Origin: Egibacteraceae bacterium
GTDB taxonomy: Bacteria > Actinomycetota > Nitriliruptoria > Euzebyales > Egibacteraceae
Direction of reading: 5' to 3'
NCBI GenBank assembly: GCA_035540635.1
Contig: DATLGH010000050.1
Location: 1-33,113, forward strand
DNA length: 33,113 bases
The position numbers and the translations under genes were made by a program. Positions within the stretch are counted from its first letter, which is position 1, and each line of letters opens with the position of its first letter. Below are positions 1 to 33,113 of this stretch, piece after piece. The notes beneath the pieces were generated by a model. That model was not told where the DNA came from, made no database searches, and saw only the letters and a list, made by a program, of their open reading frames with translations.

Positions 1-64
1 CCCGCGACACCGGGCGGTCCCGCCGCCCGCCGGAGGACGAGACCCGGGACCACCGGCGATCGGC

Positions 65-70
65 GACAAT
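65..70 (+). promoter_or_regulatory. Putative -10 element of selA (leaderless)
   Basis: GACAAT lies six bases before the selA ATG at 77, so a transcript starting near the A of the ATG would have no leader. No Shine-Dalgarno sequence precedes the start and no clear -35 is seen. The first 64 bases contain nothing else I can name; any upstream gene lies outside the window. Confidence 0.45.
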
Positions 71-76
71 GACGGC

Positions 77-1414
77 ATGCCCGACCGTGCCGGCCTCGCG
101 CGGCTGCCCCGCATCGACGACCTCGTCGCCGCCGCGGGCGACCTCGTCGCGCGCTACGGGCGGGGCCCGGCGACCGCGGCCCTGCGCGCGGCCGTGGACG
201 TCGCCCGCGCCCGCCTGCTCGACGCCGGTGGCGAGCCGCCCGACGCGACGGAGCTCGTCGCGGCGGCTGACGCCGACCTCGCTCGGCGGCGCCCGGGACC
301 CCCGCGTCGCGTCTACAACGCCGCCGGCGTCGTCGTGCACACCAACCTCGGCCGCGCGCCGCTCTCGGACGACGCGCGGCAGGCGATGCTGGACGCGGCC
401 GGGTACTGCGACCTCGAGTACGACCTCGCCACCGGGCGGCGTGGATCGCGCGGGGCGCGTCTCGACCCGCTGCTCGCCGAAACCGCCGGCGCGCAGGACG
501 CCCTGGCGGTGAACAACTGCGCCGCCGCGCTCGTGCTCACGCTCGCGGCACTCGCCCCGGGCGCCGACGTCGCCGTGAGCCGCGGGGAGCTCGTCGAGAT
601 CGGCGGCTCCTTCCGCCTGCCCGAGATCATGGCGGCCTCGGGGGCCCGCCTCGTCGAGGTCGGCACGACGAACCGCACACGGGCCGTTGACTACGCCGTC
701 GACGGCGTGGCCCTGCTCCTCAAGGTGCACCCGTCGAACTACCGCATCACCGGCTTCGCCGAGGCTCCCGGTGTGGCGGCTGTCGCGGATGTCGCACGCG
801 ACCTCGGCGTGCCGCTCGTCCACGACGTCGGGTCCGGCCTGCTCGTCGACAGCGACGAGCCGTGGCTCGCCGGCGAGCCGAGCCTCGCCGGGTCGCTCGC
901 CGAGGGCGCCGACCTCGTGCTCGCGAGCGGGGACAAGCTTCTCGGCGGGCCGCAGGCCGGCATCCTGGCGGGGCGCGCCGACCTCGTCGAGCGGTGCCGA
1001 CGCCATCCGCTCGCCCGGGCCCTGCGCCTCGACAAGCTCCGCATCGCCGGGCTCGTCGCGACGCTCGAGGCGCACCTGCGGGGGACACCCGTGCCGACGT
1101 GGGCGATGCTGCGCGCCGACCCGGTGGTCATCGCCGCCCGGGCGAAGGCGCTCGCCGCGCGCCTCGGCGGCGAGGTCACCGAAGGCGCGACCCTCGTCGG
1201 CGGGGGATCCGCGCCGGGCCTGTCCGTCCGGACCCCCGTCGTGCGCCTCGGCGCCGCACGGCCCGACGCCGCAGCCGATCGCCTGCGCGCCGGCGACCCG
1301 CCGATCGTCGTGCGGGTCGACGACGGGGCGCTGTGGGTGGACCTGCGCACCGTGCCTCCCGAGGCCGACGACCTCCTCGGCGAGCGCCTCGCCGCCGTGC
1401 TGGGGGCAGTCTGA
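77..1414 (+). CDS. selA: L-seryl-tRNA(Sec) selenium transferase SelA
   Basis: SelA is a pyridoxal-phosphate enzyme that converts seryl-tRNA(Sec) to selenocysteinyl-tRNA(Sec) using selenophosphate, in the cytoplasm. The 445-residue product is close to the usual length (about 460). It shows the N-terminal helical tRNA-binding part (residues 1-75), then the fold-type I core with YNAAGVVVHTNLGRAPL (80-96), the AVNNCAAAL segment (144-152), VGTTNRT and the SGDKLLGGPQAG motif, whose Lys287 is the expected PLP-binding lysine. The ATG is chosen because it sits just downstream of a -10-like hexamer and opens the conserved N-terminus. The partner gene selB is in the same window at 7951, but no selC or selD is visible here. 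Confidence 0.95.
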   Translation: MPDRAGLARLPRIDDLVAAAGDLVARYGRGPATAALRAAVDVARARLLDAGGEPPDATELVAAADADLARRRPGPPRRVYNAAGVVVHTNLGRAPLSDDARQAMLDAAGYCDLEYDLATGRRGSRGARLDPLLAETAGAQDALAVNNCAAALVLTLAALAPGADVAVSRGELVEIGGSFRLPEIMAASGARLVEVGTTNRTRAVDYAVDGVALLLKVHPSNYRITGFAEAPGVAAVADVARDLGVPLVHDVGSGLLVDSDEPWLAGEPSLAGSLAEGADLVLASGDKLLGGPQAGILAGRADLVERCRRHPLARALRLDKLRIAGLVATLEAHLRGTPVPTWAMLRADPVVIAARAKALAARLGGEVTEGATLVGGGSAPGLSVRTPVVRLGAARPDAAADRLRAGDPPIVVRVDDGALWVDLRTVPPEADDLLGERLAAVLGAV

Positions 1415-1431
1415 GCTGACCGGGCCGGGCG

Positions 1432-1437
1432 TACGCT
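1432..1437 (+). promoter_or_regulatory. Putative -10 element of the ClC gene
   Basis: TACGCT ends eight bases before the ATG at 1446, within the 31-base gap after selA. The spacing suggests a leaderless or near-leaderless transcript separate from selA. No -35 match is obvious. Confidence 0.35.
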
Positions 1438-1445
1438 GCCGCACG

Positions 1446-3542
1446 ATGGCGACGATCCGGCTGAGGGACCACCCGCTCGTCCGGCGGGTTCGTGGTCTGG
1501 CGTCCACGGACCGTGCCGGCGACGGGGTGCTCGTCGCCCTCGCGGCCGGTGTGGGGCTGGCCACGGGTCTGCTGGCCGTCGCGCTCATCGAGCTCGTCCG
1601 CGCCGTGCAGGCCGTCGCGTTCGCCGGCCCGGACCGCCTCGTCGTCGTCCTCGCGCCGACCCTGGGGGGCTTGCTCGTCGGCGTGCTCATCACCTACTGG
1701 GTGCCCGAGGCGCGCGGCGCGGGCGTCAGCCAGGTGATGACCGCGATCGCCCTCCACGGAGGGCGGATGCGCCCGGTCCTCGCGCTCGGCAAGCTCCTCA
1801 CGAGCGGCCTCGCGCTGGGCACGGGCGCCTCCGGTGGCCGCGAGGGCCCGATCGTGCAGATCGGCGGGGCGGTCGGGTCGACCGCCGGCAGGCTCCTGAA
1901 CCTCAACGAGGAGCAGAAGCGCGCCGTCATCGCCGCAGGCGCCGGGGCCGGGATCGCGGCGTCGTTCAACGCCCCCATCGGCGGGATGCTGTTCGCGCTC
2001 GAGGTCATCATCGGCGGCTTCCGCGCCCGCTACCTGCAGGTCATCGTCGTCGCGTGCGTCGTCGCCTCCGTCACCGCCCGCACGATCGTCGGGCCGGAGC
2101 TCATCTACTCCCCGCCCCCCTTCACCCTCGCCGACCCGCGGGAGCTGCTGCTCTACGCCGTGCTCGGCCTGACCGCCTCCGGGGTGGGGGTCGCGCTCGT
2201 GCGGGGTGAGGCCATCGTCACGGTGGTCGCCGAGCGGGCGCGGGTCTGGCCGCCCCTGCGCACCGCCGCGGGAGGGCTCGGCGTCGGGCTCATCGCGCTC
2301 GCCGTGCCGGAGGTGCTCGGCACCGGCGACCACCTGCCCCCGGTCCTCGGGGTCGTCACCGACCCCATCGCGGGCATGCTCGCCGGCGAGGTCGGCGGCA
2401 CGGGCCTGTCCGCCGCCGGCGTGCTCCTCGTCCTGCTGGTGGCCAAGCTCGCCGCGACCGCGTTGACCCTCGGCACAGGCAGCTCGGCCGGCAGCTTCGC
2501 CCCGGCGGTGTTCATCGGCGCGGCGCTCGGAGGGGCGTACGGGCACGTCACCGCGGCGGTGCTGCCCGGCGCGGCTGTCGCTCCGGGTGCGTTCGCGCTC
2601 GCGGGCATGGCGGCCGTCGTCGGCGCGAGCACCCGCGCCCCGCTCACCGCGATCCTCCTCGCCTTCGAGCTCACCGGCGACTACGGTCTCGTGCTGCCGC
2701 TCATGCTGGCCACCGGCATCGCGACGTTCCTTGCCGACCGCCTCGACCGCGAGTCCGCCTACACCCTCCCGCTCACCCGTCGTGGCATCGTGTACGCCGA
2801 GCCCGAGGACGTCGACATCATGCAGACGGTGCGGGTGGGCGAGATCATGAACCCCGACCCGCCGGCGGTACCGCCGTCGATGACCGTCCCCGAGCTGCAG
2901 GCGGAGTTCCGCCGTACCCGCCGCCACGGTTTCCCGGTCGTGGACGGCGACCGGCTCGTCGGCGTCGTGACGATCAGCGACCTCGCCCGCGCCGTCAACC
3001 CCGACGGGGTCGACGAGGACGCCATGACCCGCACCGGCGACATCATGGCGCTGCGGGAGCGGACCGTCGGCGACATCTGCACCCGCCGCGTGCTGACCGT
3101 CACGCCCGAGGACCCCGTCTTCCGCGCCGTGCGGCGCATGGGCGCCATCGATGCCGGCCGCCTGCCGGTCGTCGCCGCCGAGGACCACAGCCGCCTCGTC
3201 GGGATGGTGGGCCGCGCCGACGTCGTGAAGGCCTACCAGCGGGCGGTCACCCGCAGCCTCGGCGTGCAGCAGCGCCAGCAGTCATCACGGCTGCGCGACC
3301 TGGCCGGCACCCAGTTCGTCGAGCTCGTCGTCGCCCCCGACGCGGAAGCCACCGGCCGTGCCGTGCGCGACGTGGTCTGGCCGCCCCGCACGATCCTCAC
3401 GAACGTGCGCCGAAACGGCGAGGCGATCATGCCGAACGGCGACACCGTCCTCGAGGCCGGCGACGAGGTCGTCGTCCTGACCGACCAGCAGGTCGCGGGC
3501 GAGGTTCGCCGCCTCATCGCAGGCGTGGCGCCCGACGAGTAG
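1446..3542 (+). CDS. ClC-family chloride channel/antiporter with CBS pair and TrkA-C domain
   Basis: This is an integral membrane anion channel or Cl-/H+ antiporter of the ClC family (698 residues). The membrane domain spans about residues 25-440. It carries the GREGP selectivity motif (131-135), with Glu133 as the gating glutamate, and the GSSAGSFAPAVFIGAALGG segment. Two CBS domains follow (about 457-525 and 540-600), then a TrkA-C/RCK-C-like domain (about 615-698) ending in a VLEAGDEVVVLTD-type motif. CBS and TrkA-C domains usually bind adenine nucleotides or other small ligands, so gating by a cytosolic ligand is likely. The open frame extends far upstream, but that part is a shadow of selA. 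The ATG at 1446 is the first start that gives a normal N-terminus. Substrate cannot be settled from sequence. Confidence 0.92.
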   Translation: MATIRLRDHPLVRRVRGLASTDRAGDGVLVALAAGVGLATGLLAVALIELVRAVQAVAFAGPDRLVVVLAPTLGGLLVGVLITYWVPEARGAGVSQVMTAIALHGGRMRPVLALGKLLTSGLALGTGASGGREGPIVQIGGAVGSTAGRLLNLNEEQKRAVIAAGAGAGIAASFNAPIGGMLFALEVIIGGFRARYLQVIVVACVVASVTARTIVGPELIYSPPPFTLADPRELLLYAVLGLTASGVGVALVRGEAIVTVVAERARVWPPLRTAAGGLGVGLIALAVPEVLGTGDHLPPVLGVVTDPIAGMLAGEVGGTGLSAAGVLLVLLVAKLAATALTLGTGSSAGSFAPAVFIGAALGGAYGHVTAAVLPGAAVAPGAFALAGMAAVVGASTRAPLTAILLAFELTGDYGLVLPLMLATGIATFLADRLDRESAYTLPLTRRGIVYAEPEDVDIMQTVRVGEIMNPDPPAVPPSMTVPELQAEFRRTRRHGFPVVDGDRLVGVVTISDLARAVNPDGVDEDAMTRTGDIMALRERTVGDICTRRVLTVTPEDPVFRAVRRMGAIDAGRLPVVAAEDHSRLVGMVGRADVVKAYQRAVTRSLGVQQRQQSSRLRDLAGTQFVELVVAPDAEATGRAVRDVVWPPRTILTNVRRNGEAIMPNGDTVLEAGDEVVVLTDQQVAGEVRRLIAGVAPDE

Positions 3543-3611
3543 GGCGGGAAGCCCTGCGCGACGCTCTGCCGGCCTCACCCGCGCCCGGGGAGATCGACGG
3601 GTCCCTGGGGC

Positions 3612-4124
3612 TCACCGTCCGCAGGGGCGGATGCCCAGACCTGTCTGCAAGGCGGCGATCTCCTCGTCGATGCGCGAGGACTCGGCCATGAGCGAGGCGC
3701 CCTCCTCGCGGGCGCCGCGCGCGTAGGACTCGCCCACCGCCTCGATCGTGCCGAGGTTGTCGTCCATCAGCGCCACGATCTCCTCGTGGGCCGCTTCGGC
3801 GCCGTCGGGCGGTTCGAGTGCGTCGATGGTCGACCGGTAGTCCGCATAGAGCGCGGCGATGTCCCCGGCCCGGCGCAGGAACAGCTTCTGGGAGGCGTCC
3901 TCGCGCGCGAGGTCGAGCTCCTCGTCGTCCTGCGCCAGGCTGAACAGCGCTCCGAGGTAGTACTCGCAGGCCTCGTGGGAGGCGGTCGCGTACTGCTCGA
4001 CGGTCACCGCCTCGGCGCGGGGGTCCGGCGCGGTCTCTGCCTCCTCCGCGGGGTCCACGCCGCTCGAGCAGGCGGGGATCAGCAGGCCGAGCAGGACCAC
4101 GGCGACGCACCAACGGCTCGGCAT
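3612..4124 (-). CDS. Small secreted lipoprotein of unknown function
   Basis: The 170-residue product starts MPSRWCVAVVLLGLLIPACSS, a lipoprotein signal peptide ending in a slightly atypical lipobox (LIPAC, with Pro at -2). The mature part is acidic and mostly helical (EEAETAPDPRAEAVTVEQ, then helices ending in GLGIRPCGR), with two further cysteines that could pair. I recognise no domain. The start at 4124 is preferred because AAGGGG lies six bases upstream; an in-frame ATG at 4154 would give ten more residues and bury the signal peptide. It lies 41 bases downstream of the helicase gene on the same strand, so it may be cotranscribed. It converges with the ClC gene, with 69 bases between them and no clear terminator. 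Confidence 0.75.
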   Translation of the reverse strand: MPSRWCVAVVLLGLLIPACSSGVDPAEEAETAPDPRAEAVTVEQYATASHEACEYYLGALFSLAQDDEELDLAREDASQKLFLRRAGDIAALYADYRSTIDALEPPDGAEAAHEEIVALMDDNLGTIEAVGESYARGAREEGASLMAESSRIDEEIAALQTGLGIRPCGR

Positions 4125-4165
4125 GGACAGCCCCTTCGGCTCGCCGGCGGGCATCTGGCGCCGCT

Positions 4166-6706
4166 TCAACCCGCGCCCACGTCGAGGACCCGCACGACGG
4201 CGGTCCCGGCCTCGTCGGACGCCGCGAGGTCGACCTCGGCGGTGATGGCCCAGTCGTGGTCGCCGGCAGGGTCGTCGAGGACCTGGCGGACCTTCCAGAC
4301 GCCGGGCTCCTCGTCGACCACGAGCAGCCGCGGTCCTCGCGCGTCGGGCCCGGTGCCGATCTCGTCGTGGTCGGCGAAGTACGGCTCGAGCGCCTGCGAC
4401 CAGGTCTCGGCGCTCCAGCCGTGCGCGCCGTCGAGCTTGCCGAGGTCCTCCCACCGACGGCGGGCCGCGAGCTCGACACGCCGGAACAGCGCGTTGCGCA
4501 CGAGCACCCGGAAGGCCCGGACGTTCGCGGTGACCGGCGGGGGGCCCTCGTCGACGGCGGGCTTGGGGGTCTCGGCGCCCGCGCCGGGGGCGAGCATGGC
4601 CTCCCACTCGTCGAGCAGGCTCGAGTCGGTCTGGCGGACGAGCTCACCGAGCCAGGCATCGAGGTCGTCCACCTCGTCGGTCTTGAGCTCGTCGGGCACG
4701 GTCTGGCGCAGCGCCTTGTACGCGTCGGAGAGGTAGCGCAGCACCAGTCCCTCGGAGCGCGACAGCTCGTAGAAGGCGACGTAGTCGGCGAAGGTCATCG
4801 CGCGCTCGTAGAGGTCACGGGCGACCGACTTCGGCGACAGGGTGTGCGCGGCGACCCACGGCTGCCCCTGACGGTAGAGCGCGAAGGCGGTCTCGAGGAG
4901 GTCGGCGAGCGGGCGCGGGTGCGTGACGTCTTCGAGCAGCTCCATGCGCTCGTCGTAGTCGATGCCGTCCGCCTTCATCTGCGCGACCGCCTCGCCCTTC
5001 GCCTTGAAGGTCTGCGCACCGAGCACCTGTCGAGGATCCTCGAGGATCGACTCGACCACCGACAGGACGTCGAGCGCGTAGGTGGGCGAGTCGTGGTCGA
5101 GGAGCGCGAACGCCGACATCGCGAACGGCGCGAGTGGCTGGTTGAGCGCGAAGTTGTCCTGGAGGTCGACGGTGACCCGTACGGTGCGGCCCTCGGCGTC
5201 GGGCTCCCCGAGACGCTCGGCCACCCCGGCGGTCAGCAGCTCGCGGTAGAGCGCGATGGCACGGCGGATGTGGTCACGCTGGGCGGGGCGGTCCTCGTGG
5301 TTGTCGGTCAACAGCGCCCGCATCGTCGCGAACGCGTCGCCGGGGCGCTCCATCACGTTGAGCAGCATGGCGTGGCTGACCGCGAACCGGGACCGCAGCG
5401 TCTCGGGCTCCGCCGCGACGAGCCGGTCGTAGGTCGACTCAGCCCAGCTGACGAAGCCGTCGGGCGGCTTCTTGCGGGTCACCTTCCGCCGCTTCTTCGG
5501 GTCGTCGCCGGCCTTGGCGAGCGCCTTCTCGTTCTCCACGACGTGCTCGGGGGCCTGGACGACGACGGTGCCGGTCGTGTCGTACCCGGCGCGTCCGGCG
5601 CGGCCGGCGATCTGGTGGAACTCCCGGGCGTTCAGGTGGCGGGTCCTGACACCGTCGTACTTCGTCAGCGCCGTGAACAGGACCGTGCGGATCGGCACGT
5701 TGATGCCGACGCCGAGCGTGTCGGTGCCGCAGATCACCTTCAGCAGGCCTGCCTGCGCGAGCTGTTCCACCAGCCGCCGGTACTTCGGCAGCATCCCGGC
5801 GTGATGCACGCCGATGCCGTGGCGGACGAGCCGTGACAGGGTCTTCCTGCCGAACCCCGCGGCGAAGCGGAAGTCCGCGATGAGCTCGGCGATGGCGTCC
5901 TTCTCCTGCCGGGTGCACACGTTCACGCTCATGAGCGCCTGGGCGCGCTCGACCGCCGACGCCTGGGTGAAGTGCACGACGTAGATCGGGGCGCGGCGCG
6001 TCTCGAGCAGTTCCTCGATCGTCTCGTGCACCGGCGTGGTCACGTAGCGGAACTGCAGCGGGACGGGACGTTCGACGGAGGTGACGACGGCGACCTGGCG
6101 ACCGGTCCGCCGGCGCAGGTCCTCCTGGAAGAAGCGCACGTCGCCGAGCGTGGCGGACATGAGGACGAACTGGGCCTGGGGCAGCGTGAGCAGCGGCACC
6201 TGCCAAGCCCAGCCGCGGTCCGCCTCGGCGTAGAAGTGGAACTCGTCCATTACCACCTGGCCGATGTCGGCCCCAGGCCCCTGACGCAGGGCGAGGTTCG
6301 CGAGGATCTCCGCGGTGCAGCAGATGATCGGCGCGTCGGCGTTCACGGTCGCGTCCCCGGTCATCATGCCGACGTTGTCCGCACCGAAGATCTCGATGAG
6401 CGCGAAGAACTTCTCGCTGACGAGCGCCTTGATCGGGGCGGTGTAGAAGCTCGTCTTGTCCTCGGCCAGCGCGGCGAAGTGCGCTCCGGTCGCGACGAGG
6501 CTCTTGCCCGACCCCGTCGGCGTGCTCAGGATCACATGCGAGCCCGAGACGACCTCGATCAGCGCCTCCTCCTGCGCCGGGTACAGGCGCAGCCCGCGCC
6601 CCTCCGCCCAGCCGGTGAAGGTCGCGAAGATCGTGTCGGCGTCCGCCGGCACCCCCCGGGGGGGCAGGAGGTCGACGAGGCGTGGGGAGACGGAGAGGTC
6701 GGTCAC
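4166..6706 (-). CDS. Ski2-like DEAD/DEAH-box RNA helicase with DUF3516-type C-terminus
   Basis: This is a superfamily 2 ATP-dependent helicase of 846 residues. Visible motifs are the Walker A TGSGKS (64-69), motif Ia (APIKALVSEK), motif II DEFH (154-157), motif III MSATLGD, the HHAGMLPKYR and GVGINVP segments, and motif VI QIAGRAGRAGYD. This set is typical of the Ski2/HelY group. The long helical C-terminal half matches, from memory, the actinobacterial DUF3516 region. The GTG at 6706 is chosen because it overlaps the stop of the upstream S4-domain gene as GTGA, which implies translational coupling. A longer reading to 6841 would only add a low-complexity Pro/Arg/Ala extension read across the S4 gene. 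Probable role: RNA unwinding or turnover, together with the S4 protein; the exact substrate is unknown. Confidence 0.9.
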   Translation of the reverse strand: MTDLSVSPRLVDLLPPRGVPADADTIFATFTGWAEGRGLRLYPAQEEALIEVVSGSHVILSTPTGSGKSLVATGAHFAALAEDKTSFYTAPIKALVSEKFFALIEIFGADNVGMMTGDATVNADAPIICCTAEILANLALRQGPGADIGQVVMDEFHFYAEADRGWAWQVPLLTLPQAQFVLMSATLGDVRFFQEDLRRRTGRQVAVVTSVERPVPLQFRYVTTPVHETIEELLETRRAPIYVVHFTQASAVERAQALMSVNVCTRQEKDAIAELIADFRFAAGFGRKTLSRLVRHGIGVHHAGMLPKYRRLVEQLAQAGLLKVICGTDTLGVGINVPIRTVLFTALTKYDGVRTRHLNAREFHQIAGRAGRAGYDTTGTVVVQAPEHVVENEKALAKAGDDPKKRRKVTRKKPPDGFVSWAESTYDRLVAAEPETLRSRFAVSHAMLLNVMERPGDAFATMRALLTDNHEDRPAQRDHIRRAIALYRELLTAGVAERLGEPDAEGRTVRVTVDLQDNFALNQPLAPFAMSAFALLDHDSPTYALDVLSVVESILEDPRQVLGAQTFKAKGEAVAQMKADGIDYDERMELLEDVTHPRPLADLLETAFALYRQGQPWVAAHTLSPKSVARDLYERAMTFADYVAFYELSRSEGLVLRYLSDAYKALRQTVPDELKTDEVDDLDAWLGELVRQTDSSLLDEWEAMLAPGAGAETPKPAVDEGPPPVTANVRAFRVLVRNALFRRVELAARRRWEDLGKLDGAHGWSAETWSQALEPYFADHDEIGTGPDARGPRLLVVDEEPGVWKVRQVLDDPAGDHDWAITAEVDLAASDEAGTAVVRVLDVGAG

Positions 6707-7083
6707 CGTGGCTGCCGCCCGCGCGCCCGCTCGAGCTGGCGGCGCTCCCGCTTGCTCGGACGCCCCGCACCGCGGTCCCGGACGGGGACCGGTCCGCGCT
6801 CGGGAAGGCGGGGCGGCGGGGGGCTGTGGTCGACGAGGCACTCGGCGGCGACCGAGGCACCGACGCGACGGTCGACGACCCGGGCCACCTCGACGACCCG
6901 TTCACGCCCACCGGTCCGCACCCGGATGGTGTCACCGGCCTTCACGAGGCTGGACGGCTTCGCTTTGGCCCCGTGGAGACGCACGTGGCCGCCCCGGCAC
7001 GCGGCGTTGGCCTCCGCCCGGGTCTTGAACAGCCGGACGGCCCACAGCCAACGGTCGACGCGCGTCGAATCCACGCCGCCCAT
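6703..7083 (-). CDS. S4-domain RNA-binding protein (Hsp15/RqcP-like)
   Basis: This 126-residue basic protein has an N-terminal S4 domain: RVDRWLWAVRLFKTRAEANAA, then GHVRLHGAKAKPSSLVKAGD (about residues 7-55). The pattern is that of Hsp15 (HslR) and RqcP, which bind stalled 50S-nascent chain-tRNA complexes. The C-terminal tail (RPSKRERRQLERARGRQPR) is Arg-rich, as in Hsp15. The ATG at 7083 is preferred; a GTG three codons later is possible. The stop overlaps the start of the helicase gene (GTGA), so the two are probably translated together. RNA binding is well supported; a role in rescuing stalled ribosomes is inference. Confidence 0.85.
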   Translation of the reverse strand: MGGVDSTRVDRWLWAVRLFKTRAEANAACRGGHVRLHGAKAKPSSLVKAGDTIRVRTGGRERVVEVARVVDRRVGASVAAECLVDHSPPPPRLPERGPVPVRDRGAGRPSKRERRQLERARGRQPR

Positions 7084-7187
7084 GGTTCCACGGCGCGCCG
7101 ATCGCTGCCCAGCCCGAGGCGCGCCAGGCGGCCAGGTCCTTGCCTCCCCGCACCGCACGGCGGGCGGACGCGCCGGCGGTGCGCCTG

Positions 7188-7817
7188 CTAGGAGGTGGCG
7201 GCGGGCTCGCCGATGACCCCGCACGCCTGGCGGGGACCGGCGTCACCGGTCGCGAGGGTGTCCTCGTCGGGCGGTCCACCGTCGAGGTAGCGCTCGGGGA
7301 CGTTCGCGTGATTGTCCGCCCCGGCATGGACGATGAAGGCGCCGCCGGCGGCCCTGAGGTCCCCGAGGGCGAACCGGTCGGTCGACACGGTCATCTCCGC
7401 GCGGCCGTCCTCGCCGACGAGCAGGTTCGGGAGGTCGCCGGCGTGCGCCCCGTGAGCGCCGCCTTCGGGGCTGTAGTGCCCGCCTGCGGTCGTGAACGGC
7501 CCGTCGGGGGCGTCAGGGTCGCAGTCTGCGTTCTGGTGGACGTGGAACCCGTAGAAGCCGGGCTCGAGCCCGTCGATCGATGCCGCGACGCGGGTCCGCT
7601 CGCCGTCGGCGGTCAGCGTCACCGTGCCCACCGGCTGGTCCTGCGCGTCGCGCATCTCGACCTCGACGCCGTCACCGGCCTGCGCCGTGTCCTCGCCTGC
7701 GGGCTCGCCCCCGGGCACCTGACCGGATTCGGTGTCCGCCGGGGCGGTGGCGTTCTCGCCGCAGCCGCCCAGCAGAGCCAGCGCCGCGAGCAGGGCGGGT
7801 ACGGCTGCGCGCATCAT
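7188..7817 (-). CDS. sodC: Cu/Zn superoxide dismutase, lipoprotein
   Basis: This extracytoplasmic, lipid-anchored enzyme dismutates superoxide to oxygen and hydrogen peroxide. The 209-residue product has a lipoprotein signal peptide ending LLGGC, a Pro/Glu-rich linker, then the SOD fold. Copper and zinc ligands are readable: FHVHQNADC (two His and the disulfide Cys), GGHYSPEGGAH (bridging His and a Zn His), AHAGDLPNL (Zn His and Asp) and VHAGADNHANVP (Cu His). GDAGPRQACGVI keeps the active-site Arg and the second disulfide Cys. Two adjacent ATG codons stand at the start; the first (7817) is used. It lies 104 bases upstream of the S4 gene on the same strand and is divergent from selB. The metal ligand set looks complete, so the enzyme should be active. 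Confidence 0.95.
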   Translation of the reverse strand: MMRAAVPALLAALALLGGCGENATAPADTESGQVPGGEPAGEDTAQAGDGVEVEMRDAQDQPVGTVTLTADGERTRVAASIDGLEPGFYGFHVHQNADCDPDAPDGPFTTAGGHYSPEGGAHGAHAGDLPNLLVGEDGRAEMTVSTDRFALGDLRAAGGAFIVHAGADNHANVPERYLDGGPPDEDTLATGDAGPRQACGVIGEPAATS

Positions 7818-7938
7818 GAGTCCGCCGTTTCGTCGTCAATGTCGTTCCGCAGCCTTCGCCGGCGGCGGCGTCGCCAAACACCGCCCCGCCCTGCGCCGTG
7901 GGACTGTGCCTGCGAGGGCCACCGCCCGCGGGCGGCAG

Positions 7939-7944
7939 TACGCT
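7939..7944 (+). promoter_or_regulatory. Putative -10 element of selB (leaderless)
   Basis: TACGCT lies six bases before the selB ATG at 7951, the same geometry as at selA. The 133-base divergent gap between sodC and selB contains no other recognisable element. Confidence 0.4.
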
Positions 7945-7950
7945 CCCGGC

Positions 7951-9825
7951 ATGCGGGTCATCTGCACCGCCGGGCACGTCGACCACGGCAAGTCCGCGCT
8001 CGTCAAGGCGTTGACCGGCATGGAGCCGGACCGCTTCGCCGAGGAGCAGCAGCGCGGCCTCACGATCGACCTCGGTTTCGCGTGGACCGAGGTCGGCCGC
8101 CACACCGTCGCCTTCGTCGACCTGCCCGGCCACGAGCGCTTCGTGGGCAACATGCTCGCCGGCGCGGGCGCGGTCGATCTCGCCCTGTTCGTCGTGTCCG
8201 CCGACGAGGGCTGGATGCCCCAGAGCCAGGAGCACCTCGACATCCTGGACCTGCTCGGCGTCTGCCGTGGCGTCGTCGCGGTCACGAAGGCGGACGCGGT
8301 CGACGCCGAGACGCTCGACCTCGCCCAGGAGCTCGCCCGCGAGCAGCTCGCCGGCAGCGCCCTCGCCGACGTCGAGATCGTCGCGGTCAGCGCGGTGACC
8401 GGTGCGGGCCTCGACGAGCTGGCCGAGCAGCTCACCGCCGTGCTCGACGCGGCTCCCGCCCCGGCCGACCGCGGGCGCCCGCGCCTTTGGGTCGACCGGA
8501 CGTTCACGGTGCGGGGCGCGGGCACGGTCGTGACCGGCACCCTGTCGGGCGGCCGCCTCGGCGTCGGGGAGGAGGTCGCCGTCCTGCCCGGCAACCGGCC
8601 CGCGCGGGTCCGCGGCCTCCAGTCGCTGAAGACCGCCGTCGACGAGGCGCTGCCGGGCAGCCGTGTCGCGGTCAACCTCTCGGGGATCGATCGTGCCGTG
8701 GTGGGTCGCGGAAACGCCCTCGGACTGCCCGACCAGTGGCTGCCGGTCACCGCCTTCGACGCGCACGCCCGCGCCCTGCCCGGTGCCGCGATCGACCGTC
8801 GCGGCGCCTGGCACCTGCACGCCGGGTCCGGCGAGTGGGTCGCGAGGCTCTACCCGCTCGCGGGGAAGATCACCGGTGAGGGATTCGTGCGCGTCGAGCT
8901 CGACGAGCCCGCCCCGCTGACCGCCGGAGACCGTTTCGTGCTCCGCGAAGCCGGACGGCAGGCCACCGTGGGTGGCGGGGTCGTCGTCGACGCGGACCCG
9001 CCGCCGCGCTCCAGGGGCTCGCAGCGGGCCGCCCGCGGCAAGGAGCTCGCCGCCCGCGTGGATGCGCTGGAGGCCGGCGACCGGGCTGGCCTCCTCGGAC
9101 GCCACGTCGCCGAGCGCGGGGCGGCCGATGCGACGCGCACCGCCGCGGCTGTGGGAGTGGGCACCGCGGACGCGGCGGCGGCCGCCGCGTCCGGGGGGCT
9201 TCTGCGCCTCGGACCGGCGTGGGCGCACCCCGACGCCGTCGCGTCGTGGCGTGACGCCGTCGGTCGGGCGCTCGCCGGCTATCACCGGGCGCACCCGGTC
9301 GACCGCGTCGCCCCCAAGAGCCTCGCCGCCCGCGCCGCCGCCCGCGCGGGGTGCCCCGAACCACTCGTCGACGAGCTGCTGGCGCTGCTCGCACGGGACG
9401 GCGCGGTCGTCGCCGAGGGCCCCGGCCTGCGGGCGCCTGACCACGCCGTGCGCCTCGACCCCGCGCAGGAGCGGGCGAGGACCGCGCTGCTCGAGGCGCT
9501 CGACGCTGATCCGTTCTCCCCCCCACGGCTCGACGACGCCGCCGCGGGCGCCGGCGCATCACCCGCCCTCGTCCGGGAGCTCGAGGCCGCCGGCGACCTC
9601 GTGCGGCTGGCCCCCGACCTCGCGTTCACCGCAGGCGCCTTCGCTCAGGCGGTCGACCGGCTGCGGACGGCCTACGCCGCCGACGGCCCCCTCACCGCCG
9701 CCCGCGCGAAGGAGGTGCTCGGCACGAGCCGCAAGTTCGCCGTGCCCCTCCTCGAGCAGCTCGACCGGCGTGGCGTCACCCGCCGGGAGGGCGACGTCCG
9801 CCACGTCCGCCCCGAACGCCCGTAG
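7951..9825 (+). CDS. selB: Selenocysteine-specific elongation factor SelB
   Basis: SelB is a GTPase that delivers selenocysteinyl-tRNA(Sec) to UGA codons marked by a SECIS hairpin. The 624-residue product starts with the G1 motif AGHVDHGKS (7-15), then GLTIDLGFAW (G2 region, 37-45), DLPGHERFVGNM (G3, 58-69) and TKAD (G4, 112-115). EF-Tu-like domains 2 and 3 follow (GAGTVVTGTLSGG). The C-terminal third (about 380-624) is the winged-helix array that binds SECIS RNA and ends in KEVLGTSRKFAVPLLEQLDRRGVTRR. The ATG opens directly on the G1 motif. Length agrees with bacterial SelB (about 610-640). It converges with ridA, only 29 bases away. With selA, it shows that the organism decodes UGA as selenocysteine somewhere in its genome. 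Confidence 0.95.
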   Translation: MRVICTAGHVDHGKSALVKALTGMEPDRFAEEQQRGLTIDLGFAWTEVGRHTVAFVDLPGHERFVGNMLAGAGAVDLALFVVSADEGWMPQSQEHLDILDLLGVCRGVVAVTKADAVDAETLDLAQELAREQLAGSALADVEIVAVSAVTGAGLDELAEQLTAVLDAAPAPADRGRPRLWVDRTFTVRGAGTVVTGTLSGGRLGVGEEVAVLPGNRPARVRGLQSLKTAVDEALPGSRVAVNLSGIDRAVVGRGNALGLPDQWLPVTAFDAHARALPGAAIDRRGAWHLHAGSGEWVARLYPLAGKITGEGFVRVELDEPAPLTAGDRFVLREAGRQATVGGGVVVDADPPPRSRGSQRAARGKELAARVDALEAGDRAGLLGRHVAERGAADATRTAAAVGVGTADAAAAAASGGLLRLGPAWAHPDAVASWRDAVGRALAGYHRAHPVDRVAPKSLAARAAARAGCPEPLVDELLALLARDGAVVAEGPGLRAPDHAVRLDPAQERARTALLEALDADPFSPPRLDDAAAGAGASPALVRELEAAGDLVRLAPDLAFTAGAFAQAVDRLRTAYAADGPLTAARAKEVLGTSRKFAVPLLEQLDRRGVTRREGDVRHVRPERP

Positions 9826-9854
9826 GTGCGGGCAGACGTAGGCTGCCGCGGTCC

Positions 9855-10313
9855 CTATGCCACCTCGACGACGGCGTCGACCTCGACGGGGGCGTCCAGG
9901 GGCAGGGCGGCCACACCGACCGCGGAGCGCGCGTGCCGGCCGTCCTCGCCGAACACCTCGCCGAGCAGGTCAGATGCGCCGTTGGCGACGAGATGCTGCT
10001 CGGAGAACCCCGGGGCGCTCGCGACGAAGACCGTGAGCTTCACGATCCGGCCTACGGCGGACAGGTCGCCGACGGCGGCGCGCACCTGGGCGAGGATGTT
10101 CACCGCGCAGGCGCGCGCGCAGCGCTGCGCTTCGGGGACGCCGAGGGCCCGACCGACGAGGCCGGTGGCGAGCAGCCGGCCATCCTGGAGGGGGAGCTGT
10201 CCGGCGGTGAACACGAGGTCGCCCGAACGCACCCACGGCACGTAGGCGGCTGCCGGCGCCGGCGGCTCCGGCAGTGCGATCCCGAGCTCGGCCAGGCGAT
10301 CCTCGGGCGTCAC
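9855..10313 (-). CDS. RidA/YjgF/YER057c/UK114 family protein
   Basis: This 152-residue protein belongs to the RidA superfamily, whose archetype hydrolyses reactive enamine/imine intermediates. It has VRSGDLVFTAGQLPLQDG near residues 29-46, the VPEAQRCARACAVNILAQVRAAVGDL helix, and the C-terminal SAVGVAALPLDAPVEVDAVVEV strand. The catalytic Arg typical of RidA proper (in an R-x-x-V context) is not clear, and the length fits the longer actinobacterial branch, so enamine deaminase activity is uncertain. It starts with GTG, 13 bases downstream of whiB on the same strand, so the two are probably cotranscribed. In M. tuberculosis a RidA-family gene (Rv3678c) also neighbours the ArsA-like pair and whiB4. 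Confidence 0.88.
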   Translation of the reverse strand: MTPEDRLAELGIALPEPPAPAAAYVPWVRSGDLVFTAGQLPLQDGRLLATGLVGRALGVPEAQRCARACAVNILAQVRAAVGDLSAVGRIVKLTVFVASAPGFSEQHLVANGASDLLGEVFGEDGRHARSAVGVAALPLDAPVEVDAVVEVA

Positions 10314-10326
10314 CGAGCGGCCGGGC

Positions 10327-10623
10327 TCAGCACGCTTTCAGCCTGGCCGCGAGGATGTGCTTGCGGTCGAGCTCCGAGTGCCCGCCCCAGACGCCGAACG
10401 GCTCCTCGGTGTCGAGCGCCCACTCGAGGCACTCGACCTGCACGGGGCACGCCGCGCAGATGGCCTTCGCCTTCGTCTCCCGCGCTTCCCGCTCCGGCTT
10501 CGGTTCGAAGTGCATCGGCGGGAAGAACACCGTGGCGTCGGTGGTGCGGCACAGGCCGTGTTCCTGCCAGGCTGTGGACAGCGTGGTCTGCAGCAGCGGC
10601 AACGATGCGATGCTCCGACCCAC
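10327..10623 (-). CDS. WhiB-family iron-sulfur transcriptional regulator (WhiB4-like by context)
   Basis: This 98-residue protein carries the four cluster-binding cysteines: Cys25 (GLCRTTD), Cys56, Cys59 (CAACP) and Cys65 (VEC). They are followed by the GVWGG turn (77-81) and a basic C-terminal helix (LDRKHILAARLKAC). WhiB proteins bind a 4Fe-4S cluster that senses oxygen or nitric oxide and act with the primary sigma factor. Cys98 at the very C-terminus is an extra cysteine. The start is GTG with GAGGGA very close upstream. Assignment to the WhiB4 branch rests on neighbourhood: in M. tuberculosis whiB4 sits beside the ArsA-like pair and ponA2, as here. It probably has its own promoter in the 81-base gap after the slipin gene, but none is clear. 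Confidence 0.93.
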   Translation of the reverse strand: MGRSIASLPLLQTTLSTAWQEHGLCRTTDATVFFPPMHFEPKPEREARETKAKAICAACPVQVECLEWALDTEEPFGVWGGHSELDRKHILAARLKAC

Positions 10624-10704
10624 GACGATCCCTCGAATCTGCCGAGCTCCGGTTCCTCGAGCGCCGAGGGTACGACGATTCGTCGGCGGGCGAAAGAGGG
10701 TTTT

Positions 10705-11484
10705 TCACTCCTGACGCGCGCCCTGGCTCGCCCCCCGGAAACCCATGAGCAGCTCCATCGGTATGGGCAGCACAAGCGTCGAGTTGTTCTCCGCAGCGAC
10801 CGCGTTCATGGTCTGCAGCACGCGCAGCTGGTAGGCGATCGGCTCGCTTGCCATGACCTGTGCGGCCTCGTGGAGCTTTTGCGCAGCCTGGAACTCACCC
10901 TCGGCGCTGATGATCTTCGCGCGGCGGTCACGTTCGGCCTCGGCCTGGCGGGCCATGGCCCGCTGGATGTCCGAGCCGAGGTTGACGTCCTTGATCTCGA
11001 CGAGCGTGACCTTCACGCCCCACGGCTCGGTGAGCTCGTCGACGATCTGCTGGATCTGGGAGTTCAGCCGCTCCCGCTCGGCGAGCAGCTCGTCGAGCTC
11101 CGCGGTGCCGCACACGCTGCGCAGGGTCGTCTGGCACACCTGCGACGTGCCGAACATGTAGTTCTGGATCGCCACGACGGCCTTGACCGGCTCGACGACG
11201 TTGAAGTACGCCACCGCGTCGACGCGAACGGTCACGTTGTCACGGGTGATCACCTCCTGCGAGGGCACGTTGACGGTGACCGTCTGCAGGTTGACCTTCA
11301 CCATCTTGTCGATGATCGGAACGATGAAGAACAAGCCCGGGCCTTTTGCGCCCTGGAGGACCTTTCCGAGACGGAAGATCACCCCCCGCTCGTACTCCTG
11401 GACGATCTTGATCGCCGCGACGGCGACCGCGAGGAGCAGCGCCGCGAGCACGGCGACGAAGAGCACTATTCCGTCCAGTTCCAC
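10705..11484 (-). CDS. SPFH/stomatin-like membrane protein (slipin)
   Basis: This 259-residue protein has one N-terminal membrane segment (about residues 6-25, [21 protein letters not shown]) followed by the SPFH domain. [15 protein letters not shown] and [17 protein letters not shown] are hallmark slipin sequences, with a coiled-coil ([20 protein letters not shown]) and the [20 protein letters not shown] end. Slipins oligomerise in the membrane and are linked to lipid microdomains and membrane protein quality control. The GTG at 11484 is chosen because GGGAGG lies six bases upstream; the longer open frame is a shadow of nfeD. It lies 41 bases downstream of nfeD in the same operon, the classic slipin-NfeD pairing in which NfeD proteases cleave the slipin C-terminus. 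Confidence 0.93.
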
Positions 11485-11525
11485 AGCAACCTCCCGATCG
11501 GCGACGGGGTAGGGCTGCAGCCTAC

Positions 11526-12845
11526 CTATCGGGCTGCCTCCTGGGGGGAGTCCACGAGCTCCACGTCGAGGGTGAGCCGGTCGTTCAGTCCGATGACCCG
11601 CACGGGGGTCCCCGTCTTTACCCTGCCGGCGGCCTCGGGGGCCCGTGCCCGCCACAGGGCACCGTCGACGAAGACATGGCCCTCGGGGTTGAGCATCGAG
11701 CGCACGACGCCCGACTTGCCGACCACCCGGTCCGCCCCCGCCATCGCCTGGCTGCTCTGTGCGCGCAGCACCATCGTCATCACCGGGACGAAGAAGACGA
11801 CGGCGCTGGCGACGCCGAGCAGTGCCAGCCACCCCGGAAGGGTGACGAGATCGGGCCCGGCGAACAGGTTCCATGACCCGACGCCGAGCGCCACCGCACC
11901 CGCCGCCGTGAGGATCCCGAGACTGCCGATGGCGAGGTCGGCGGCGAGCAGGACGAGCCCGGCGACCACCAGGGCGAACGCCCACCACGCCACCGGCAGG
12001 GCCACGACCCCGTAGAGACCGAACCCGGCGAGCGCCATGCCCGACACGCCGGCGACGCCGAACCCGGGCTGGAAGATCTCGAAGGCGAGGGCCAGGGCGC
12101 CGCCGAGCAGCAGCACGTAAGCGAGCGACGGGTCGGCGAGGCCGTGGAGGACCCGACGGCCGAGGCCGAGGTTCGTGAACCGCACCGTCGCGGCCTGCGG
12201 GTCGATGTCGAGGTTCCTCGGGGCGCCCCGCACCGTCACGGTCAGCCCGTCGAGCTCGCTCAGCACGTCCTCGAGGCGTGGGGCCACGATCGCCGCCGCC
12301 CCCTCGTCGAGTGCCACCGACTCGGTCACGACCCGTGCCCCCGGCGGCGCCCGGAGGTCGACGTCGAGGCCCTCTGCGGTCACCGTGAGGGCCTCCCCGG
12401 ACGGGGCCCCGTCGTGCAGGTCGGCGGGCTCGGAAGGTCCGATCGTCGAACCGGGTGCGAGCGCGAGCACGTGCGCCGCTTCGGCGACGACCGCTGCGGC
12501 GCCCGCCGCCACAGCCCCGGGCGGGCCCACCCAGACGACGACCGGCACCGCCGAGCCCGCGATGCGGTCCGCGAGCTCGCCGCCGGAGACGCGCAGCCCG
12601 CCGGGGCTGTCGAGGGTGATGACGACGGCGTCGACCCCCGAGGCCTCGGCCCGGGTGATGACGTCGGTGAGGAAGGCGGCCACCGGGCGATCGAGGGGCC
12701 CCTCGACCTCGGCGATCTCCACGGTGGAGCGCGGGTCCTGGGCGCCGGCCGCAGCCGACAGCAGGCCGAGCAGGAGGCCGGCGAGGAGCAGCACGACACC
12801 AGCGGCACGCAGCGGCAACCGCCGGGCAAGGGCGCGGGGGACCAT
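11526..12845 (-). CDS. NfeD-family membrane protein with degenerate ClpP-like protease domain
   Basis: This is a long-form NfeD protein of 439 residues. It has a signal peptide (1-35), a ClpP-fold domain (about 40-215), five or six membrane segments (about 235-370) and a C-terminal OB-fold NfeD domain (about 375-435, [23 protein letters not shown]). The fold is recognisable from ITLDSPGG (76-83) and [10 protein letters not shown]. However, the expected nucleophile motif GARAASAG is here GAVAAGAA, so residue 115 is Gly instead of Ser. There is also no lysine anywhere in the first 370 residues, and the segment that normally carries the catalytic Lys is shortened. It therefore probably binds its partner slipin without cleaving it. 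The start has a -10-like hexamer six bases upstream and no Shine-Dalgarno sequence. Confidence 0.9.
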
Positions 12846-12851
12846 GGGGGG

Positions 12852-12857
12852 ATTGTA
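12852..12857 (-). promoter_or_regulatory. Putative -10 element of the nfeD-slipin operon (leaderless)
   Basis: On the minus strand TACAAT lies six bases before the nfeD ATG and only C residues separate them, so there is no Shine-Dalgarno sequence. The transcript would begin at or next to the ATG. No -35 match is seen at 16-18 bases. The divergent gap to the ArsA-like gene is 122 bases. Confidence 0.5.
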
Positions 12858-12967
12858 CGGGCGGGCTGGCGTGACCGCGTGCGCGTCCCGGCCGTCGGGT
12901 ACAGGATGGCCCTCGCGTCGAACTTCGCCCTGACGGAGTTTGCCCGAACGAGGAGACCGGAGCGACC

Positions 12968-13942
12968 GTGGAGGTGTCCAACCTGCTCGACCCGCGCGTG
13001 CTCATCGTCACGGGCAAGGGCGGGGTCGGCAAGTCGTCGGTGGCGGCGGTGCTCGCCCTCGCGGGGTCCCGCACCGGCCGGCGCACATGCCTCGTCGAGG
13101 TCGAGGGGCGCCAGACGATGTCGCGGCTGTTCAGCACCCAGCCGTGGGACTTCCAGGAGCGCGAGTTCCGGCCGGGCCTCTTCGGCATGTCGATCGACCC
13201 GGAGGCGTCGCTGCTCGAGTACCTCGAGATGTTCTACGGGGCCCGACGGCTGTCGAAGCTCGTGGTGGGCTCCACGGCGGTGGAGTTCGCCACCACCGCC
13301 GCGCCCGGCATCAAGGACGTCCTGCTCATCGGCAAGGTGAAGGAGATGGAGCGCCGCCGCGACGACGACGGGCGCTTCCACTACGACCTCATCGTCGTCG
13401 ACGCCCCGCCGACGGGGCGGATCGTCAACTTCCTCCGCGCCCCCGACGCCACGACCGAGCTCGTGCACGTCGGGCCGATCCGCAACCAGGCGCAGTCGGT
13501 GGTCGACATGCTCCTCGACCCGGGCCGCACGCACCTCCAGCTCGTGACCGTCCTCGAGGAGATGCCGGTCACCGAGACCATCGAGAGCGCGGCGGCGCTG
13601 CGCGAGCTCGGCGTGACCCTCGGCCCGGTGGTCGTCAACCGCACGCTGACCGACGAGCTCGACGAGCCGGCGCGCAAAGCGTTCCGCGACGACCTCGAGA
13701 CCCCCGACCTCGTTGCCGTGCTCGCGGGGGCGGGCCTCGATGTGTCCGAGGAGGCCGCGGCGGACCTGCGGGCACTCGCCGACCGCCACCTGGCCCGCCT
13801 CGACCTGCAGGAGCGCATGCGCGAGCAGCTGCGGGCGAAGCTCGACCTGCCGATCCTCGAGCTGCCCTACCTCTTCGCGGAGCGCTTCGAGGAGGCCGAG
13901 CTGGCCGTCCTCGCCGACCTCGTCGAGGAAGCGGTCCAGTGA
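12968..13942 (+). CDS. ArsA/Get3-like ATPase, first subunit (BagA-like)
   Basis: This 324-residue P-loop ATPase has the deviant Walker A GKGGVGKS (16-23), including the signature lysine Lys17 that reaches across the dimer. Also present are the [12 protein letters not shown] segment (switch I region) and VVDAPPTGR (switch II/Walker B, about 144-152). The C-terminal [14 protein letters not shown] region fits the ArsA/Get3 fold. Start is GTG with GGAG upstream. Its closest context is M. tuberculosis Rv3679, part of a Get3-like pair (BagA/BagB) reported as affecting redox stress and metabolism; that link is from memory and position. An arsenite pump role is unlikely, as no arsB, arsR or arsenic-binding cysteine cluster is visible. 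The next gene encodes its partner. Confidence 0.9.
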
Positions 13943-13970
13943 GGCGTGGGGGAAGGCGTGGGGGAAGGCC
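13943..13970 (+). repeat. Tandem 12-bp repeat carrying two Shine-Dalgarno copies before bagB-like gene
   Basis: The unit GCGTGGGGGAAG occurs twice in tandem between the stop of the first ATPase gene and the ATG of the second. Each copy holds a GGGGGAAG purine tract able to pair with 16S rRNA. Only the second copy is correctly spaced for the ATG at 13971. Confidence 0.8.
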
Positions 13971-15125
13971 ATGACGAAGTCCGCGCTGGACGCGGCCCGC
14001 GGGCGGGACCTCTCGCCGGCGGTCGCCAAACGCCACGTGATCGTCTGCACGGGGTCGGGGGGGGTCGGCAAGACGACCACCGCCGCGGCGCTCGCGCTCG
14101 GCGCCGCGCGCGCAGGCAGGCGCACCATCGTGCTCACGATCGACCCGGCGCACCGTCTCGCCCAGTCGCTCGGGCTGCACGCCCTGGACAACACCCCCCG
14201 TGCCGTGCGGGGGGTGGAGGGCCTCGACGCGATGATGCTCGACATGCGCCAGACCTTCGACGAGGTGATCGACCGCCACGCGCCGAGCCTCGCCCGAGCG
14301 GAGGCGATCCGGTCGAACCGCTTCTACAAGCAGCTGTCCGAGTCGCTCGCGGGCACGCAGGAGTACATGGCGATGGAGAAGCTCTACGACCTCCACGAGT
14401 CGGGGCGCTACGACTGCATCGTCATCGACACCCCGCCGACCCGCAACGCCCTCGACTTCCTCGACGCCCCGAAGCGCCTCACCGACTTCCTCGAGGGTCG
14501 GTTCCTCAAGACGTTCCTCGCGCCCGGCCTGCGCGCCGGCAAGGCCTTCGGGCGCGCCGCGACGTGGGGCACCGGGATGTTCATGAAGGCGGCGTCGCGG
14601 CTGACCGGCGCGGAGGTGCTCCACGACCTCGCCGACTTCTTCCACTCCTTCGAGGGGATGTACACCGGCTTCAAGGACCGCGCCCAGGCGGTCTACAAGC
14701 TCCTGCAGAGCCCCTCGTCGGCGTTCGTCGTCGTCGCCACCCCCGAGACGCCGGCGCTTCGCGAGGCGCGCTACTTCCTCCAACGCCTCGCGCAGGACGG
14801 CATGCCGACCGCCGGCGTCGTGGTGAACCGCACGACGCCCCCGGCCGACGACAGCCTCGCGCTGCCGGACAGGGCGGCGGCCGAGGCGGCCATCGCGCGC
14901 CTCGGCGACGGCGGCCCGGAGGAGCGCGCCGCCGCCGCGCTGCTCCGTCTGCACGTCCAGCGCCGCGACGTCGCCTCGCGCCAGCGGCGTACGGTCGCTG
15001 CCGCGCTGCACGGCGTTGACCCTCGCGCCCTCGTCGAGGTGCCCCTGCTCGGGAGCGACGTCAACGACGTCGACGGGCTGACGGCACTCGGCCGCTGGCT
15101 GTACGGCGCCGCCGACGCCGCCTGA
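13971..15125 (+). CDS. ArsA/Get3-like ATPase, second subunit (BagB-like)
   Basis: This 384-residue P-loop ATPase is paired with the gene 28 bases upstream. Its Walker A is GSGGVGKT (28-35), in which the signature lysine of the first subunit is replaced by Ser29. TIDPAHRLAQSLGL and IDTPPTRNALDFLDAP are the switch I and switch II regions of the ArsA family. A hydrophobic helical segment in the middle (about 170-240) corresponds to the Get3 client-binding region, and the C-terminus ends in GLTALGRWLYG. The ATG follows a duplicated Shine-Dalgarno tract. An asymmetric heterodimer with the first ATPase is likely, as for M. tuberculosis Rv3679/Rv3680. Client proteins cannot be inferred from sequence. 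Confidence 0.9.
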   Translation: MTKSALDAARGRDLSPAVAKRHVIVCTGSGGVGKTTTAAALALGAARAGRRTIVLTIDPAHRLAQSLGLHALDNTPRAVRGVEGLDAMMLDMRQTFDEVIDRHAPSLARAEAIRSNRFYKQLSESLAGTQEYMAMEKLYDLHESGRYDCIVIDTPPTRNALDFLDAPKRLTDFLEGRFLKTFLAPGLRAGKAFGRAATWGTGMFMKAASRLTGAEVLHDLADFFHSFEGMYTGFKDRAQAVYKLLQSPSSAFVVVATPETPALREARYFLQRLAQDGMPTAGVVVNRTTPPADDSLALPDRAAAEAAIARLGDGGPEERAAAALLRLHVQRRDVASRQRRTVAAALHGVDPRALVEVPLLGSDVNDVDGLTALGRWLYGAADAA

Positions 15126-15148
15126 GGACGCCACGCCACGCGGCCGGG

Positions 15149-15154
15149 TACTAT
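15149..15154 (+). promoter_or_regulatory. Possible -10 element for the PBP gene
   Basis: TACTAT stands in the 83-base gap after the ArsA-like pair, 54 bases before the chosen PBP start. No convincing -35 is present at 16-18 bases upstream. The PBP could also be transcribed from the ATPase promoter. Confidence 0.3.
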
Positions 15155-15208
15155 CCCTGGCCGTAGCGGTTGCGCAGGACCGAGGGTTTCCGTAAGCCGC
15201 TGTCGGCC

Positions 15209-17755
15209 ATGCCCCGATCGTCATCGCCCACGAGCGACGTCACCGCGCAGCGGATGACGGGCCCCTCTGACTGGGGCCCGCTCGCGCTGCGCCTGGTCCT
15301 GCTCGGGGTGAGCATCGGCGGCGCCGCGATGCTGCTCGCGGCGAGCCTGGCCCCGACGGCGAGTCTCGCCGGTGGACTGCTCGACGTGGTGGACGGTCAG
15401 CTGATGGCGCAGATCCCCCCGCTGCCCGACGACCTCGGGGAGGCCGCCGAGCGCAGCGTGATCTACGACCGCAACGGCGGCGAGATCGCCGTGCTGCGGG
15501 CGGTGAACCGCCGCATCGTCGGGCTCGACGAGGTGCCGGCGCACGTGCGCGAGGCCGTGGTCGCGACCGAGGACGCGCAGTTCAGCGAGCACCACGGCGT
15601 GAACTGGCGCGCGATCGCCCGCGCCTTGGCCGGCAACGTCACCGCCGGCGACATCACCAGCGGCGCGTCGACCATCACCCAGCAGCTCGTGAAGAACCGC
15701 GTGGTCGGCTCCGAGCAGACGGTGGACCGCAAGCTGCGCGAGGCGGTGTACGCCATCGAGCTCGAACGCCGCTTCACGAAGGAGGAGATCCTCCAGGCCT
15801 ACCTGAACGAGGTCTATCTCGGTAACGGGGTCTACGGGATCGGCACCGCCGCCGAGTTCTACTGGGGCAAGGACCCCCGCGAGCTGACCGTCGCCGAAGG
15901 CGCGCTGCTCGCCGGCATCATCCGCTCCCCCGCCCGCAACAACCCCGTCGACGACCCGCTGTCGGCGCTGCGCCGGCGCAACATCGTCCTCGACCAGATG
16001 GCGCGTGCCGGCTTCCTCGACAAGGCCGAGGCGGACGCCCTCGAGTCCTCACCGCTGGAGCTCGACATCCACGAGCTGCCGGAGGCGCGCAGCCCTTACC
16101 TCGTGGACTACGTGCGGGCGCAGCTCAAGGCGGACCCGGCCCTCGGCGCCACCGAGGCCGAGCGTGACCAGAGCGTCCTGCTCGGCGGGCTGGAGATCCA
16201 CACCACCCTCGACCCCGCGTTGCAGGACATCGCGCACGCGGTCATCGCCGAGGTGCTCGGCGGCCCCGACGCGCCGCTCGGAACCCTCACCGCCGTGGAC
16301 CCGCGCACCGGCGAGGTCCTCGCCGTCGGCTTCGGGCCGCATCCCTACGGTCCGGGCCCCGGACAGGTGGACGTGAACCCGGCCGTGCCCGAGGGCGGGG
16401 GGAGCGGTCGTCAGCCGGGGTCGGCGTTCAAGGCCTTCGAGATCGTCGCCGCCCTCGAGGAGGGCATCTCGCCGACGTACGCCTTCGACGCGCAGGCCCG
16501 CTACACCCACACGGACCCCGCCTGCCGCGGTCACCAGATCGGCAACTACGCCGACGCGAGCCAGGGCGTCCTCGACATGGGGACGGCGACCGCCCGCTCG
16601 AGCAACACCTACTTCGCGCACCTGCTCGACCGGACCGGACCGGCCAAGCTCGTCGACGTCGCCCGGCGCATGGGCATCCCGACGCCGCTCGAGCCGCTGT
16701 GCTCGCTCGTGCTCGGCGCGGGGGAGGTCTTCCCCCTGCACATGGCGTCGGCGTTCGGGACGCTCGCCAACGGCGGGGTGCACTGCCCGCCGTTCGTCAT
16801 CGCGCGCGTGCTCGACCGCAACGGCCGCGAGATCTCCGGGGGCGGCGGGCAGTGCGAGCAGGCCGTCGACGCGGGGATCGCCGCCCGGGCCACAGCCCTC
16901 CTGCGCGGCCCGATCGAGTCGGGCACGGCCGCACGACGCGGCGGCATCGGGCGACCCGCGGCCGGCAAGACCGGGACCACCGACGAGTACTACAACGCCT
17001 GGTTCGTCGGCTACATCCCGCAGCTGTCGGCCGCGGCGTGGGTGGGCCACGAGCAGCCGCGGACGCTCACCGACTCCCGTTGTGGGGGCTCGGTGACGGG
17101 CGGCTGCCTGCCGACGATGCTGTGGCAGCGCTTCATGTCCCGGGCGGTGGCGGCGTTGAACCTGCCGGTCGAGTCGTTCCCTGCCCCCCCGCCGTTGCCG
17201 GTCGCCACCGTTCCCGACGTCCTGGGCAAGCGGGCAGACGATGCCGAGCGCACCCTGGCCGGCGCGGGGTTCGCCGCGATCACCGAGACGGTGACGGACC
17301 ACCGGCCCGCCGGCACGGTCGTGTCGCAGACACCAGGTGGGGGCACGACCACCGAACAGGGGTCGGCGGTCCAGCTCGGCGTGTCCGACGGCGCGGGGGC
17401 TGCACCCCAGGTGCCGGGCGTCGTGGGCCTGACGCGGGAAGCCGCGCTGGCGAGGCTCGCCGAGGCGGGTCTCGTCGGCACAGTCGTCGAGGTGCCGGTG
17501 GACGACGCGGCTTCGATCGGGCGGGTCGTCGGCCAGCGACCGGGTGCCGGGGCGAGCCCCCCGGAGGGGCAGGCGGTCGTCCTCGAGGTGGGCCGCCAGC
17601 GCACGCAGGAGGACCCGGCTCCCCAGCCGACCGCGTCGCCGGCGCCGGCGCCGAGCCCGTCGCCCCCGGCAGGCGACCCCGCCGCCGAGCCCGTCGGCGA
17701 GCAGGCGCAGCCCGAGGACGAGCACCCCCTCGCGCCGCTCCGCCCGCCGCGATGA
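15209..17755 (+). CDS. Class A penicillin-binding protein with two PASTA domains (PonA2-like)
   Basis: This bifunctional peptidoglycan synthase (848 residues) is anchored by one membrane segment (about 25-58). The GT51 glycosyltransferase domain has EDAQFSEHHG (121-130, catalytic Glu121), GASTITQQLVKN and RKLREAVYAIELE with YLNEVYLGNGVYG. The transpeptidase domain has the SxxK motif SAFK (Ser405), SSN and KTGTT. Two PASTA repeats (about 667-733 and 735-800) and a Pro/Ala-rich tail follow. PASTA repeats bind muropeptide-like ligands. The ATG at 15209 is preferred over a TTG 13 codons upstream, although its Shine-Dalgarno is weak. The stop overlaps the start of the phosphoesterase gene (ATGA). 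M. tuberculosis ponA2 (Rv3682) stands in the same position next to the ArsA-like pair. Confidence 0.95.
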   Translation: MPRSSSPTSDVTAQRMTGPSDWGPLALRLVLLGVSIGGAAMLLAASLAPTASLAGGLLDVVDGQLMAQIPPLPDDLGEAAERSVIYDRNGGEIAVLRAVNRRIVGLDEVPAHVREAVVATEDAQFSEHHGVNWRAIARALAGNVTAGDITSGASTITQQLVKNRVVGSEQTVDRKLREAVYAIELERRFTKEEILQAYLNEVYLGNGVYGIGTAAEFYWGKDPRELTVAEGALLAGIIRSPARNNPVDDPLSALRRRNIVLDQMARAGFLDKAEADALESSPLELDIHELPEARSPYLVDYVRAQLKADPALGATEAERDQSVLLGGLEIHTTLDPALQDIAHAVIAEVLGGPDAPLGTLTAVDPRTGEVLAVGFGPHPYGPGPGQVDVNPAVPEGGGSGRQPGSAFKAFEIVAALEEGISPTYAFDAQARYTHTDPACRGHQIGNYADASQGVLDMGTATARSSNTYFAHLLDRTGPAKLVDVARRMGIPTPLEPLCSLVLGAGEVFPLHMASAFGTLANGGVHCPPFVIARVLDRNGREISGGGGQCEQAVDAGIAARATALLRGPIESGTAARRGGIGRPAAGKTGTTDEYYNAWFVGYIPQLSAAAWVGHEQPRTLTDSRCGGSVTGGCLPTMLWQRFMSRAVAALNLPVESFPAPPPLPVATVPDVLGKRADDAERTLAGAGFAAITETVTDHRPAGTVVSQTPGGGTTTEQGSAVQLGVSDGAGAAPQVPGVVGLTREAALARLAEAGLVGTVVEVPVDDAASIGRVVGQRPGAGASPPEGQAVVLEVGRQRTQEDPAPQPTASPAPAPSPSPPAGDPAAEPVGEQAQPEDEHPLAPLRPPR

Positions 17756-18663
17756 GGGCGGCGCGCGCCGCTGCCGGGCTCGTGGGCGCCGGTATCGCCG
17801 GCGTGGCCTACGCGGGCCTCGTCGAGCGCCGCGCCTTCCGGCTGCGCCACGTCACCGTCCCCGTGCTGCGACCGCCGGCCCGCCGTCCGCTGCGGCTGCT
17901 GCAGGTGTCCGACCTGCACCTCGTGCCCGGCCAGGACGCCAAGCTCGCCTTCGTGCGCCGGTGCCTGCGCGCCGAACCCGACGTGGTGGTCGCCACGGGC
18001 GACCTGCTCGGCCATGCCGACGCGGTCGAGCCCGTCGTCGAGACCCTCGCTGACCTCGCCCAAGGCCGCGTCGCCCTCGCGGTGCTCGGCTCGAACGACT
18101 TCTTCGCGCCCCGGCCGAAGAACCCGGCTCGCTACCTGCTCGGGCCGAGCACCCCCGACATCGGCAGACGCCTCGACACCTCGCGGCTCATCGCAGGGCT
18201 CGAGGGTGGGGGGTGGCAGCTGTTGGACAACCGGCGCCGCCAGATCGACACCGCCTGCGGCCCCGTCGACGTGGCCGGTCTCGCCGACCCCCACGCCGGG
18301 TGGGACCGCCCGAGCGTGGTCGACTGGTCCCCGCCCGACGCCGCCGTCGCGCTGCGCCTCGGCCTCGTGCACGCCCCCTACCTCCGGGCCCTCGACGTCT
18401 TCGTCGAGCGTGGCTACGACCTCGTGCTCGCCGGCCACACCCACGGCGGGCAGCTGCGCGTGCCCGGAGTCGGCGCGCTCGTCGACAACTGCGACCTGCC
18501 GCTGCGCCAGGCACGGGGCCTGTCCCGCCACCGGGCGTCGTGGCTGCACGTCTCCGCGGGCCTCGGCGAGTCGCGGTACGCGCCGGTGCGCTTCGCCTGC
18601 CCGCCGGAGGCCACGATCCTCGATCTCCTCCCCGCCTTTGAGGGCGCACCCCCGGACGGGTAG
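17752..18663 (+). CDS. Membrane-anchored metallophosphoesterase
   Basis: This 303-residue calcineurin-like phosphoesterase has an N-terminal membrane anchor (about residues 4-24). Its metal-binding motifs are VSDLHL (Asp and His), ATGDLLGH, LGSNDFF (the GNHD-type motif with Ser-Asn-Asp), LVHAPY and AGHTHGGQLRVP. The His of the usual GNH[DE] triplet is replaced by Asn-Asp, a variant I believe is common in actinobacterial members. The ATG overlaps the PBP stop as ATGA, so the two are translationally coupled. This matches the M. tuberculosis ponA2-Rv3683 pair. Relatives include cell-wall-associated phosphoesterases; a role in lipid-linked precursor recycling is only a guess. Confidence 0.9.
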   Translation: MRAARAAAGLVGAGIAGVAYAGLVERRAFRLRHVTVPVLRPPARRPLRLLQVSDLHLVPGQDAKLAFVRRCLRAEPDVVVATGDLLGHADAVEPVVETLADLAQGRVALAVLGSNDFFAPRPKNPARYLLGPSTPDIGRRLDTSRLIAGLEGGGWQLLDNRRRQIDTACGPVDVAGLADPHAGWDRPSVVDWSPPDAAVALRLGLVHAPYLRALDVFVERGYDLVLAGHTHGGQLRVPGVGALVDNCDLPLRQARGLSRHRASWLHVSAGLGESRYAPVRFACPPEATILDLLPAFEGAPPDG

Positions 18664-18666
18664 GCT
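18638..18666 (+). promoter_or_regulatory. Promoter of tRNA-Pro
   Basis: TTGAGG (-35) and TAGGCT (-10) are separated by exactly 17 bases and lie 16 bases before the tRNA 5' end. The -35 is inside the end of the phosphoesterase gene and the -10 overlaps its TAG stop. Confidence 0.6.
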
Positions 18667-18681
18667 GGCGGTTCGCACCAG

Positions 18682-18758
18682 CGGGATGTAGCGCAGTTTG
18701 GCAGCGCGCCACGTTCGGGACGTGGAGGTCCCGGGTTCAAATCCCGGCATCCCGACCA
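18682..18758 (+). tRNA. tRNA-Pro(CGG)
   Basis: A full cloverleaf is present. The acceptor stem is CGGGATG/CATCCCG and the D stem is GCGC/GCGC. The anticodon arm is CCACG-TTCGGGA-CGTGG with anticodon CGG, and the T arm is CCGGG-TTCAAAT-CCCGG. Discriminator A is followed by an encoded CCA. It reads proline codon CCG, which is frequent in this GC-rich genome. Confidence 0.97.
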
Positions 18759-18910
18759 CCCAGCACCGTCGACCGTTCCCGGCCATCCGCCGGTGCGGGC
18801 TCGTCGCGCCCACTCCCCCGGGCGCAGTCGGGACGTCTGCCTGCAGACACCGGGACGGTGCGCAGCGGACCATGCTCGCGGTGGCCGCTTTCGCGTGCCG
18901 GGTCGCTGGC

Positions 18911-18916
18911 TAGACT
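18911..18916 (+). promoter_or_regulatory. Putative -10 element of the MazG-like gene
   Basis: TAGACT ends nine bases before the ATG at 18926, and no Shine-Dalgarno sequence intervenes. Upstream, the 167-base gap after tRNA-Pro holds a short hairpin (GTCTG-CCTG-CAGAC at 18834-18847), possibly a processing or termination structure. Otherwise I see nothing there. Confidence 0.4.
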
Positions 18917-18925
18917 GCGGCGCCC

Positions 18926-19210
18926 ATGAACCTCGACGACTTCCAGGCGCAGATGCGCATCCTCTACGGCGACCGGGACCGCGAGCGGGGGCTGGCGCGG
19001 ACCTTCGCCTGGTTCACCGAGGAGTGCGGTGAGCTGTCCCGGGCGTTGTTCCGCGGCCACGACGAAGATCGGCGGCGGGAGTTCGCCGACGTGCTCGCGT
19101 GGCTCGTGTCGCTTGCCGACCAGGCCGGCGTCGACCTCGCTGCGGCTGCCGAGCGCTACGCCGGCTGCTGCCCGCGCTGCGGGGCGAGCCCGTGCGGCTG
19201 CCGGCGGTAG
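18926..19210 (+). CDS. MazG-like nucleotide pyrophosphohydrolase
   Basis: This 94-residue all-alpha NTP pyrophosphohydrolase has the metal-binding EExxE motif in TEECGELSRAL (about 31-41) and the second acidic pair in EFADVLAWLVSLAD (about 52-65). These enzymes hydrolyse (d)NTPs to monophosphates and pyrophosphate, usually for nucleotide-pool cleaning. The C-terminus is unusual: five cysteines lie in the last 15 residues (GCCPRCGASPCGCRR), looking like a small metal-binding knuckle. The acetyltransferase gene begins 5 bases after the stop, so the two are probably cotranscribed. The substrate is unknown. Confidence 0.88.
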   Translation: MNLDDFQAQMRILYGDRDRERGLARTFAWFTEECGELSRALFRGHDEDRRREFADVLAWLVSLADQAGVDLAAAAERYAGCCPRCGASPCGCRR

Positions 19211-19215
19211 GCGCG

Positions 19216-20379
19216 GTGCGTCTGCGACCCCTGGGCACGGCCGAGGCGGCCGACACCGCGCGCCGGGCGGCGGTGTCCTTCGGCCAGGACCTCGACGACG
19301 AGGCGGTCGAGCGGTGGCGGGTTCGCATCGACGCGGGCGAGGTGTGGGGGCTCACCGACAACGCCGACCGGGTGGTCGCACACGGGCGGTTCACGCTCGT
19401 CGACCACTGGTTCGGTGGCCGGCGGGTGCCCACCCAGCACGTCGCGAGCGTGGCGGTGCCGCCCGAGCACCGTGGCGGCGGGGCGGCGGCCGCGCTCATG
19501 ACGGCCGCCATCGCGGAGGGCGCGCGCGCCGGCGCCGGCCTTTCGCTGCTGTTTCCCGCCACCGTCCGTCTCTACCGGCGGGTCGGCTACGAGCACGCCG
19601 GCGACTTCCCCCGCTACCGCCTCGACGCGCGCAACGCTCCCCCGTCCGGCCCGCGCCTGCGACCCGCCGGCGGCGAGGCGGACTGGGCGGCGATCCGCCG
19701 CTGCGGGGATCACGCCGTGAGCCGGCAGCACGGCCCCGCGGTCCGTCCCGCCGACCGCTGGGAGCAGCTGCGGGCGACCACGTACCACTACGTCCTCGAC
19801 GGAGCCGACGGCGAGATCGACGCCTACGTCCTGTTCGACCACACGCACGAGGCGGGTGACTGGCGCTACACCCTGTCCGTCACGGACTGGGCGGCGACGA
19901 CGGCCGAGGGCCTCGCCGGCGTAGTCGGCCTTCTCGGCCGCCACGGCACGACCGGCAAAGCGGCTACGTTCCGTGGCCCGGTTCCCGACCGCTGGTCCAT
20001 GCTCGTCGCCGAGCAGGACGTCACGCAGGTCAGCTCCCTGTGGTGGATGGCGCGGGGACTCCACCTTGCGGCCGCCGTCGCCGCGCGCGGCTTCCCGCCC
20101 GGGTTGCGCGGCTCGGCGGCCGTGGTGGTCGACGACCCGCTGCTTCCGGCGGCGCGCGGCCCGTGGCGGCTGGAGGTCGCCGACGGCCGCGGCAGCCTCG
20201 CGCCGACCTCCTCCGCCGCCGTGCGCCTCGACGTCCGCGCTGTCGGGCCGCTGTTCACCGGCTACCGCACCCCCGTCGAGCTCGCCCTCGCGGGGCTCGT
20301 CGAAGGGCCGGACGACGCCCTCGCGTGGCTTGCGGGCGCCTTCGCGGGCCCCGTGCCGGTCCTCCAGGACTTCTTCTAG
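19216..20379 (+). CDS. Eis-like GNAT-family N-acetyltransferase
   Basis: This 387-residue protein has the tripartite architecture of Eis. An N-terminal GNAT domain holds the acetyl-CoA loop PPEHRGGGAAAALM (about 82-95) and a Tyr in LYRRVGYE expected as general acid. A second GNAT-like domain lacks a clear cofactor loop. The C-terminal SCP2-like domain ends in VLQDFF. In Eis the terminal carboxylate of the final Phe serves as catalytic base, and the C-terminal Phe is kept here. Length fits Eis (about 400). Start is GTG at 19216; a GTG at 19192 inside the MazG-like gene is an alternative. Eis enzymes acetylate amines such as lysines or aminoglycosides; the natural substrate is unknown. Confidence 0.85.
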   Translation: MRLRPLGTAEAADTARRAAVSFGQDLDDEAVERWRVRIDAGEVWGLTDNADRVVAHGRFTLVDHWFGGRRVPTQHVASVAVPPEHRGGGAAAALMTAAIAEGARAGAGLSLLFPATVRLYRRVGYEHAGDFPRYRLDARNAPPSGPRLRPAGGEADWAAIRRCGDHAVSRQHGPAVRPADRWEQLRATTYHYVLDGADGEIDAYVLFDHTHEAGDWRYTLSVTDWAATTAEGLAGVVGLLGRHGTTGKAATFRGPVPDRWSMLVAEQDVTQVSSLWWMARGLHLAAAVAARGFPPGLRGSAAVVVDDPLLPAARGPWRLEVADGRGSLAPTSSAAVRLDVRAVGPLFTGYRTPVELALAGLVEGPDDALAWLAGAFAGPVPVLQDFF

Positions 20380-20403
20380 CGGGCGATCGACGCAGCGGCA
20401 GCG

Positions 20404-21231
20404 TCAGACGACGAGGCGGCGGCGGAAGAGGTTGACCGCTGGCGCGTAGAGCAGCGCGGAGAAGACGGCGAGCCACAGCGCGTGGCCGGCCACGGCACGA
20501 ACCTCGCCGGTGAGCAGGAGCGCACGGACGATCTCCACGCCATGGTGCAGGGGGGTCAGCCACGCGATCGGCTGGGCGGCGGCGGGCAGGACCTCGACGG
20601 GAAAGAAGATGCCGCTGAACAGGAACAGCGGTGTGATGAACAGGGTGAAGAAGTAGCTGAAGAAGTCGATCCCGGGCATGAGCGTCGTGACGATCATGCC
20701 GATGAGCGCGAACGCCCCGCCGATGAGGACGACAGCCAGCGGCGCGAGCAGCGCCGCGGGGCTCCGCACGTAGCCGAGCGCGGCGATGACGAGGAGGAAC
20801 GCGGTGCCGTAGATGAAGGAACGGGTCGTCGCCCACAGCAGCTCGCCGAGGGCGACGTCCTCCGGCTCGAGCGGGGTGGTGACGACCGCGTCGTAGAGGT
20901 GGTAGTAGCGCAGCTTCACGTAGACGTTGTAGGTGACCTCGAACACCGCGCCGTTCATCGCGGCCGCCGCGGCGAGGCCCGGGGCGATGTAGACGACGTA
21001 GTCGACGCCGAGGATCTGCTCGCCGATGAAAAGGCCCAGCCCGAGGCCGATGGACACGAGGTACAGCAGCGGTTCGAAGAAGTTCGGCAGGATGTTGCGG
21101 TGCCAGGAACGCCGGTACAGGGTCATGTTGCGCCGCCACAGGCGGGTCGCGGCGCGCAGTGAGGCGTTCGGCGGGCGGAGAAGGCCCACGATGCCGTCTT
21201 CGGCGCGCAGGCGGGCGGGCGTGATGCTCAT
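20404..21231 (-). CDS. ABC-2 type exporter permease (NodJ-like)
   Basis: This 275-residue membrane protein has six predicted membrane segments and ABC-2 permease hallmarks: ILPNFFEPLLYLVSIGLGLG (about 47-66), FEVTYNVYVKLRYYHLYDAVVTTPL and FSGIFFPVEVLP with PLHHGVEIVRALL. This pattern is typical of the NodJ/DrrB branch of exporters for lipids, polysaccharides or drugs. Its ATG overlaps the ATPase stop as ATGA, so both are made together. It converges with the Eis-like gene, 24 bases away. The cargo cannot be inferred. Confidence 0.92.
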   Translation of the reverse strand: MSITPARLRAEDGIVGLLRPPNASLRAATRLWRRNMTLYRRSWHRNILPNFFEPLLYLVSIGLGLGLFIGEQILGVDYVVYIAPGLAAAAAMNGAVFEVTYNVYVKLRYYHLYDAVVTTPLEPEDVALGELLWATTRSFIYGTAFLLVIAALGYVRSPAALLAPLAVVLIGGAFALIGMIVTTLMPGIDFFSYFFTLFITPLFLFSGIFFPVEVLPAAAQPIAWLTPLHHGVEIVRALLLTGEVRAVAGHALWLAVFSALLYAPAVNLFRRRLVV

Positions 21232-22169
21232 TGCGTCCCCTCGATGAGGGAGTGGCCGGTGAGGCGCAGAAAGACGTCCTCCAGGGACGCGTCACGTTCG
21301 ACGAGCGTGGCGTGGGGCAGGCGGGCGTCGCGGAGCCGGGCGACGACGGCGGGGGCGTCGTCGGTGTAGACGACCACGCGGTCGCCGACCTCCTCGACGT
21401 CGTCGGCGAGGCCGTCGAGCAGCGCCCGCACGTCCGTCGCCGCGTCCTCGGCGCCCTGCAGCTCCACGACGCGTGGTGCGGTGTGCGCGTGCACGAGCAC
21501 CGCCGGCGCACCCTCGGCGACCACCCGTCCGCGGTCCATGATGACGAGCCGGTCACAGAGCTGCGCCGCCTCCTCCATGTAGTGGGTCGTCAGCAGAAGG
21601 GTGACGCCACGGCGCTTCAGGCTTCGCAGCCGTTGCCAGACGTGGTGGCGTGCCTGGGGGTCGAGGCCGGTGGTCGGCTCGTCGAGAACGACGAGCTCGG
21701 GGTCGTTCATGAGCGCACGGGCGATGAGCAGGCGCCGCTGCATGCCGCCCGACAGCTCCTCGACTTTGGCGTCGTCCCGTTCGGCGAGTGCGACAAAGTC
21801 GAGCAGCTCGTCGGCACGGCGCGCGGCGGTCGCCCGGTCGACGTCGTGGTAGGCGGCGAAGGTGGTGAGGTTCTCGCGGACGGACAGGTCGACGTCGAGC
21901 GTGTCGCCCTGCGGAACGACGCCGAGGCGCCGCTTCAGCGCCCGGCGGTCACCCCGCACGTCACGGCCGAGCACCTCCAGGGTGCCCTCGGAGACCGGCG
22001 AGGTGCAGGTGATCATCCGCATGGCGGTGGTCTTGCCGGCGCCGTTCGGGCCGAGCACACCGAAGCAGCCGCCCGCCGGCACCTCCAGGTCGATGCCGTC
22101 CACGGCGACGAAGTCCCCGTAACGCTTGACGAGCCCACGGGCCCGGACGGCGGATGGCGCTGCTGGCAT
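21228..22169 (-). CDS. ABC transporter ATP-binding protein (NodI/DrrA-like)
   Basis: This 313-residue ATPase has Walker A GPNGAGKTT (39-47), Q-loop region, signature LSGGMQRRL, Walker B LVVLDEPTTGLD and H-loop TTHYMEEA. A C-terminal extension of about 80 residues (VVELQGAEDAATDVRALLDG onward) is typical of DrrA/NodI-type exporters. It energises the permease encoded by the overlapping downstream gene. The anti-sigma gene ends 27 bases upstream on the same strand, suggesting one operon. Confidence 0.95.
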   Translation of the reverse strand: MPAAPSAVRARGLVKRYGDFVAVDGIDLEVPAGGCFGVLGPNGAGKTTAMRMITCTSPVSEGTLEVLGRDVRGDRRALKRRLGVVPQGDTLDVDLSVRENLTTFAAYHDVDRATAARRADELLDFVALAERDDAKVEELSGGMQRRLLIARALMNDPELVVLDEPTTGLDPQARHHVWQRLRSLKRRGVTLLLTTHYMEEAAQLCDRLVIMDRGRVVAEGAPAVLVHAHTAPRVVELQGAEDAATDVRALLDGLADDVEEVGDRVVVYTDDAPAVVARLRDARLPHATLVERDASLEDVFLRLTGHSLIEGTQ

Positions 22170-22196
22170 CCGCGCAGGGTAGCCCGCGCCGATGCT

Positions 22197-22934
22197 TCAG
22201 AGGGATCCGTGGATGAACGGGTCGGTCGTGGGCTGGTCGGGCGGCTCGGCATGCTCGAGGGTCACCGCGATCGCGGTGGCCGGCCCGAGCCGCTCACCGA
22301 CCGCGTGGGTGGCCCGGCCACGCTCGTCGGGCTGCAGCACTCCGACGAGGGCGGGGGCCTCGGCGTCGATGACCCACAGGGCGTAGGCGTGACCGTCGGG
22401 GGCGGCCTGCAGGCCCTCGGTGACGAGGAGTCCCTCGCCGCGCTCCGCCGACCAGACGAACCGCGCGGTCGTGCCGGCCGGGGCGGTCAGATCGACGATC
22501 TGGGCGTCCGGGGCGGCGACGAGCTCGGCGAGCTGGTCCTCTCCCCCCGGCGGGCTCGCCTGGGTGACGACGACCACGAGCCCGGCCACGCCGAGCGCGA
22601 TGACCGCGGCCACCGCCGGCAGGAGGCGGCGCAGCGATCCTCGCCAGCCGTCGCCCGACCCGGGGGTCACGGCGGGCGGCTGCTCGCGCTGAGTCGCGTC
22701 CGGCGGGCGTTCCTGCTCGGTCGCGGCGACGGCGGCCAGCACCCGCGCGCGCATCCCCGGCGGCGGTTCGTCGTCGGCTGCCATGCCGAGCAGCGCGGCG
22801 GTGGCCTGCAGCTCGTCGATCTCCGCGCGGCAGCCCGCGCAGTCGGCGAGATGGCGCTCGAAGAACCGCCGTTCGTCGTCGGGCAACGCGTCAACGGCGT
22901 AGGCGCCCGCCAGCTCGTGCATCTCCGTGTCCAC
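22197..22934 (-). CDS. Anti-sigma factor, RskA family with zinc-binding motif
   Basis: This 245-residue single-pass membrane protein has an N-terminal zinc-binding anti-sigma domain starting VDTEMHELAGAYAVDALPDD with the HxxxCxxC motif (His28, Cys32, Cys35). A Pro-rich linker and one membrane segment (about 113-133, AVAAVIALGVAGLVVVV) follow. The extracytoplasmic RskA domain has VWSAERGEGLLVTEGLQAAPDGHAYALWVID. Such proteins hold an ECF sigma factor (SigK type) until regulated proteolysis releases it. GTG at 22934 fits the family N-terminus (usually M-T-x-D-L-H). Normally the sigma gene is immediately upstream; here that side has a 213-base gap and then an unrelated gene. Its operon partners are the ABC exporter genes. 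An M50 protease that could act on it lies at 31400-32536. Confidence 0.93.
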   Translation of the reverse strand: MDTEMHELAGAYAVDALPDDERRFFERHLADCAGCRAEIDELQATAALLGMAADDEPPPGMRARVLAAVAATEQERPPDATQREQPPAVTPGSGDGWRGSLRRLLPAVAAVIALGVAGLVVVVTQASPPGGEDQLAELVAAPDAQIVDLTAPAGTTARFVWSAERGEGLLVTEGLQAAPDGHAYALWVIDAEAPALVGVLQPDERGRATHAVGERLGPATAIAVTLEHAEPPDQPTTDPFIHGSL

Positions 22935-23147
22935 TGGCGCCAGTGTGTGCCCCCGGGCGGCCCACGGCAACCGCCCTGTCGTCGCTCACCTGCCGGGACG
23001 CGGGCCTGCAGCGTCAGGGTCAAGATGCCAAAGTTGCACAGGCGACGGCCGTACAGTATCGGTCAGCACTCAATGGCAAAGGGTCGATCAGGAACACGCC
23101 GGAGCGTGTCGCACAAGAGGCGGAGGCCGGTGCAGGCGGTCGCTCTC
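22935..23147. other. Intergenic region without a visible gene
   Basis: This 213-base stretch separates the anti-sigma gene from the 3' end of nagZ. No sigma-factor remnant or RNA gene is visible. It includes one small perfect hairpin, listed separately. Base composition becomes less GC-rich toward nagZ. Short open frames exist but none has a family signature or good start. Confidence 0.5.
23093..23108 (-). terminator. Hairpin downstream of nagZ, possible terminator
   Basis: On the minus strand ACACGC-TCCG-GCGTGT forms a 6-bp stem with a UUCG-like UCCG loop, 39 bases after the nagZ stop. There is no T tract after it, so it would be an atypical (non-U-tail) terminator or an RNA-stabilising hairpin. 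Confidence 0.35.
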
Positions 23148-24419
23148 CTACGGCTTCAATGCCCCGAGCTTGGCTTTGAGGGTTAGCAGTCGCCGCACCG
23201 AGTGGTCCAGCCGCGCTTCGGAGAGCCTTCCGGTCGCGACTGCTTCGATGATGCCGTGGATGGTTGCTCTCGCATCCGGAGGCATGAGGAGAACGTCGCA
23301 GCCGGCTTCGAGAGCTCGCAGCGCGACTTCCACGTCCCCGGCCACACCACGGACACCCTGCATCCATAACGAGTCGGTGAGGATGAGACCGGGGAACGCG
23401 AGCTGGCCTCTCAACAGACCCTCGACCACGTCGCGATCAATCGTGGCGGGGTCATCCCCGCCCAGCCCGGGTGCCAAGAGATGCCCCGTCATAATGGCGT
23501 CCACGTCCGCGGTTATCGCAGCAGCGAAGGGTGGCAGGTGCGTGAGTTTCCACTCTTCCTCGCTGATGTCGATCAAGGTCAGATCCGAGTGGCTGTCGAC
23601 CGTCGCTGCTCCGTGACCGGGGAAATGTTTCGCCGTGGCAGCAACACCGGCGTCGTGATAGCCCCGGATCTGCGCGGTCACCATCGCCGCGACGAGCTCA
23701 GGAGAGTTGCCGAAGGAGCGATCACCTATGGCAGGGTTGTCGGCGACCGTGTTCACGTCGGCCACCGGAGCGAGATTGAGGTTGATCCCCACCTCCAGTA
23801 GCTCTTGACCCGTTGTCTTCGCGATGCTGCGTGCGAGATCGACGTCTCCTGTTGCGCCCAGCTCCCTACCACCGAGAACGACCGATGCAGGCGGTGGCAG
23901 CCTGCGAACAGGCCCTTGCTCTTGGTCGGTGGCAATCAGCAGGCCGGTGGCTGACGCGTCCTGTAGAGCCGTCGATAAGGCGCGGAGTTGGTTCAGGCTT
24001 TCGAGGTTTCGGGTGGGGATATCCGCGGCGGCAGCATCCTGCGGGTTCCGCTTGATGTAGATGACGCCACCCGGTTGAAGTCCCTCGATGACCTCGCGCG
24101 GAGACGCGACCCCGTAGAGCCGCTTGTTGCTGTCATCGAGCTCAGCCACTCCCCCGTCAGCGTGTCCCCCGTAGATGTGGACGAAGATGAGTTGGGCTGC
24201 CTTGTCTTCAAGGCTCATGCCCGTCAACACTTCCTCGACGGCCTGCGATGCCTGCGATGCCTCCGAGGCGTCGATGCCGGCGCTCGGGACGGGTGCCGGT
24301 GTCGCGGCTGTGGGTGGAGAGCCCTGGGCACTTTGCCCCCCTGAGCCCGCCGACGGGGGAGGAGCCGAACAGGCTGCCGTTATCAGGACAACCACGGCCA
24401 AGGAGCATGTCAGCCGCAC
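23148..24419 (-). CDS. Beta-N-acetylhexosaminidase-like lipoprotein, glycoside hydrolase family 3 (NagZ-like)
   Basis: This 423-residue lipoprotein has a signal peptide ending LITAAC (Cys17), a Ser/Ala/Pro-rich linker (18-60) and a GH3 catalytic barrel. Key motifs are ATDQEQGPVRRLP (163-175), LNLAPVADVN (214-223), the NagZ signature KHFPGHG (264-270) with DSHSDL, and LILTDSLWMQG with the expected nucleophile Asp349. NagZ-type enzymes remove N-acetylglucosamine from peptidoglycan fragments; the lipoprotein form acts outside the cytoplasmic membrane. Start is GTG with GGGCGGA upstream. Hand-counted 60-base lines inside the gene are about 58-67% GC, against up to 80% in selB, which suggests acquisition from another lineage. 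Confidence 0.93.
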   Translation of the reverse strand: MRLTCSLAVVVLITAACSAPPPSAGSGGQSAQGSPPTAATPAPVPSAGIDASEASQASQAVEEVLTGMSLEDKAAQLIFVHIYGGHADGGVAELDDSNKRLYGVASPREVIEGLQPGGVIYIKRNPQDAAAADIPTRNLESLNQLRALSTALQDASATGLLIATDQEQGPVRRLPPPASVVLGGRELGATGDVDLARSIAKTTGQELLEVGINLNLAPVADVNTVADNPAIGDRSFGNSPELVAAMVTAQIRGYHDAGVAATAKHFPGHGAATVDSHSDLTLIDISEEEWKLTHLPPFAAAITADVDAIMTGHLLAPGLGGDDPATIDRDVVEGLLRGQLAFPGLILTDSLWMQGVRGVAGDVEVALRALEAGCDVLLMPPDARATIHGIIEAVATGRLSEARLDHSVRRLLTLKAKLGALKP

Positions 24420-24513
24420 GGTGTCCGCCCAGACGTTTCGTCGTGGAAGGTCTGCTGCGCAGCAATCAGTCCCAATGCATCGATGTCCTCTGCCATGGAC
24501 GACGCCGCCGGCG

Positions 24514-25584
24514 TCAGACGAGGCCGCGCTCGACGAGGAGCTCGGCGATCTGCACGGTGTTCAGCGCCGCGCCCTTCAACAGGTTGTCCCCGGTCACCCA
24601 GAAGTTCAGGGCGTGAGGGTCAACGAGGTCCGAGCGCACCCGGCCGACGGCCACCTCGTCGCGGCCCGCCCACTCGAGGGGCGTGGGTACCGCGTCGAGG
24701 GCGAGCCCGGGGAAGCCGTCCATCGACGAGATCGCGTTCGCCGCGGTGACGCGCTCCTCGAACGTCGCCCGGATCTGGATCGCGTGGCCGACCATCACCG
24801 GCACGCGCACGCACGTCGGCGCCACCGCGAGGTCGGTGAGCCCGAGGATCTTGCGCGACTCGTTCTGCAGCTTCATCTCCTCGTCGCTGTAGCCGTTGCC
24901 GACATCGTTGCCGAGCCACGGCACGACGTTGAACGCGAGGGTCTTCGCGTGCACCGACGGCTCCACGAGCTTCGCGGCGGCCGCTCCGTCGGTGCGCAGC
25001 AGATCCCGGTGCTCGTAGAGCACCGGCACCTGCGCCTCGAGCTCGTCGATGCCCTTCTGGCCCGCCCCGCCGGCGGCCTGGAAGCTCGTCGCGACGAAGC
25101 CCGTGAGCCCGAAGGCGTCGTGGAGTGCCTTGAGCGGCAGCATCGCCGCCATGGTCGTGCAGTTGGGGTTGGCCACGATCCCACGACCGCCGTGGCTCAG
25201 CAGGTCGAGCGACTCGGGGTTGACCTCGCTCACGACGAGGGGCACCTCGGGGTCCATGCGCCAGGCCGAGGAGTTGTCGACGACGAGCGCCCCGGCACCC
25301 ACCGCGCGCGGGGCCTCCGCCCGCGACGTCGACGCGCCGGCGCTGAACAGCGCGAGCTCGACACCGTCGAAGACGTCCGCGTCGGTGATCGCCCGCACGG
25401 TCACCTCGGTGTCGCGGAACGGGAGCCGCTTGCCCGCCGAGCGCTCCGTGGCGACGAAAACGACGTCGTCGCACGGGAAGGCCCGGGTCTCGAGCAGCCG
25501 CCGCAGGTCCTGGCCGACCGCGCCGGTGGCGCCGACGACCGCAACGGTCCGCCGGCGCGGGAGGCCTGTCAGCCGGCCCATCAC
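24514..25584 (-). CDS. asd: Aspartate-semialdehyde dehydrogenase
   Basis: Asd reduces aspartyl-4-phosphate to aspartate 4-semialdehyde with NADPH, the second step toward lysine, diaminopimelate, threonine and methionine. The 356-residue product shows the nucleotide-binding [18 protein letters not shown] (14-31), [17 protein letters not shown], the active-site Cys142 in [20 protein letters not shown], and the late catalytic His in [11 protein letters not shown]. Start is GTG at 25584 overlapping the lysC stop (GTGA); an ATG immediately after it (25581) is equally possible. It forms an operon with lysC. Length and motifs are normal. Confidence 0.96.
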
Positions 25585-26126
25585 CCAACACCCCCCGACC
25601 GCTGGGTCGCGCCGCTCGGCGCATCCCCGCCGAGGCCGAACCGCTCGTGCACCGCGCGCACCGCCTGCTCGACGTCGTCCGCGCGGCCGACGTCGAGCAG
25701 GCGGTGCGCGCGGACGACGACCGAGATGCGGATCGTCGACGTCGAGATCATCTCGATGTTCACCCCGGCCTCGGACAGTGCGGTGAACATCGCCGCGGCG
25801 ACCCCCGGGTGGGTCTTCATCCCCGCGCCGACGAGGGAGACCTTCGCGACCCCGGGATCGAGGTCGATGCCGACCGCGCCGATCTCCTCCCGCAGCCCCT
25901 CGAGCAGCTGGAGCGCCCGGGGCCCGTCGTCGAGCGGCAGCGTGCAGGAGATGTCGGTGGTGCCCTCCTCCGAAACGTTCTGCACGATCATGTCGATGTT
26001 GATGCTGTTGCTCGCGAGCAGCGTGAAGATCCGTGCGGCGACGCCCGGCTTGTCGGGCACCCGCCGGATGACGAGCTTGCCCTCACCGGTGTCGTGGGCG
26101 ACGCCGGAGATGATGGCCTGCTCCAT
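25581..26126 (-). CDS. Aspartate kinase beta subunit from internal in-frame start
   Basis: Within lysC an ATG at 26126 is preceded by AGGAGGAG at four to five bases, one of the strongest Shine-Dalgarno sequences in the window. The product (181 residues) starts [12 protein letters not shown] and contains both ACT domains. It corresponds to the beta subunit of Corynebacterium glutamicum LysC, which from memory starts at the equivalent MEEA-position. The beta subunit combines with the full-length alpha chain and carries feedback inhibition. Expression here is inferred from position and ribosome-binding site. Confidence 0.75.
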
Positions 26127-26864
26127 GTGCTCCTCCTGTGGGACGACCCAGGTGCCCTCGGTGTAGGTGAACGAGCTGCGGACGTGGATGGCCACCCCGT
26201 GGTTGCGCGCGTACTCGACGCTGCGCACGTTGAGGACCTTCGCGCCGTTCGCCGCGAGCTCGAGCATCTCCTCGTGGCTCACCCGGTGGAGCTTGCGGGC
26301 GCTCGCGACGATCCGCGGGTCCGCGGTGTAGACGCCGTCGACGTCGGTGTAGATCTCGCAGACCCGGGCGCCGAGCGCCGCCGCGAGCGCCACCGCGGTC
26401 GTGTCGCTCGCGCCCCGCCCGAGCGTCGTCACGTCCTTCGAGTCGCGCGACACCCCCTGGAAGCCGGCGACGATGACGATGCGCCCGGCCGCGAGCGCCT
26501 CGGTGATCCGCCCGGGGGTGATGTCGATGATCCGCGCCTTGCCGTGCGTCGCGTCGGTGATGATCCCCGCCTGGCTGCCGGTGAGGCTCTGCGCGGACAA
26601 CCCGTGCTCGTGGATGGCCATGGCGAGCAGCGCCATCGAGATGCGCTCGCCGGCCGTGAGGAGCATGTCGAGCTCGCGGCCGGGGGGGATCGGCGAGATC
26701 TCACGCGCCTGTGCGTGGAGGTGGTCGGTCGTCTTGCCCATCGCAGAGACCACCACGACGACGTCGTGCCCTGCGCGCTTGGCCTGCACGACCCGTTCGG
26801 CGACGCGGGTGATGCGATCCGTGTCGGCCACGGACGTTCCCCCGTACTTCTGGACGACGATCAT
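25581..26864 (-). CDS. lysC: Aspartate kinase (alpha subunit, full length)
   Basis: LysC phosphorylates aspartate, the committed step of the aspartate pathway. The 427-residue product has the KYGGTSV motif (6-12), [38 protein letters not shown] and [15 protein letters not shown]. Two tandem ACT domains follow from about 260 on ([25 protein letters not shown] and [31 protein letters not shown]). These bind lysine and threonine for feedback control in the actinobacterial alpha2-beta2 enzyme. An internal start at 26126 probably makes the separate regulatory beta subunit. asd follows with overlapping codons. The C-terminal extension after VHERFGL is a low-complexity tail ([16 protein letters not shown]). 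Confidence 0.96.
26127..26139 (-). promoter_or_regulatory. Strong internal Shine-Dalgarno for the LysC beta start
   Basis: Minus-strand AGGAGGAGCAC directly precedes the internal ATG. The match to the anti-Shine-Dalgarno is much better than at the annotated lysC start. Confidence 0.7.
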
Positions 26865-26883
26865 GCGCGCGCGGGCCCTCGCG

Positions 26884-26910
26884 AGTAGACGGGAAGGGTT
26901 TTCCCGTCAA
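26884..26910 (-). promoter_or_regulatory. Candidate lysC promoter with inverted repeat in the spacer
   Basis: On the minus strand TTGACG (26905-26910) and TCTACT (26884-26889) lie 15 bases apart, 20 bases before the lysC ATG. An 8-bp perfect inverted repeat, GACGGGAA/TTCCCGTC with a 5-base loop (26888-26908), overlaps both elements, as an operator would. The 15-base spacer is short; TACTCG at 17 bases is an alternative -10. Confidence 0.4.
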
Positions 26911-26964
26911 GACTACCGGTCGGTCCTGGTGGGCAGGATCGACGCGCGGACGAAAGGGCACACC

Positions 26965-27354
26965 ATGCGGGCGCACATCGCTGCGCGCCTGGGGGCGGGA
27001 GCCGCCACGGCGCTGCTGTTGGCGGGATGCGGGGCGGGCCAGGACCCCACGACCGCACCACCACCGGCTGACGACGACACAACCGAACCGGCGCCGGTCG
27101 ACACGGGCGCGAACGAGGTGAGCATCGTCGACCTGGCCTTCGAACCCGCGTCGCTCGACGTCGCCGTCGGCGACACGGTGGAGTGGGTCAACACCGGGGA
27201 GCTGCCCCACACCGTCACGTTCGCCGACGGTCCGGACTCGGGGACGATGGAGACCGACGACACGTTCAGCCACACGTTCGAAGAGGCGGGCGAGTTCGAC
27301 TACCTGTGCTCCATCCACCCCCAGATGGAGGGGACGGTCACCGTCGCCGAGTGA
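26965..27354 (+). CDS. Cupredoxin (plastocyanin-like) lipoprotein
   Basis: This 129-residue secreted copper protein has a signal peptide ending LLLAGC (lipidated Cys about 22), a Thr/Pro/Asp-rich linker, then the cupredoxin beta-sandwich. The type 1 copper ligands are readable: His in ELPHTVTF, then Cys, His and Met in YLCSIHPQMEG. It probably carries electrons at the outer face of the membrane; the partner is unknown. AAAGGG lies seven bases before the ATG. It is divergent from lysC with a 100-base shared upstream region, and it converges with recR 14 bases downstream. A rho-independent terminator between them is not obvious. Confidence 0.92.
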   Translation: MRAHIAARLGAGAATALLLAGCGAGQDPTTAPPPADDDTTEPAPVDTGANEVSIVDLAFEPASLDVAVGDTVEWVNTGELPHTVTFADGPDSGTMETDDTFSHTFEEAGEFDYLCSIHPQMEGTVTVAE

Positions 27355-27368
27355 GCCGGCGGCGCGGC

Positions 27369-27962
27369 TCAGACGTCGCGGCGGCCCGCGAAGGCCCGGC
27401 TCAAGGTGACCTCGTCGGCGTACTCGAGGTCGCCCCCGACGGGTAGGCCGCTCGCGATGCGGCTGACGCGCACCCCCATCTGCTTGAGCAGCCGGGCGAG
27501 GTAGCTCGCGGTCGCCTCGCCCTCGATGTTGGGGTTCGTGGCGAGCACGACCTCGGTGATGTCCTCCTCGCCGAGGCGTGCGACGAGCGCCTTGATGTGC
27601 AGCTGGTCCGGCCCGATCCCGTCGATCGGCGAGATCGCGCCGCCGAGGACGTGGTAGCGCCCACGGAACTCCGCGGTCTTCTCGATGGCGATGACGTCGC
27701 GGGGCTCCTCGACGACGCACACCACCGTCGGATCCCGGCGCGCGTCGCGACAGATGCGGCACTGCTCCGCCTCACTCACGTTGAAGCAGCGCGAGCAGAA
27801 GCGCACCTTGTCCTTCACGGCCACGATCGCCCGCGCGAGCCGGTCGGCGTCGGCACGGTCGACGGTGAGCAGGTGGAAGGCGAGACGCTGTGCGCTCTTC
27901 GGGCCCACACCCGGCAGCCGACCGAGCTCCTCGATCAGGTCCTGGATCGGGCCCTCGTACAC
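27369..27962 (-). CDS. recR: Recombination mediator protein RecR
   Basis: RecR works with RecF and RecO to load RecA on single-stranded gaps. The 197-residue product has the helix-hairpin-helix [20 protein letters not shown] (13-32), a four-cysteine zinc finger ([13 protein letters not shown] with CRIC, about 56-72), a Toprim domain ([15 protein letters not shown], about 80-94) and the [12 protein letters not shown] segment. The start is 7 bases after the ybaB stop, so it belongs to the dnaX-ybaB-recR operon. Confidence 0.97.
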
Positions 27963-27969
27963 GGTCGGC

Positions 27970-28293
27970 CTAGACGATGCCCGGCGGCAGGCCGAGCCCG
28001 GCTGTCAGCCCGCCGAGCTTCTCCTCCTCGAGCTGCTTGGCCGAGCGCAGCGCCTCGTTGACCGCTGCGGTGACCATGTCGGCGAGCATCTCCACGTCGT
28101 CCGGGTCGACGGCGGCGGGATCGATGACGATGGAGCGGACCTCGCCACCCCCGCCGGCGACGGTGACGCGGACCATGCCGCCCCCGGCGACACCCTCGAC
28201 GTCGGTCCTCGCGAGCTCCTCCTGGGCCGCGGCGAGCTTGCGCTGCATGGCCTGGGCCTGCTTCATGATCTGGTTCATGTTGCCGTTGGCCAT
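27970..28293 (-). CDS. YbaB/EbfC family nucleoid-associated protein
   Basis: This 107-residue DNA-binding protein starts with a long helix ([23 protein letters not shown]), then the [28 protein letters not shown] hairpin and a helical end ([34 protein letters not shown]). YbaB proteins form tweezer-like dimers on DNA. The position between dnaX and recR is the most conserved one for this family. Confidence 0.96.
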
Positions 28294-28336
28294 GGTGGGC
28301 CTCTCTTTCCTCGCCTGCGCGCCAGTCTAGTGGGAC

Positions 28337-30097
28337 CTAGTCCTCCACGACCGTCGCACCGAGTCCCGACCGCAGGGCGCGGATGGCGGCGGCGCGCAGC
28401 TCTTCCTCGTCGGGCAGCTCGCCCGCCGCCTCCGCCGCCTCGGTCTCCGCGACGGCCGCCGCCTCCTCGTCGAACGCCGCGGTGTCCGTGTCGCCGGCGT
28501 CCGGGAGCGGGTCGGTCGCGGCGGCGAGGCGGCACCGCACCCGCAGCGGCACCCCGACCACCTGGGCGAACACGGCGGCGAGGTGCTCCTGCGCCTGCTC
28601 GTCCCCGCACTGCTCGGCGTGGAAGCCGTACTTCGCGCCGAACTCGAGGGTGAGCTCGGTGCCCCGCAGGGCGACGGGGTGACCCTCGGTCAGAAACGCG
28701 TGCAGGATGCGCTTGCGAGCCTTCGTCGCGTCGAGGACCGCCGGCCAGCTGCGTCGCAGCAGCTCGAGGTCGACGGAGTTCGCCTGGGCGGCGGCCTCCG
28801 GCTCCTGCTCCCCCGCTTCCTCGGGCTGCCCGGCTTCCTCGGGCTGCCCGGCACCTCCTGCCCCGCCTCCGGGGCGCTCACCCGCCCGCCCTCCAAGCCC
28901 CTCCGGCGGAGCAGGGGGCGGCTCCTCGGCGGGACGCGGGCTCGCGCCCTCGGTGATGCCGGTGCGGCGCTCGAGGCGGTCCATGCGGGCCGCGAGTGCG
29001 GCGGGGTCACCGCAGGCCTCGGGCAGGGCCGCCTTGACGAGGGCGATCTCCAGAGGCAGGCGCACCGACCCGCGTCGCATCTGCGCCTGCGCCTCCGCGA
29101 GCAGCTCGGTGGCGCGGAGCAGCTCGATGCGTCCGAGGCGCCCCGACTGCGCGCGCAGGCGCGCGAGGCGCTCCGGGGCCGCCTCGACGAGGTCGGCGTC
29201 GGGCGCGGACTGCAGCAGGAACAGCGCCCGGAGGTGCTCGACGGTCTCGCGGGCGAACTGGCGCAGGTCGTGGCCGCCGTCGGCCAGGCGCCCCACGAGC
29301 ACGCACAGACCGGCGACGTCGCCGGCGGCGACGAGGTCGACGGCCTCGACGAGCAGCTCGTCGGGCACCGCGCCGAGCACGTCGGCGACGCCCCGCAGGG
29401 TGACCCGCGGCCCCGTGAAGGCGATCACCTGGTCGAGCACGCTGAGCGTGTCGCGGACGCTGCCGTCCCCGGCGCGCACGACGAGCTCGACGGCGCCCGG
29501 CTCGAAGACGAGGCCCTCCGCGTCGCCGAGCGCGCGGACGTGGTCGGCTAGGGCGCCGGCGCCGACGCGCTTGAAGTCGAAGCGCTGGGTGCGCGACAGG
29601 ATCGTGTCGAGCACCTTGTGCGGCTCGGTCGTCGCGAACACGAACACGACGTGGCCGGGCGGCTCCTCCACGGTCTTCAGGAAGGCGTTCCACCCCGCCG
29701 TGGACAGCATGTGGCACTCGTCGACGATGTAGACCTTCATCCGCGCGGAGGCCGGGGCGAACGCTACCCGTTCGCGCAGGTCGCGGACGTCGTCGACCCC
29801 GCCGTGGCTGGCCGCGTCGATCTCGATGACGTCGACCGACGACCCGGCGGTGACGGCGACGCAGTGCGTGCACGTGTTGCACGGCTCGGGTGTCGGGCCG
29901 GTCACGCAGTTGAGTGACTTGGCGAGGATGCGCGCCGTGGACGTCTTGCCCGTCCCCCGCGGGCCGGTGAACAGGTAGGCGTGCGAGATGCGGTCCTCGG
30001 CGACCGCCTGGGCCAGGGTGGTGGTGACGTGCGCCTGGCCTACGACCTCGGCGAAGGTCTGCGGCCGGTACTTCCGGTACAGGGAGACGTACGCCAC
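28337..30097 (-). CDS. dnaX: DNA polymerase III subunits gamma/tau
   Basis: DnaX is the clamp-loader ATPase of the replicative polymerase. The 586-residue product has SLYRKYRPQTFAEVVGQ (5-21), Walker A GPRGTGKTS (45-53), a zinc module (CVTG..CNTCTHC, 64-79), DECHML (Walker B) and the SRTQRFDF sensor region. A Pro/Glu/Gly-rich linker is followed by the tau C-terminal domain. GTG at 30097 is chosen because GGAGGA lies seven bases upstream; the 32 codons before it read into the SRP-RNA spacer. No A-rich slippery site for a gamma frameshift is visible. An 18-bp tandem duplication sits in the linker. ybaB follows 43 bases downstream. Confidence 0.96.
   Translation of the reverse strand: MAYVSLYRKYRPQTFAEVVGQAHVTTTLAQAVAEDRISHAYLFTGPRGTGKTSTARILAKSLNCVTGPTPEPCNTCTHCVAVTAGSSVDVIEIDAASHGGVDDVRDLRERVAFAPASARMKVYIVDECHMLSTAGWNAFLKTVEEPPGHVVFVFATTEPHKVLDTILSRTQRFDFKRVGAGALADHVRALGDAEGLVFEPGAVELVVRAGDGSVRDTLSVLDQVIAFTGPRVTLRGVADVLGAVPDELLVEAVDLVAAGDVAGLCVLVGRLADGGHDLRQFARETVEHLRALFLLQSAPDADLVEAAPERLARLRAQSGRLGRIELLRATELLAEAQAQMRRGSVRLPLEIALVKAALPEACGDPAALAARMDRLERRTGITEGASPRPAEEPPPAPPEGLGGRAGERPGGGAGGAGQPEEAGQPEEAGEQEPEAAAQANSVDLELLRRSWPAVLDATKARKRILHAFLTEGHPVALRGTELTLEFGAKYGFHAEQCGDEQAQEHLAAVFAQVVGVPLRVRCRLAAATDPLPDAGDTDTAAFDEEAAAVAETEAAEAAGELPDEEELRAAAIRALRSGLGATVVED
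28815..28850 (-). repeat. 18-bp tandem duplication in the dnaX linker
   Basis: The plus-strand unit GCTTCCTCGGGCTGCCCG occurs twice in a row and encodes a repeated Gln-Pro-Glu-Glu-Ala-Gly hexapeptide, in frame. It lies in the disordered linker before the C-terminal domain and should not disturb function. Confidence 0.85.
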
Positions 30098-30174
30098 GTG
30101 GAGTCCTCCACGCCGGAGCGGGCGGGGTGGGGAAGGCGCCGCGGCCACCACCGGACGGGCGATGCAGCGCGGCT

Positions 30175-30257
<83 letters not shown>

Positions 30258-30299
30258 GCGCCTCTCACCCGCCCGGTGCTGACCGCGCCGGACGGGGCG

Positions 30300-30305
30300 A
30301 GTGTA
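30300..30305 (-). promoter_or_regulatory. Putative -10 element for SRP RNA
   Basis: Minus-strand TACACT stands about 42 bases upstream of the SRP RNA core, between it and the protease gene stop. It would give a precursor with a leader of roughly 35 bases. No good -35 is visible. Confidence 0.4.
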
Positions 30306-30353
30306 GCAACCCGCCGGGTGCGCAGCGGGCGGTGCCCCGGGTCCGCCCGCTCG

Positions 30354-31400
30354 TCAGGCCGCGAGCGCGAGCGCGCCGAGGACGGCGCGTCCCGACCCCT
30401 CGCGGAGCACGTGCAGGGCCTCCTCGAACGTCGCGACACCGACGACCTGCAGGGGGCTGCCGGCCGGCAAGGCTGCACTGGCCTCCTCGACCTGAACGGC
30501 CGGGGCGAGGAAGACGTCGGCGCCCTCGGCGGCGGCCGCGACGACCTTGAGGCCGATCCCGCCGATGGGGGTGACGGTGCCGTCGGCGGTCACCCCGCCT
30601 GTGCCCGCGATCCGCCGGCCCGCCGCGAGGTCCTCGGGCGACGCCTTGTCGAACACCGTGAGGGCGATGAGCAGGCCGGCGCTCGGCCCGCCGATCGGCC
30701 CCGAGTCGACGTGGACGGGCACGGGCAGCTCTGCGCGGGGCAGTAGGTCCTCGGCCCGCACGCCGAGGCCGGGGCGGTCCATGCCGGGCACCGGGCCGGG
30801 AGCCACCTCGACCCGGCGCTCCTCGCCGTTGCGCACGACCACGATCTCGAGCGTCGCGTCGGCGGAGTGGCGGACCGCCGCGACGAGCTCGCCGGCGCTG
30901 CGCACGGGTGCGTCCCCGACCGCGGTCACGATGTCGCCGGTCTCCAGCGCGCCCTCGGCCGGCGCGCCCGGCAGCACGCCGGCGACGAGCGCCCCGAGCG
31001 GCTCGGCGAGCTCGACGGGGTAGCCGGCCGCCCGCAGCCCGAGCGCGGCGGCGATGTCGGCGGTTGACGCGAACACCTCCCGCTGGCGGCCGAAGAAGGT
31101 GGCGTCGTCCACGCCGCCCGTCAACCGCGTGGCAGGGACGAGCTCGGTGTCGGGGGTGAGCATCCCGTGGACGAGGAAGACGAGGCTGGCCCTCCGCAGG
31201 GCCACGACGGTGAGCAGGTAGTCGCCGTCGATCTCGCCGGGGCCCTCGGCCTGGTCACCGGCTGCCACGTCGACGTGGTCGGAGAGGCTGACGAGGCTGC
31301 CCGGCCGCTCGACGAACACGGGCAGGGGGACGACCACGGCCGCGGTCAGCAGGACCAGGATCGAGAGCGGCAGGAAGAGCGCCTGCGGGCGGACCCGCAT
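30354..31400 (-). CDS. Secreted PDZ/Lon-like serine protease (YlbL family)
   Basis: This 348-residue protein has one N-terminal membrane segment (about 8-28), a PDZ domain (about 130-205, GALVAGVLPGAPAEGALETGDIVTAVG) and a C-terminal Lon-type proteolytic domain. The catalytic dyad is readable as Ser240 in IGGPSAGL and Lys285 in GGIGLKVVAA. No ATPase domain is present, as in the YlbL family, which works outside the membrane. Its ATG overlaps the stop of the M50 protease by one base (TGATG), so the two membrane proteases are probably made together. The substrate is unknown; cleavage of membrane or envelope proteins is plausible. Confidence 0.93.
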   Translation of the reverse strand: MRVRPQALFLPLSILVLLTAAVVVPLPVFVERPGSLVSLSDHVDVAAGDQAEGPGEIDGDYLLTVVALRRASLVFLVHGMLTPDTELVPATRLTGGVDDATFFGRQREVFASTADIAAALGLRAAGYPVELAEPLGALVAGVLPGAPAEGALETGDIVTAVGDAPVRSAGELVAAVRHSADATLEIVVVRNGEERRVEVAPGPVPGMDRPGLGVRAEDLLPRAELPVPVHVDSGPIGGPSAGLLIALTVFDKASPEDLAAGRRIAGTGGVTADGTVTPIGGIGLKVVAAAAEGADVFLAPAVQVEEASAALPAGSPLQVVGVATFEEALHVLREGSGRAVLGALALAA

Positions 31401-32536
31401 CAGCGCATCAGGTCCGACACCAGGCTCGGGGTGAGCAGGCCGATCGGGCGGCCCGCCTCGACGACGAGCAGCATGTTGCCGGGTGCCTGGACGATGCGCT
31501 CCAGGGCGACGTCCATCCCCGCGTCCGCGTCGACTGTGACGGCGTCGGCCCGGTGGGCGACGTCGCCGAGCAGGGTCGTCGCCCAGTGCTTCCGGGGCAC
31601 GTCGTCGAGGCGCCCGAGCGTCACCCCACCGGTCACCGGCAGGCCCACCGGCCAGAGCAGGGACGGCCGCTGCTCGAGCTCGACGACGGCGTCGGACAAC
31701 CGCAGCCGCGGGTCGAGGGCCGGCGGCGCCGTGCCCATGACCTCGCGCACCGAGCGGTCGGCGAGCCGCTCACGCACCCGCGCACGCGTGTGCGACTGGG
31801 CGGCGCCCCGGTAGAGGAACGCCGCGATGAGGATCTCCCAGATGCCACCGAAGGTCCCGCCGGACCGCACGAAGACCGAGACGCCGTAGGCACCGAGCAG
31901 GAGCGCGAAGCCCTGGCCGATGCGCGCCGCCATGCGCGTGGACCGGTGCGGCCGGCCCGTGACCGCCCAGATGACCGACCGCAGGAGCCGGCCGCCGTCG
32001 AGCGGGTAGCCGGGCACGAGGTTGAAGACGGCGAGCAGCACGTTGATCCAGGCGAGGTAGCCGGTGATGGCGGCGAGGACCGGCTGCCCGAGGACGATGA
32101 CGTGGAGGAGCCCGAAGGTCGCGCCGAGCACGAGCGAGATGAACGGCCCTATGCCGACGATGACGAACTCGTCCTTGGCGCTGCGCGCCTCGCGCGTGGA
32201 CTCCGTCACGCCGCCGAGCAGGAAAAGCGTCACGCCCACCACGGGGATGTCGCGGTCGAGGCTCGTGATCGCATGGCCGAGCTCGTGGGCGAGCAGGCTC
32301 GCGAAGAACAGCAGCGCCGCCACCACCGCCGCCGCCACCGCGACCCCCGTGCCCTGGTCGGCCAGCAGGTCGGTGAAACGGGTGAAGAGCATCCAGACGA
32401 CGAGGCCGGCGATCACGAACCAGCTGACGTCCACGCGGATGGGGACCCCGCGCACGTGCGCGAGCGTCCAGGCGTTGCGAAACGTGCCGTCCCGGGAGGC
32501 CCGCGGGGGGCGCGAGGTCTCGTTCGTGTCCGTCAC
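31400..32536 (-). CDS. M50 site-2-type membrane metalloprotease with CBS pair (Rip3-like)
   Basis: This 378-residue intramembrane zinc protease has a HELGH motif (84-88) in the second membrane segment and the third ligand in LVPGYPLDGGRLLRS (about 180). It has about five or six membrane segments and a C-terminal CBS-domain region (about 255-378, SVREVMGTAPPALDPRLRLSDAV). This is the SpoIVFB/Rip3 group, which cleaves membrane-bound regulators, often anti-sigma factors or precursors. GTG at 32536 gives a short, plausible N-terminus (VTDTNETSRPPRASRDG) and has AGGGCG upstream; the longer frame runs through the tRNA-Ser gene and is not real. CBS domains suggest control by adenine nucleotides. The RskA-type protein at 22197-22934 is a possible but unproven target. 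Confidence 0.93.
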   Translation of the reverse strand: MTDTNETSRPPRASRDGTFRNAWTLAHVRGVPIRVDVSWFVIAGLVVWMLFTRFTDLLADQGTGVAVAAAVVAALLFFASLLAHELGHAITSLDRDIPVVGVTLFLLGGVTESTREARSAKDEFVIVGIGPFISLVLGATFGLLHVIVLGQPVLAAITGYLAWINVLLAVFNLVPGYPLDGGRLLRSVIWAVTGRPHRSTRMAARIGQGFALLLGAYGVSVFVRSGGTFGGIWEILIAAFLYRGAAQSHTRARVRERLADRSVREVMGTAPPALDPRLRLSDAVVELEQRPSLLWPVGLPVTGGVTLGRLDDVPRKHWATTLLGDVAHRADAVTVDADAGMDVALERIVQAPGNMLLVVEAGRPIGLLTPSLVSDLMR

Positions 32537-32602
32537 GTGATGCGCCCTGCCGCTCTGCTGCACGAGGTCCCGGTGGCCTCGGTGTCCGCGCCACCCCAGG
32601 GC

Positions 32603-32608
32603 TATACT
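32603..32608 (+). promoter_or_regulatory. -10 element of tRNA-Ser(GGA)
   Basis: TATACT, the closest match to the consensus in the window, lies 23 bases before the tRNA 5' end in the divergent gap to the M50 protease. The -35 region is weak. Confidence 0.6.
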
Positions 32609-32631
32609 GCCTTCCGACTCCCCGTCACGCT

Positions 32632-32720
32632 GGAGCTGTCGCCTAGTCTGGCCTATGGCGCGGTCTTGGAATGGCCGTAGGGTGGCAACACCCTCGAGGG
32701 TTCGAATCCCTCCGGCTCCG
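32632..32720 (+). tRNA. tRNA-Ser(GGA)
   Basis: This is a complete class II tRNA with a long variable arm. The acceptor stem is GGAGCTG/CGGCTCC (one G-T pair). The D arm has GCC/GGC, the anticodon arm is CGGTC-TTGGAAT-GGCCG (anticodon GGA), the variable stem is GGGTG/CACCC and the T arm is GAGGG-TTCGAAT-CCCTC. The discriminator is G, and CCA is not encoded, unlike the tRNA-Pro gene in this window. It reads UCC/UCU. Confidence 0.96.
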
Positions 32721-32803
32721 CTTCGATCCCAAGTCCCGGGTTCGCGCACAACGGCGTGGGCCCGGCGGCGCGTCGAGCCCCGGAGCTCTGGGCCGGCGCT
32801 GCT

Positions 32804-32856
32804 CGTGGTGGGTGGGATTCGAACCCACGAACCCTTGCGGGTTACCCGCTTTCGAG
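32804..32856 (-). pseudogene. 3' half of a tRNA-Ser(CGA), truncated at the anticodon loop
   Basis: Read on the minus strand, the stretch has an anticodon loop CTCGAAA (anticodon CGA), the 3' anticodon strand GCGGG, a variable stem AACCC/GGGTT, a T arm GTGGG-TTCGAAT-CCCAC, and an acceptor 3' strand CCACCAC with discriminator G. The 5' half is missing. The bases before the loop (ACGCC) do not pair with GCGGG, and no GTGGTGG acceptor strand or D arm is found upstream. A tRNA cut exactly at the anticodon loop is what an att site of a tyrosine integrase element leaves behind. Confidence 0.65.
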
Positions 32857-32959
32857 GGCGTTGAGGGCCGTTTCACGTTGTGCCGCCAGATGCCGAAATG
32901 TGCCTCTCACCCGGGGTTTTACACTGGCCGCACACCGGCGTGCGCCTCCCCATGGCGGC

Positions 32960-32973
32960 TGTGACGCGTCACA
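32960..32973. repeat. Perfect 14-bp palindrome, possible operator
   Basis: TGTGACGCGTCACA equals its own reverse complement. It lies 22 bases past the end of the truncated toxin gene reading (minus strand) and 13 bases from a second palindrome of the same length. Confidence 0.6.
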
Positions 32974-32999
32974 TGTGATCCGGATGTGATCCGGATCAC
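32973..32999. repeat. Two 11-bp direct repeats, the second inside a perfect 14-bp palindrome
   Basis: ATGTGATCCGG occurs twice in tandem (32973-32983, 32984-32994), and GTGATCCGGATCAC (32986-32999) is a perfect palindrome overlapping the toxin stop codon. Together with the palindrome at 32960 this makes a cluster of TGTGA/TCACA-like half sites, typical of a regulator-binding array. Confidence 0.6.
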
Positions 33000-33113
33000 G
33001 GGCTTCCGGGATCGGGCCCGGGTGGCTGAGCGGCGTCGGATCGAGCCGCGTGGAGGATCCTCAGGATGTCGATCCGCCCGGGCTGCAGCCGGTAGAACAC
33101 GACGTAGGGGAAC
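32996..33113 (-). CDS. RelE/ParE-family toxin, C-terminal fragment cut by the window edge
   Basis: The minus strand from the right edge encodes FPYVVFYRLQPGRIDILRIL followed by HAARSDAAQ and a Pro/Gly tail ending GPDPGSP, then TGA. The pattern F-P-[YF]-x-[VI]-x-Y-x-V-x-x-x-x-[IV]-x-[IV]-L-x-V-x-H-x-x-R is the C-terminal strand pair and catalytic/target-binding end of ParE/RelE plasmid-stabilisation toxins. Only the last 39 residues are in the window; the start and the antitoxin gene, usually upstream, lie beyond 33113. Such toxins either poison gyrase or cut mRNA; which applies cannot be told. It stands next to a tRNA remnant, a usual place for accessory islands. Confidence 0.75.
   Translation of the reverse strand, partial: FPYVVFYRLQPGRIDILRILHAARSDAAQPPGPDPGSP

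Follow-up and report, generated by a model that had tools for sequence, protein, structure and literature searches.

The long NfeD gene at 11526..12845 on the minus strand of the window, the 33,113-nucleotide stretch of Egibacteraceae DNA analyzed here, is best explained, with a probability of roughly 0.6, as encoding an ancient pseudoprotease that is maintained by selection and works through its membrane and OB domains. The 439-amino-acid product was assigned to the NfeD1b architecture from Pfam and a match to PH1510-N, and it combines the features of a long NfeD, namely a ClpP-like domain, membrane and OB domains, and a slipin neighbor, without the Ser-Lys dyad. On the same strand, the ClpP-like domain (residues 41–205, 12231..12725) was delimited from an AlphaFold2 model and its VIA-align alignment to 2deo/3viv, the membrane domain (residues 206–365, 11751..12230), which holds the majority of the residues that dyad-less relatives conserve, from Pfam, and the OB-fold, partner-binding domain (residues 366–439, 11529..11750) from PF01957 and a match to 3wwv (TM 0.86 by target). 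Pfam scores exceeded the cut-offs for the membrane (PF24961, 60.6 bits) and OB (PF01957, 40.6 bits) domains, and NfeD1b_N scored 38.1 bits, slightly below its cut-off of 40.

The initial annotation described a retained NfeD–slipin pair, and a slipin (SPFH/Band 7) gene does adjoin at 10705..11469 (PF01145, 1.3e-37; its start may lie a few codons upstream), on the same strand and about 60 bp or less 3' of the NfeD stop codon. It is followed, also on the minus strand, by genes for a WhiB regulator (10330..10596; PF02467, 1.5e-24) and a RidA/YjgF-family protein (9855..10313; PF14588, 2.2e-20; PF01042, 2.3e-20). Divergent from nfeD on the plus strand lie a first ArsA/Get3-like ATPase (12968..13942; PF02374, 5e-26), a second one (13962..15125; PF02374, 6.6e-34) and, from a domain search, a class A penicillin-binding protein with PASTA domains (15170..17755), the last two with starts that are not fixed.

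The catalytic residues are absent from an otherwise recognizable protease domain. In a phmmer comparison with PH1510-N (3bpp; E 6e-15), a ten-residue segment of the window NfeD stands opposite PPGASAASAG, placing Gly115 (codon 12501..12503, minus strand) in the column of the catalytic Ser97, so that the GAxAASAG motif lacks its serine. The general base Lys138 is missing as well: the helices of this region are deleted, and K377 and K410, both outside the protease domain, are the only lysines of the protein. In a relative with an intact dyad (L172), helices 148–164 and 169–177 span the Lys138 region; both Lys-bearing helices are absent from the window protein, where residues 149–169 (12339..12401, minus strand) form a loop with pLDDT under 50. 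The remainder of the domain was modeled mostly with pLDDT over 90 and superimposes on PH1510-N (2deo/3viv) over 180 residues with a Z score of 23.8 and an rmsd of 2.6. These results bear out what had been proposed from the DNA alone, namely that glycine replaces the serine, that no lysine precedes about residue 377, that the Lys-bearing segment is short, and that a predicted structure would keep the ClpP fold without the dyad. Judging from these residues, peptidase activity has probably been lost. A sequencing error is very unlikely because the ortholog in a second genome of the genus (G001), 74% identical, has the same glycine and the same deletion.

The archaeal protease PH1510 uses its Ser97-Lys138 dyad to cut the C-terminus of its slipin PH1511 (PMC10153343). 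This stomatin operon partner protease of Pyrococcus horikoshii shares with the window NfeD the ClpP-like–membrane–OB order, a slipin operon (putative for the window NfeD) and the fold, but differs in possessing the dyad. Short-form NfeDs, such as Escherichia coli YbbJ (with QmcA), resemble it in their membrane and OB domains, in an SPFH partner and in that no protease activity would be expected. Protease-free NfeD1a, which pairs with SPFH1a, has no ClpP-like domain (PMC2636767), whereas in the window protein this domain is present and predicted to be folded, although it looks inactive. Canonical actinomycetal NfeD1b proteins with a slipin (NFED2 type), including a second copy on contig C60 of the window genome, share the architecture, the C60 copy at 35% identity; unlike the window NfeD, they keep both Ser and Lys, lie outside the ArsA–WhiB block and usually have a slipin of their own.

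The gene block itself is conserved. At nearly all complete loci in Nitriliruptoria, the penicillin-binding protein and the two ArsA-like genes (PBP–ArsA2–ArsA1) occupy one strand and NfeD–(slipin)–WhiB–RidA the opposite strand, and an NfeD-containing block is also present in other Actinomycetota families. The initial annotation had suggested surveying homologs beside the same genes. When block linkage was defined as the presence of at least one of five marker genes in the vicinity, 82 NfeDs were collected, although three f2 rows with a single marker (L098, L222, L223) may not belong among them; 67 of the 82 lack the catalytic serine, the column holding Gly in 64, Ser in 15, Asn in 2 and His in 1. 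The full dyad is missing from 64 of the 65 block-linked NfeDs without an adjacent slipin vs 7 of the 17 with one, where loci with 1.5 kb flanks may miss a neighboring gene. Thus, the dyad-less state is usual for block NfeDs across Actinomycetota, mostly with no slipin adjacent, and what is unusual at the window is that a slipin still adjoins the dyad-less copy. The seven such loci comprise two from the window genus (L001 and L003) together with L008, L029, L052, L073 and L074; L029 and L052 have kept Ser and lost Lys.

Across all 138 NfeDs, 54 have the dyad and 8 lack it where a slipin is adjacent, vs 10 and 66 where it is not, with kinship included in these counts. A phylogeny-aware test of dyad against slipin was not significant, with no more than six independent contrasts in slipin along well-supported branches; Fisher values for the association are therefore overstated. 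The tree requires at least five state changes for Ser and seven for Ser plus Lys, indicating that the dyad was lost several times. Among 61 genomes, an intact-dyad NfeD was found in 28 of 32 with a slipin vs 2 of 29 without, and a dyad-less block NfeD in 26 with and 22 without, the absence of either gene from a draft genome being weak evidence in any single case. Beyond these groups, L100 and L101 in Nitriliruptoraceae represent a third, distant NfeD-like group alignable only over the first ~360 residues. A canonical-type NfeD beside a slipin at L218 (2231-3589, minus strand) has Ala for the catalytic Ser and keeps Lys, an independent loss of the serine outside the block.

In the window genome, the second long NfeD (L002, contig C60) retains Ser and Lys and has no slipin beside it; the two paralogs are about 35% identical. 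The genome has one slipin of this type, and its other SPFH gene is flotillin-like (L232, G000:C110:37482-38054); just upstream, on the same strand, lies a gene for a short NfeD2-like protein of membrane and OB type. In Egibacteraceae-like genomes with a slipin beside the block NfeD, the second NfeD, where found, stands without one (L002, L078, L079, L094, L095, L220); in those with a slipin beside the second NfeD, it is the block NfeD that stands without. Groups in the slipin tree match NfeD context, and block slipins are sister, with moderate support (83), to f6 slipins next to intact-dyad NfeDs of an ArsA block. Because the slipins beside the NfeDs of L004–L006 are sister to these f6 slipins, we favor an ancestral block operon of active NfeD and slipin followed by repeated loss of the dyad; early loss with later regain of Ser and Lys is a possible alternative. 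A domain swap with canonical NfeD was also considered as the origin of Ser-Lys in L004–L006, and separate trees of the N- and C-domains gave no decision: the rows fall by the canonical group in the N-domain tree, a placement that slow evolution would explain as well, and repeated loss was again favored. The slipin next to the window NfeD retains a 13-residue C-terminal motif; this motif is kept beside dyad-less and intact-dyad NfeDs alike and is uninformative as a sign of cleavage.

The window genus pair gave dN/dS values of 0.33 for the protease-like domain, 0.25 for the membrane domain, 0.10 for the OB domain and 0.074 for the slipin. Five further dyad-less pairs gave 0.09–0.30 for the N-domain and 0.06–0.14 for the membrane domain, and three canonical pairs gave 0.09–0.20 and 0.15–0.19, respectively. 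Of the six dyad-less pairs, which are not all independent, five had a lower value in the membrane domain than in the N-domain; of the three canonical pairs, two had the lower value in the N-domain. Constraint on the OB domain is strongest in the slipin-bearing genus, a value from one pair. Purifying dN/dS in a degenerate domain implies that the domain is kept and that the weight of selection has moved toward the membrane domain. Residues at least 85% conserved in 62 dyad-less block NfeDs likewise lie mostly in the membrane domain (R222, F223, Y243, F255, E256, Q259, P260, G261, D303, S324 and T357) and the OB part (W398 and G412), and many canonical N-domain positions have been lost. No N-domain Ser, Cys, His or Lys reaches 85% in this set, and no new active site is therefore apparent. 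Dyad loss in most block relatives suggests that the membrane region matters rather than the enzyme.

These observations can be joined into the following account. A block-linked paralog of a long NfeD would have kept its ClpP-like fold and its membrane and OB domains while losing peptidase activity, as the residues indicate. The selected function would reside in the membrane and OB domains, probably as an anchor or organizer of a membrane assembly, like short, protease-free NfeDs. At the window, this assembly would include the slipin encoded alongside. Because NfeD1a pairs with SPFH1a, NfeDs have been proposed to promote SPFH oligomerization (PMC13086221) and NfeD stabilizes flotillin in Staphylococcus (PMC11222466), the window protein could plausibly serve as a scaffold beside its slipin. 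Most relatives have no adjoining slipin, and in them the protein may act without one, in a context shared with ArsA-like ATPases, WhiB, PBP and RidA, as the conserved gene order would suggest, although such conservation is no proof of a common function; a slipin-independent role is probable since genomes in which no slipin was found keep this protein too. The initial annotation had offered a structural or regulatory role, as scaffold, decoy or membrane organizer. The structural option is the most probable, but the general task of these proteins cannot be that of a slipin decoy or scaffold, because most dyad-less block NfeDs have no adjacent slipin. If the slipin is still cleaved in the window species, the intact-dyad NfeD of C60 would do so in trans.

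Other explanations can be weighed against this evidence. The dyad-less NfeD might be a dead regulatory subunit that mixes with the active C60 paralog and tunes slipin cleavage, in the manner of inactive subunits in mixed proteases; PH1510-N acts as a dimer (PMC10153343), and both paralogs occur in the window genome and G001, each under purifying selection. We nevertheless consider this unlikely, given that the paralogs are so dissimilar, and it is not the general function, since slipin is absent from about half of the genomes that carry a dyad-less block NfeD, and many Nitriliruptoraceae lack an intact-dyad NfeD altogether. Slow decay of a copy made redundant by a second NfeD–slipin operon would fit the several dyad losses on the tree and the higher N-domain dN/dS of the dyad-less copy in the window genus (0.33 vs 0.20 in the active paralog). 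However, nearly all relatives have an intact reading frame, the fold is predicted at high confidence, and the membrane residues hardly vary between families. With dN/dS far under 1 in every domain, decay is already disfavored, and its chances are slim.

The dyad-less block NfeD might also be a membrane partner, for example a docking site, of the divergent ArsA/Get3-like ATPase pair within an envelope-stress system that includes WhiB and the PBP, slipin being optional; we rate this idea as improbable. A rebuilt active site formed by another serine and a non-Lys base is less credible still. The domain does retain serines 69, 80, 87, 98, 133, 138, 149, 176 and 196, of which S98 is invariant in a 20-sequence set, and the oxyanion-region glycines G82 and G83 are present in the window copy; yet all of these serines fall short of 85% conservation in the 62 dyad-less block NfeDs, and G83 is Ala in the same-genus ortholog. 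As for a sequencing, assembly or start-site artefact, the draft assembly of the window genome comprises 110 contigs, but the recurrence of both glycine and deletion within the genus and of glycine at 64 of 82 block-linked loci refutes it.

No description of a dyad-less long NfeD was found in the open literature searched, and an earlier mention is possible, for example in the main NfeD survey of Green et al. 2009. NfeD is a common partner of stomatin-family scaffolds, and the existence of a protease-dead class that is both widespread and under selection would demonstrate that the membrane and OB domains are important in their own right, also in genomes where no slipin is found. By separating the slipin, beside a dead NfeD, from the intact-dyad NfeD elsewhere, the window genome offers a natural experiment on whether slipin can be cleaved only by an NfeD encoded beside it in the operon.

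The block resembles the bagAB–whiB4–ponA2 region of Mycobacterium tuberculosis in its ArsA-like pair, WhiB, PBP and RidA. There, whiB4, ponA2 and a RidA gene lie alongside bagAB, and we know of no NfeD or slipin in that region. The bagAB genes correspond to Rv3679/Rv3680 (PMC10597346). Additional genes accompany the block in some lineages. Two other Actinomycetota encode a ~340-aa membrane protein between the block NfeD and the slipin (L214, 4060-5300; L042, 300-1520), and in family f3 (G028 and G024) an ORF of ~650–680 aa with the look of a sigma/anti-sigma-type membrane protein lies downstream of the block NfeD (L224, 2650-4750; L229, 2750-4900).

Follow-up and report, generated by a model that had tools for sequence, protein, structure and literature searches.

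Half of a tRNA-Ser(CGA) gene as the very probable attachment-site remnant of a genomic island in an Egibacteraceae bacterium

A half tRNA gene and its intact counterpart

The window, that is the whole stretch of DNA analyzed here, comprises all 33,113 bases of contig C50 from an Egibacteraceae genome of 110 contigs and 3.46 Mb. Its minus strand carries, 257 bp from the contig end, the 3' half of a tRNA-Ser(CGA) gene (32805-32857), which reads CCTCGAAAGCGGGTAACCCGCAAGGGTTCGTGGGTTCGAATCCCACCCACCAC and extends from the anticodon loop (CCTCGAAA; anticodon CGA at 32852-32854, minus strand) through the 3' side of the anticodon stem, the variable arm and the T arm to the 3' strand of the acceptor stem. 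The initial annotation had already recognized this half copy, albeit at coordinates one base off (32804-32856), and had pointed to an intact tRNA-Ser(GGA) and a toxin gene close by, both of which we found. On the 3' side of the half copy, a spacer of 83 bp (32722-32804) is followed by the intact tRNA-Ser(GGA) gene (32632-32721, plus strand), a chromosomal M50 metalloprotease gene with a CBS domain (31400-32599, minus strand; syntenic with tRNA-Ser(GGA) in the relatives G001 and G004), a PDZ protease gene, an SRP RNA and dnaX. Towards the contig end, Pfam identified the C-terminal end of a ParE-type toxin gene (32996-33113, minus strand), which is truncated by the end of the contig. The SRP RNA is of the bacterial small type (30163-30262, minus strand; Rfam RF00169, 67.8 bits) and lies at the start of dnaX; as it overlaps the GTG-started dnaX reading frame, the true start of dnaX is probably further in.

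ARAGORN and the Rfam tRNA model both called tRNA-Ser(GGA), and in the same searches left the half copy uncalled, even at E values up to 1, indicating that it is not an intact tRNA; a covariance-model search had been proposed at the outset as a way of disproving the half-gene reading. Folding gave a matching picture. The intact tRNA-Ser(CGA) gene of this genome forms a cloverleaf with z -4.46, whereas none forms (z +0.29) when the half copy is folded together with 37 upstream bases, 90 nt in all; the 53 nt of the half copy folded alone retain the 3' arms.

The proposed search for a second copy likewise returned one. Elsewhere in the genome the half recurs just once, within an intact tRNA-Ser(CGA) gene on contig C66 (C66:4099-4188, minus strand), the only intact gene of this kind found in the genome. 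A genome-wide DNA search matched C66:4104-4155 with an E value of 1e-17, the next match being 20 bases long with an E value of 0.001. Across 53 aligned columns, the half and the intact gene share 51 identities, with one substitution and one gap. Identity ends at the 5' side of the anticodon loop, bearing out the early observation that the 5' part has been replaced exactly from this loop on: the junction reads ...CGCCCG|CCTCGAAAGCGGG in the intact gene and ...TCAACGC|CCTCGAAAGCGGG in the half copy. The 3' half had also been described as complete, but its acceptor strand (CCACC, versus CCCCACC in the intact gene) is short of 2 nt. When a 2-nt gap in the acceptor C run is allowed, the match reaches through the discriminator base, as read from the alignment. 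In the Islander collection, some displaced tRNA fragments show a short deletion about 3 bp ahead of the discriminator (PMC4383910), and the loss seen here could equally be such a deletion or ordinary decay.

Flanks of the two copies and gene order in relatives

On C66, the 5' side of tRNA-Ser(CGA) is chromosomal, with tadA, an HSP20 gene and a transporter-like gene; the nearest named relative of this TadA is from an Egibacteraceae MAG (75% identity), and Nitriliruptoraceae MAGs reach 64-67%, which probably places the genome in this actinobacterial class. The 3' side (C66:1-4098), where the GC content drops to 0.63 from about 0.72, holds a helicase fragment, a HipA-like kinase gene and a gene for a HIRAN-domain protein. 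Given the flank contents of both copies, an island would lie between C66:4098 leftwards and window position 32858 rightwards, with its middle missing from the assembly. It would leave C50 by the right end and include the ParE gene; the orientation of the half copy agrees with the original suggestion that the element extends to the right of the window. By the same orientation, the spacer between the half copy and tRNA-Ser(GGA) would be the original downstream flank of tRNA-Ser(CGA). With the two contigs taken as adjacent, orientation and the gene order of the relative G028 place the fragment as the 3' end of the gene, in the same orientation and on the downstream side of the intact copy. The assembled island ends total about 4.4 kb, and the element would measure at least 4.3 kb.

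The two copies lie on separate contigs, C50 and C66, which are unjoined in the assembly. Joining them through their ends failed for C50, as its last 111 bases have no full copy elsewhere, and a search for the next contig with the G001 sequence beyond ParE matched C50 alone. Bases 1-140 of C66 recur at 95% identity near the start of another contig (C6:536-675), and C66 therefore probably breaks at a repeat. C6 also carries a broken integrase gene.

Had C66 and C50 once been adjacent, the neighbors of both should have stayed together in relatives that lack the island. Indeed, in two uninvaded relatives these neighbors are only 1.6-2.5 kb apart. G028, from the same order, has HSP20, tadA, tRNA-Ser(CGA), an interval of 2.5 kb, tRNA-Ser(GGA) and the PDZ protease; the interval encodes apparently ordinary chromosomal proteins and is free of the repeat pair described below. 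In G022, tRNA-Ser(CGA), tadA, tRNA-Ser(GGA) and the start of dnaX all fall within about 2 kb. In G004, from the same family, HSP20, tadA and an intact tRNA-Ser(CGA), whose flank is island-like, share one contig; a second contig holds dnaX, PDZ, M50 and tRNA-Ser(GGA) and breaks off within the 3' end of a further tRNA-Ser copy, a shorter 3' fragment than the other halves. This seems to be an arrangement like that of C66 and C50, with the assembly broken at the repeat.

The same-genus relative G001 has type II restriction-modification genes, tRNA-Ser(CGA), tRNA-Ser(GGA) and M50 in this order, with the first tRNA gene reversed relative to C66 and C50. We considered G001 as a simple empty site and rejected this, as its tRNA-Ser(CGA) points opposite to tRNA-Ser(GGA) and M50, and tadA lies on another contig beside ParE. 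Its loci (L175, 1-2104; L214, 5041-7247) fit an inversion of an occupied site between tadA and tRNA-Ser(GGA), with the restriction-modification genes at one end and the ParE gene at the other. The ParE end in the window is 96% identical in nucleotides, over 104 bp, to the intact ParE gene of G001, 1.1 kb from tadA, versus 82% for tadA in a 126-bp stretch and 74% for the M50 region; a mobile region exchanged later than the chromosomes diverged would explain this difference.

Half copies, repeat pairs and integrases at tRNA-Ser(CGA)

We searched 61 genomes of the class for full and partial tRNA-Ser(CGA) copies. Besides the window, 3'-half copies occur in G035, G037, G039, G040, G047 (two), G048, G050 (two) and G051. 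The relatives' halves start at the same base, (C)CTCGAAAGCGGGTAG / CTCGAAA, and differ in the sequence before it; the cut point is visible in all of them but the G051 copy, which begins at a contig end. In G039, a single-contig genome, the half and the intact gene are 11.5 kb apart in the expected orientation. The interval (L178, 6036-17653) appears to encode sugar transport proteins, glycosidases and a LacI-type regulator. No integrase was recognized among its listed reading frames, and it may therefore be a decayed island.

The closest counterparts were found in G047. At the right end of the proposed island, 151 bp of the window (32846-32996, minus strand; coordinates converted from the alignment) are 79% identical to G047 contig C190, where the counterpart also ends in a half tRNA-Ser(CGA). 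On G047 contig C94, genes for HipA, a HIRAN protein and an integrase (L181:7210-8499) come after a half copy. The HipA and HIRAN proteins of C66 are 67% and 72% identical to this pair and follow the tRNA in the same order and orientation, and the 3' flank of the C66 tRNA matches C94 at 80% over 103 nt, core included, and G004 at 84%.

Inside the right end, 116 bp from the island boundary, lies the direct repeat GGATCACATCCGGATCACAT, a 20-mer found once in the window (0.00 expected). It consists of GGATCACAT-CC-GGATCACAT with an 11-bp period (32973-32992, minus strand; about 116-135 bp from the core), and the pair is unique in both the window and the genome. Relative to the core, repeat pairs of this kind sit at -132/-121 in the window and on G047:C94, and at -133/-122 on G047:C190 and in G037. 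On the other side of the core, pairs occur at about +131/+142 in G004, G040, G047:C334 and G036; C66 has one clear GGATCACAT at the matching distance, where the others have two. The repeated word differs between islands, being GGATCACAT in the window, G004 and G047:C190, TGGTCACA in G047:C334, G036 and G037, and TGATCACAT in G040 and G045. In 388 kb of fetched loci, ten out of ten repeat pairs flank a tRNA-Ser(CGA) copy; since most of these loci had been chosen around such copies, the unbiased test is the count in the 61 whole genomes. There, the general repeat pattern occurred 24 times, compared to once for a reversed control. Nine of these occurrences are found beside tRNA-Ser(CGA); of the remaining ones, at least six have an integrase from the same broad family no more than about 1 kb away. 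Judged from sequence and spacing, direct repeats flanking the core at a fixed distance are likely arm-type binding sites of the integrase.

An integrase gene was sought on C50 and C66 and found on neither, the middle of the island being absent from the assembly. The whole assembly contained no close relative of the G047 integrase (best match 41%, on C29), and a search for this integrase type or its remnants in C66, the C50 end and C6 gave weak matches only, in the C6 integrase fragment. The gene may either lie in the unassembled middle or be missing from a defective island. In other genomes, integrases 57-67% identical to the C94 enzyme lie 0.2-0.9 kb from tRNA-Ser(CGA) (G040, G047:C334, G036, G035), and matches below 50% identity have, by their coordinates, no full or anticodon-half copy so close. 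All four relatives' integrases that we scanned (two from G047, one each from G040 and G036) contain PF00589 together with the arm-binding domain PF14657, the latter scoring above its cut-off. The short direct repeats that flank the core at a fixed distance are thus arranged like the arm sites of lambda-type tyrosine integrase systems, and these relatives' integrases have the arm-binding and catalytic domains of such systems.

As to cargo, the HipA/HIRAN pair of C66 matches the PADLOC candidate defense pair PDC-M03A/B. A weak UvrD_C_2 match marks the helicase fragment (C66:3010-3981), whose sequence resembles the end of a TraA-type relaxase. Neither of the two island ends showed an intact gene for a relaxase or for conjugation, and the reading frames scanned against Pfam, from about 4.4 kb of assembled island ends, included no phage genes.

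Proposed integration and possible use of the site across the class

Taken together, the repeated core, the direct-repeat word at matching distances from both copies, the common cut point, the shared 151-bp end, the HipA/HIRAN pair, the closely spaced neighbors in uninvaded relatives and the nearby integrases make it very probable that the half tRNA gene of the window is attR, and the C66 locus attL, of one tyrosine-integrase genomic island in tRNA-Ser(CGA). The initial proposal of an attachment-site remnant is thus upheld by the intact second copy, its orientation, the shared cut point and the island ends of relatives. We envisage that a circular island carried a copy of the tRNA-Ser(CGA) 3' half in its attP, and that a tyrosine integrase recombined this attP with the chromosomal gene by crossover in the anticodon loop. 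At attL, the island-borne 3' half would have restored an intact tRNA (C66:4099-4188), and the original 3' half would have been displaced to the far end, where it forms the attR core beside tRNA-Ser(GGA) (32805-32857), with the attP arm on its island side. The island would then comprise C66:1-4098, the unassembled middle and window positions 32858-33113, and the integrase would likely bind the GGATCACAT repeats about 130 bp from each core. We infer from these data that C66 and C50 carry the two ends of a single island; its integrase would presumably belong to the G047-type group, and the island may be, or may once have been, able to excise.

Several observations sit less comfortably with a single island: C50 and C66 lack an integrase and are unjoined, attL has a single GGATCACAT, and the rearranged region of G001 is unexplained by simple insertion. 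Some room, in our view not much, is left for a decayed scar, whose original island is gone or rearranged and in which the sequence to the right of the half copy is unrelated to C66:1-4098. The absence of an integrase from both contigs, the 2 nt missing from the acceptor strand and the large rearrangement at the same site in G001 would suit such decay, but GGATCACAT has been retained on both sides at equal distance from the core, and a single G047 island family matches both ends. A simple partial duplication or a pseudogene of tRNA-Ser(CGA), with no link to integration, would account for the mere existence of a partial second copy; it is strongly disfavored because the island ends are shared, and the halves of other genomes have the same cut point, several with repeat pairs and integrases beside them, so that we give it very little credence. 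An assembly artefact near the contig end is just as improbable: the contig does stop soon after the half copy, but the 151 bp next to it have an independent counterpart in another genome that also ends in a half tRNA-Ser(CGA), and the last 104 bp match G001 at 96%.

The one-island reading places the locus within the class described by Islander (PMC4383910), with an intact tRNA gene and a displaced 3' fragment of the same gene in the same orientation. The crossover lies at a known tRNA subsite, the anticodon loop, where the relatives' halves start alike; this anticodon-centered subsite 'A' is used by 2,083 of 3,919 Islander islands. The Islander signature has an integrase gene between the two copies and places both on one replicon, 2-200 kb apart; here, unlike there, the interior and the integrase are unassembled and the copies lie on two contigs. 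CGI48/GI21 of Shewanella putrefaciens, as described in PMC8978831, is likewise integrated in a tRNA gene and has a HipA-type kinase gene among its cargo, but it occupies tRNA-Trp in another phylum, and it carries a proven hipAB toxin-antitoxin pair instead of a HipA-like and HIRAN pair matching PDC-M03. There, HipAB is reported to stabilize its tRNA-integrated island, and by analogy the C66 pair might do the same. Integrative mobilizable and conjugative elements, as outlined in PMC5704250, share integration by a tyrosine integrase, and the possible relaxase end on C66 recalls them; they differ in that the ends of this island yielded neither an intact relaxase gene nor a conjugation gene.

Tandem arrays are known among Islander islands, and the G047 contigs can be read as one, with the contig order inferred. 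The order would be tadA, tRNA-Ser(CGA), an island A with TGGTCACA arms (C41, C334), the half copy on C94, an island B (HipA, HIRAN, integrase) and a half copy with GGATCACAT arms (C190). The C94 half copy (L181, 4827-5110) has TGGTCACA repeats to its left and GGATCACAT repeats to its right, as expected at a junction of stacked islands; it is probably such a junction, or an attP. More broadly, the data point to tRNA-Ser(CGA) as a recurrent landing site in this lineage for islands with defense and toxin-antitoxin genes. A class-wide landing site, at which related integrases use different arm words (GGATCACAT, TGGTCACA, TGATCACAT) around the same core, is a more speculative extension that we hold only tentatively and consider rather doubtful. 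If true, such divergence of the arms would allow tandem stacking of islands at a single site without joint excision. While the mechanism as such is textbook, repeated use of one site with exchangeable arm words would be the partly novel element. The locus defines one end of a mobile island in an actinobacterial lineage that has been little studied, and beside the landing site lie candidate defense (PDC-M03 HipA/HIRAN), restriction-modification and toxin-antitoxin genes. Related integrases with defined core and arm sites are also potential integration tools for these bacteria.

Two further observations concern variants of these elements. On G035 contig C9 (L218, 8020-8065), a 5' half of tRNA-Ser(CGA) adjoins an integrase, and a full but divergent tRNA-Ser(CGA) (77%) follows at a distance of 1.9 kb; this may be an island that brings its own complete tRNA. 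Finally, repeat pairs with an 11-bp period (L229-L251) also adjoin integrases unlinked to tRNA-Ser(CGA), and could thus serve to map other islands in the class.
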